Origin: a virus
Virus record (IMG/VR): IMGVR_UViG_3300042542_000694
Coordinates: 1 to 34,861 of that record
Length of the DNA: 34,861 nucleotides
Strand: one strand, 5' to 3'
Shown here one piece after another: positions 1 to 34,861 of the stretch. Made by a program: the position numbers and the translations under genes. The notes beneath the pieces were generated by a model, which worked only from the letters and a program-made list of their open reading frames with translations, had not been told where the DNA came from and did no database searches. Numbering within the stretch: the stretch's first letter is position 1; each line of letters begins with the position of its first letter.

Positions 1-340
1 ATGCCAACTGGCTGATACGAGGCTTCAACACACGCTCTGCGAAGTCATCCAATTGCATGGTCAATTCAGCAGATGTGAAGTTGACACCGATGTGCTTTTG
101 GCTGGCAACGGTCAAAGTGGTGAACTGCTCGTTGTCGTCTTGCACTTGCAAGGCAGCGCCGTCAGTTACCAAAGCGCGGTCAGGTAAACGGATACGCAGT
201 GTAGAACCGATCTTAGCACCTTCAACAGCGAAGCTGTCGTCATACTGGCGGTTCACGTTACGGGTAAGCACAAGGTTGTTCTCGAGGATTTCGAGAGCTT
301 TTCTTGTGATCATATCAATCGTCAGAATACTGTTTGACAT
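1..340 (-). CDS. Major capsid (coat) protein, P22 gp5-like, N-terminal part
   Basis: Partial gene running off the left edge of the window; 113 codons are visible. It starts at the ATG at 340-338, with AAAGGA about 8 nt upstream. The reading begins MSNSILTIDMITRKALEIL and continues with NVNRQYDDSF, GAKIGSTLRIR and an HIGVNFTSAELTM stretch. This pattern is typical of the P22 coat protein superfamily (HK97 fold), which forms the icosahedral shell. It lies directly downstream of the scaffold gene, as in P22. The matching C-terminal end is probably the reading frame entering at 34861, so the gene is split by the window ends. The family assignment rests on recalled sequence pattern and gene order, not a search. 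Confidence 0.88.
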   Translation of the reverse strand, partial: MSNSILTIDMITRKALEILENNLVLTRNVNRQYDDSFAVEGAKIGSTLRIRLPDRALVTDGAALQVQDDNEQFTTLTVASQKHIGVNFTSAELTMQLDDFAERVLKPRISQLA

Positions 341-362
341 TTTAAAAGTCCTTTAAAAAAAA

Positions 363-1154
363 TTAGCGGTTCTGCGCTTCCCACTTCTTTATCTGTCGTT
401 TGCGTTCGGCCTCAATCCACTGCGAATCCGTCATGGTCTTGGTAGACCTTGGATCAGTAGTGTCATAAGCCGACACTCCAGCGGAGCGTGCGGTGACAGG
501 AGAAATCGGCGCTGGCGCAGATGTTGTTTTCTTGATCGGGGGCGCTGATGCCAATTTGGCTTCAATTCTCCCAATCTCTTTCGCCTGACCGAGTGGCGTC
601 ATGCGTGAGATGCGATCTGCTTCTTTTGGATTTGAGCCAAGGTAGTACGCTAACTCAGGCCCAATGTCCGAAGACTGGATCGTTTCTGCCATCACGTTTG
701 TGATCGGTAGCTTGGGGTTGTAGGCGACTTGTTCAAAGTCATCGTACTTGTCCCGCGCTGCTTCTTCACGCTCTTGATAGCTTTCGAGAACGGCTGATTG
801 CTGCTTGGCTGCTTCACGTTTGGCCAATAGTTCTTCAGCTTTCTGATAGGCCATTGCTTCCGCATAGGCTTCAGGGCTTTCAAACTGGTCAACGGACGCA
901 GTTGGTGCAGCTTTCACGATTTGCGATTCCGCAGACCGATTTGCTTGCTCTCTTTCCCACTTACGTTGCTCTCTTGCGAGGCGTTTGCCGATCATCGCAT
1001 CAATTTCAGCCTGGGAGTACTTCTTTTCCTCTGTGGCCTGATCAACTTGGTTCTCAGCGACTTCCGGCGTACTTTCAGCAACTTCAGGTGTGGCCGTCAC
1101 ATCCGTGGTTGGCGCGGAGTCTACTTCCGCTAGGGCTTGGACTTCTTCAGTCAT
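363..1154 (-). CDS. Capsid scaffolding protein
   Basis: 263-residue acidic, Ala/Glu-rich, helical protein. The first 45 residues are low-complexity and acidic. A KKYSQAEIDAMIGKRLAREQ segment near residue 45 and the following Arg/Glu-rich helix are typical of phage scaffold proteins. A long charged coiled-coil-like region covers about residues 85-135, and the C-terminus is basic (RKRQIKKWEAQNR), which fits a coat-binding tail as in P22 gp8. The start is the ATG at 1154, with an AGGA-containing site about 10 nt upstream. It lies just before the coat gene in the late operon. The scaffold would direct coat assembly into procapsids and then exit. The call is from composition, motif and position. 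Confidence 0.85.
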   Translation of the reverse strand: MTEEVQALAEVDSAPTTDVTATPEVAESTPEVAENQVDQATEEKKYSQAEIDAMIGKRLAREQRKWEREQANRSAESQIVKAAPTASVDQFESPEAYAEAMAYQKAEELLAKREAAKQQSAVLESYQEREEAARDKYDDFEQVAYNPKLPITNVMAETIQSSDIGPELAYYLGSNPKEADRISRMTPLGQAKEIGRIEAKLASAPPIKKTTSAPAPISPVTARSAGVSAYDTTDPRSTKTMTDSQWIEAERKRQIKKWEAQNR

Positions 1155-1210
1155 GTTTTCTGAATCCTAAGATTCCTCGGTGAACCTCGCCGATACGGTT
1201 GTTTTCAGCA

Positions 1211-1462
1211 TTATGCTGGAATTTGTTCTTGTTGTGCAAGTATATAAGCGGCGATAACTTCAGGTGTGTGGATAGATGCGGCAATTGCTTGCACTTTGGC
1301 ATCTTCACCGCTTACGTCAGCACCAGGCACAACAACGTGGCGGTGAAGCTGGCTAGATATTTCAACGCCATCTTCTTTGATAGCGCTTTTTGTACGAACT
1401 TGAATGCAGCCGTTTTCAACAACTTCAATCAGATCGACAGAGATAACTTTTTCAAAAGCCAT
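1211..1462 (-). CDS. Small conserved phage protein of unknown function (83 aa)
   Basis: 83 residues starting at the ATG at 1462, with AAAAGGA about 9 nt upstream. It begins MAFEKVISVDLIEVVENGCI and contains QVRTKSAIKEDGVEIS, an HRHVVVPGADVS segment and a C-terminal TPEVIAAYILAQQ helix. I recognise this as a type of small protein found beside tail-adhesin genes in many phages of aquatic bacteria, but no function is known to me. No membrane segment or signal peptide is visible. It sits 12 nt after the 84-residue gene and upstream of scaffold. Its stop codon lies inside a 13-nt palindrome (1206-1218). Confidence 0.75.
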   Translation of the reverse strand: MAFEKVISVDLIEVVENGCIQVRTKSAIKEDGVEISSQLHRHVVVPGADVSGEDAKVQAIAASIHTPEVIAAYILAQQEQIPA

Positions 1463-1474
1463 GATATTTTCCTT

Positions 1475-1729
1475 TTAACAATCAGTTGCGCCATCAAACT
1501 CTGGCAGGGTTTTTAAATAATTGTAGGCTTGAGCAATTGGGTTGTCACCATTTAAATCATACGGACAAAAATGGAATGTTTCCGCAAATGCTGGTTTGTC
1601 AATGGTCGTATATGTACGAACCGCAAACTGAATCGCGTCTTTTGCAGACAACGACAAACCTTCTACACGATGATATGCGCCAACAGCTTCAAAGCCGTGA
1701 ATCGTTGTTTTAGTAAGTTCAAGTGCCAT
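1475..1729 (-). CDS. Small protein of unknown function (84 aa) downstream of tailspike
   Basis: 84 residues, ATG at 1729 preceded by AAGGAACTACT. The protein starts MALELTKTTIHGFEAVGAYHR and has a DAIQFAVRTYTTIDK segment followed by FHFCPYDLNGDNPIAQAYNY. It is soluble, mixed alpha/beta in character, and has no clear catalytic motif. It follows the tailspike gene by 12 nt and precedes another small gene, so it is probably co-translated with the adhesin cassette. A role in tail-adhesin assembly or chaperoning is possible from position only. Confidence 0.7.
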   Translation of the reverse strand: MALELTKTTIHGFEAVGAYHRVEGLSLSAKDAIQFAVRTYTTIDKPAFAETFHFCPYDLNGDNPIAQAYNYLKTLPEFDGATDC

Positions 1730-1741
1730 AGTAGTTCCTTG

Positions 1742-3676
1742 TTAAACAGCAATTGTGCCGTATGCTTTCCACGTTCCAGGTGTTCCTGCGGTGACGCAGT
1801 AATAGCCAGCATTGCCGCCAGCAGCAGCGTTTGTAATTTTTACAGTGTCGCCTTGGTTTGCACCAAATGGGCTAATTTCTGACGCTGTGCTTGGCGCAGA
1901 ATCACCAAACTTTAAGCTAGCATATTGCCAAATAGTTGTGCCAGAAATCTTGCTGAAATTGCCTGGTATTTGACCTAATGCTGCTTCTGCGTTGATAACG
2001 CCAATTTGTGCTTTATTTACTTCAGTAGCGCCAGAGGGGAACACTTTCAATGCTTGGGTAGCGTCAATGTTTCCAACGCTAGAGTAGTTAAAAGAATACC
2101 GATAAAATGTGTATGACAACGGTAAATCAAAACCCGCAGTACCAATAATGGTTGAAAACCAAGAATCGGTTTTATCGCCATCAATTTGAATGTTGCCAGG
2201 TGCAACGTATGTACCAGCAGCAATACCTGTAAGACTTAAATAAGTGGCGTATAAACAAGTTGTATATACGTTGTTTTTCATATACAGCGCAAACAATGTA
2301 ACGCCATAACTGTTGTTTAGTCGATTGGTGTAATTAACCAAAGAGTTGTCAGTTACGTAACTATTGCTTCGGCCACAACTTGTAACATTGTTACTTTCAA
2401 AAAGAATTGACGAACTAGTTTGTTGTTCGTCAAGCAACATCAATGGGCCTCGAAAACCTTGAATAGTGTTTCCAAAAATCTTTGTTCTTGTAACTAATTT
2501 CAAATGGAAAACGGCATTGCGTTGATCTTCTGCATCTGTCCAACTTGACGCGCCAACGCAAGCAATTCGATTGTCAAGAATTTCAATATCAGAAACGCCA
2601 GGAGAGTTATCAAATGCAGGCGAAACAATAAATGATCGGTAGTTATACGCTGGATGTGTTGGCGAAAGCGCAACTTTTGTCAGTTCAACGTCATTATTTT
2701 TAATAACGCAATCTAGTGTGTAGTTGCTTTGATTATACATATCGTATCCCAGAGCCGTAATACTACGTCCAATGTTGTTTTCTATAGCAAAGCTGCCGTT
2801 TTGCACCAAGGAACTAACAACGCCCATTGCTAAATATTTGTATATATAGTTTCCTACAATAGAAACACGCAATCCGTGTACTTCAATAGGAGAGCCACCT
2901 TTGCCCGTCCATTGCACATCTTGGGTTAATCTGTTGTTAAGAATACGGGCATCTGCCCCCATTGAATAAATGGTGGAATGGTCGTCAAGATTGGTGTTTG
3001 TTCCATCCAAGAATCCGCAATTGATAAATACGTTTTCATTGATAGTTGAATATGCGGTGTTTGGGTCAAGTGCAATAACTTGAGCACCTGGTGCGTCAAC
3101 AATTCTTATTTGTTCACAAACAAAATTACCGCCTTGTTTTAAGTAAACAGCTTGGCACGTTGATTGATTTCCAAAAGAATTAAGAGGATAAACTTTGTTG
3201 TTGTATCCATTCATGTCAATTGTAAAATTGAACAAATTAAAATTATTAATTGCCACATCTGACGGGTTTTGAACAAATACTTGAAATCCTTTTGTGCCCG
3301 GCATCTGGTAATTAAGGTATGTTCCTGAATTAACATCAGCAACATATGTAAACGACTTAAGCAATTGATTAGCCGCGACTTTTAACACTGAATTTTTACC
3401 ATTGCCAAAAATGGTGACATTTGACTTTGCAAAAAGCAAACCAAATATACTTTGTCCACGAGTAGCGTAGATGTTGGTTGGGTCAATGTAAGTAATTGCA
3501 TCTAGCAAAAATGTCCCGTCAGGAATGTACACAGACCTGCTGTTGGCAGAGGCAAAATTAATGGCTGCTTGAATTGCGGCAACACTATCGACCACTCCAG
3601 TTGGGTCTGCGCCATAGTCAATGATATTGACTGGCGCTCCAGTAATCATTGAGTAAGATGCTTTAGTTAAAGACAT
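1742..3676 (-). CDS. Tailspike with pectate-lyase-like beta-helix
   Basis: About 644 residues, probably a trimeric receptor-binding and polysaccharide-degrading spike. I chose the ATG at 3676 (MSLTKASYSMITGAPV); the frame can be extended to a TTG at 3691, but GGA is well spaced from the ATG. After a short N-terminus, VNIIDYGADPTG followed by AAIQAAINFA and VYIPDGTFLL is the entry to a right-handed beta-helix of the pectate lyase 3 / GH28-related type. The central body is rich in Asn, Ser and short repeating coils. The last 50 residues (GDTVKITNAAAGG...AGTPGTWKAYG) look like a small C-terminal cap module seen in other phage adhesins. There is no P22-type head-binding domain here; that domain is in a separate gene at 4291-4773. 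The DNA looks more A+T-rich than the replication genes, suggesting exchange. Confidence 0.85.
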   Translation of the reverse strand: MSLTKASYSMITGAPVNIIDYGADPTGVVDSVAAIQAAINFASANSRSVYIPDGTFLLDAITYIDPTNIYATRGQSIFGLLFAKSNVTIFGNGKNSVLKVAANQLLKSFTYVADVNSGTYLNYQMPGTKGFQVFVQNPSDVAINNFNLFNFTIDMNGYNNKVYPLNSFGNQSTCQAVYLKQGGNFVCEQIRIVDAPGAQVIALDPNTAYSTINENVFINCGFLDGTNTNLDDHSTIYSMGADARILNNRLTQDVQWTGKGGSPIEVHGLRVSIVGNYIYKYLAMGVVSSLVQNGSFAIENNIGRSITALGYDMYNQSNYTLDCVIKNNDVELTKVALSPTHPAYNYRSFIVSPAFDNSPGVSDIEILDNRIACVGASSWTDAEDQRNAVFHLKLVTRTKIFGNTIQGFRGPLMLLDEQQTSSSILFESNNVTSCGRSNSYVTDNSLVNYTNRLNNSYGVTLFALYMKNNVYTTCLYATYLSLTGIAAGTYVAPGNIQIDGDKTDSWFSTIIGTAGFDLPLSYTFYRYSFNYSSVGNIDATQALKVFPSGATEVNKAQIGVINAEAALGQIPGNFSKISGTTIWQYASLKFGDSAPSTASEISPFGANQGDTVKITNAAAGGNAGYYCVTAGTPGTWKAYGTIAV

Positions 3677-3687
3677 TTTTAATCCAA

Positions 3688-4278
3688 TCAAGCAAAATAA
3701 GTGAATATTCCGTATACAAGAGTTCCACTTAATGTGGCGTTGTTGACCGCACCAGCGCCAATAGCGTTCAAAATGTTTGTATTTGTTGATCCTGCTGTTT
3801 GAATGGCAATTCCAACAGCGGCGGTAGACCCTAAATAACCATTAGAGTTAATATTAGTTGCTGGTGTAAAAGGCAACCCATCAATTCGCGCCCCGTTTGT
3901 ATTTGCAGTGACTGGATATGTGATTTGCAACTGACACGTAACCATTCGGCCAATTTTGGTGTACGTTGCGTTTGTTACGGTAAAAGTTAAACCAGCGCCA
4001 GAACCATCAATAGGTGTCCAAGTACCTTCTTCATAGTCAGCCAACAACTCGCTAGTGCCTGTGCCTGGCGTGGCAGAAAAATCAACGCCTTGCCCCGATG
4101 TGCCAACTACAAAACTACCTGTTGATGCAGTAACAGAAGTTGCGCTAATTGCCCGGCCTGCTGTTAAGTTAGCAACGGAAACCTGTCTAGTTGTGCTGCT
4201 TTGAACAATAGGCAATACTTCCGTACCCGCTAGCGGGGTTGTAGAAGCAGGGAGTGCGGAAATTTTGCTGTCTGCCAT
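3688..4278 (-). CDS. Tail fibre / adhesin-associated structural protein (196 aa)
   Basis: 196 residues, ATG at 4278 with AAGGAATT upstream. The N-terminus MADSKISALPASTTPLAGTE continues VLPIVQSSTTRQVSVANL, a module common at the start of phage tail-fibre proteins. A Ser/Thr/Gly-rich linker follows, then DYEEGTWTPIDGSG and a beta-rich C-terminal domain (residues about 90-196), as seen in fibre tips. Its stop is 12 nt before the tailspike ATG. It may be a second receptor-binding subunit or a connector between the head-binding protein and the spike. The exact role is unknown. Confidence 0.72.
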   Translation of the reverse strand: MADSKISALPASTTPLAGTEVLPIVQSSTTRQVSVANLTAGRAISATSVTASTGSFVVGTSGQGVDFSATPGTGTSELLADYEEGTWTPIDGSGAGLTFTVTNATYTKIGRMVTCQLQITYPVTANTNGARIDGLPFTPATNINSNGYLGSTAAVGIAIQTAGSTNTNILNAIGAGAVNNATLSGTLVYGIFTYFA

Positions 4279-4290
4279 GATAATTCCTTA

Positions 4291-4773
4291 TTAGTTGTAC
4301 AGAATTTCAATTAAAGAAGTAAAAGGCGGCGCTTGAGTAAATGTCAAAGTGCCGCCTGACACAGAATATGTATTTCTATTTTGATATATGCCATTAATGT
4401 AAACAGCGACCGCATTCCCTGAAATCGAATAACTAACAGTTGATCCATTTCCTGTGTAGTTTGTTACTGCAAACGCACCAGAACCAAAAATATTGTCATA
4501 TGTTGCAATCAATACATCATTTGAATCTTTTAAAACAAATTTGTATGGAATTGGTAAAATCCAAATTTCGCCGCCATTAGGTACACGGCCGGCGGCATCT
4601 AACACAACTGGATTAGTACGGGCAACATTTCCTGCATTAGTTGTGTAGCTAACTAAAGGAGTAGTTGTGCCCGCCGCATAGGTGTACAACTTACCACCGG
4701 TCAAAACTGCGCCGGTATTTGTAAAAAATTGGGCCGCTACACCGCCCACGGGAGAAAGGTATACAACGGCCAT
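4291..4773 (-). CDS. Tailspike/fibre head-binding-domain-like protein (160 aa)
   Basis: 160 residues. Residues about 20-95 (GAVLTGGKLYTYAAGTTTPL, NPVVLDAAGRVPNGGEIW, then YKFVLKDSNDVLIATYDNI) follow the same layout as the P22 tailspike N-terminal head-binding domain: GGK-Y, a pair of strands, 'AAGR/K-V-NG' and a closing Y-V-D strand. After it comes YTGNGSTVSYSISGNAVAVY, a small beta domain ending in IEILYN. It has no enzymatic beta-helix. It is probably the adaptor that fixes separate adhesins to the tail. The ATG is at 4773, 5 nt after the stop of the 54-residue gene. Domain recognition is by pattern, not by search. Confidence 0.72.
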   Translation of the reverse strand: MAVVYLSPVGGVAAQFFTNTGAVLTGGKLYTYAAGTTTPLVSYTTNAGNVARTNPVVLDAAGRVPNGGEIWILPIPYKFVLKDSNDVLIATYDNIFGSGAFAVTNYTGNGSTVSYSISGNAVAVYINGIYQNRNTYSVSGGTLTFTQAPPFTSLIEILYN

Positions 4774-4778
4774 TTAGG

Positions 4779-4943
4779 TCACTCCAAAAGAATTTGTCCA
4801 CCGTCCTCTTGGACGAGGTTGTCGCCAGATTCGGTAAGAAGGTTGCCGACCGATGCACCACTGTCGCGTGTGCCTGAAAACAGCGTGACAATACCAGCTA
4901 GGCCAATGGCCACCGAATTGCGAAGGGCAACACCAAAGCTCAT
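4779..4943 (-). CDS. 54-aa conserved small protein with LVQEDGGQILLE tail
   Basis: A 54-residue gene. ATG at 4943-4941 overlaps the TGA of the 103-residue gene (ATGA), and the stop is TGA at 4781-4779, 5 nt before the next ATG. It begins MSFGVALRNSVAIGLAGIV, a mildly hydrophobic helix, and ends with a polar segment, LLTESGDNLVQEDGGQILLE. That ending resembles short motifs I have seen in other phage tail-region proteins. The translational coupling on both sides argues for a real gene even though it is short. The function is unknown; adhesin-related by position. Confidence 0.75.
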   Translation of the reverse strand: MSFGVALRNSVAIGLAGIVTLFSGTRDSGASVGNLLTESGDNLVQEDGGQILLE

Positions 4944-5251
4944 TGCTTATTAATAGGTTTGCAGTATGCAGTGCCGTCTGTGCTACCAATTCGCAGCACA
5001 CTGACGCGCCAAGGAGAGCCGTTTGAACTAAGTGTCAGAACAAAAGGAATTGGCGTGTAAGCTGGAATTGGTGTGCTGGCATTAGTAGCAACAGCGCCGA
5101 CGCCCACTTCAACATAGCAAGGCACTTCGCACCAAACCAAAACGCCTTGAGGGCCTGCATTCCATGCGGTTGTGTTGCCAGCAGTTGCACCAGCTGTTGC
5201 GGTAAAAGCGGGGAAATCCGCTTTGCTCATTGGGTTTAAAAGTTCCATCAT
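4940..5251 (-). CDS. Small beta-rich structural protein of unknown function (103 aa)
   Basis: 103 residues; two adjacent ATGs are possible (5251 and 5248), both served by AAGGAAAC. It contains ADFPAFTATAGATAGNT, WNAGPQGVLVWCEVPCYVEV and a C-terminal LSSNGSPWRVSVLRIGSTDG, consistent with a small beta-sandwich virion protein. Similar small beta proteins accompany portal or tail genes in podoviruses. Its stop overlaps the start of the 54-residue gene by 4 nt. A virion role is inferred only from the late operon context. Confidence 0.7.
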   Translation of the reverse strand: MMELLNPMSKADFPAFTATAGATAGNTTAWNAGPQGVLVWCEVPCYVEVGVGAVATNASTPIPAYTPIPFVLTLSSNGSPWRVSVLRIGSTDGTAYCKPINKQ

Positions 5252-5257
5252 GTTTCC

Positions 5258-5620
5258 TTATGCCAAAAATTTGAGCTTGTACAGCGTGCGAAGATATATC
5301 TCAACGATATTATCTATCAATTGTTGGAGCGATGAGTCAGATTTATCACACACATCGTATCTTGCAGCTTCAATTTCGGCAAGTGAATCTTGCAAAAACT
5401 CGATCACATTGGCCGTCTTTTTGGCCGAATGCAGGGTGATAGGGCCAATCAGGCCGTAACGGCCTTGGTAGGCTTCAGCAAAATCGTCAGCCGCGCCAAT
5501 GATGCGGTCATAGAAGATGTTGAGCGCTACATGCTTGCTGTAACTGCGGGTGTTCAAATGCACCGAATGAGTGACATCACGGGCTAGGAATAAGATTCCG
5601 ATAAAGTCTGCGGCTTTCAT
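5258..5620 (-). CDS. DUF5856-like helical protein (120 aa)
   Basis: 120 residues, all-helical, starting MKAADFIGILFLARDVTHSV and continuing LNTRSYSKHVALNIFYDRII with a GAADDFAEAYQGRYG segment. This His/Asp/Glu-containing four-helix pattern matches the phage family I know as DUF5856, whose function is undetermined. Spacing of His and acidic residues on successive helices is reminiscent of ferritin/Dps folds, but metal binding is not demonstrated. ATG at 5620 overlaps the portal TGA (ATGA), so it is translationally coupled to the portal gene. Confidence 0.7.
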   Translation of the reverse strand: MKAADFIGILFLARDVTHSVHLNTRSYSKHVALNIFYDRIIGAADDFAEAYQGRYGLIGPITLHSAKKTANVIEFLQDSLAEIEAARYDVCDKSDSSLQQLIDNIVEIYLRTLYKLKFLA

Positions 5621-7809
5621 TGTGGCATTCCCATTTGTTGTTGTGGGGGAGGCATCATTTGTTGTTCTTCCATGGCCATTGGCTGTTCACGCATCTCAGG
5701 CATCTGGTTCATCATGCTTTGCGACTCCATGGCCGCAGCGACAACACCCATGGCAATGTCTTGAATCTGTTCTTCAGTCATACCAGCCTGCACAGCGGCA
5801 ATACGCTTAGTCTCGGCATCGTATGCCTTGATCTGGGCCTCAAAGTCCTTGCGCTCTATGTCCTGCATCTCAATAGATTTGCCAACATTCTGGATCATTT
5901 GGTACATCTGCTCCATCTCAGCGCCCATGGCCTGAATCTGTTGCTGCGCCGCCTGCAAGGCTGGGTCTTGGTCACCGTCTTCCAAGAACTTAGGATCAAT
6001 GGTCTTAGCAAAACGCTTAGACATCTCCTGTGCGCCAGGCCAGTCCATGTTTTTAACAAACAAGTCGCCAGCAACAGCCCACAAGTTGGGGTTACCCTGT
6101 AACAACTGAGCCATGGCTTCCAAAGCCTCTTGGCGCTTGGTTGCGTAGCCTGGGCCAGTTGTGGCCACCACATCGTACTTGCCAACGCCTGGGTTGTAGA
6201 TTTTCTCAATCACAATACCCTGCTCATTGACGATCTTGTTGACGGGTTGCGGCTGGTCAGGGTTGATTTTGACCATCTTAGTCTCGCCGTCTTCACCGAT
6301 GATGCGGGCAATGCGTTGTGTGTCGTAAATCTTGGGGATCAAGTCCACCAACTGACGGGCCACATGGCGCACGGCACGGGTTAGGTTGTCACCATAATGG
6401 AAAGTACCTACATCACCCTCGCGCTGGCGGGCCAGAATGGCTTTACCAGAACGTTCGTTGCTTCCCATGCCTAAACTGGCGTTATATTGGCCGGTTGTGG
6501 ACTTGATGTCCTCAGATGCGCCTGCCTTGGCCTGCAATAGCCCGCTGGAGGCCATTGGAGGCTGTGCCCGCTGGGGTAGTGGCAAGACTGCGCCTTGGCC
6601 GTCTGTAACGTCAGGATTGACCTCCAGATAAGGCCAGTTGTTCGTGTTAGCTGTCTTCCACTTGTCCTCATAGCCCTCAAACTGGCCGCCGTAGCCAATG
6701 AACGGAGCCTTTGGCGCTAGAGCCAGCATTTCAGCTTCTTGGCTGACCCAATAGTTGTACATGCGCTGGGCATCTTTGGCATTTCTGACAAGGCCAGAGA
6801 TGTAAATGCGGCCATCAACCTCAAACTCGTTGCCGATCACACGGATCACAGGAATCCATTTGCCAGCCCACTCTTTTTGTTCAAGGATTTCATAGCCGTT
6901 GATCTTGCAATACATCACCCGTGGGCGCTCAGAAATGCGGCTTTTGATTGGTTTGCCAAACATGTCCTTGAGCATCTTGTCTTCAGGCGTGCCTTCAAAG
7001 GCCGACTGGTTGCCAGGATACAAATTCAGCTTGGTTTTGTCGTAGTCAATGTAGTAGTAACTGGCAATACGCACTGTGTCTTCATTGAGCCAGTTGCTGA
7101 TTGACTGATCGCCCACACCGAGGGACTGGAGCGTAGAGATAGGCGCAGCATCGGGGTACTGGCGCTCATATTCTGCTTTGGTCAAGTCTTCGGTGATGAA
7201 ACAATACTTGGCGTCTGCACCAGTTGGGTCTTGGATCAAAGGATCCATGTAGACAGAGAAAGAGTTGCGGATACGGCCAATCTTGATGTCTTGATCGAAT
7301 GTGTTTTCGTCACAGTATTCGGTCATCAAGGTGATGTAGCCTTCGCCATAGGACACCTGATTCTCGCAGGCCGTGTCGTAGGCTACGTCAGCGTCAGAGA
7401 TGTACTCAATGTGGCGGATCATGCCGTTGAAAATCTCGGCCACTTCCACATCAGCGTTGTCATCGACTGGGATGACCTTCGCACCTGGGCGGTTCTGACG
7501 CATATCATTCGTCACTTGACGAACGTGCTGCGGCAGTTTGTTAATTGTGAGCGTTGGGCGTGCGTTGATCGTCTGACCTTGCACCGCGCCGCGAGTGGCC
7601 AACACGTCAGCAGGCCATTGCCAATGATTATCGGGAGAACCGGCATAAAAGCGCAGATCGTCAATTTCGTCTTCGCGTGATTCTGCTAGTGCAGAGACTG
7701 CCATGTCCAGCCGAGCGCGGGCGGTTGTCAGAATGTCTGAGTCAGACTTTGGTGGTTTGCCGCCAGCGGCTACATTAGCCGCCGCGACCATTCCGGTTGG
7801 ATCAGCCAT
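5617..7809 (-). CDS. Portal protein, P22 gp1-like
   Basis: 730 residues, in the size range of P22 gp1 (about 725). The N-terminal third has the hallmark segments DDLRFYAGSPDNHWQW, RPTLTINKLPQHVRQVTNDM and RIRNSFSVYMDPLIQDPTGA. The middle contains EVDGRIYISGLVRNAKDAQR followed by MYNYWVSQEAEMLALAPKAP and a SGKAILARQREGD stretch. The last 130 residues are Gln/Met-rich coiled-coil and low-complexity, as in the P22 portal barrel. The portal is the dodecameric DNA entry ring at one capsid vertex and docks terminase and tail. Start ATG 7809 overlaps the stop of the preceding 46-residue gene (TAATG). Confidence 0.95.
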   Translation of the reverse strand: MADPTGMVAAANVAAGGKPPKSDSDILTTARARLDMAVSALAESREDEIDDLRFYAGSPDNHWQWPADVLATRGAVQGQTINARPTLTINKLPQHVRQVTNDMRQNRPGAKVIPVDDNADVEVAEIFNGMIRHIEYISDADVAYDTACENQVSYGEGYITLMTEYCDENTFDQDIKIGRIRNSFSVYMDPLIQDPTGADAKYCFITEDLTKAEYERQYPDAAPISTLQSLGVGDQSISNWLNEDTVRIASYYYIDYDKTKLNLYPGNQSAFEGTPEDKMLKDMFGKPIKSRISERPRVMYCKINGYEILEQKEWAGKWIPVIRVIGNEFEVDGRIYISGLVRNAKDAQRMYNYWVSQEAEMLALAPKAPFIGYGGQFEGYEDKWKTANTNNWPYLEVNPDVTDGQGAVLPLPQRAQPPMASSGLLQAKAGASEDIKSTTGQYNASLGMGSNERSGKAILARQREGDVGTFHYGDNLTRAVRHVARQLVDLIPKIYDTQRIARIIGEDGETKMVKINPDQPQPVNKIVNEQGIVIEKIYNPGVGKYDVVATTGPGYATKRQEALEAMAQLLQGNPNLWAVAGDLFVKNMDWPGAQEMSKRFAKTIDPKFLEDGDQDPALQAAQQQIQAMGAEMEQMYQMIQNVGKSIEMQDIERKDFEAQIKAYDAETKRIAAVQAGMTEEQIQDIAMGVVAAAMESQSMMNQMPEMREQPMAMEEQQMMPPPQQQMGMPQ

Positions 7810-7949
7810 TATTTTTTCTTCTTTTCTGCAACACTTCTTTTGACCGAGTACGCGATGGCAACGGCCTGCTTGACGGGCTTGCCAGCTTTGACTTCAGCTT
7901 TGACGTTCTTGCGAAAGGCTTCGGGTGATTTTGATTTAACCAGTGGCAT
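7809..7949 (-). CDS. Tiny basic protein (46 aa) upstream of portal
   Basis: A 46-residue gene, ATG 7949-7947, stop TAA 7811-7809 overlapping the portal ATG. It reads [20 protein letters not shown] then [19 protein letters not shown] and ends in a Lys run. This Lys/Arg-rich sequence with the '[20 protein letters not shown]' pattern recurs in phages and some prophages as a small protein of unknown function. Its basic charge suggests nucleic-acid binding, which is only inference. Confidence 0.8.
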
Positions 7950-7951
7950 GA

Positions 7952-8104
7952 TTATTTCTTCTTTGCTGTTTTGGCAGATTCTTTAAACGCTTTGGCAGTT
8001 GGCGCGCCCTTGTCGCCTGGCTGGCGCATCTTCTCTTTGCTGCCAGCGGCTATGCGCTCACGTTTTGCATGGATATTGGCATATAAGCCGGGTTTGGTAG
8101 CCAT
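7952..8104 (-). CDS. Tiny basic protein (50 aa), [15 protein letters not shown] family
   Basis: 50 residues from the ATG at 8104 (GGAAG about 8 nt upstream). A longer frame to 8149 exists but would run into the preceding gene. It starts [20 protein letters not shown] and contains [18 protein letters not shown], a strongly basic pattern I recognise in many tailed phages close to the terminase or portal genes. The function is unknown. It lies 2 nt from the previous stop and 2 nt from the next start, so it belongs to the packaging operon. Confidence 0.8.
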
Positions 8105-8105
8105 A

Positions 8106-8363
8106 TCAACACTTCCATCGTTTAAGAGCTGCTTTAGCGCGTTCGCCATCTTTGGCGTTGGCCGCTACTGCGCCCATTCTTGCACAAAATGAATCCTTGC
8201 GCCCCTGATCTGCCTTAGTCTTGGGGTTAGGCGCTGGCGCCTTCAAGTTAGAACCCGTTGCGGCATTGTACTTAGCGCGGCCCTTCTCGGTCAAGCCAGC
8301 ACCTTTGCTGACCGGCAACTTCTCACCGCGACCAACGCTTAGAGACACACTCTTTTTAGCCAT
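8106..8363 (-). CDS. DUF6321-like basic protein (85 aa)
   Basis: 85 residues from the ATG at 8363, which overlaps the terL stop (TAATG). The frame continues 5 codons upstream, but coupling favours this start. Motifs in order: GRGEKLPVSKGAGLTEKGRA, KYNAATGSNLKAPAP, RKDSFCARMGAV and the terminal ALKRWKC. These are the conserved blocks of the family I recall as DUF6321, found in phages and cyanophage-like viruses with no assigned function. It has Cys residues in FCARM and at the C-terminus and is highly basic. It could bind DNA or the packaging machinery (inference). Confidence 0.82.
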   Translation of the reverse strand: MAKKSVSLSVGRGEKLPVSKGAGLTEKGRAKYNAATGSNLKAPAPNPKTKADQGRKDSFCARMGAVAANAKDGERAKAALKRWKC

Positions 8364-9889
8364 TACGATCCCATCCAAGAAGTTGCAACCACGCCTCTGC
8401 CATTGTACGTGCGGCGCTGCGTGGGTTCACGCGCCTCACGGTGGGCTACTGGGAAGGCAAAAGTGACGCAAATTGCGTCAGCCGCGTCAGGCGAGGCCAA
8501 TCCGCGTGCCTTCATGTCCTTTTTCGACTCCAAAAAGATAGTTCCCTTGGAGTCGGGCTTCATCATAGGCGAAATTAGATCAGTTTTGAGGAATCTGTCA
8601 AGCGGGATTGAAGCAGTTTTTAGCCAATCCTTCATTTTGCCCCACATTTCGGCCCTTTTGTTGCCATACATGACCGGATTTGATGATTTATTGCCAAAGT
8701 TGACACCTTTAATTTTGTAGCGCTGCTCTTTCAAACGGTCAACAATACCAGCCCCCAAGCCGCCTTCGTCGATCACGACCAATGCTGGCTTGTATTCCTC
8801 AATCGCCTCGATCACATGACCAACGACAGTCATGGTGTCGTCGCCTCTGTGGCGCTGAATTGCGATAATGTCGCGCCCTTGACGCACGGCGATGACTGTT
8901 GCATCCGCGCCAAAGCGGGCGGGGTCTACGCCAATCACAATCGGGGCACTGGCGTCCTGATATTTGGGCCGCTTCATCGCCTCGTCCACCAGACTGGCCG
9001 ATATGAACTGATCGTCGCCCTCAGACGGGAACTGACCGTACACCTCGACGTGCGCTTGTGATGAGTCAGCGCCATATTCGTCGATGATCTGCTGATAGAC
9101 CTGCTTGTCCGTCCCTTCGACTGTTCTGGCGTCAACTACTTTTGTAGTCCAGAACTCGCGCTTGCTGTTAAACGCCTCGTAGAAATACCCAGTGTTGCGC
9201 CGTGGGTTAGAGAACGCCATCCAAAAGCGGTTAGGCGTGTTCTCTGTAAAGAAACCAGACGTCACCGCCCAGATGCTGTCATCAATACCAGACGCCTCGT
9301 CGAACACCACCAGCACACCGTCGAAGTTGTGGACACCCGCGTAAGCGTCGGGATTCTCCGCTGACCACAGCCGTCCCTCCACACCCCAGTAGCGTGTGCC
9401 TTTCTTAAGATCACGCTCGACCAGTTCGGTGAGCCACTTAGCTGGCATCAGTCGGGTTGCCGACACTTCAAACCAATGGCTGTTAAGCGCCATCGCCAGC
9501 CACTTGGTAATCTCGGCCCATGTGACTGACCTCAGCTGAGACTCACTGTTGGCCGAGATGATGGTCGTCGAGCCGATGCGCGTTGAGAGCATCCAGATCG
9601 TGATCCATGACACTAACGCCGACTTACCAATACCCCGTCCGCTACTTACCGCATGGCGTAGGGTGTTGAAGTCTAGCTGGCCTTTGTTCTGCGTGATGTG
9701 GTCAGCAATATGCGTCAGCACCTCGCGCTGCCATTTGCGTGGGCCTTTGAAATGCTCCAGTGGTGTGCCAGGCTGACCCCAAGGAAACGCGAACATTACA
9801 AACGCCAAGGGGTTGTCCTTGATCGCTGGCGCCCACAATCTGGCCATCAACTCTTGTTCGTCTTCAGCGCTGTATATGGTCGATTGCAT
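8363..9889 (-). CDS. terL: Terminase large subunit
   Basis: 508 residues; packaging ATPase plus nuclease. ATPase: Walker A SSGRGIGKS at residues 82-90 and Walker B VLVVFDEA at 192-199 (D197, E198), followed by a MAFSNPRR coupling segment. Nuclease (RNase H fold): IVIGVDPARFGADATVIAV with D322, VVIDEGGLGAG with D374, and SPDAADA with D468/D471. It cuts concatemeric DNA and drives it through the portal. Start ATG 9889 lies inside the terS frame (26-nt overlap), and the gene is followed by three tiny basic genes and the portal. Confidence 0.96.
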   Translation of the reverse strand: MQSTIYSAEDEQELMARLWAPAIKDNPLAFVMFAFPWGQPGTPLEHFKGPRKWQREVLTHIADHITQNKGQLDFNTLRHAVSSGRGIGKSALVSWITIWMLSTRIGSTTIISANSESQLRSVTWAEITKWLAMALNSHWFEVSATRLMPAKWLTELVERDLKKGTRYWGVEGRLWSAENPDAYAGVHNFDGVLVVFDEASGIDDSIWAVTSGFFTENTPNRFWMAFSNPRRNTGYFYEAFNSKREFWTTKVVDARTVEGTDKQVYQQIIDEYGADSSQAHVEVYGQFPSEGDDQFISASLVDEAMKRPKYQDASAPIVIGVDPARFGADATVIAVRQGRDIIAIQRHRGDDTMTVVGHVIEAIEEYKPALVVIDEGGLGAGIVDRLKEQRYKIKGVNFGNKSSNPVMYGNKRAEMWGKMKDWLKTASIPLDRFLKTDLISPMMKPDSKGTIFLESKKDMKARGLASPDAADAICVTFAFPVAHREAREPTQRRTYNGRGVVATSWMGS

Positions 9890-10304
9890 GTTGTACCGAT
9901 GGTTCGATTATCTGGGCATCTTCGACTGTCAGCGCTCGCTTGGTTGCCTCAGCCAACGCGCCAGTGATTGATATGCGCTGATCCACTTCGACAGATATGG
10001 CCTGCTTGGCCACCCAGCCGTGTTGATGTTTGAGGATTTCTAACGCTGCCTTAGCGTCGCCGTTGAGCGCGGCTTGGTGCATGACTTTGGACAGTTCGAT
10101 CTCTCCGTCAGCCTTGCCCTTTTGCGCGGCGAGTTCCACCACGGGGTCAAGTTGCGTGAGTTGTCTGTATTCAATAGGCAGCATGCCCGCTGCTAAGGCT
10201 AAGGCATCTCCCTTGAGGCCCAGCTTGGCCGCGTCATATACCGCCTTCAAGCGCGATTCTGTCGCTTCGACCTTGCGCGGTGTAAATGGAATCGAATGGA
10301 ACAT
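9864..10304 (-). CDS. terS: Terminase small subunit
   Basis: 146 residues, ATG 10304 with GGAGA 5 nt upstream. Residues about 10-60 (ESRLKAVYDAAKLGLKGDALALAAG...EYRQL) look like a helix-turn-helix DNA-binding part. The following LAAQKGKADGEIELSKVMH and ALNGDAKAALEILKHQHGW segments are typical of small terminase oligomerisation helices. It recognises the packaging site and activates the large subunit, whose start lies within its 3' end. It is the first gene of the leftward late operon, next to a long non-coding control region. Confidence 0.9.
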   Translation of the reverse strand: MFHSIPFTPRKVEATESRLKAVYDAAKLGLKGDALALAAGMLPIEYRQLTQLDPVVELAAQKGKADGEIELSKVMHQAALNGDAKAALEILKHQHGWVAKQAISVEVDQRISITGALAEATKRALTVEDAQIIEPSVQHAIDHIQR

Positions 10305-10461
10305 GTGTTCTCCATGCTTTTTGCACGTGGTGCGAGTTTACAACAAAAAATAAAAAATTGTTCGTGAACGCTACGTTTTTGCTGGCCCTTTGCGCTCGGC
10401 CCTACCCCCTCCCCCTTGGCCGCATGCAACATACTATTAGGGTTTACCCTGTGTGTCACGT

Positions 10462-10477
10462 GGTCATTGTGGGCACG
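10462..10477 (+). repeat. Direct repeat, GGTCATTGTGGGCACG, copy 1
   Basis: The first of three related copies in the control region. The others are GTCATTGTGGG at 10529-10539 and GGTCATTGAGGCACG at 10801-10815. They have the same orientation and irregular spacing. Confidence 0.6.
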
Positions 10478-10523
10478 CTGTTGCCGTCGCATTGTGTCGC
10501 ACGGTTTGCATGGCCGCATGGTT

Positions 10524-10572
10524 TGTGAGTCATTGTGGGTCATTCCCTTTTCATGACTCACGTTGACCCACA
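10524..10572. repeat. Inverted/direct repeat cluster TGTGAGTCAT / ATGACTCAC
   Basis: TGTGAGTCAT at 10524-10533 is the inverse of ATGACTCAC at 10553-10561. The following ACTCACGTTGACCCACA (10556-10572) recurs as ACTCACATTGACACACA at 10746-10762, 15 of 17 bases identical. ATGACTCACA also recurs at 10652-10661. This may be an iteron-like protein-binding array. Confidence 0.6.
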
Positions 10573-10643
10573 GTCATGACACGCGGAAAAGGCGCGAACT
10601 TTGTGCGCGCGGTTTGTTGTCAGTTTGGTGTCAGTTTGTGGGT

Positions 10644-10664
10644 GGTTGTGCATGACTCACAACC
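10644..10664. repeat. Perfect inverted repeat GGTTGTG-N7-CACAACC
   Basis: Seven-base arms with a 7-nt spacer that itself contains part of a dispersed ATGACTCAC copy. There is no following T-run, so a protein-binding site is more likely than a terminator. Confidence 0.55.
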
Positions 10665-10870
10665 GGTCGCGCTGACTCGAGGCGCGGTAATTCTTACGTT
10701 ACTTAACATAACATAGACATATTTTCATAGATGATCTTTTTAATAACTCACATTGACACACAACAGGCAAAAAACTATATGCCACAAGGCTTTGAGCGTA
10801 GGTCATTGAGGCACGTTTGCGCTACGCACAACTAACGCGCAACCGTACACCAAAATAAGTTAAAACAAAC

Positions 10871-10898
10871 TTGTGTTTTTACCAAAACCTGTTATAAT
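10871..10898 (+). promoter_or_regulatory. Early promoter P1 (sigma70-type)
   Basis: TTGTGT (10871-10876), a 16-nt spacer and a perfect TATAAT (10893-10898), within A+T-rich DNA. The leader is short, and an AAAAGGAG ribosome site (ending near 10923) precedes the ATG at 10932. It is the expected host-polymerase promoter for the rightward early genes. Confidence 0.8.
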
Positions 10899-10931
10899 CA
10901 AATTCCCATTAAGCCAAAAGGAGTTTTTATC

Positions 10932-11228
10932 ATGGCCTCAAAAACCACAATTTTAGAAAATACCCGCGTCGAATACTTCGCGCAACTTCACCGCGTGGTG
11001 CGCGCGCCCGCTTTAAAGCCATACATAACCAAAACGCAGGGCGATGCGATCGCGCACGCCATTGACGAACGCGCTGCTTTTCCCCTGGTTATTTCCTTAG
11101 ATCAGCGAACGCCTAAAGGCACTGTTTATATATACGCCAACGATGCGATCTTGTGCACGATCGACCAACGCGGTGCTTTTAGTTGGCCTTCGCTTGCTGA
11201 TAAAAACCGCGTAAGGGAAAGCACCTAG
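10932..11228 (+). CDS. First early protein, unknown function (98 aa)
   Basis: 98 residues, the first gene behind promoter P1, with a strong AAAAGGAG site. It is basic and soluble; segments include VEYFAQLHRVVRAPALKP, YITKTQGDAIAHAIDERAAF and GTVYIYANDAILCTIDQRG. I recognise no family. It has no membrane segment and no cysteine motif. It has its own promoter and is separated from the rest of the cluster by a second, palindrome-bearing promoter, so it may be expressed first or separately. A host-takeover or regulatory role is plausible from position only. Confidence 0.78.
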   Translation: MASKTTILENTRVEYFAQLHRVVRAPALKPYITKTQGDAIAHAIDERAAFPLVISLDQRTPKGTVYIYANDAILCTIDQRGAFSWPSLADKNRVREST

Positions 11229-11239
11229 TAAAAAAATGC

Positions 11240-11267
11240 TTGACAGTGTAAAAGAATCTTTTACAAT
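11240..11267 (+). promoter_or_regulatory. Early promoter P2 with embedded perfect palindrome
   Basis: Consensus TTGACA (11240-11245), 16-nt spacer, TACAAT (11262-11267). The spacer contains GTAAAAG-AAT-CTTTTAC (11248-11264), a perfect 7+3+7 palindrome reaching into the -10 box. This geometry is typical of an operator where a bound protein blocks polymerase. It drives the ten-gene cluster from 11296. Confidence 0.82.
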
Positions 11268-11295
11268 AGATACACCAACAACGAAAGGGCAACCA

Positions 11296-11391
11296 ATGAA
11301 ACACACGCTTTATGACATCGCCGCCGCCGTAGTTATCGGCTTACTTTTAACCGTAGGCGCATTGGCCTACTTTGACATTCTTTGGAGCTAA
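11296..11391 (+). CDS. 31-aa single-pass membrane peptide
   Basis: 31 residues: MKHTLYDIAAAVVIGLLLTV followed by GALAYFDILWS and TAA. Residues about 7-26 form one hydrophobic transmembrane segment, with a short positively charged N-terminus, so N-in/C-out is likely. An AAAGGG site lies about 8 nt upstream, and the stop is 3 nt before the next ATG. As the first gene after P2 it will be strongly expressed. Small membrane peptides in early phage operons can affect superinfection or host membrane enzymes; no specific role can be assigned. Confidence 0.7.
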   Translation: MKHTLYDIAAAVVIGLLLTVGALAYFDILWS

Positions 11392-11394
11392 ACC

Positions 11395-11727
11395 ATGACC
11401 GATCTTTTTCAAACTTTCCAAGGCGCGGATATTGACCGCCTTGTGTTATGTATTCAAGCCGCCCGTGCTGCCGGTTTGAGTATTGATAAATACACCTCCG
11501 CCGGTGTAAATGACAATTCCGGCAATGTTTGGCTCGCGTCCGAGGATTGGACGGGCTGCGTCTATTGCTCAATCGGGTTTGACGTTGCATGGTGCTATAC
11601 GTGCATGAATTGTGGTGAGGAATACGATTTTGGAAGCTACGCGGCAATGATTGAATTTGAGACGGCTCAATATGAAAAACACGGCAGCGAGTGCGACGCA
11701 TGCACCACAGAGACGGAGGCAGCATGA
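11395..11727 (+). CDS. Cys-rich early protein, probable zinc-binding (110 aa)
   Basis: 110 residues. Cysteines occur as C55-x2-C58, C67-x2-C70-x2-C73 and C100-x2-C103, a layout suited to binding one or two zinc ions. The N-terminal half (residues 1-50) is helical then polar (DKYTSAGVNDNSGNVWLAS). I know of no named family with this exact arrangement. Its stop overlaps the next start (ATGA). It could be a small nucleic-acid or host-protein binder. Confidence 0.8.
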   Translation: MTDLFQTFQGADIDRLVLCIQAARAAGLSIDKYTSAGVNDNSGNVWLASEDWTGCVYCSIGFDVAWCYTCMNCGEEYDFGSYAAMIEFETAQYEKHGSECDACTTETEAA

Positions 11728-11900
11728 AAACTTATCAAGTTGAAATTAGATATATTGCCTTTGCAAATTACACCATTGAGGCCAAAAACGAAGCAGACGC
11801 GGAAGCCCAAGCATGGGCGGAGGTCAATGCAGACCCTGAGCATGCGTCTAGTTACGGTGAATGGGAATTAATGAGCATTGAAAAAGAGGTGACGGCATGA
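11724..11900 (+). CDS. Small early protein (58 aa), MKTYQVEIRYIA type
   Basis: 58 residues from the ATG at 11724, coupled to the previous stop by ATGA; an upstream in-frame ATG at 11691 is inside the previous gene and less likely. It reads MKTYQVEIRYIAFANYTIEA then KNEADAEAQAWAEVNADPEH. The strand-strand-helix pattern with alternating 'V/I-A-NEADAEAQAW' is common to small phage proteins of unknown function. It is acidic and has no cysteine. Confidence 0.78.
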   Translation: MKTYQVEIRYIAFANYTIEAKNEADAEAQAWAEVNADPEHASSYGEWELMSIEKEVTA

Positions 11901-12079
11901 AAGACCCTTGGCACGATAAATATTTTGGCAAGAGTGCCCCTGAGTTCTATTACGAACCCAAAACAGACGCCCAGCGCGCCGCCTACGTTAAAAAATGGGA
12001 GAACTACACGCCCAAAACCGGCGACGAATGGTGCTTAAAACAAAACTACGAACTTTGGAAAAGGAAGCAAACAAAATGA
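11897..12079 (+). CDS. Small early protein (60 aa), unknown
   Basis: 60 residues, ATGA overlap on both sides. It begins MKDPWHDKYFGKSAPEFYYE and is rich in Lys, Trp and Tyr (KKWENYTPKTGDEWCLKQNY). It has no recognised domain. The perfect coupling and lack of alternative coding support it as real. Confidence 0.72.
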   Translation: MKDPWHDKYFGKSAPEFYYEPKTDAQRAAYVKKWENYTPKTGDEWCLKQNYELWKRKQTK

Positions 12080-12282
12080 CCTACGAAGTACAAACCCTCT
12101 GTTATCCCGATATATGGGAGAACACATGGTCAAACTCATTGGGCGACACGCCCGTACAGTTTGACACCTACGAAGCCGCAGCCGAAGAATTAGCGGAGTA
12201 TTTGCGCGAGTTAGCCTACGCCGTCAAACAAGGCTTTGCAACCGATTTTGACAATTCAGCTTATAGGATTAAAAAAGTATGA
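12076..12282 (+). CDS. Small acidic early protein (68 aa)
   Basis: 68 residues from the ATG at 12076 (ATGA overlap); an earlier in-frame ATG at 11995 lies inside the previous gene. It contains MTYEVQTLCYPDIWENTWSN, then QFDTYEAAAEELAEYLRELA, a clear acidic amphipathic helix. Such small acidic proteins in early phage operons sometimes mimic DNA or bind host enzymes, but nothing here proves it. Confidence 0.74.
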   Translation: MTYEVQTLCYPDIWENTWSNSLGDTPVQFDTYEAAAEELAEYLRELAYAVKQGFATDFDNSAYRIKKV

Positions 12283-12494
12283 CTCATTATGACCGTACAA
12301 AAATAACCTTTCACCGTGGCAATGCTTTTACACCTGAGGGCATCGACGCGGAACCTTTCGCCACTTTTACGATTGACGATCTAGTCAACCACGAATTGAT
12401 TGAGGCTATTTGCGCCCTAGTTCGCGCCCACGTCAACGACGCGCACAAAGATTTTTGCAACATCAAACTATCAACCGAAGATTGGGACTCATAA
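12279..12494 (+). CDS. Small early protein (71 aa), unknown
   Basis: 71 residues, starting in ATGA with the previous gene. Segments: MTHYDRTKITFHRGNAFTPE, FATFTIDDLVNHELIEAICA and DFCNIKLSTEDWDS. It looks soluble and mixed alpha/beta. I recognise no family. It is followed 1 nt later by the next gene. Confidence 0.72.
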   Translation: MTHYDRTKITFHRGNAFTPEGIDAEPFATFTIDDLVNHELIEAICALVRAHVNDAHKDFCNIKLSTEDWDS

Positions 12495-12495
12495 A

Positions 12496-12906
12496 ATGAT
12501 TACTTTTGAACACCACGGCATAACCGTAAAATGCAAGCCTGAGCGCGCCATTGAATACCGGCGTTTGATGGACAAGCCGCCAAAGGCCAAAGCCGTTAGC
12601 GAAAAGCGCGACTATCCAAAGTGGAATCCTACAATGACCACGGGCGACTATTTGCGCGCCTATATCCGCTTGAATGACCGCCGCCGGATGATTGAGTGCT
12701 CTCACGCATGCGCCAACTATGACCAAACGCCCGCCATGTATGACGGCAGCTTGCCGGAAGTGTTAGAGGAATTAGACCCCGACTGGGTGCCCACGGCTAA
12801 GGCGCGCAAGATCACGCCCAAACAAGCCATTGTGCAAGCCTTGGACGCCCTCAAGCTGGGCGACATCGACACGGCTCAATGTATCTTGACGGAGGCGCTC
12901 AAATGA
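12496..12906 (+). CDS. Early protein of unknown function (136 aa)
   Basis: 136 residues. The N-terminus (MITFEHHGITVKCKPERAIE) looks like a short beta unit, the middle has YPKWNPTMTTGDYLRAYIRL, and the C-terminal 35 residues (KITPKQAIVQALDALKLGDI then AQCILTEALK) form a helix pair like one repeat of a helical scaffold. There are no catalytic signatures. The stop overlaps the next ATG. Confidence 0.75.
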   Translation: MITFEHHGITVKCKPERAIEYRRLMDKPPKAKAVSEKRDYPKWNPTMTTGDYLRAYIRLNDRRRMIECSHACANYDQTPAMYDGSLPEVLEELDPDWVPTAKARKITPKQAIVQALDALKLGDIDTAQCILTEALK

Positions 12907-13364
12907 TTAGAGACATGTTAACACTAGCGCTTCAAGAGTTGGAATTAGAGGAGGCGCAAACCCACTACCCTTCGCAGGCGCTTATTAACGGCATCGCTGC
13001 CCTTAAAGCCGCATTAGAAGAATCGTCAGTATTAGACCCCGCGCAAATAATTTTGGCGGAACGTGAGGCCATTTACGACATTGTGATGGCCGCGCCCTTT
13101 AATGAAAATGTGGACACCGAGCCAAACTATGAAGAATTGCTGTTTGCTATGAAAGCGATGGCTTTTTCAATCACTGCGGCAATTCGCAAAAGGGGTGTTT
13201 TAGAGTACCCAACTTACACGCCAGGCGTGGGGTGGCGATACGTTTCGCCACCGAAACGCACTTGGGTAGGGTTGACGGCAGACGAATACGCGGAATTAGC
13301 CGAAGAATATGGGCCGTTTCCAATCAATCAAATTGAAGCCAAACTCAAGGAGAAAAACACATGA
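12903..13364 (+). CDS. Early protein (153 aa) with C-terminal WVGLT motif
   Basis: 153 residues from the ATG at 12903 (ATGA overlap); an upstream in-frame ATG at 12879 is inside the previous gene. The N-terminal 45 residues form a helical domain (MIRDMLTLALQELELEEAQT). Residues 117-152 contain PKRTWVGLTADEYAELAEEY and end IEAKLKEKN. A short 'W-V-x-L-T-D/E' block of this kind occurs in many small phage proteins and is repeated in this window at 22014-22238. The function is unknown. Confidence 0.78.
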   Translation: MIRDMLTLALQELELEEAQTHYPSQALINGIAALKAALEESSVLDPAQIILAEREAIYDIVMAAPFNENVDTEPNYEELLFAMKAMAFSITAAIRKRGVLEYPTYTPGVGWRYVSPPKRTWVGLTADEYAELAEEYGPFPINQIEAKLKEKNT

Positions 13365-13552
13365 ACCAAACCATAGCCGAGGCGTTGGCACCTTTTCGCC
13401 CGCTGACATATACAGAACATTATTACATCGACCTTGGGTATAGATACGAACTAGGCAAGGCCAATCAGCACGAATACAAGGTGGCCATGGCCGAAGGGCC
13501 GGAGGCGCGTCGATTGCTTAACCGTGGCGCGATGGAGGCAATGACTAGATGA
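13361..13552 (+). CDS. Small early protein (63 aa)
   Basis: 63 residues, ATGA-coupled to the previous gene. Sequence blocks: MNQTIAEALAPFRPLTYTEH, YYIDLGYRYELGKANQHEYK, AMAEGPEARRLLNRG. It looks helical and polar and has no recognised domain. Confidence 0.7.
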   Translation: MNQTIAEALAPFRPLTYTEHYYIDLGYRYELGKANQHEYKVAMAEGPEARRLLNRGAMEAMTR

Positions 13553-13608
13553 TCTTACTCATTGCCGCTATACTGGCGGCGCTACTGTCAATTCTCCTTG
13601 ATCTGTAG
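13549..13608 (+). CDS. Possible 19-aa hydrophobic peptide
   Basis: ATG 13549 overlaps the previous stop (TGA 13550-13552). It encodes MILLIAAILAALLSILLDL, then TAG at 13606. It is one hydrophobic helix and nothing else. Coupling and position right before the terminator are suggestive, but so short a frame may be chance. Confidence 0.4.
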   Translation: MILLIAAILAALLSILLDL

Positions 13609-13625
13609 CAGTTGCCACACCTCAC

Positions 13626-13653
13626 AGGCCCCTTCACAGGGGCCTTTTTTTTT
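13626..13653 (+). terminator. Rho-independent terminator of early operon
   Basis: AGGCCCC (13626-13632), loop TTCACA, GGGGCCT (13639-13645), then an unbroken T-run to 13653. The seven-base G/C-rich stem and T-run face rightward. It ends the early transcript just before the convergent primase gene; the leftward strand lacks a U-tail. Confidence 0.95.
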
Positions 13654-15955
13654 ACTTCACCAACTTCATCAAAGGTGACTTGCCGTCAGGCTCGCAGGCG
13701 TCTCGCAGTTCTGACTTGCCTCTGTTGACCATATCAGGGGCGCAGAAAACGTGCTTTTTAGTCGTATGCGCCCGCGACTTGAGCAGGCCCATATCCACCC
13801 AGCCCGCCTCACGGAACGCATGCAACAAAGCCGCCACGGGTAACTTCATACCCGCAGGGGCCACGCCAGTGAGACGGTCGCACGTTGACTGCCACGGGCC
13901 GCCCAGCACGCCAGACGCAAACTCACCTAAGCGGTTACGCATCATCTCAACAAGGAACGACTCAGCGCCACTCATACCCGTTTCAACCATGATGGCCTTG
14001 GCCTCAGTCATGGGAGGGATAGCGCCGGCGTTAAATGCAGACACGTCACGGGTGGCAAGCCACGCCGTCACGGCCGCAAACCCGCCTGACTTGTACCATG
14101 CCCACAAACGCGCAGACGCGTCAGCATCCATGCAAAGCGCGTCAGACCACAATACAAACCAACGGCGGTCATTCGACGGGATAGTGATCGCCATGCGCTC
14201 ATTCGAGAACGCCACCACTTGCAAACGGTTGACCGCCTCATAGGGTGCTAGACCCTTGCGCTGAATAGACAAAAACTCAGGCGGGGCGGCGATCACGGGC
14301 TTCAAACTGTTCTCAAGGGCGCGGCGGTCAGACGCCTCTGGCTGGCGCAACTCGTTAATAATGAGCACCTCACATTCGAGGTGATAGCCCCACGGCGTTG
14401 ACAAGTCTTTATTGTCCAGCTTTTTGACGTTGGCAAGTGAATCACCGCCGACCGCCCAAAAGAACGGGGCCCACATCGTATCCTTGCCTGAGCCTGGGTG
14501 CCCGCCATGCAGAACGGCGTGATTGACTTTGATGTTGGGGTTTTGCACTTTGAAGGCCATCACGTTCAAAACATGCTCACGCTCAATGCTGTCAGGAATC
14601 ATGCGCTCAACGTGGTCAAGCCACGGCGTAGGGTCAACACCCGCAGCCACGGGCGGGCGGGCATCGCGCCATCGGTTGCCGTACACCAGACCCTCACGGG
14701 CACAAAGAATTGTCTCGCCGGGGGCGTAGGTTACGCCCACCAGTGTTTTTGCGCCCTTGGCCTGACGGTTCTCATCAAAGCAAACAGACGCCTCGATCTT
14801 GCGCTGATTGTGAATTGACTTGCATGAGATGTGACGAAACAGGGCGTTAAAAGTACCGCGCCCAATCTCGCGGCGGTCGTTCATGTCAAAGTAGGCATCA
14901 TCGTCTTGAATGTAGGCAAAGCGCTCCCACCAGCCCTCCTTTTCAATGCGGCCTAGTTCCTTGCGCTCGACCTCGGCAACGATAGCCGCGCCAGCATCGG
15001 GGAACGCCTCAGTCGGGTTCAGTTTAGAAAGCGCCTGATCCATAGCCATCGTCAGCAGTTCCTCACGCAGACCTGGGGCATGCTTAGGGCCGCCATTGTC
15101 AGCCACCCATTGCAAGAATGCATTAGAGTCAAAGTCAATACAGTGGCTATGCAGGCAGCGATAAGCGCGGTTTGCAGGCATGTAACGGCCTTCAGGGTTG
15201 CCGTCTGTGTGCTCTGCATTGTTAGGGCAGATCACGCCAGCCCAGCCTTCATTGTTGGGTTTAGACAACAACACGCCATGGCCAGACAGCCACGCCATCA
15301 CATCGTCTGCGCCATCATCTGACAAACGGATTGGACGCACGCCGATAGAGTCAGCGGGGGCAGGGGTTACATTAAACGCCGTGCAAATTTCCTCAAGCGT
15401 AAATTCACGCTTAGGCTCAAACTCGACCAGCTTCGCAGCAAAGTTGTTGCGACCAGGCTTTAGGTTGATTGAGCCGGGCAGGCGGAAGTTACGCACGGCG
15501 TTGACCGCGCCCTTGTCGGTGTAGCCCGCCTCAGCAATCGACTTGATAGCGGCGGCAAAATCGGCCTTTGTGGGTTGCTCTGAGAAAGCATAGCCCCACT
15601 GAAACGAGCCGGGCGATGTTTCGATCTTCCAAGTAGGTTCTAACGGCGGTATGTTGGGGGCTTTGTCAGGGTCGCCCACGTCATCCAGCACCATCACAAG
15701 CACATACTCACAATGCGCTACGCTGGCGCTTGGATAGCCGTCTTTGAAGCGGTCAACGATAAACGACGCTGTGTTGCCGTAGATCGCCCAATCTTTTTTA
15801 ATCTTGGCGTCAGGCAACATGGCAGGCCAAGTGCATTTGATCGCGCCGTCAGGAAAAAATTGCATCTCACCGTCTTTGAGCATGGGCTTTTGACGCACGA
15901 TCAGCGCAGTCTCACCCTTTGGGGCTAAAGAAATTAAAAATTCAAGAAAGTTCAT
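13652..15955 (-). CDS. Primase-helicase (AEP/RepB-type primase + SF3-like DUF5906 helicase)
   Basis: 767 residues. N-terminal primase: LVMVLDDVGDP (D91, D92) and RNFRLPGSINLK (155-166) match archaeo-eukaryotic-type (RepB-like) primase motifs. A zinc knuckle follows: C243, H249, C267 and C272. Helicase: Walker A GGHPGSGKD at 484-492 and a Walker B-like VLIINE at 530-535, in the style of NrS-1-like/DUF5906 SF3 helicases. It would unwind phage DNA and prime synthesis for the adjacent family A polymerase. Start ATG 15955 overlaps the HNH gene stop (ATGA). It is the last gene of the leftward replication operon. Confidence 0.88.
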   Translation of the reverse strand: MNFLEFLISLAPKGETALIVRQKPMLKDGEMQFFPDGAIKCTWPAMLPDAKIKKDWAIYGNTASFIVDRFKDGYPSASVAHCEYVLVMVLDDVGDPDKAPNIPPLEPTWKIETSPGSFQWGYAFSEQPTKADFAAAIKSIAEAGYTDKGAVNAVRNFRLPGSINLKPGRNNFAAKLVEFEPKREFTLEEICTAFNVTPAPADSIGVRPIRLSDDGADDVMAWLSGHGVLLSKPNNEGWAGVICPNNAEHTDGNPEGRYMPANRAYRCLHSHCIDFDSNAFLQWVADNGGPKHAPGLREELLTMAMDQALSKLNPTEAFPDAGAAIVAEVERKELGRIEKEGWWERFAYIQDDDAYFDMNDRREIGRGTFNALFRHISCKSIHNQRKIEASVCFDENRQAKGAKTLVGVTYAPGETILCAREGLVYGNRWRDARPPVAAGVDPTPWLDHVERMIPDSIEREHVLNVMAFKVQNPNIKVNHAVLHGGHPGSGKDTMWAPFFWAVGGDSLANVKKLDNKDLSTPWGYHLECEVLIINELRQPEASDRRALENSLKPVIAAPPEFLSIQRKGLAPYEAVNRLQVVAFSNERMAITIPSNDRRWFVLWSDALCMDADASARLWAWYKSGGFAAVTAWLATRDVSAFNAGAIPPMTEAKAIMVETGMSGAESFLVEMMRNRLGEFASGVLGGPWQSTCDRLTGVAPAGMKLPVAALLHAFREAGWVDMGLLKSRAHTTKKHVFCAPDMVNRGKSELRDACEPDGKSPLMKLVK

Positions 15956-16428
15956 ATTGTTGCCGCAGGGTTATGAGTATGATATTTTGCCGCTGCAACT
16001 TTGTACGCCGCAATAGCATCTTCGATATTGACAAAACGACCTAAATGTTTGCATTTAGAAGCGTGATAAATAGACGCCGCCCATTTACCGCGTGATTTAT
16101 CCCACGAAACACCTTTGTGCCCCGAAGAATTGTTTTTACTTAACACTCTATTTTGTTGATTTTGACTGGCGCTGACTAACCTAAGATTGGCCAATCGGTT
16201 GTCATGCCGAACGCGGTTTATGTGATCGACCGCGCCTTCGGGCCATTCGCCGTAACAATATAGAAAAACTATTCTATGCGCTGCATACCGCACTCCATCT
16301 AACCAAAGATGAACATAACCTTTACTGGTTACAGTGCCCGCGTCTTTTCGCACGCGGTTGGTTAAATGCGTAAACGCCCCAGTGTAGGGGCAATAATGCA
16401 ACAGCTCTTTAAGCCGTTTTTGATTCAT
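15952..16428 (-). CDS. HNH homing endonuclease with AP2 DNA-binding domain
   Basis: 158 residues from the ATG at 16428, which has GGAG 8 nt upstream; the frame extends 40 codons further to 16548 but that part does not resemble the family. HNH core: AHRIVFLYCYGEWPEGAVDH (H51, D68, H69), N71, then DNRLANLRLVS (N77, N81). AP2 domain at about 101-150: SGHKGVSWDKSRGKWAASIY with later LGRFVNIEDAIAAYK. Free-standing homing endonucleases of this type cut alleles lacking the gene. It is inserted between polymerase and primase, and its stop overlaps the primase start. Codon use looks more A+T-rich than its neighbours, consistent with a mobile gene. Confidence 0.92.
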   Translation of the reverse strand: MNQKRLKELLHYCPYTGAFTHLTNRVRKDAGTVTSKGYVHLWLDGVRYAAHRIVFLYCYGEWPEGAVDHINRVRHDNRLANLRLVSASQNQQNRVLSKNNSSGHKGVSWDKSRGKWAASIYHASKCKHLGRFVNIEDAIAAYKVAAAKYHTHNPAATI

Positions 16429-16537
16429 GTTTTTAACTCCGCCAAGCTCCCAGAAAAGTGACCGACAGCAGGCGGGGAGTACGCTTTTCAGCACGGGGAT
16501 CAATCCGCGCCTAGCTGGGTCTGTGTAAATCATACCA

Positions 16538-18454
16538 CTACTTACCATAACGCGTCATTGTTTGCGCTTCAATGTTCAGAGGTAACCCCGCCGCCCATTC
16601 TGGGGGCGTTGTCATTATTTCCTGCATAAGGCGCTCAACTTTTTCAGGCGCGTCTGTTTCTATGACAACTTCATCGTGAACATGTAAAACGGTTTGCAAA
16701 CCCGCATGTTCAAACGCGCGCAACGAATGACGAAGCAAATCATTGGCCACTGCTTGCGTCACGTTTTCGCAAGCCAAGCCTTTCCAAAGGCGGGCGCGTG
16801 GCCATTCTTTTGCATCTTGCGCGGGCTTCCATGCCGCCTTGGCATAACTGACGCCCTCCGATTCCAGTTTGGCATAGGGGTAGCACAAGATGCGGCCAGA
16901 CGGTAGGGCATACCATAGGTGTTGACCGTCAAACAAATATGTGATACGGCCAGCCTTAAACTCACGCCCCTTGTTTCTCATTGCACGGGTATAGGATTCC
17001 TCAAGCGCCGCCCAATAAGGTACGCTCCAAGGATTAGCACGCCGCCAGCCATCAACCATGCGTTTGGCAACTGGCTCAGGAAGACTGATCCCATAAGCCC
17101 GACCCATAGCAGCAAAAGCGCCCACGCCGCCAGCAAATCCGCAGGCAAGCTCTTGTACCTTTCCAATCTGTCGCTGATCTTTGGTAACGTCTGCCACGCG
17201 AACATTGAATGTTGCAGCGGCATTGACTTTATAGACGTCTTCCCCAGTTCGGAATAGTTCCAGTTTATCGGCGCCTCGCCCTGAGAGCCACGGGTTGACA
17301 CGAGCTTCGATGGCCGCCCAGTCTGCCACGACAAAGTGTTTGCCTGTTGCAGGGATGAGCGCTGGTCTAAGCATTCCTTTAAGTACATCGGTAACGCGCT
17401 TTCCATACCGAGGCACGATTGAGTGTCCCCTAACCATAGCGTTGCGTACGGCGTCGGGTTCTTCAGCGCACTTGCGTGTAAAGTTGTGGACTTGGGCGCC
17501 ATACGAACTTGATCGACCAGTTGCTGAGCCTCCCGCAAATACGAACGCTCCGCGTACCCTCTGATCCTCCTCGTCCGCCAGACCGCTAAGTCGGCTGAAC
17601 TTTGCCACAGACGACGCCCAGAGGTCGTCGGCGCATTGGATAACTTCTTGGACATCGGCAGGGACTTCATCGGGGTTCTCCATGTTTAATAAATTAAGTC
17701 TTACAGTCTTGTCAATGGAGTACTTGCCATCCTTCTCCATCAACTTCTTGGCTTCATCACCCACGCGCTCAAGCACCCACTCACGCATGCGTGGCGACCT
17801 GACGCTGGTGATTGCGCCGCCCGTGACTTCCTTGACGATCTGTTCGATCTCAATGAGTTCATCGGAGGCAAATTTAACTGCCGCTTGGCACAGCGGCACA
17901 TCGACCAACACGCCGCGATCATTGATGCGCTCGTTGACGTGATAGTCTTCTAGCTCAGTCTCTGACAAGTCGCGCATGGCCTTGCTGATTGCACGCATGG
18001 CACGCACGTCCTGCTCACAGTACTGGATCATCTCGGCCATGAGTTCAGGTGAGTCTTTGAATGGCGGCACGCACATCAAGCGAATTAATTGCGCGCCCCT
18101 GTGATCTTTTTTCATAGACGCGCCAGCAAAGCGGCCAACGTCCTCCAGACTGCCAGGCGCGCAGTTGGCGCGGGCTTGTGTGGCCGTGCAGTAAAACTGC
18201 TCCAACTTGAAGTTAATCTGCAACACATACCAAAAGATCAAGCGCTCGAACGCAGCGTTATGCGCCCTGATCTGGCCGGTGTAGTTGCGAACGCGCTCAG
18301 GGAATGGCTCGGACGGCACCCACGTCACCACTTCCTCATCGTCAAACGCATACGACATGCACAGCACATCGGTGCTTGCATCCTGCGCGTAGTTGTATAC
18401 GCCCTTGGCGCGTAGGTCGCATGTACTGCGAGTCTCGAAATCTAACCAAAGCAT
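16538..18454 (-). CDS. DNA polymerase, family A
   Basis: 638 residues from the ATG at 18454, preceded by AAAGGAG; a longer frame to 18484 is not needed. 3'-5' exonuclease: LDFETRS (D5, E7), HNAAFE (65-70) and D149 in YCEQDV. Polymerase: motif A ADWAAIEAR (377-385), motif B RQIGKVQELACGFAGG (428-443) and motif C HVHDEV (591-596). No 5'-3' exonuclease domain is present. It resembles phage polymerases of the kind paired with AEP primase-helicases. Neighbours are the ssDNA-binding candidate upstream and the HNH gene downstream. Confidence 0.95.
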   Translation of the reverse strand: MLWLDFETRSTCDLRAKGVYNYAQDASTDVLCMSYAFDDEEVVTWVPSEPFPERVRNYTGQIRAHNAAFERLIFWYVLQINFKLEQFYCTATQARANCAPGSLEDVGRFAGASMKKDHRGAQLIRLMCVPPFKDSPELMAEMIQYCEQDVRAMRAISKAMRDLSETELEDYHVNERINDRGVLVDVPLCQAAVKFASDELIEIEQIVKEVTGGAITSVRSPRMREWVLERVGDEAKKLMEKDGKYSIDKTVRLNLLNMENPDEVPADVQEVIQCADDLWASSVAKFSRLSGLADEEDQRVRGAFVFAGGSATGRSSSYGAQVHNFTRKCAEEPDAVRNAMVRGHSIVPRYGKRVTDVLKGMLRPALIPATGKHFVVADWAAIEARVNPWLSGRGADKLELFRTGEDVYKVNAAATFNVRVADVTKDQRQIGKVQELACGFAGGVGAFAAMGRAYGISLPEPVAKRMVDGWRRANPWSVPYWAALEESYTRAMRNKGREFKAGRITYLFDGQHLWYALPSGRILCYPYAKLESEGVSYAKAAWKPAQDAKEWPRARLWKGLACENVTQAVANDLLRHSLRAFEHAGLQTVLHVHDEVVIETDAPEKVERLMQEIMTTPPEWAAGLPLNIEAQTMTRYGK

Positions 18455-18470
18455 TGGCGTCTCCTTTCCA

Positions 18471-18491
18471 AAGCCCCCTGTCACGGGGCTT
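18471..18491 (-). terminator. Intercistronic hairpin upstream of DNA polymerase
   Basis: AAGCCCC-N7-GGGGCTT, seven perfect pairs, between the stop of the 210-residue gene and the polymerase ribosome site. It has only a weak T-tail, so it may be a partial terminator or an mRNA stabiliser that tunes polymerase level. Confidence 0.55.
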
Positions 18492-18498
18492 CAGAAAG

Positions 18499-19131
18499 TT
18501 AAGCGCTACGGCGGCGGCGTGAGGGCGCTGCTTCTGGCTCTGGTTTAACTTCAGGCGACTCGCCATCCATGCTCACCCACTCGACAATCTCAAAGACTGG
18601 CGTGTAAATCTTGCCGTAAGACTTGTGAGCGTAATGGTCTTTCTTCAGACGCACGACTGGCACTGGCTTGCTTTGGTCTTTTTCGACCTGCTCGGCCAAA
18701 GCCACAGCCAAAGTTTGAACTGCGCGCTTGCCGCCCACTGACGTGGTGGTAAAGCGTGCTTCCATACCCTTGTCTTCGCCGCTGATGCACTTCAGAGACA
18801 TACCAACTTGGCTCTCCCAGCCCTTCTTGGCTTGAGGGGGCGCCTCATCCAAAGCAGGCAGGGGATTGCTGACACTGGTCATTTTCTCGCCCAACACTTC
18901 GCCATCGCCCCAAGCAATAAAGCCGTGGACAAAAGAGAAAGGATTGACAGCCCAAACAGCGTCGTCCTCGACTTCGGTTTGATCTGCGCCAAAGACCCAG
19001 TGACCAGTTTTGTCCATCTTAAGGATGACAACACCGGCTGGGCCGACTTCGGCTTGGATCGAACGCAAAGCGCTAGACAAGGTTGAAACGGCGGGGAGGT
19101 TTGCTTGAGAGAAGGTTACTAGACTAGACAT
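18499..19131 (-). CDS. Putative ssDNA-binding protein (210 aa)
   Basis: 210 residues. The N-terminal part is MSSLVTFSQANLPAVSTLSS followed by GVVILKMDKTGHWVFGADQT, then VWAVNPFSFVHGFIAWGDGE. The centre has SNPLPALDEAPPQAKKGW and the beta-rich part GKIYTPVFEIVEWVSMDGES, and the C-terminus is Arg-rich (PSRRRRSA). Proteins with this layout recur in phage replication operons between polymerase and a RecB-like nuclease, the usual place for an ssDNA-binding protein. No acidic C-terminal tail as in bacterial SSB is seen, so the role is an inference from context. Confidence 0.55.
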   Translation of the reverse strand: MSSLVTFSQANLPAVSTLSSALRSIQAEVGPAGVVILKMDKTGHWVFGADQTEVEDDAVWAVNPFSFVHGFIAWGDGEVLGEKMTSVSNPLPALDEAPPQAKKGWESQVGMSLKCISGEDKGMEARFTTTSVGGKRAVQTLAVALAEQVEKDQSKPVPVVRLKKDHYAHKSYGKIYTPVFEIVEWVSMDGESPEVKPEPEAAPSRRRRSA

Positions 19132-19140
19132 GATTTTCCT

Positions 19141-20268
19141 TTACTGGAGTTTAGAAAGGGCAGCAGATAACTGTTTGCCCAAGAGCATCACTTCGGGTCG
19201 TGGGTCATCCACGCTTGCCAAAGTGTTACCTGACGAGATGGCGACCACGAGGTCTTCTGGTAGGCCGATCTTGCGTTTCTTCAACGCCTTCTCGGCCTTC
19301 GCAGGGGAGACGACAGAAGTCTCCATCACTTCAGATTCTGTGAGGCCGTATGCGAACAAAGCGACTTTCGCTTTCTCCTCATCCGACCATGACCTGATGG
19401 CACGCTTGGCCACCAGTTTGTATTCGGGCAACTTAGCGCCAGACTCAAGCATCTGGAGTGCAAGAGCGCGTAGGTCTTTAATCCAATCCTCAAGCATGTC
19501 AGCGTTCTTGAGATAAGCGCTGATCTTGGGCGCGTCTAAATTATCCAATTGCACCTTTAATGCGCGGTCAACAGCGCCGGTCATCTTGGGGCAGATGGGC
19601 TTGGCAGCGCACCAACGGCAATGGTCACCAACACTCAGTTTTGCGTCAGGCTTTTCTGCTTGCTTGACGGCTTGCACCAACTCAAGTTCAAACTTAGCGA
19701 TGCGCTCAGGTGTTGTCACCCAGCGACGCACTTCAGGCGGTTGCACGATGACGCATTCAATCTCAGTCACGCCTTCAAACGCCCACTGCGCTTCTGGTGT
19801 ACGCATGGCCGCAGCAGCGTAGAACATCAACTGTGGGTTTTCTTCCACCTCGACCATGACACCATCACCGAATTTCCAATCCAGAACGATGGCGCGATTA
19901 CCAAGGCGGCCAATAAGATCAGTGGAACCAAAAACCCCAGGAAGCAGATCACCAAAACCAACTCTAGTCTCTGCTTCAATCTCCATCTTCTGCTCGGGGT
20001 CGATGACGTCGAGGGCGCGCAGGGCTGGCAGGATCTTTTCTTCCACCAGTTCAAACGTGAGAATTTGATCTTCATAACGTGTGCCAATGTAATATTCTGG
20101 CGGCTCCTCACTCATGATGAGTTCGGCCATGACGTTGTGTAGGAGTGTGCCTTCGTCAGCGTATTTGCTTGAGGGCTTCGGGGGCATCTTCTGCACCAGC
20201 GCCACACTGCCTGGGCAGTTGATGACGCGCTTGGCTGTTGAGCCGCCTACGATGTTTGAGTGTTGCAC
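19141..20268 (-). CDS. RecB/Cas4-like PD-(D/E)XK exonuclease (DUF2800-like)
   Basis: 375 residues, GTG start at 20268 with AAAGGA upstream. Nuclease motifs: EG-x3-H (E39, H44), GSTD with D117, VLDWK with D130 and K132, and Q146-x3-Y150. C18 together with C217, C220 and C226 has the spacing of the Fe-S cluster cysteines of Cas4/AddB-type nucleases. The C-terminal third is a helical extension. It would process DNA ends for recombination or replication. It opens the leftward replication operon. Confidence 0.85.
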   Translation of the reverse strand: MQHSNIVGGSTAKRVINCPGSVALVQKMPPKPSSKYADEGTLLHNVMAELIMSEEPPEYYIGTRYEDQILTFELVEEKILPALRALDVIDPEQKMEIEAETRVGFGDLLPGVFGSTDLIGRLGNRAIVLDWKFGDGVMVEVEENPQLMFYAAAAMRTPEAQWAFEGVTEIECVIVQPPEVRRWVTTPERIAKFELELVQAVKQAEKPDAKLSVGDHCRWCAAKPICPKMTGAVDRALKVQLDNLDAPKISAYLKNADMLEDWIKDLRALALQMLESGAKLPEYKLVAKRAIRSWSDEEKAKVALFAYGLTESEVMETSVVSPAKAEKALKKRKIGLPEDLVVAISSGNTLASVDDPRPEVMLLGKQLSAALSKLQ

Positions 20269-20296
20269 TTTACTGTCCTTTAGTTAATGAGCTTTG

Positions 20297-20345
20297 AATG
20301 TAGCACAAAAATAATTGTTGTGCAAATCTTTTTTACATGTATACT
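20297..20345. promoter_or_regulatory. Overlapping divergent promoters with shared palindrome
   Basis: Leftward: TTGCAC (complement of 20320-20325), 17-nt spacer, TACATT (complement of 20297-20302). Rightward: TTGTGC (20318-20323), 16-nt spacer, TATACT (20340-20345). The palindrome GCACAA-N9-TTGTGC (20303-20323) fills the leftward spacer and contains the rightward -35. One bound regulator could control both replication transcripts. The rightward start site would fall at or next to the ATG at 20353. Confidence 0.7.
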
Positions 20346-20352
20346 TTGCGGC

Positions 20353-20640
20353 ATGCGTGAAAAAGAAATTGAAATTTATTTTGACTGGGCGGTGCAAAGC
20401 ATCGGCGGTAGGACTTGGAAGTTTACTTCGCCTGGACGCAAAGGTGTAGCAGATCGCATTGCGTGTTTACCCGATGGTCAAACATGGTTTGTGGAAGTCA
20501 AAACCAAGGGCGGCAGACTGTCTGCGCTCCAGAAATTATTTGAAACCGACATGATGCTGTTGCGTCAAAACTACGCATGTCTTTGGACTAAGGAACAAGT
20601 TGATGCTTTCATTGCGTCCGTATCAAGAGACAGCCGCTGA
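20353..20640 (+). CDS. VRR-NUC domain nuclease (95 aa)
   Basis: 95 residues from ATG 20353 (MREKEIEIYFDWAVQSIGGR); the frame could extend to 20287, but that part lies in the promoter. VRR-NUC motifs: E3, GVADR with D34, FVEVK with E48 and K50, and LSALQ with Q60. VRR-NUC proteins are PD-(D/E)XK nucleases acting on branched DNA, and stand-alone phage forms are common. It overlaps the helicase gene by 38 nt. No Shine-Dalgarno site is visible, and a leaderless mRNA is possible. Confidence 0.9.
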   Translation: MREKEIEIYFDWAVQSIGGRTWKFTSPGRKGVADRIACLPDGQTWFVEVKTKGGRLSALQKLFETDMMLLRQNYACLWTKEQVDAFIASVSRDSR

Positions 20641-21925
20641 CTTTCTCTATGAGCATGACCGCGCCATGATCTTGGCGCCAGTCGGTGCTGGTAAGACTGC
20701 CATCACGCTGACTGCCATGTGGGAGATGATCCGCGACGGCCATGTCAAGCGCTGGCTAGTGCTGGCGCCCAAGCGCGTCTGCACCGACGTGTGGCCAGTC
20801 GAGCGCCCCAAGTGGGCAGACCGTCTGAGCATGGCTCTGTGCGTTGGCACACCTAAGCAGCGTTTAGACGCCCTCAAGACCAACGCCCAAGTGGTTGTCA
20901 CTAACTACGACAACTTGCAGTGGCTGGCCGAGCAAAAGCTGAACTTTGACGGGGTTGTGTTTGACGAGCTGACACGCCTTAAGAACCCATCCGGCACACG
21001 CTTTAAAGCGTTCCTCAAAGTGGTTGACCCCATGACGACGCGTTGGGGCTTGACTGGCTCATTTACTAGCAACGGCCTTGAGGACGTCTTTGGTCAGTGC
21101 AAGATCGTTGACCAGTCTTTGCTTGGCCGTTCCAAGGGTGCGTTTATGCAGCAGTACTTCGTGCTGATCAACAAAGAGTTTGGCGAATGGTCGCCCCGCG
21201 TCGGCTCGCTTGAGAAGGTTATGAACGTGATTAAGCCTGCCACATTTGTCTTGGAGGCAGGTGAGTATAAGGACAAGTTGCCGCCTTTGCATACTGTCGA
21301 GGTCAAGTGCGACATGGATCTGACGCCTTACAACAAGATGAAAAAGGACTTCGTGCTAGACGGCATCACGGCAGTCAACGCGGCTGTTGTCACGGGCAAG
21401 TTGCAACAACTGGCGTCAGGCTTTGTCTACGACACGACCACCACGCCGTCTGCGTCGCCTGGCAAGTTCACATCCACCCAGCGCCCGATCTGGTACGGCT
21501 TGCACAAGTTTGAACGCCTTGAAGAATTACTAGACGAGAACCAGCATGCCAACACCATCATTGTGTACAACTACCAAGAAGAACTTGCCGAACTCACAAG
21601 GCGCTTCGGACGTTTGCAAACCCTTGACAGCCCAGACGCCATCGAGCGATGGAATAAAGGCAACATACGATTGCTCGCTGTACACCCAAAGTCAGCAGGC
21701 CACGGCCTCAACCTCCAACACGGCGGCTGTCACATGGTGTTTCTGTCACTGCCGTGGAGTCTGGAACTATACGAGCAGACCATTGGCCGTCTGCATCGCA
21801 GCGGGCAAAAACACGCTGTGTGGTGCTATGTAATGCTGACCAATAAAACGGTTGACGAGAAAATCTGGGCGGCGCTTTACGACAAGCGCGCTATATCTGA
21901 CATTGCCATGGAGGAACTTAAATGA
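20603..21925 (+). CDS. SNF2-like DNA helicase / ATPase
   Basis: 440 residues from ATG 20603 (AAGGA 8 nt upstream), preferred over TTG 20600. Motif Q LRPYQETAADFL, Walker A PVGAGKT (26-32), Walker B FDEL (120-123), TGSF motif III near 151, HPKSAGHGLNLQ (361-372) and QTIGRLHRSGQ motif VI (392-402). It is a superfamily 2 DNA translocase as found in many phages, acting with the overlapping VRR-NUC nuclease and the replication proteins. Confidence 0.93.
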   Translation: MLSLRPYQETAADFLYEHDRAMILAPVGAGKTAITLTAMWEMIRDGHVKRWLVLAPKRVCTDVWPVERPKWADRLSMALCVGTPKQRLDALKTNAQVVVTNYDNLQWLAEQKLNFDGVVFDELTRLKNPSGTRFKAFLKVVDPMTTRWGLTGSFTSNGLEDVFGQCKIVDQSLLGRSKGAFMQQYFVLINKEFGEWSPRVGSLEKVMNVIKPATFVLEAGEYKDKLPPLHTVEVKCDMDLTPYNKMKKDFVLDGITAVNAAVVTGKLQQLASGFVYDTTTTPSASPGKFTSTQRPIWYGLHKFERLEELLDENQHANTIIVYNYQEELAELTRRFGRLQTLDSPDAIERWNKGNIRLLAVHPKSAGHGLNLQHGGCHMVFLSLPWSLELYEQTIGRLHRSGQKHAVWCYVMLTNKTVDEKIWAALYDKRAISDIAMEELK

Positions 21926-22017
21926 ACTGGCCATTCCCACCATTTCCAAACCCCAAGGACAAGGGCAATAAAGTGCCCAAGTTTAACCCTGACAACTACG
22001 AGGACGCACCGCGATGA
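21922..22017 (+). CDS. 31-aa proline-rich peptide
   Basis: 31 residues: MNWPFPPFPNPKDKGNKVPK then FNPDNYEDAPR. ATGA overlaps at both ends join it to the helicase and to the next gene. It is Pro/Asn/Lys-rich and probably disordered. The function is unknown. Confidence 0.68.
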   Translation: MNWPFPPFPNPKDKGNKVPKFNPDNYEDAPR

Positions 22018-22238
22018 CTGATTGGACACAAGAGGAAGACGAAGCCTTCAACGACGTCGAGAAGCACAGCAACCTTGGCAAGCAAATCTTGCGTGAGATT
22101 GGCCAGCCGTACCACTTTGCAAGGCGTGAGTGGGTCAGCCTGACGGACGAAGATGAAATTGATTGGGATGGCGGCGACTTAAAGTCCCTTGCCAAAGCCA
22201 TTGAAGCCAAACTGAGAGAGAAAAATGAAAAGACTTGA
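22014..22238 (+). CDS. Acidic small protein (74 aa) with WVSLTDEDE motif
   Basis: 74 residues, ATGA-coupled. N-terminus MTDWTQEEDEAFNDVEKHSN, then ILREIGQPYHFARREWVSLT, DEDEIDW and the C-terminal KAIEAKLREKN. The WVxLT block and IEAKLKEKN-type end are shared with the protein at 12903-13364. I recall this motif from phage small proteins of unknown role. Confidence 0.78.
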   Translation: MTDWTQEEDEAFNDVEKHSNLGKQILREIGQPYHFARREWVSLTDEDEIDWDGGDLKSLAKAIEAKLREKNEKT

Positions 22239-22389
22239 CTTATGGAAGGCCAAACTTAAGACGGCCAAGGCCGAGTTGCGTATCAGAGAGCGCAACCTTA
22301 ACGCCAGCACCCGCGCCTACGCTAACTGCAAAAAAGAAATCTACGAACTGGAGAGAAAAATTGAACGACACCTGGCGCAGCCTGAATAA
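22225..22389 (+). CDS. Small coiled-coil protein (54 aa)
   Basis: 54 residues, ATG 22225 inside the end of the previous gene, stop TAA 22387-22389. It is Lys/Arg/Glu-rich: MKRLDLWKAKLKTAKAELRI then ANCKKEIYELERKIERHL. It forms one helix with heptad-like spacing. An upstream GAGAG could act as a weak ribosome site. It overlaps the next gene by 29 nt. Confidence 0.62.
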   Translation: MKRLDLWKAKLKTAKAELRIRERNLNASTRAYANCKKEIYELERKIERHLAQPE

Positions 22390-22552
22390 CAAATTAAGCA
22401 GTTTGACAGAGGAAGAAGTCCTCAGACTGCTCAACGAAGAACGTGAAGGCGCCAAGCGCGTCTCCATGCTTCAGCGCCTTCATCAGCGCTACAACACCCT
22501 GCGCGTTGCGCGGGAGAGAATAGAACTACTCAAAGGAGCAATACAACCATGA
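22361..22552 (+). CDS. Helical protein with TTG start (63 aa)
   Basis: 63 residues if translation begins at TTG 22361, which has GGAG 7 nt upstream; no ATG is better placed. It reads NDTWRSLNNKLSSLTEEEVL, RLLNEEREGAKRVSMLQRLH and ERIELLKGAIQP. It looks like a helical hairpin. The stop overlaps the next ATG (ATGA). Confidence 0.6.
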   Translation: MNDTWRSLNNKLSSLTEEEVLRLLNEEREGAKRVSMLQRLHQRYNTLRVARERIELLKGAIQP

Positions 22553-22713
22553 CACTGCCACCCCACTCTAAAATCAGTTACCCTTCTGTCCCCTTGAAAG
22601 ACTTCAAGTGGACAACTGGCTCTGACGTGCAAGCCATCTGGCGCAAGTACGGCTGGACACCGCCGTCTGAGTTGTTGCCACCACTGCCCCCAGAGAAGCC
22701 CCGTGTTTTTTAA
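22549..22713 (+). CDS. Small protein (54 aa), KYGWTPPSE motif
   Basis: 54 residues, ATG 22549 in ATGA with the previous stop. It reads MTLPPHSKISYPSVPLKDFK then DVQAIWRKYGWTPPSELLPP. The 'W-KYGWTPPSE' block is common in small phage proteins. Unknown function; Pro-rich C-terminus. Confidence 0.7.
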   Translation: MTLPPHSKISYPSVPLKDFKWTTGSDVQAIWRKYGWTPPSELLPPLPPEKPRVF

Positions 22714-22849
22714 CTACCTCAAATGCGCGCCCGTTAAGCCTTGTGCCAAGTGCATGAACTGCAAACGGCGCGCGCCAGCCGCCCCTCTTGTTGTGCAGAA
22801 CAGCAAGTCCAAGGCGTGTATCTACATGCCCATATCACTACAAAAATAA
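22703..22849 (+). CDS. Small Cys-rich (zinc-ribbon-like) protein (48 aa)
   Basis: 48 residues from GTG 22703, overlapping the previous gene by 11 nt; stop TAA 22847-22849 overlaps the next ATG. It has KCAPVKPCAKCMNCKRRAP, containing C-x2-C-x2-C plus an upstream Cys and a later one (ACIYM). A metal-binding knuckle is likely. The start is less certain than the frame. Confidence 0.58.
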   Translation: MFFNYLKCAPVKPCAKCMNCKRRAPAAPLVVQNSKSKACIYMPISLQK

Positions 22850-23007
22850 TGCACAAATTTAAACTCTGCGCCAAGTGCCAGACAGACAAGCCGCCCGAAG
22901 GCGGGATCAGCATCGGCCACAAATGGCACTGCCAGTCCTGCTGGGTTAAACAATCAATCGGTAGATATACAAGAAATGCCACGCCCAAAACCACCCGAAC
23001 CCCTTAA
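22849..23007 (+). CDS. Zinc-ribbon small protein (52 aa)
   Basis: 52 residues from ATG 22849 (TAATG overlap). Two CxxC knuckles: LCAKC at residues 6-10 and HCQSC at 27-31, plus two His (H24, H27), a typical zinc ribbon. The basic tail (YTRNATPKTTRTP) overlaps the following gene. It may bind nucleic acid or a host factor. Confidence 0.72.
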   Translation: MHKFKLCAKCQTDKPPEGGISIGHKWHCQSCWVKQSIGRYTRNATPKTTRTP

Positions 23008-23167
23008 AGGCCGCCAGATCAGGCTCACGGATCGTCACATGATGATCTTCCAAGAACTTGGCGGCATTGACTGGCTGCGTAAGCAGTTGGACAAGAACGC
23101 CAAGATGCCCGCCAAGTATTACCGTCTTGAACTAGACGCACCCTCAAAGAAAGAAATCAATGACTAA
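22976..23167 (+). CDS. Small basic protein (63 aa), RLTDRHMMIFQELGG type
   Basis: 63 residues, overlapping the previous gene by 32 nt. After MPRPKPPEPLKGRQ comes IRLTDRHMMIFQELGGIDWL and RKQLDKNAKMPAKYY. This has the look of a short DNA-binding or ribbon-helix-helix-like protein recurrent in phages and plasmids, but the family is not certain. Confidence 0.7.
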   Translation: MPRPKPPEPLKGRQIRLTDRHMMIFQELGGIDWLRKQLDKNAKMPAKYYRLELDAPSKKEIND

Positions 23168-23176
23168 GGAAAACAC

Positions 23177-23806
23177 ATGAGCTACATCGTGGCATCACTA
23201 CCGCCTATGAAATGCTTTGTTAAGCGCGAGTTCTTGTACAACGACCACAAAGGCCACGGCGAACTGGAGCCTGCCATCTGGGTCAGCCTCAAAGCCTTGC
23301 GTGGCCAAGTGTTCCGCATCGAGTCGCTGTTGCCCAACTACGGCGCTCTGTACGACAAGCTGCCAATCCATGCCTACGTCTGGCACAAAGACGCTGGCGA
23401 TCTGCCGATTGACACGCTACAGTTATGGGACTGTATGGGCTACCGCTTTACGGTCATTGAAAAGATCGGCCTGCGTAACCTTGGCGTCAAGTTTCTTGGC
23501 AAAGACAAAGAGTGGCACTTTGGGCGCTACTTGTTCACGGTGGACTTCTGCGCCGAGGGCATGGACTTAGATACAGGGTTCACCGAGCAGGCCGAAGAAC
23601 ACAAGTCGTTTAATTGGATTGCGCTGGACAACGGTCAGTTTGCTTGCCAGCCGAACAACCGATGCCTGTGGTACGACCAGAGCCTGATACCAAGCGAGAC
23701 GAAGTTCCCTGATTTCCAAGCGGCGCAACGCCTATGGACAGTTGACGGCACACGCAAGTGGTCAGCCGGCGACGATTGGTTTTACGACATCAAGGAGAGA
23801 GCATGA
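23177..23806 (+). CDS. Conserved phage protein of unknown function (209 aa)
   Basis: 209 residues, AAGGAAAAC site before ATG 23177. It contains KREFLYNDHKGHGELEPAIW, GQVFRIESLLPNYGALYDKL, DTLQLWDCMGYRFTVIEKI and FACQPNNRCLWYDQSLIP. These aromatic, well-conserved-looking blocks are familiar from unassigned phage proteins. It has no membrane part and no known catalytic motif. It is the largest unknown of the second early block. Confidence 0.78.
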   Translation: MSYIVASLPPMKCFVKREFLYNDHKGHGELEPAIWVSLKALRGQVFRIESLLPNYGALYDKLPIHAYVWHKDAGDLPIDTLQLWDCMGYRFTVIEKIGLRNLGVKFLGKDKEWHFGRYLFTVDFCAEGMDLDTGFTEQAEEHKSFNWIALDNGQFACQPNNRCLWYDQSLIPSETKFPDFQAAQRLWTVDGTRKWSAGDDWFYDIKERA

Positions 23807-23964
23807 CTAACAGACCAGACTTTTCTACATGGAGCCAGGCTAACTTGGCCAAGTTTGCCGAAGAAGCCTACGCCAAGTTGTGTGAGCAAGACGACCGCAT
23901 ACAGCAGTTGCAATGCGATTTAAAGACCGCTATTGAGGCGTATCGCGCTTTAACTAAGGAATAG
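23803..23964 (+). CDS. Small coiled-coil protein (53 aa)
   Basis: 53 residues from ATG 23803 (ATGA with previous stop). It reads MTNRPDFSTWSQANLAKFAE then EAYAKLCEQDDRIQQLQCDL and ends AYRALTKE: one long amphipathic helix. It is the last gene of the rightward block and overlaps the end of the convergent lysozyme gene by 15 nt. Confidence 0.75.
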   Translation: MTNRPDFSTWSQANLAKFAEEAYAKLCEQDDRIQQLQCDLKTAIEAYRALTKE

Positions 23965-24426
23965 TGCCCGTTCGTCAATCCGACGCGTCTGAAGGCCTCT
24001 TAAGACCTTGCCGCCAGCCATGCAATACTTCAGCAGTTCCTCGGCAGCGCCCTCCATGTCACCACGCAGCACCTTTTGCCGCATGGTTGACCTCTGGAGT
24101 GTGCCAAGCCCTACATTGAAAGAAAATGAAACCAGCGCATCAAACTGTCCTTGAGTAAGAGGCACAGGACAATAAGTAGCCACGCCTTTCTCAAACCGAG
24201 CAAGATCGGCCCTAAGTATTGCATCGACTTCCTCCATTGAGTGCTTACGCATGGCCTCTGGCGGGGGCACAAAGGCGTCGCGCTGATCTATCTTGAGCTT
24301 GCCCTGCTCTGGGAACATGACGTGCCCCACGCCCACAGTCCACAGCTTTGCAGGGCATTTGTAGGGATTCTGCCTCACGCCCTCGTGATGGCGAATCATG
24401 TGCAGGCACTTGGCTGATATTTTCAT
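23950..24426 (-). CDS. Endolysin, GH24 phage lysozyme (158 aa)
   Basis: 158 residues. Catalytic layout E15-x8-C24-x5-T30 within HHEGVRQNPYKCPAKLWTVG matches T4/P21-type lysozymes (E-8-D/C-5-T). Later blocks LTQGQFDALVSFSFNVGLG and the Arg-rich C-terminus (LRGLQTRRIDERALF) fit the family. No signal-arrest segment is evident at the N-terminus, so release would depend on the adjacent holin. It cleaves peptidoglycan at the end of infection. Start overlaps the holin stop (ATGA). Confidence 0.94.
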   Translation of the reverse strand: MKISAKCLHMIRHHEGVRQNPYKCPAKLWTVGVGHVMFPEQGKLKIDQRDAFVPPPEAMRKHSMEEVDAILRADLARFEKGVATYCPVPLTQGQFDALVSFSFNVGLGTLQRSTMRQKVLRGDMEGAAEELLKYCMAGGKVLRGLQTRRIDERALFLS

Positions 24427-24938
24427 TTGCCAAACGCTCTGCCGCCAAAGTGGAACGCGATGATGCTAGCAAACAACGCCTGGGTGTCAGAGTCCCACAG
24501 CATCTCGGCCAGCTCAGTAAACGACACGCCGCTGTTCCAGCCGTAGGCGAACAAGCCAACGTCAACAAAGACTAGCAAAAAGAAGAAACCGTAAGTGATC
24601 ACAGGGCGTACGCTGGCGCGCAGATTTTTCATCCATTCGCTAGTGCCTTCATTAAGCGCGGTGTCGTGGGCGTAGACGGCTTGCATCTCAGCCTGCTGCG
24701 CGCCGATCAAAGCCTGCTTGGTGCTGGCCGCGCTTTCTGTTTCCAACTGCTCTGATTTGATGTGTTCAATACGCTCTTGCGCCTCGAAGCCAGCTTTACG
24801 CAGTTCCAACTCACGCTGTATTTGCATTTGCGCTAGCGCCAACTCATGTTTTTTATCCGAACGATCTTGAAAGAAATCCAAGAGTTTGGGCAAGCCGCCC
24901 ATCAAAAAACTGACAAGGGTAGAAAGTAAGGTTAGCAT
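24423..24938 (-). CDS. Holin, 3-TM GTA_holin-like (171 aa)
   Basis: 171 residues. A hydrophobic N-terminus (residues 1-22) is followed by a charged coiled coil (about 27-95). Two transmembrane segments follow: VITYGFFFLLVFVDVGLFAY at 113-132 and a C-terminal one near 153-167 (ALFASIIAFHFGGRAF). The ASVRPVITY entry to the first main segment is typical of the GTA_holin_3TM type. It would permeabilise the inner membrane for the lysozyme. It is coupled to the lysozyme gene (ATGA). Confidence 0.75.
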   Translation of the reverse strand: MLTLLSTLVSFLMGGLPKLLDFFQDRSDKKHELALAQMQIQRELELRKAGFEAQERIEHIKSEQLETESAASTKQALIGAQQAEMQAVYAHDTALNEGTSEWMKNLRASVRPVITYGFFFLLVFVDVGLFAYGWNSGVSFTELAEMLWDSDTQALFASIIAFHFGGRAFGK

Positions 24939-25088
24939 TTAAAGTCCAATCATTCCAAGAAGTTTATTTACAATTTTTCCTGCAAGCTCGTCAGGCAGAT
25001 ACTGAAGCAAGCCAAGCACCCACCACGCAACGCACAGTCTGACAAAGACTTTAAGGAATAGGTCAAACTGTTTCTGGTACTCATTCAC
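24939..25088 (-). CDS. Small membrane protein in lysis cassette (49 aa)
   Basis: 49 residues from GTG 25088, which overlaps the previous stop in GTGA; stop TAA 24941-24939 abuts the holin ATG. It reads NEYQKQFDLFLKVFVRLCVA then WWVLGLLQYLPDELAGKIV. One membrane segment (about residues 10-28) and an amphipathic tail suggest a holin partner or antiholin; not proven. Confidence 0.68.
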   Translation of the reverse strand: MNEYQKQFDLFLKVFVRLCVAWWVLGLLQYLPDELAGKIVNKLLGMIGL

Positions 25089-25582
25089 CGACCACACCTT
25101 GTCTTGGCACAGAAATCCTGTATCTCAGCGATGCCATAACCTACTGCGCCTAGAAGCATCACAATGATTACGACACCAAACGCCCATGCCAATTGCTCTT
25201 GTTCTTCTTCTTTGCGCTTCTTTTCTTCGGCCTTGGCCTGACGCGCTAGATGCGCGTCTTCAATGTCCATTTGCTGCTGGCGCTTTTTAATCTTGTCCCA
25301 TACATCAGCGCGGCCAGTAGCTTGGAACAGCATCATTAACTCTTGCTCAAAGCGTTTGGCCTCATCAAGCGCTATCTCGATCTGTAGCGCAGCACCTAAG
25401 TTTGATTTGTTGCCAGAGCGTTTGGCTTCCACCATGGCCTTGGTGGCCACGCTTTTAGCGTCAAACATCTTGGCAATAGACGGCGCCAAACCCGCAAGGT
25501 CGTTAGCAACCTTGCTTGCTTTTTTGACTACACTAATCGCGCTTTGTAGTCCTTCGAGCGCGGTGATGGGGTCGATGATCAT
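25085..25582 (-). CDS. Coiled-coil protein with C-terminal membrane segment (165 aa)
   Basis: 165 residues. An N-terminal helical domain (ALEGLQSAISVVKKASKVAN) precedes a charged coiled coil about residues 95-130 ending in KAEEKKRKEEEQEQ. A transmembrane segment (AFGVVIIVMLLGAVGYGIA) spans about 133-151, leaving a short Cys-containing tail. Similar proteins sit beside lysis or ejection genes in podoviruses, function unresolved. It could stand in for a spanin-type protein, but topology does not settle that. Confidence 0.7.
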   Translation of the reverse strand: MIIDPITALEGLQSAISVVKKASKVANDLAGLAPSIAKMFDAKSVATKAMVEAKRSGNKSNLGAALQIEIALDEAKRFEQELMMLFQATGRADVWDKIKKRQQQMDIEDAHLARQAKAEEKKRKEEEQEQLAWAFGVVIIVMLLGAVGYGIAEIQDFCAKTRCGR

Positions 25583-25800
25583 TTGTCAACTTTAGAATCC
25601 AGTTTGTCAAATATCTTACCGAGCATGTCTTTTACATCGCGCATGTCAGCGCGGTAGTCATCGCGTGTGACGTAGTTCAAAGGCATGGCCCGCACGTCCG
25701 TGTCGAGGCGCTCCAAGGAACGGTAGATGTTGTTTAACACCCAGCCACCTAAGAACCCCGCCAGACTAACCGCGATGTTGAATAAAACTTGGGTGTCCAT
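25579..25800 (-). CDS. Small membrane protein with N-terminal TM (73 aa)
   Basis: 73 residues. Residues 5-24 (VLFNIAVSLAGFLGGWVLNN) form a membrane helix, followed by a polar coiled-coil part (DDYRADMRDVKDMLGKIFDK). This is a common layout in phage lysis regions and is sometimes annotated as a holin accessory. ATG 25800 overlaps the stop of the ejection gene (TAATG) and the stop overlaps the next ATG. Confidence 0.7.
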   Translation of the reverse strand: MDTQVLFNIAVSLAGFLGGWVLNNIYRSLERLDTDVRAMPLNYVTRDDYRADMRDVKDMLGKIFDKLDSKVDK

Positions 25801-28313
25801 TATTTGTTCGCCATGCCGGTTAGGTCAATCTTGACTGCTCTTTCAGCCAATGCGTTTTGAATCTCTTGTTCTGGCGCCAACATGTTGCGCTGGAAAGCGC
25901 GCGTCTTGGGGCCTTGACCGCCGCGCTTGACTGGACGTGAACCGAGCGCGTCTTGCAATTGCTCGGCAAGGTCTAGCATCTGCTCGCGTTTTATGATGGC
26001 TTCTTGGCGCAGGCGCTCGTTAGCAGCGCGGGCAGCAATGTCGTCAAACGCGCGCGCTTGCTGTTGTGCTTTGTCCAAAGACTGTTGCACCCAAGCGCGG
26101 TCTTGCATCTTGGACGCAATGGCTTTGTCGCTCAACGTCTTCATGCCTGGCATAACTTCAGCCAGATCGACTTTGGTCTTTTCCCATGCAATCTTTTGTT
26201 CGGCGGTCATTAAGGCGGGTGACTTACCAGACGCCAACAAATCTGCCGCGCCTTGCAAACTTTTGCCAGTGCTTTCAATAATCTGAGTAGCTGGCGTGAT
26301 GCCACGGCCACCTTCAGCACCAATGGTGATCTTGCCAGTAACAGGATCAACTTCAAGCACTGAGCCGCCACGAGCAGGCTGACGTGCAGCGGCTTCTGCG
26401 GCGGCTTGTTGTGCTTCGGCTTGTTGGCCAAGTGTGCGAGACATCTGAGCGCGACGTACATCTTCAGCACGCAAAGCATTAAGTGGGCTACCAGGCGCAG
26501 GCAACGCATTCATCATGTTAGGCGCGGAAGGCGTAACTTGCGCTTCAGGGCGGCCAAACACAAAGTTTGGTTGGTATGGGCCTTCACCTGGGCCAAGCAC
26601 CTCCACAGGCGCTTCATACGGAACGATTGCACGGTTCTGTGGAATTGGCTGCATTGACGCGGCCAACTGATTAACTGGAATACGCATATCGCGCAAGTTA
26701 AGACCTGCTTGATAGCCTGGCGAAGCCATGCGTCTTGCCGCTGCCGCGCCTGCGAGTTCACCCGCACCGCCGCCCAACAAACCGCCAACAATAGAACCAG
26801 TCAAACCAAAGTTTGAGCCAATTAACGCGCCGCCGCCGCCAGCCAAGCCTGATCGGCTAAGACGGGGTAGTTCATAAAACTTAGACGCGGCGCCCTTGCT
26901 AAACACTTCAGGAAAGTTACCCGCGATCCTACCTAGCGAAGCAATGTCACCAGTTAAGCCGTTGTCTTTTGAAGTGATCCGCGCCAGTTTTGACACATCC
27001 ACCATGCCAGTGTTGAAATCGGTAGCGCCTTCGTAAGCATATGTACGCGCCATCTTTTGACGTGCGTCACGATACTCGCCCAACAACTTTGGATTGAAAA
27101 TGCTGTTGTCAATCATTGACTCCAACTCAGTTGCAATCTTCAAGTTGGTGTCGGCGATGTCTAGCGCTTCAGTAGTAGCGGCCTTGTTGTTGTATGTTTT
27201 GCGTGCGCGCTCCCGCAAGACGCTGATGTTTTTTAGCAACGCTTCGCCAGTCAAACCAGTTTGCGTTTTGGCAATCGCATCGTCAACAATCTTACTAATT
27301 GCTGGCGCGTATTCTTTGGCGCCGATAACGTCCAAATCTGTACGAATACCTTCTAAGCGTTGGATCATTGCGTCATCAGCTTGCTGAATGGGCAACTTTT
27401 TAATCTGCTCGTAAGGTGCGGCTACTTGGGCGCGCGCTTGGTCAAACGCAGCGCGGCCATTCAATTGTGTAGTTGCAGGCAACCCCATCTCATTTTTTGC
27501 GATTTCAGCAACGCGGGGGCGATTAACTTCGGCCAACGCTTCAGGGCCGCGTGGCCCTGCAATAGCTGAGTAAGCCCTAGTCGATACGGATGGCTCAATA
27601 TCTGCTGGGTTAATTGCAATCTTTAAGCGCTGCGCTTCTGCCGCCGCGTCAATTTGTGGGCCTCTGGCGTAGTCTTCAGCAGACATGCGCTCACGCCGCG
27701 CTTGAATTTGTTTTTCAAACGGCATCTTGGCGGCAACAGTAACATTCTCAGCAACTTGTTTGCCTGCTTTTACGGCCTCGCGTGCAACAACTGGCGCAAC
27801 TTTAGGTGCGGCGACTGTCGCTGTGCCAATTATGTTCTCAACGTCAGACGCTGGTATGCCAGTTCTTTCAGAGATCCACTTAGCACCTTTTTGAAAGTTC
27901 TGGCCAATGAAGTCCATTATCTGACGGCCAGCTTCTTGCTGGTACTCAGGCGTTTCAGTAACGCCAAAAGTTTTGCCAAACGGCTTTTCAAGTCCACTGA
28001 CCAATGATTGTGTGCGTGCAGTAGCTTCTTCAGGTGTGCGGCCTACACGCAAAAATGGGTACGCAACTTGTTGCACAACCGCAGGGATAACGCCGCCCAC
28101 AGTAACGTCAGCCAACGACGCGGCTGAACGACCCAACTGAGTCACGGCGCTTGGCGCTTGACGTGCGGTGGGAATGCCTGACGGCGCGGGCATTGTTTCA
28201 ACCGGCGCGGTCTGCATTTGCCGAATTGCATCAGCAAGTGCTTTAGCATCCGCAGCATTGCCTGCGGCGTCGGCCTTGACCAACGCTGCGCTGAGTTGTT
28301 CAAGTGTGGCCAT
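25800..28313 (-). CDS. DNA ejection (internal virion) protein, 837 aa
   Basis: 837 residues, highly Ala/Gln/Arg-rich and largely helical. N-terminal block LEQLSAALVKADAAGNAADA is a sequence common to large podoviral ejection proteins. A glycine-rich hydrophobic stretch (residues about 489-526, with LAGGGGALIGSNFGLTGS) could insert in the cell envelope. No lytic-transglycosylase or other enzymatic motif is recognised. In P22 the equivalent proteins (gp16/gp20/gp7) leave the virion and form a channel for DNA. The start has no strong ribosome site; coupling with the preceding gene is likely. Confidence 0.8.
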   Translation of the reverse strand: MATLEQLSAALVKADAAGNAADAKALADAIRQMQTAPVETMPAPSGIPTARQAPSAVTQLGRSAASLADVTVGGVIPAVVQQVAYPFLRVGRTPEEATARTQSLVSGLEKPFGKTFGVTETPEYQQEAGRQIMDFIGQNFQKGAKWISERTGIPASDVENIIGTATVAAPKVAPVVAREAVKAGKQVAENVTVAAKMPFEKQIQARRERMSAEDYARGPQIDAAAEAQRLKIAINPADIEPSVSTRAYSAIAGPRGPEALAEVNRPRVAEIAKNEMGLPATTQLNGRAAFDQARAQVAAPYEQIKKLPIQQADDAMIQRLEGIRTDLDVIGAKEYAPAISKIVDDAIAKTQTGLTGEALLKNISVLRERARKTYNNKAATTEALDIADTNLKIATELESMIDNSIFNPKLLGEYRDARQKMARTYAYEGATDFNTGMVDVSKLARITSKDNGLTGDIASLGRIAGNFPEVFSKGAASKFYELPRLSRSGLAGGGGALIGSNFGLTGSIVGGLLGGGAGELAGAAAARRMASPGYQAGLNLRDMRIPVNQLAASMQPIPQNRAIVPYEAPVEVLGPGEGPYQPNFVFGRPEAQVTPSAPNMMNALPAPGSPLNALRAEDVRRAQMSRTLGQQAEAQQAAAEAAARQPARGGSVLEVDPVTGKITIGAEGGRGITPATQIIESTGKSLQGAADLLASGKSPALMTAEQKIAWEKTKVDLAEVMPGMKTLSDKAIASKMQDRAWVQQSLDKAQQQARAFDDIAARAANERLRQEAIIKREQMLDLAEQLQDALGSRPVKRGGQGPKTRAFQRNMLAPEQEIQNALAERAVKIDLTGMANK

Positions 28314-28315
28314 AA

Positions 28316-29734
28316 TTATTTGTACTTGTTAAGAAGCGCGTCAATGTTCGGCGCAACAGGTGCTACTGGGCGTTGGCCAGGTATTTGGCTTGCGGCAGAT
28401 GCGGATACGGCATACTTTTTAAGACCTGGGCGGTCAAATAAAGATTTACTACCTTCGCCAGCAAACCAAGCGTCTTCAGCGCCATCGTAAGTTTTGTTGG
28501 TCTTGTACCAGCGGTCGTAAAAGTTGCGCTGCTCAATATCGCGCTTGAGTTGTTCTTTGGCCGTTGCCAAAATAAACTCATTGGCTTGTTTGGTCTTGCC
28601 CAACTGAGCGCCAACCTGTTCAATACGTTTTGCGTCAGATTCAGTTTGAGGGCCTTTTTGCTCAAGCTGCTTTTGCAACACCCCATTAATAGCGTTGGAT
28701 TGAAATGTTTGAGTGTCCGTTGCAAACTTCTCTGCGTTTTGTACGCCTAGCGCGGCCAAGACACTTGCTCCAGCAGCAACCGTTTCTTTACCAAACCCAG
28801 TGTCAAAACCTTTATTCAAAGCACTTAAATTTGCTTCAATAGATGGCAGCGTTTTAACAGCAAGCCCAGCAGACTTTGAAATGTCTCTGTATTGGTCAAC
28901 CAACATCTTGCCTCTTTCGCCTGATTCGGCTTTTTCTTGCACCATAGTAACGGTTGTGCCTGGGGCACGGCCTGCGGCAGCTATGCGTAACTTTTGCGCT
29001 TCTTCTTCAGGTGTAAGCAAACGATCTGGTCGTTGAGCGTCGCGGTAGCTTCTAAAACCAGCTTGCGTAATTGGATAGCCCAACGCTTGCATGGTTTTAA
29101 TGTCTGCTGGGGTTGCTGTTGCCGCGCGGTCAATTTGCTTAAGCAACAACGCAGCTTCGGCTTTCGCGCCTGGCGTTTCAAGGTTAGCCACACGGCGATA
29201 CCTTGCTTCTAGCGCGGCAATATCTGGCTGACCAACCATTGCATTGACAGGCGCTACTGGCGCAGCAGGCGCGGCGGCGGGGGCTAGCGCATTAACTGGC
29301 GCGGCAAACGCATTAACAGGCAAAGCAGCACGCCGCGCTGCAGTATCAGCGGCGAACGAACCGGCTTCTGGCGCAGGCGCAGGCATACCCGTAGGGGCGG
29401 CGCCTGGCGCAAACTCTTTTTGATAGTTTGCAAATGCAAGCTGATCCGCCAATTTTTGACGGATTGCTTGGCCTTGCGTTATGTAGTCGGGCTTGCCCGA
29501 TCTAATCATTTCATCAGCGGCAGCGGCCAAATCTGGCGGGCCGCCTTTGGCAACAATAGCGGCTTGAATTTTACCTAGCGTATCGCGATCACGGCGCAGT
29601 GCTTCCAACTGCATGTCGGACACTTCGGCTTGACGCTGGGCGCCCATAAGCTGCTGAACTTGCGCGTATTGCGCCAATTGATTAGGAATTTCAAGTCCTT
29701 TAACGCCAAGAGAAATGCTTGGATTAAGTGCCAT
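28316..29734 (-). CDS. DNA ejection protein, 472 aa
   Basis: 472 residues from ATG 29734 (GGAGG upstream), preferred over TTG 29740. It starts MALNPSISLGVKGLEIPNQL, a characteristic opening of podoviral injection proteins, and has AQYAQVQQLMGAQRQAEV next. Residues about 110-175 are Ala/Pro-rich and unstructured. The rest is helical and Lys/Gln-rich and ends near APNIDALLNKYK. It is probably carried inside the head and delivered with the DNA. Confidence 0.8.
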   Translation of the reverse strand: MALNPSISLGVKGLEIPNQLAQYAQVQQLMGAQRQAEVSDMQLEALRRDRDTLGKIQAAIVAKGGPPDLAAAADEMIRSGKPDYITQGQAIRQKLADQLAFANYQKEFAPGAAPTGMPAPAPEAGSFAADTAARRAALPVNAFAAPVNALAPAAAPAAPVAPVNAMVGQPDIAALEARYRRVANLETPGAKAEAALLLKQIDRAATATPADIKTMQALGYPITQAGFRSYRDAQRPDRLLTPEEEAQKLRIAAAGRAPGTTVTMVQEKAESGERGKMLVDQYRDISKSAGLAVKTLPSIEANLSALNKGFDTGFGKETVAAGASVLAALGVQNAEKFATDTQTFQSNAINGVLQKQLEQKGPQTESDAKRIEQVGAQLGKTKQANEFILATAKEQLKRDIEQRNFYDRWYKTNKTYDGAEDAWFAGEGSKSLFDRPGLKKYAVSASAASQIPGQRPVAPVAPNIDALLNKYK

Positions 29735-29736
29735 AA

Positions 29737-30489
29737 TCAAATTCCTCCAGGTGGTCGAACCATATACGCGGGGACATTAGAATACCCGCCGGTATTTATT
29801 AGTTGCATATTTTGATTTCTTTGCAATGCGTCAAGCAACGCATTGCCTTGTGTGTAGTTTAGGTAAGTGCCTAAGCCACCAGTTAAAGCATTGGCCGCGC
29901 CCACTTGGCCAGCCGCTTGAGCTGCGCCAGCGCCAGTCATTAAGTTGCCTGCACTGGTTGCGTAGTTCTGACCAGCTTGACCAACCAAGTTTGTCGATGT
30001 TTGGCCAATACCGGCTAACCCTGCTTGACGGTTGTACAACTGGTTTTCACGCGCCACATCAGTGTTGTATGATGTTAGTGCTCGATTGTAAGCGTTACCA
30101 TATTCTTGCGATCCCATCTCTTGACCAAATCGAGTAGCCGCTTTTAATGCGCCGCCAGAGATCAAACCACCACGAGCCGCCGCTTGGCGATCAAGCGCTT
30201 TTTGGCCTTCTGACAAACGAAAACCGAAACCTGGGTCAGCTTTAAATTCGTAATCACCAAACTTAAAAGCCGCAGGCACATTACCAGCCGTGCGCTGTAA
30301 ATTGGCTAGTGCGTTATAACCAGCCTCACGATAGGGCGCTTGGTCTTCGCGTAATTGTCGAAATTGTTCTGCTTGAAGTTCAGCAGCGCGGTCTGCGGCG
30401 GCGACTTGTACATCAGCCGCTTTACTTGCTGAACGAGAACCAAGTAAAGAACTGCCAAGAATCGCGGCGGGGATCATCCATGCGGCCAT
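29737..30489 (-). CDS. DNA transfer/ejection protein, P22 gp7-like (250 aa)
   Basis: 250 residues, ATG 30489 with AAGGAGA. The N-terminal hydrophobic stretch AAWMIPAAILGSSLLGSR is followed by helical repeats. The block ADPGFGFRLSEGQKALDRQA with AAARGGLISGGALKA is well known in podoviral injection proteins, and GNAYNRALTSYNTDVARENQ follows. A short C-terminal GYSNVPAYMVRPPGGI. It is one of the three head-internal proteins. Confidence 0.86.
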   Translation of the reverse strand: MAAWMIPAAILGSSLLGSRSASKAADVQVAAADRAAELQAEQFRQLREDQAPYREAGYNALANLQRTAGNVPAAFKFGDYEFKADPGFGFRLSEGQKALDRQAAARGGLISGGALKAATRFGQEMGSQEYGNAYNRALTSYNTDVARENQLYNRQAGLAGIGQTSTNLVGQAGQNYATSAGNLMTGAGAAQAAGQVGAANALTGGLGTYLNYTQGNALLDALQRNQNMQLINTGGYSNVPAYMVRPPGGI

Positions 30490-30499
30490 AATATTCTCC

Positions 30500-30835
30500 T
30501 TAAGTCACTTCGCGTCCAGAAACGCGAATGTTGATTGCGCTGGCTGTGCCTGCAATTGTACTGATAAAGTCGCCCACGCCAAGGACTTGGCCAACCAGTT
30601 CTGGGAACGTGTAGACCTCAGACGCTTGCAAGGTCTTGGTCTTGGTAATCAAGTTGGTATTACCGGCAGAACCAGCAACAGTAACCAAGTTTACGCTGAT
30701 CGTGGCGGCAGACGCGCTGATATTAGTTGCGGTGAACTTGTCGATGATGGCCGTAACGCCAGTCGCTGTGTACTGGGTTGTTTGAGCGTTTTCGGCAAAT
30801 TTAGCCGGTACGAGGACTTTGACGGTGACTGTCAT
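30500..30835 (-). CDS. Small beta-rich virion protein (111 aa)
   Basis: 111 residues beginning MTVTVKVLVPAKFAENAQTT; a regular Thr/Val/Ala beta pattern (YTATGVTAIIDKFTATN and later EVYTFPELVGQVLGVG) points to a compact beta-sandwich. Such small proteins lie between ejection and tail genes in related phages. The exact role is unknown. Confidence 0.72.
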   Translation of the reverse strand: MTVTVKVLVPAKFAENAQTTQYTATGVTAIIDKFTATNISASAATISVNLVTVAGSAGNTNLITKTKTLQASEVYTFPELVGQVLGVGDFISTIAGTASAINIRVSGREVT

Positions 30836-30838
30836 GGT

Positions 30839-31534
30839 TTACTCCAATAAGAGGCAATTGTTAGCGGCTTGTTGCATGATGACCCAATTAGTGCCGTCAG
30901 ACACCATTGTCGCCCAATTTCCTACAACTGCCAAGAGGATTGCTGTGCCAGCGACTGTGCCGTCAATCAACACAACATTGCTAGATGCAGACACCAAGGT
31001 CTGAGCCTGCAAATTCTTAAAAGTCAAATACCTACCAGTCCATGCGCTTGCTGTGGGCAAAGTTACCGTACAAGTCGATCCTGACTTGTTGTTGATAATC
31101 CAAGTCTCATTGTCAGCTACTGTAAAGTCAGCGGTCTTGGTAACAGGCGCTGATGACGCAGCGTTAATGGCGGCAGTAATAGCGGCGGTGTCAACAATGG
31201 GTTGCACTTGCAACGCCTCGATCTGCTTTTGCATCTCGGCCACTTGGGACTCTAAGGCAGAGCAGCAGTCAGTTAATACGTCAGGAACTGGTAAGGTGAC
31301 TACTGGCGGCAGGGTCTGTAACTCTTGATTGACCAAAAGCAAAGCCGCATCGTAAGACGCGAGCAGGGATATGGAATCAGTAGCCAGATCAACATCTTCA
31401 ACCACGGAAGTCGCTATGTCTTGTAACGACAGAAAAAACAAATACCAAGCGCGGTCAATCAGACCCGTGCGAGGGTCAATCAGCGGCACTCGCGGTGGCG
31501 TGATTGGCGTTGGCGTAGCGTTAGGGCTAGGCAT
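30839..31534 (-). CDS. Tail protein in tail-needle (gp26) position (231 aa)
   Basis: 231 residues. The Pro-rich start leads into RVPLIDPRTGLIDRAWYLFF, a block found in many podoviral tail proteins. Residues about 92-112 (ALESQVAEMQKQIEALQVQ) form a coiled coil. The C-terminal half (TKTADFTVADNETWIINNKS and later DGTNWVIMQQA) is a beta domain. It lies directly after the gp10-like gene, where P22 encodes its needle gp26, so it may be the plug or needle; this is positional inference. The start lies 8 nt inside the gp10-like gene. Confidence 0.7.
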   Translation of the reverse strand: MPSPNATPTPITPPRVPLIDPRTGLIDRAWYLFFLSLQDIATSVVEDVDLATDSISLLASYDAALLLVNQELQTLPPVVTLPVPDVLTDCCSALESQVAEMQKQIEALQVQPIVDTAAITAAINAASSAPVTKTADFTVADNETWIINNKSGSTCTVTLPTASAWTGRYLTFKNLQAQTLVSASSNVVLIDGTVAGTAILLAVVGNWATMVSDGTNWVIMQQAANNCLLLE

Positions 31535-32966
31535 TCGTTGGACTCAGAATTAGTTCTGCGCCCATGATTGCAATCTTCACAGGGTCAGTGCCAGACACTT
31601 CATAAACACGGTCACGCAACTTAGTTGTCATGCCAAGCCTACGCCACAGCACGCGCTTGTAGTACTCGCCGATCTTGCCCATGGACTTCCAATGCTCGTT
31701 TGACCATGTGTGGCCGCCATCGTCCGAGAAGCGCAGCATCACTTGAGGGTCACTGCCCTGACCAAGATTTAGGCCAACGCCAGATTCGCAGTCAAGTTGC
31801 AGTGTGTGCTGGGCCGTGCGGCGCAGATTGTTTGTGCCAGTTGGCAATGCACGCCATGTGCGTAGCCACTTCTGGATGCCGCCGTTGTCGCTGAAGTCAT
31901 CCAGATCAAAGGCGTAAATGTTGCCGTTTTCAAAGTCGCCAATGACAACCTTGTTGTTGAACGCCATCTGGCAGTTGCCACGGTGGCGTGTAAAGTTGCC
32001 GTCAGAAAACCCTGCGCGCTCATGCCAGGCTTGTGTGGCCGCATCATAGACCCAAGTGGTGTTAGCACTAGGGAAAACCAGTACATAAAAGCTGTGGCCG
32101 TCTTGCTGATATGTGTACGCAATAGCGTCCGATATATCATCATATTGTTGGATTTGCCACTCAACAGCGTGGGTTGAGATGCGAATGCCAGTGTAGCCGT
32201 TGGCGCGGTAGACAATACCCTCACCACGGCGGTCACGGCCAAGCCAGAACAGGCCGTTGTCCATCTTGGCCACGGAGTAAGGGGCAGCACAGCCCAACTC
32301 GTTAAAAGCGCCTTGGATGCGTTGTAAGGGAAAATCTGTTGCGCCAGTGTCGTACCAAACTTCAATCGAGTTAGTGCCAAAGGCCCAGACTTCGCGGAAG
32401 TTGGCTGCTACGGCCACCAAGCCGTCAGGCGAGCCTTCGGTGCTGGCAAACTCAAGCGGGTCAATGGATGTGCCGTCTAGCAGTGCAGTGATCCACAGCT
32501 TTTGGCTGTTTGGCTCGTTGAACACAAAGTAGCCGTCCAGATAGCAGACAGTCACAGCGCCGGGAAAGTCTGGATCGGTGATCTGGCCAAAGGCGTTTGT
32601 CGTGTTGTTATAGATGTAGCTGGGGCCATTGGCCGCAATGAACAACTGCGTACCGTTGTCAGCCAGACTGACGGGGCCAGTACCGGCAACAGTGCCAATT
32701 AGCGTGGCCACATACGAGGTGGTGATCTTGTACAGCTGTGTGCCAGAAACAACAAAGGCTGTGCTGTCGCTAGACGAGAACGCCCACAGGCCACGGACAG
32801 GGCCGTTGCCAATGGTGTTAAGCAGTTTGAGGCCAGGTGCGCGGTTTAGGAATGCAGGCTCTTTACCGGCCTCTGGGACAATCTCTGGAAACAGATTTAC
32901 CATCCGAGCGTCTGCCGCATTGACAGACCGCGCTACATAAGTAGAGCCAAGAATCGGCGTCTTCAT
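31527..32966 (-). CDS. Packaged DNA stabilisation protein, P22 gp10-like
   Basis: 479 residues, close to P22 gp10 (about 470). The N-terminus PILGSTYVARSVNAADARMV then NLFPEIVPEAGKEPAFLNRA is a signature of the family. Following blades (LADNGTQLFIAANGPSYIYN, WYDTGATDFPLQRIQGAFNE) build the beta-propeller-like body. It forms part of the tail hub and plugs the portal after packaging. ATG 32966 overlaps the stop of the gp4-like gene (TAATG). Confidence 0.94.
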   Translation of the reverse strand: MKTPILGSTYVARSVNAADARMVNLFPEIVPEAGKEPAFLNRAPGLKLLNTIGNGPVRGLWAFSSSDSTAFVVSGTQLYKITTSYVATLIGTVAGTGPVSLADNGTQLFIAANGPSYIYNNTTNAFGQITDPDFPGAVTVCYLDGYFVFNEPNSQKLWITALLDGTSIDPLEFASTEGSPDGLVAVAANFREVWAFGTNSIEVWYDTGATDFPLQRIQGAFNELGCAAPYSVAKMDNGLFWLGRDRRGEGIVYRANGYTGIRISTHAVEWQIQQYDDISDAIAYTYQQDGHSFYVLVFPSANTTWVYDAATQAWHERAGFSDGNFTRHRGNCQMAFNNKVVIGDFENGNIYAFDLDDFSDNGGIQKWLRTWRALPTGTNNLRRTAQHTLQLDCESGVGLNLGQGSDPQVMLRFSDDGGHTWSNEHWKSMGKIGEYYKRVLWRRLGMTTKLRDRVYEVSGTDPVKIAIMGAELILSPTNA

Positions 32967-33679
32967 TAGTAGTTACCGGCATAGATGTTGAAACGCTGGC
33001 GGTTGGCCACCAATGCGTAAGGCAGTGCCATCACATCATCAGGGTTGTTGATGCGCTTCAAGTCACGCTTAGAAGTCATCGCAATGCGCTGCACTTGTGG
33101 GCTTGGCTCAACACCAAACTCAGGGGCAAACTCCATGGCCAAGTTGTATGTAAACGCCCGCAAATAGCCAGGCGGGTAGTACAGCACCGTGGATAGTGTG
33201 GCGGGGCGATTTAGTTCTTCAACCGATACAAAGTGAAATTCCAAGTCTTGCGTTGGCCTTGGATAGAGATATATCTCAATATCGGGAAACGTCATGTTTA
33301 CCCACATCACTTGTGGGTAGGTGGACGTTACGGTCTTAACAGCAATACCGTTGTACTGCTGTTGGTTAATCATCTTGATGCCGTAAGACACACCATTGTT
33401 TGCTTTAAAGTACGTAGCATCATCAAGCAAAATGGGGCGAAGGCCAACAAAGTCACCAGTTGGGCCAAGGGTGCGGCTAATTAAGCCTGCTGGCCATGTA
33501 AAGACTTGATCTTGTGTGCAAAACACGGCTAAACGCTCTGTGTTCCACGAATCAATCATTTGATTGAACGCCATCAAGGCGTCTTGTGACGTAGCCGCAG
33601 AGGGCGTCTCACCTTCAGCAAGCACACCGAGAAGTCTAAGCGCCCGTTCGATTTGTTGACCAGCGGTGTACGTTGTCAT
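32966..33679 (-). CDS. Head-completion / tail accessory protein, P22 gp4-like
   Basis: 237 residues. It begins MTTYTAGQQIERALRLLGVL, followed by SQDALMAFNQMIDSWNTERL, matching the gp4 N-terminal helical domain that binds the portal ring. YPPGYLRAFTYNLAMEFAPE is in the central part, and a basic C-terminus follows. It adds the first ring below the portal. It is immediately followed by the gp10-like gene, as in P22. AGAGG ribosome site upstream. Confidence 0.92.
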   Translation of the reverse strand: MTTYTAGQQIERALRLLGVLAEGETPSAATSQDALMAFNQMIDSWNTERLAVFCTQDQVFTWPAGLISRTLGPTGDFVGLRPILLDDATYFKANNGVSYGIKMINQQQYNGIAVKTVTSTYPQVMWVNMTFPDIEIYLYPRPTQDLEFHFVSVEELNRPATLSTVLYYPPGYLRAFTYNLAMEFAPEFGVEPSPQVQRIAMTSKRDLKRINNPDDVMALPYALVANRQRFNIYAGNY

Positions 33680-33681
33680 TT

Positions 33682-33867
33682 TTAAACCTCTGCAGTGGTT
33701 TTTCTACGGCGTTTAACTTCCAGCACGTTCACAGGAGCCGCTTCTTCAGTTTCAGAAGGCGTGTCTGGATTATAACGAGTCCAGCCATTTCTTTCATCCA
33801 TTTCAACCTCAGACTCCATTGTTGCAATCTTTGCGCCGTGGATGGGGTGTGTCAATGTAATGTTCAT
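33682..33867 (-). CDS. Small protein (61 aa) between decoration and gp4 genes
   Basis: 61 residues. It starts MNITLTHPIHGAKIATMESE, has EMDERNGWTRYNPD and ends in a basic VLEVKRRRKTTAEV. Related short proteins often precede gp4-like genes. The function is unknown; probably structural or a translation-coupled helper. Confidence 0.72.
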   Translation of the reverse strand: MNITLTHPIHGAKIATMESEVEMDERNGWTRYNPDTPSETEEAAPVNVLEVKRRRKTTAEV

Positions 33868-33875
33868 AATTTAAG

Positions 33876-33898
33876 AATGGGGGTGATTAGCCCCCATT
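33876..33898 (-). terminator. Hairpin AATGGGGG-N7-CCCCCATT
   Basis: Eight perfect pairs in the short gap between two structural genes, about 9 nt upstream of the 61-residue start. There is no long U-run, so a partial terminator or mRNA-protecting hairpin is more likely than a full stop. Confidence 0.65.
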
Positions 33899-33902
33899 TG
33901 GT

Positions 33903-34316
33903 TTACAGAACGTGGAGTACAGCAAAGTTGATTACAAAAGCCTCAGACAGCGAACCGCCAGAAAGGTTGCGAATTGTGATTACGCAACTTCCTGTGGTTT
34001 TGCTAGAAATCCAGCAGTTGTAAGCACCAGCGGTAGCGCCAGAAGACACGCTTAAAATAATAACGTCTTTTGCGCTGATTGTGCTGTTGTTCAAAGTGAA
34101 CGAAACATTTGTAATGTTTGCCAAAGAGGCGCCGTTCAGTGTGATCTGACCAGCAGACTTGTTCAGCGTGACCGCTGTGGACTTGTCTGTCAATTGAGTC
34201 ACTGTGCCGCTTGCTTCTGCGGTGTAGCCCAACTCGCCACCAGCCAGTACAAAGTTAGACCCAATGATGTCTTGGTCTTCAAAAGCAACACCAATTGGTT
34301 TGGTATTAGAGGTCAT
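33903..34316 (-). CDS. Putative capsid decoration/structural protein (137 aa)
   Basis: 137 residues from ATG 34316 (AAGGAAACATC upstream); a frame extension to 34352 overlaps the preceding hairpin and is rejected. MTSNTKPIGVAFEDQDIIGS, then a Thr/Ser/Asn-rich beta series (ITLNGASLANITNVSFTLNN, AYNCWISSKTTGSCVIT). It is small, beta-rich and next to coat; a decoration or head-fibre role is inferred. Confidence 0.7.
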   Translation of the reverse strand: MTSNTKPIGVAFEDQDIIGSNFVLAGGELGYTAEASGTVTQLTDKSTAVTLNKSAGQITLNGASLANITNVSFTLNNSTISAKDVIILSVSSGATAGAYNCWISSKTTGSCVITIRNLSGGSLSEAFVINFAVLHVL

Positions 34317-34331
34317 GATGTTTCCTTTAAA

Positions 34332-34353
34332 AATGAGGGCCGAAGCCCCCATT
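34332..34353 (-). terminator. Hairpin with UUCG-type loop between decoration genes
   Basis: On the minus strand AATGGGGGC-TTCG-GCCCTCATT, nine pairs with one G-U, followed by TTT. It is a likely attenuator before the downstream gene's ribosome site. Confidence 0.75.
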
Positions 34354-34355
34354 GT

Positions 34356-34763
34356 TTACTTCAAGAAGGCCGAGTAGGCAGCGTCACCGGTACGCACAAA
34401 ACGGTATGTGTGTGCGCCGAAACGTGGAACAGTCACAGAACCGAAGATCGTGATACCAGTGCCTGTGGTGACAGGAACAGTAGACGAAGCGCCGGTGTTG
34501 TTGTTGTTGCAGATAGTCAACTCAAAAGCAGAGCCAACTTTTGCGCTAGGAACGGCTGCATCGAGCAACGCTGCTGTGGGCAGAGTCACGGTCAATGTAG
34601 CATCGCTGCCTTTGTTGCAAACAACCAAACCAACAACCACTTGATCAGCGGTCAACGTGGTGTCGCCAGTCAAGGTTGTGGGAATAGTTTGAACCGTCAG
34701 TTGTGCTTCTGTCAGGTTGCCGTCACCAATTTGATAACCGCCTGCGCCATTAGGTAATGCCAT
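34356..34763 (-). CDS. Putative capsid decoration/structural protein (135 aa)
   Basis: 135 residues, AAAGGAAA site. MALPNGAGGYQIGDGNLTEA, then a beta series with Thr/Val alternation (DTTLTADQVVVGLVVCNKGS, GSVTVPRFGAHTYRFVRTGD). It follows the coat gene directly. Gene order and beta-rich composition fit a head decoration protein. Confidence 0.72.
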   Translation of the reverse strand: MALPNGAGGYQIGDGNLTEAQLTVQTIPTTLTGDTTLTADQVVVGLVVCNKGSDATLTVTLPTAALLDAAVPSAKVGSAFELTICNNNNTGASSTVPVTTGTGITIFGSVTVPRFGAHTYRFVRTGDAAYSAFLK

Positions 34764-34796
34764 GATAATTTCCTTTCAATGTTAATAACAGAGATA

Positions 34797-34810
34797 GGGG
34801 CCGAAGCCCC
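34797..34810 (-). terminator. UUCG hairpin after coat stop
   Basis: GGGGC-TTCG-GCCCC on the minus strand, 7 nt downstream of the coat stop codon. It is very stable for its size and has no U-run. It probably protects or attenuates the coat mRNA end. Confidence 0.65.
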
Positions 34811-34816
34811 AATCAA

Positions 34817-34861
34817 TTAGCCCCAGATACGGCAGCCCATTTGTGGGCGGATCGTGTTGAA
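34817..34861 (-). CDS. Coat protein C-terminal end (partial)
   Basis: The last 14 codons and TAA of a gene entering from the right edge: FNTIRPQMGCRIWG. It is the gene just upstream of the decoration proteins, the position where coat is expected. The coat start lies at the left edge of the window (1-340), so this is probably the same gene on a circularly permuted molecule. With 14 residues the identification rests mainly on gene order. Confidence 0.65.
   Translation of the reverse strand, partial: FNTIRPQMGCRIWG

Follow-up and report, generated by a model that had tools for sequence, protein, structure and literature searches.

Organization of the locus

The window analyzed here is the whole 34,861 nucleotides of a virus record (IMG/VR IMGVR_UViG_3300042542_000694), and its open reading frame list places 11 consecutive frames on the + strand within 10932-13608, here called g1 to g11 (Table 1). 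A first-pass annotation had described them as one early operon of eleven small genes, mostly linked by ATGA. The linkage is as described: all 11 frames are real, and seven of the ten junctions (g3/4, g4/5, g5/6, g6/7, g8/9, g9/10 and g10/11) are ATGA overlaps, the others being gaps of 3 (g2/g3), 1 (g7/g8) and 67 (g1/g2). The extent of the operon had to be revised. Because the promoter site at 11240-11267 lies between g1 and g2, g1 falls outside the conserved operon, and the transcription unit is better read as the ten genes g2-g11, running from that promoter to the terminator at 13626-13653. No direct repeats were found in 10300-10940; that interval has a single 20-nt inverted repeat (75%).

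Table 1. Features of the operon and its upstream neighbor, in window coordinates.
Feature	Position	Strand	Basis
Possible g1 promoter, extended -10-like TGTTATAAT	10890..10898	+	By eye; absent from promoter scan
g1, 98 aa, 5' of the operon promoter	10932..11228	+	ORF
Operon promoter, TTGACA-N16-TACAAT	11240..11267	+	Scan and conservation upstream of g2
19-bp palindrome within the promoter spacer, possible operator	11247..11265	.	Arm lengths across promoter copies
g2, 31-residue single-span membrane peptide, core	11296..11391	+	Clustering, pN/pS
g3, Cys-rich, 110 aa, two CxxC pairs	11395..11727	+	AF2 model, relatives in viral contigs
g4, acidic, 58 aa, exchangeable	11724..11900	+	In 28/48 sequences with g11, window included; pN/pS 0.49
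g5, 60 aa, exchangeable	11897..12079	+	In 6/48 sequences
g6, acidic, 68 aa, exchangeable	12076..12282	+	In 31/48 sequences
g7, 71 aa, near-core	12279..12494	+	In 39/48 sequences; pN/pS 0.26
g8, 136 aa, structured ends and low-confidence middle	12496..12906	+	AF2 model
g9, acidic 153 aa chimera, between g8 and g10	12903..13364	+	In 4/48 sequences; module sharing
g9 C-terminal module, 108 nt, common to unrelated proteins	13254..13361	+	Sequence sharing
g10, 63 aa, core	13361..13552	+	In 47/48 sequences with g11; pN/pS 0.20
g11, 19-residue membrane peptide, core last gene	13549..13608	+	Relatives, pN/pS
Intrinsic terminator	13626..13653	+	Terminator scan; hairpin in relatives

A conserved promoter site and terminator bound the operon

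We compared the locus with 51 related viral contigs, which were located with g8 as the query, so that g8 is present by construction, and among which near-duplicates were kept, inflating the counts (for example L013/L014, L022/L023/L048, L019/L021, L028/L029/L050, L003/L005/L006, L009/L047 and L041/L043). Four loci without a called g11 stand outside the 48 sequences used for operon contents: L004, L049 and L050 are contig ends, and the g11 of L010 was seen by tblastn. For g1, none of the 51 g8 loci gave a match, and its one relative (99%) was in the locus L071.

The expectation of strong promoters did not hold as a count, a scan of the window giving 5 promoter-like sites where chance would give 4.7; we therefore rejected any excess, and it is conservation that backs the site at 11240. 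Of 50 sequences, the window among them, 27 have an exact TTGACA-16-TACAAT upstream of g2, supporting 11240-11267 as a promoter, and no exact copy occurs on either strand in their remaining 515,954 bases. The exact site is missing from 23 of the 50, and a slightly looser form was present in 31 of the 53 sequences scanned. Within the spacer lies a palindrome, with 9-bp arms in 10 of the 31 promoter copies and arms of at most 6 bp in the other 21. The first frame 3' of the exact promoter belongs to one of six cassette families in 24 cases, is unclustered in 2, and in the window is g2, the start chosen by the gene-calling script making it appear there as g3; one conserved promoter site is thus shared by unrelated accessory genes. 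At the other end, a hairpin and T-run lie within 90 nt after g11 in all 45 testable relatives. The promoter is presumably active, and early.

Membrane peptides and g10 occupy nearly fixed ends

The 31-residue membrane peptide and the 19-residue hydrophobic frame of the first-pass annotation both proved to be genuine, as g2 and g11. The former has one hydrophobic span and was found by clustering in 49 of 51 relatives, with a pN/pS of 0.43. A mechanical ORF call would make it a 51-residue protein from 11236; we rejected that start, with which the conserved promoter overlaps, and which would make g2 longer than the 27-31 residues of the other members.

g11 is hydrophobic, with a single span, and all 48 of its clustered members have a length of 19-20 residues. 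By tblastn or clustering, g11 was present in 48 of 51 relatives, the other three being contig ends; retention in every related contig examined that reaches it, together with a pN/pS of 0.29 (bootstrap interval 0.19-0.41; 57 distinct DNA versions, 31 peptides), led us to reject a chance frame. We also collected relatives of g10, keeping the best 80 of 120, of which 34 were new in having no exact 400-base match to the 51 contigs; g11 followed g10 in 34 of these 34 loci, which also include near-duplicates. Small residues stand at positions 6, 10 and 14 of g11, as if on one helix face.

The operon ends are nearly fixed, with g2 near the front and g10-g11 last, and these three genes behave as core, not accessory. 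Since they are nearly constant, some of the operon may belong to the ordinary biology of the phage.

Family matches, selection and charge

The members had been noted as lacking recognized functions, and searches agreed. Family scans took in ten of the eleven proteins, g11 being under the 20-residue limit, and no protein among the ten convincingly matched a family of known function. In PHROGs the best match (E 0.003) was between g4 and a family without an assigned function, and the matches in Pfam and NCBIfam were all weak and below curated cut-offs. Across these three libraries no known anti-defence or host-takeover family appeared among the window proteins, nor were housekeeping roles, which would have spoken against the original proposal, found for most members. 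No known RNA family reached its Rfam gathering score in the window. When a phage collection was searched by tblastn, g8, g9, g1 and g10 had no match and g3 matched 2 records. PMC10611076 connects the cultured Rhodoferax phage P26218 with DSL-LC05 through shared genes. As a hint to the host, a single weak match, at 45% across about 31 residues, fell in a Muproteobacteria genome bin.

Within families, pN/pS ranged from 0.02 to 0.49 for g2-g11, the values for g5 and g9 coming from 4 and 3 distinct sequences, respectively, and from 0.06 to 0.47 for eight accessory families. Acidic proteins are frequent (g3, g4, g6, g7 and g9), and any of these might be the acidic helical protein of the first-pass annotation. 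A DNA-mimic anti-restriction protein would have strong negative charge over a DNA-like surface; by charge count only, net charge is -14 in 110 residues for g3, -8 in 58 for g4 and -11 in 153 for g9. A pI below 5 was found for 16 of 37 cassette families vs 4 of 22 other phage proteins.

The Cys-rich protein g3

A Cys-rich protein had also been listed, and g3 with its two CxxC pairs is that protein. It is a widespread Cys-rich phage protein: 123 relatives were confirmed in viral contigs, of which the best 80 were fetched. The AF2 model is confident (pLDDT 88.8, pTM 0.78); a PDB search with it gave no match under E 0.001, and it matched two nameless predicted viral proteins (probability 1.00; E 8e-4 and 5e-3). 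With VIA-align the best Z was 4.6, and the T4 MotA C-terminal domain scored Z 4.3 over 78 residues (rmsd 4.1), a likeness that we set aside as lying in a range that, according to the tool, may mean only a common arrangement.

Depositors labelled the g3 relatives in MW202496 and MW202711 as MqsA antitoxin, and the Cys pairs, suggesting zinc, are a further likeness to MqsA. When a 17-sequence g3 profile was searched against PDB sequences, the 7 listed up to E 1 (best E 0.0025) were FYVE-type, HIT1 and consensus zinc-finger chains, none of them named MqsA, and MqsA was absent among the structure matches listed for the model in the PDB search and VIA-align.

A tiny membrane peptide ends within 130 nt upstream of 23 of 48 distinct g3 proteins (32 of 68 loci), compared with 14 of 215 control starts from the same loci; as the loci are interrelated, we take this as a lead only.

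Turnover among related phages

The 48 sequences (window included) have 38 distinct operon contents, and the genes, except g2, g10 and g11, were not conserved among close relatives. Gene order was constant for 456 of 461 family pairs, only 5 ever changing, in a count that covered families in at least three loci and set aside 15 families of short upstream frames, probably non-coding. Three loci were tabulated, chosen for their length; having been found with g8, they contain it by construction. Of 16 flanking genes, 13 occurred in all three, vs 6 of 11 operon-region genes. Turnover was also seen elsewhere, two tail-region genes and one HNH gene being gained or lost. Judged from these sequence comparisons, the operon is made up of one-gene cassettes that are exchanged from a common pool, while the flanks are steadier.

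Many homology breakpoints fall at gene starts or stops. In blastn comparisons with seven relatives, matches stopped at 12906 (the g8 stop) in six of seven and began at 12076 or 12075 (the g6 ATG) in five of seven; other matches started at 11724 (the g4 ATG) in two relatives, at 11897 (the g5 ATG) in one and at 13358-13361 (the g10 ATG) in three. The same set contained breaks inside genes, at 11868, 11585, 13373-13379 and 12303. Relative to L002, the g5-g8 block is 96% identical, vs 89% on the terminase side (9001-9889) and 80% on the primase side (13361-14989).

The junction after g8 illustrates such exchange. Here g8 is directly followed by g10 in 40 of 50 sequences, and an identical junction sequence precedes g9, g10 or a8, depending on the phage. 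g9 is a chimera, its last 36 residues recurring on unrelated proteins; its C-terminal module holds an AAGGAG that, from its position, would serve the next gene as ribosome-binding site. Frames and overlaps survive the exchanges observed at the g8/g9/g10 junctions. Among the relatives' called genes 238 of 401 junctions were -4 overlaps, an upper estimate because the gene-calling script rewards ATGA overlaps. Structure models were made for two of the proteins, g3 and g8; a fold search with g8 was left aside because its AF2 model has a pTM of 0.24.

Accessory cassettes of the relatives

One cassette family, a7, is present in 13 of the 51 relatives, and its representative matched a DNA methyltransferase family (phrog_757, E 6e-49). 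This match is the one source of the name, the representative having matched nothing in Pfam and, up to E 0.1, none of the PDB sequences; that a7 is an anti-restriction gene is plausible but unproved. Among more distant relatives, one carries a cytosine methyltransferase at the same block and two carry HTH- or repressor-labelled genes there. The 66 cassette representatives scanned gave one weak match in PADLOC (E 0.0067), three in Pfam and 22 families in PHROGs. Just three of these 22 were named for a function: the methyltransferase and, both weak, an HNH endonuclease and a 'prohead'. One Pfam match was to Phage_TreK (E 2e-21), and it was absent from the 20 of 66 representatives that were scanned singly in Pfam. 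PMC5618024 describes Phage_TreK as a terminal-repeat-encoded protein of staphylococcal phages.

Discussion

The proposal that this is a host-takeover or anti-defence locus stands in part. Its anatomy fits, with a conserved promoter and terminator, high turnover between steadier flanks, small unassigned proteins and, in 13 of the 51 relatives, an exchangeable methyltransferase; on the other side, no window protein matched a known anti-defence family, g1 lies outside, and g2, g10 and g11 behave as core. We consider it probable, with some reserve, that this is an early accessory operon, serving anti-defence or host takeover, made of exchangeable cassettes with core membrane ends.

Several known systems offer comparisons. 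T7-like early regions and SPO1-like host-takeover modules line up small genes of unassigned function that are believed to target the host as infection begins; the present operon likewise lines up small unassigned genes, and its window proteins had no sequence match to those phages. At the mosaic gene boundaries ('linkers') of lambdoid phages, as here, exchange breaks between genes. Here, unlike the linkers, many boundaries are the 4-nt overlap of coupled genes, and dozens of cassette families keep their order. The Ibs type I toxins are hydrophobic single-span peptides of about 19 residues, each with a cis-antisense RNA antitoxin. g11 resembles these toxins and regulatory membrane micropeptides in having 19 residues, almost wholly hydrophobic; it differs from them in closing, through a coupled junction, an operon of protein genes. 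The window has no RNA family at the Rfam gathering score, a search that a novel antisense RNA would escape. According to PMC11065993, anti-defence genes of archaeal viruses were predicted from a conserved early promoter that stands in front of accessory genes unrelated to one another, and one CRISPR inhibitor and one toxin-antitoxin inhibitor were validated. Those regulons, as described there, share with this operon a conserved promoter and small accessory genes that are diverse, for the most part unrelated and poorly conserved; unlike them, the genes here form one polycistronic operon in a set order, closed by a terminator and with near-constant end genes, in a bacterial podovirus. The archaeal work took as its starting point genes whose transcription immediately after infection was established (PMC11065993), whereas early timing is inferred here.

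In the mechanism that we propose, a short-tailed freshwater phage would express g2-g11 as one sigma-70-type transcription unit between its terminase and replication genes, and gene-sized cassettes, many bounded by ATGA stop/start overlaps, would be traded among related phages. The 3' end of each gene would supply the ribosome-binding site of the next, so that exchange keeps translation coupled; order would be kept because exchange runs by homology in neighboring genes. The exchangeable members would most likely act soon after infection on varying host defences or functions, while g2 and g10-g11 would perform a task, probably at the inner membrane, that is required whatever the host. A more specific version, which we advance only tentatively and think rather doubtful, is that selection for ATGA coupling, with each ribosome-binding site lying in the 3' end of the gene before, made single genes, and even C-terminal modules that bring this site along, as in g9, freely exchangeable in fixed order, as plug-ins framed by an obligate membrane set of g2, g10 and g11.

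The operon might instead serve mainly the phage's own replication or regulation, with small proteins that regulate polymerase, packaging or gene expression, its forms being matched to alternative replication and packaging proteins. Its location between terminase and primase, the near constancy of g2, g10 and g11, and the HTH- or repressor-labelled genes at the same block in two more distant relatives speak for such a role, which we nevertheless regard as unlikely: L071 has nearly the same terminase (99%) and primase (97%) as the window, and its operon differs in content, with no match to g5 or g9 and a g8 at only 59%. High turnover between steadier flanks would look identical in a neutral recombination hotspot beside packaging and replication genes, bringing little benefit and with ends marking only the promoter and terminator; purifying selection on both operon and accessory families, the nearly invariant order, and the survival of frames and overlaps through exchange make this distinctly improbable. 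That g2 and g11, both short single-span hydrophobic peptides, are holin-like members of a lysis cassette is very improbable, as the phage lysozyme lies far off on the other strand (23950-24426) and no lytic enzyme was recognized among the ten operon-region proteins scanned, hence none adjoining a membrane peptide.

An early accessory operon of exchangeable cassettes would be a bounded, promoter-marked collection in which dozens of small phage gene families are sorted by position, and to which new virus contigs could add anti-defence or host-takeover candidates. Its junctions are a natural set of precise gene exchanges, bearing on how phages swap genes without breaking translation. As a conserved 19-residue membrane peptide, g11 is a tractable core gene; if the plug-in version is true, it would rank with the smallest proteins in the core set of any phage family and represent a novel type of membrane effector.

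An operon with a conserved promoter and terminator

The eleven consecutive plus-strand frames (g1 to g11) described in the first-pass annotation are present, with the four-nucleotide stop/start overlap ATGA at 7 of 10 junctions. Of the strong promoters claimed there, comparison supports one. A promoter scan alone showed no excess over chance (5 sites, 4.7 expected); the supported site, TTGACA-16-TACAAT, stands in exact form before g2 in 27 of 50 sequences, the window being one of the 50, and the other 23 lack an exact copy. Neither the opposite strand at that place nor the rest of these sequences (515,954 bases, both strands) holds a further copy. With slightly relaxed matching, the site was seen in 31 of the 53 sequences scanned. 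In relatives, the first frame downstream of the promoter belongs to one of six cassette families or is unclustered. As the promoter stands between g1 and g2 in the window, the operon proper is g2 to g11. A palindrome between its -35 and -10 elements is a possible operator; its arms are a perfect 9 bp long in 10 of the 31 promoter copies.

A strong terminator closes the region, and a terminator hairpin lies 3' of g11 in 45 of 45 testable relatives. No convincing gene was seen in the roughly 620 bases before g1, a possible control or replication region. Inspection by eye picked out several words resembling GTGAGTCAT or ATGACTCAC, facing both ways, and the repeat finder one imperfect inverted repeat.

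Coordinates of features in the window, with gene presence among the 48 sequences carrying g11
Feature	Coordinates	Sequences
Possible control or replication region	10305-10931	
g1	10932-11228	1
Promoter	11240-11267	
Palindrome	11247-11265	
g2	11296-11391	46
g3	11395-11727	19
g4	11724-11900	28
g5	11897-12079	6
g6	12076-12282	31
g7	12279-12494	39
g8	12496-12906	48 (by construction)
g9	12903-13364	4
g9 last 36 residues	13254-13361	
g10	13361-13552	47
g11	13549-13608	
Terminator	13626-13653	
HNH endonuclease	15952-16548	
Ferredoxin-family match	23177-23806	
Phage lysozyme	23950-24426	

Gene content varies in a nearly fixed order

Relatives were 51 viral contigs found with g8 as query, near-duplicates among them, whose plus-strand frames were called locus by locus by a script and then clustered. 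Junctions at -4 numbered 238 of 401 script-called junctions, an upper estimate because the script rewards ATGA overlaps. Where these genes were present, terminase matched the window's at 86-100% identity and primase at 59-98%, while the operon genes were patchy. Three long loci were tabulated, and all three carried 13 of 16 flanking genes versus 6 of the 11 genes studied here; the flanking exceptions were two tail-region genes and the HNH endonuclease gene. The latter, which lies between the primase and polymerase genes and is missing from all three, looks like a mobile endonuclease insertion.

The 48 sequences carrying g11 showed 38 different contents. A further 52 families each occur in at least 3 loci; a number of these are probably upstream frames that do not code. 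With 15 such families set aside, 461 pairs of families are found together in 2 or more sequences; 5 change order, 4 of these due to a single cassette family (a8).

The ends are nearly constant. We found g2 in 49 of 51 relatives (pN/pS 0.43) and g11, by tblastn or clustering, in 48 of 51; in the remaining three the contig stops short of it. A g10 search, from which the best 80 of 120 relatives were kept, gave 34 new loci; g11 adjoins g10 in all 34, and a g8 match is absent in 31. Across all loci, g11 was collected by requiring a hydrophobic peptide of 19 residues ending in [DG]L; the 57 different DNA sequences and 31 different peptides obtained give pN/pS 0.29 (bootstrap interval 0.19-0.41). 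Only A, G or S occurs at positions 6, 10 and 11, and A, S or V at position 14, an arrangement that would place small residues along one helix face.

Many exchange breakpoints fall at gene boundaries

Comparing the window with seven relatives by blastn, we found that homology ends at the g8 stop (12906) in 6 and begins at the g6 ATG (12076 or 12075) in 5, at the g10 ATG or up to 3 bases from it (13358-13361) in 3, at the g4 ATG (11724) in 2 and at the g5 ATG (11897) in 1. Breaks also fall inside g4 (11868), g3 (11585), g7 (12303) and g10 (13373-13379), so the gene-boundary rule is not absolute: exchange is precise at many places, not everywhere. In one relative (L002), g5 to g8 are 96% identical to the window against 89% on the terminase side and 80% on the primase side, and this block looks recently exchanged. 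The only other g1 carrier found (L071) matches the window at 99% in terminase, 97% in primase and 100% in g3, but at only 59% in g8, and its sequence matches neither g5 nor g9.

In 40 of 50 sequences g8 is followed directly by g10; in the window g9 is inserted between them with ATGA at either side. Comparison shows g9 to be a chimera: other viral contigs (L059-L064, L066, L068) carry its last 36 residues behind different N-terminal parts, and the corresponding 108 nt show 9-13 differences, mostly at third positions, among eight contigs compared. An AAGGAG within them is placed to serve the next gene, and the module would be a portable 3' end that supplies a ribosome-binding site.

Individual members and cassette families

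The g3 protein has two CxxC pairs and a confident structure model (pLDDT 88.8, pTM 0.78), with no convincing match among solved structures; the g8 model is poor (pTM 0.24). Two records label a g3 relative MqsA, which was not among the matches listed in a g3 profile search. There were 123 confirmed g3 relatives in viral contigs; in 68 loci examined among the best 80, terminase was related to the window's in 31 and not shown to be in 37, in part because the fetched stretch was short. A tiny membrane peptide lies just upstream of g3 in 23 of 48 distinct cases versus 14 of 215 controls, and the two may work together. In several viral contigs (L155-L222) these peptides are single-span, different and partly unrelated.

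Among 66 cassette representatives, one each matched a DNA methyltransferase (PHROGs phrog_757, E 6e-49), Phage_TreK (E 2e-21) and DUF7249 (E 1.7e-7); single Pfam scans of 20 of the 66 did not recover the Phage_TreK match. The methyltransferase family (a7) spans 13 loci, with pN/pS 0.06.

The virus and its nearest records

The 34,861-base contig carries portal, head closure, DNA ejection, scaffold, terminase, DNA polymerase, primase and helicase genes; its nearest annotated record bears the labels P22-like portal and podovirus. By terminase, the nearest genomes, both environmental, are MW202483 (78.5% protein identity) and phage DSL-LC05 (69.2%). The paper describing the latter proposes a new family for it and links it through shared genes to Rhodoferax phage P26218, among others (PMC10611076). 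In both, the terminase-primase interval is a plus-strand block of small, mostly unknown genes, labelled in one as including a cytosine methyltransferase and a DnaA-type HTH protein, and in the other a putative endonuclease and a repressor. In the window, a phage lysozyme (PF00959, E 2.8e-36) places at least one lysis gene far from the operon. Nearby, a protein matches the PHROGs family 'ferredoxin' (moron, auxiliary metabolic gene and host takeover; E 7e-74).

Interpretation

The region is a bounded unit of real small proteins. Its genes are exchanged with almost no change of order, many of the breaks lie at gene boundaries, and the ends are nearly constant. We infer that g2 to g11 would be transcribed early, that the exchangeable genes would act on host defences or on host functions that differ between hosts, and that g2 and g10-g11 would work at the membrane whatever the host. 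A precedent comes from archaeal viruses, in which a conserved promoter preceding accessory genes of unrelated kinds has been taken as the mark of an anti-defence regulon (PMC11065993). The operon first described is real, and the anti-defence or host-takeover role proposed for it is a plausible hypothesis. Against it, no window protein matched a known anti-defence family, and the core genes may do ordinary phage work. The larger point to emerge from the comparison is that the genes form an array, ordered and exchangeable, whose ends are nearly fixed; a conserved 19-residue membrane peptide is one of those ends.
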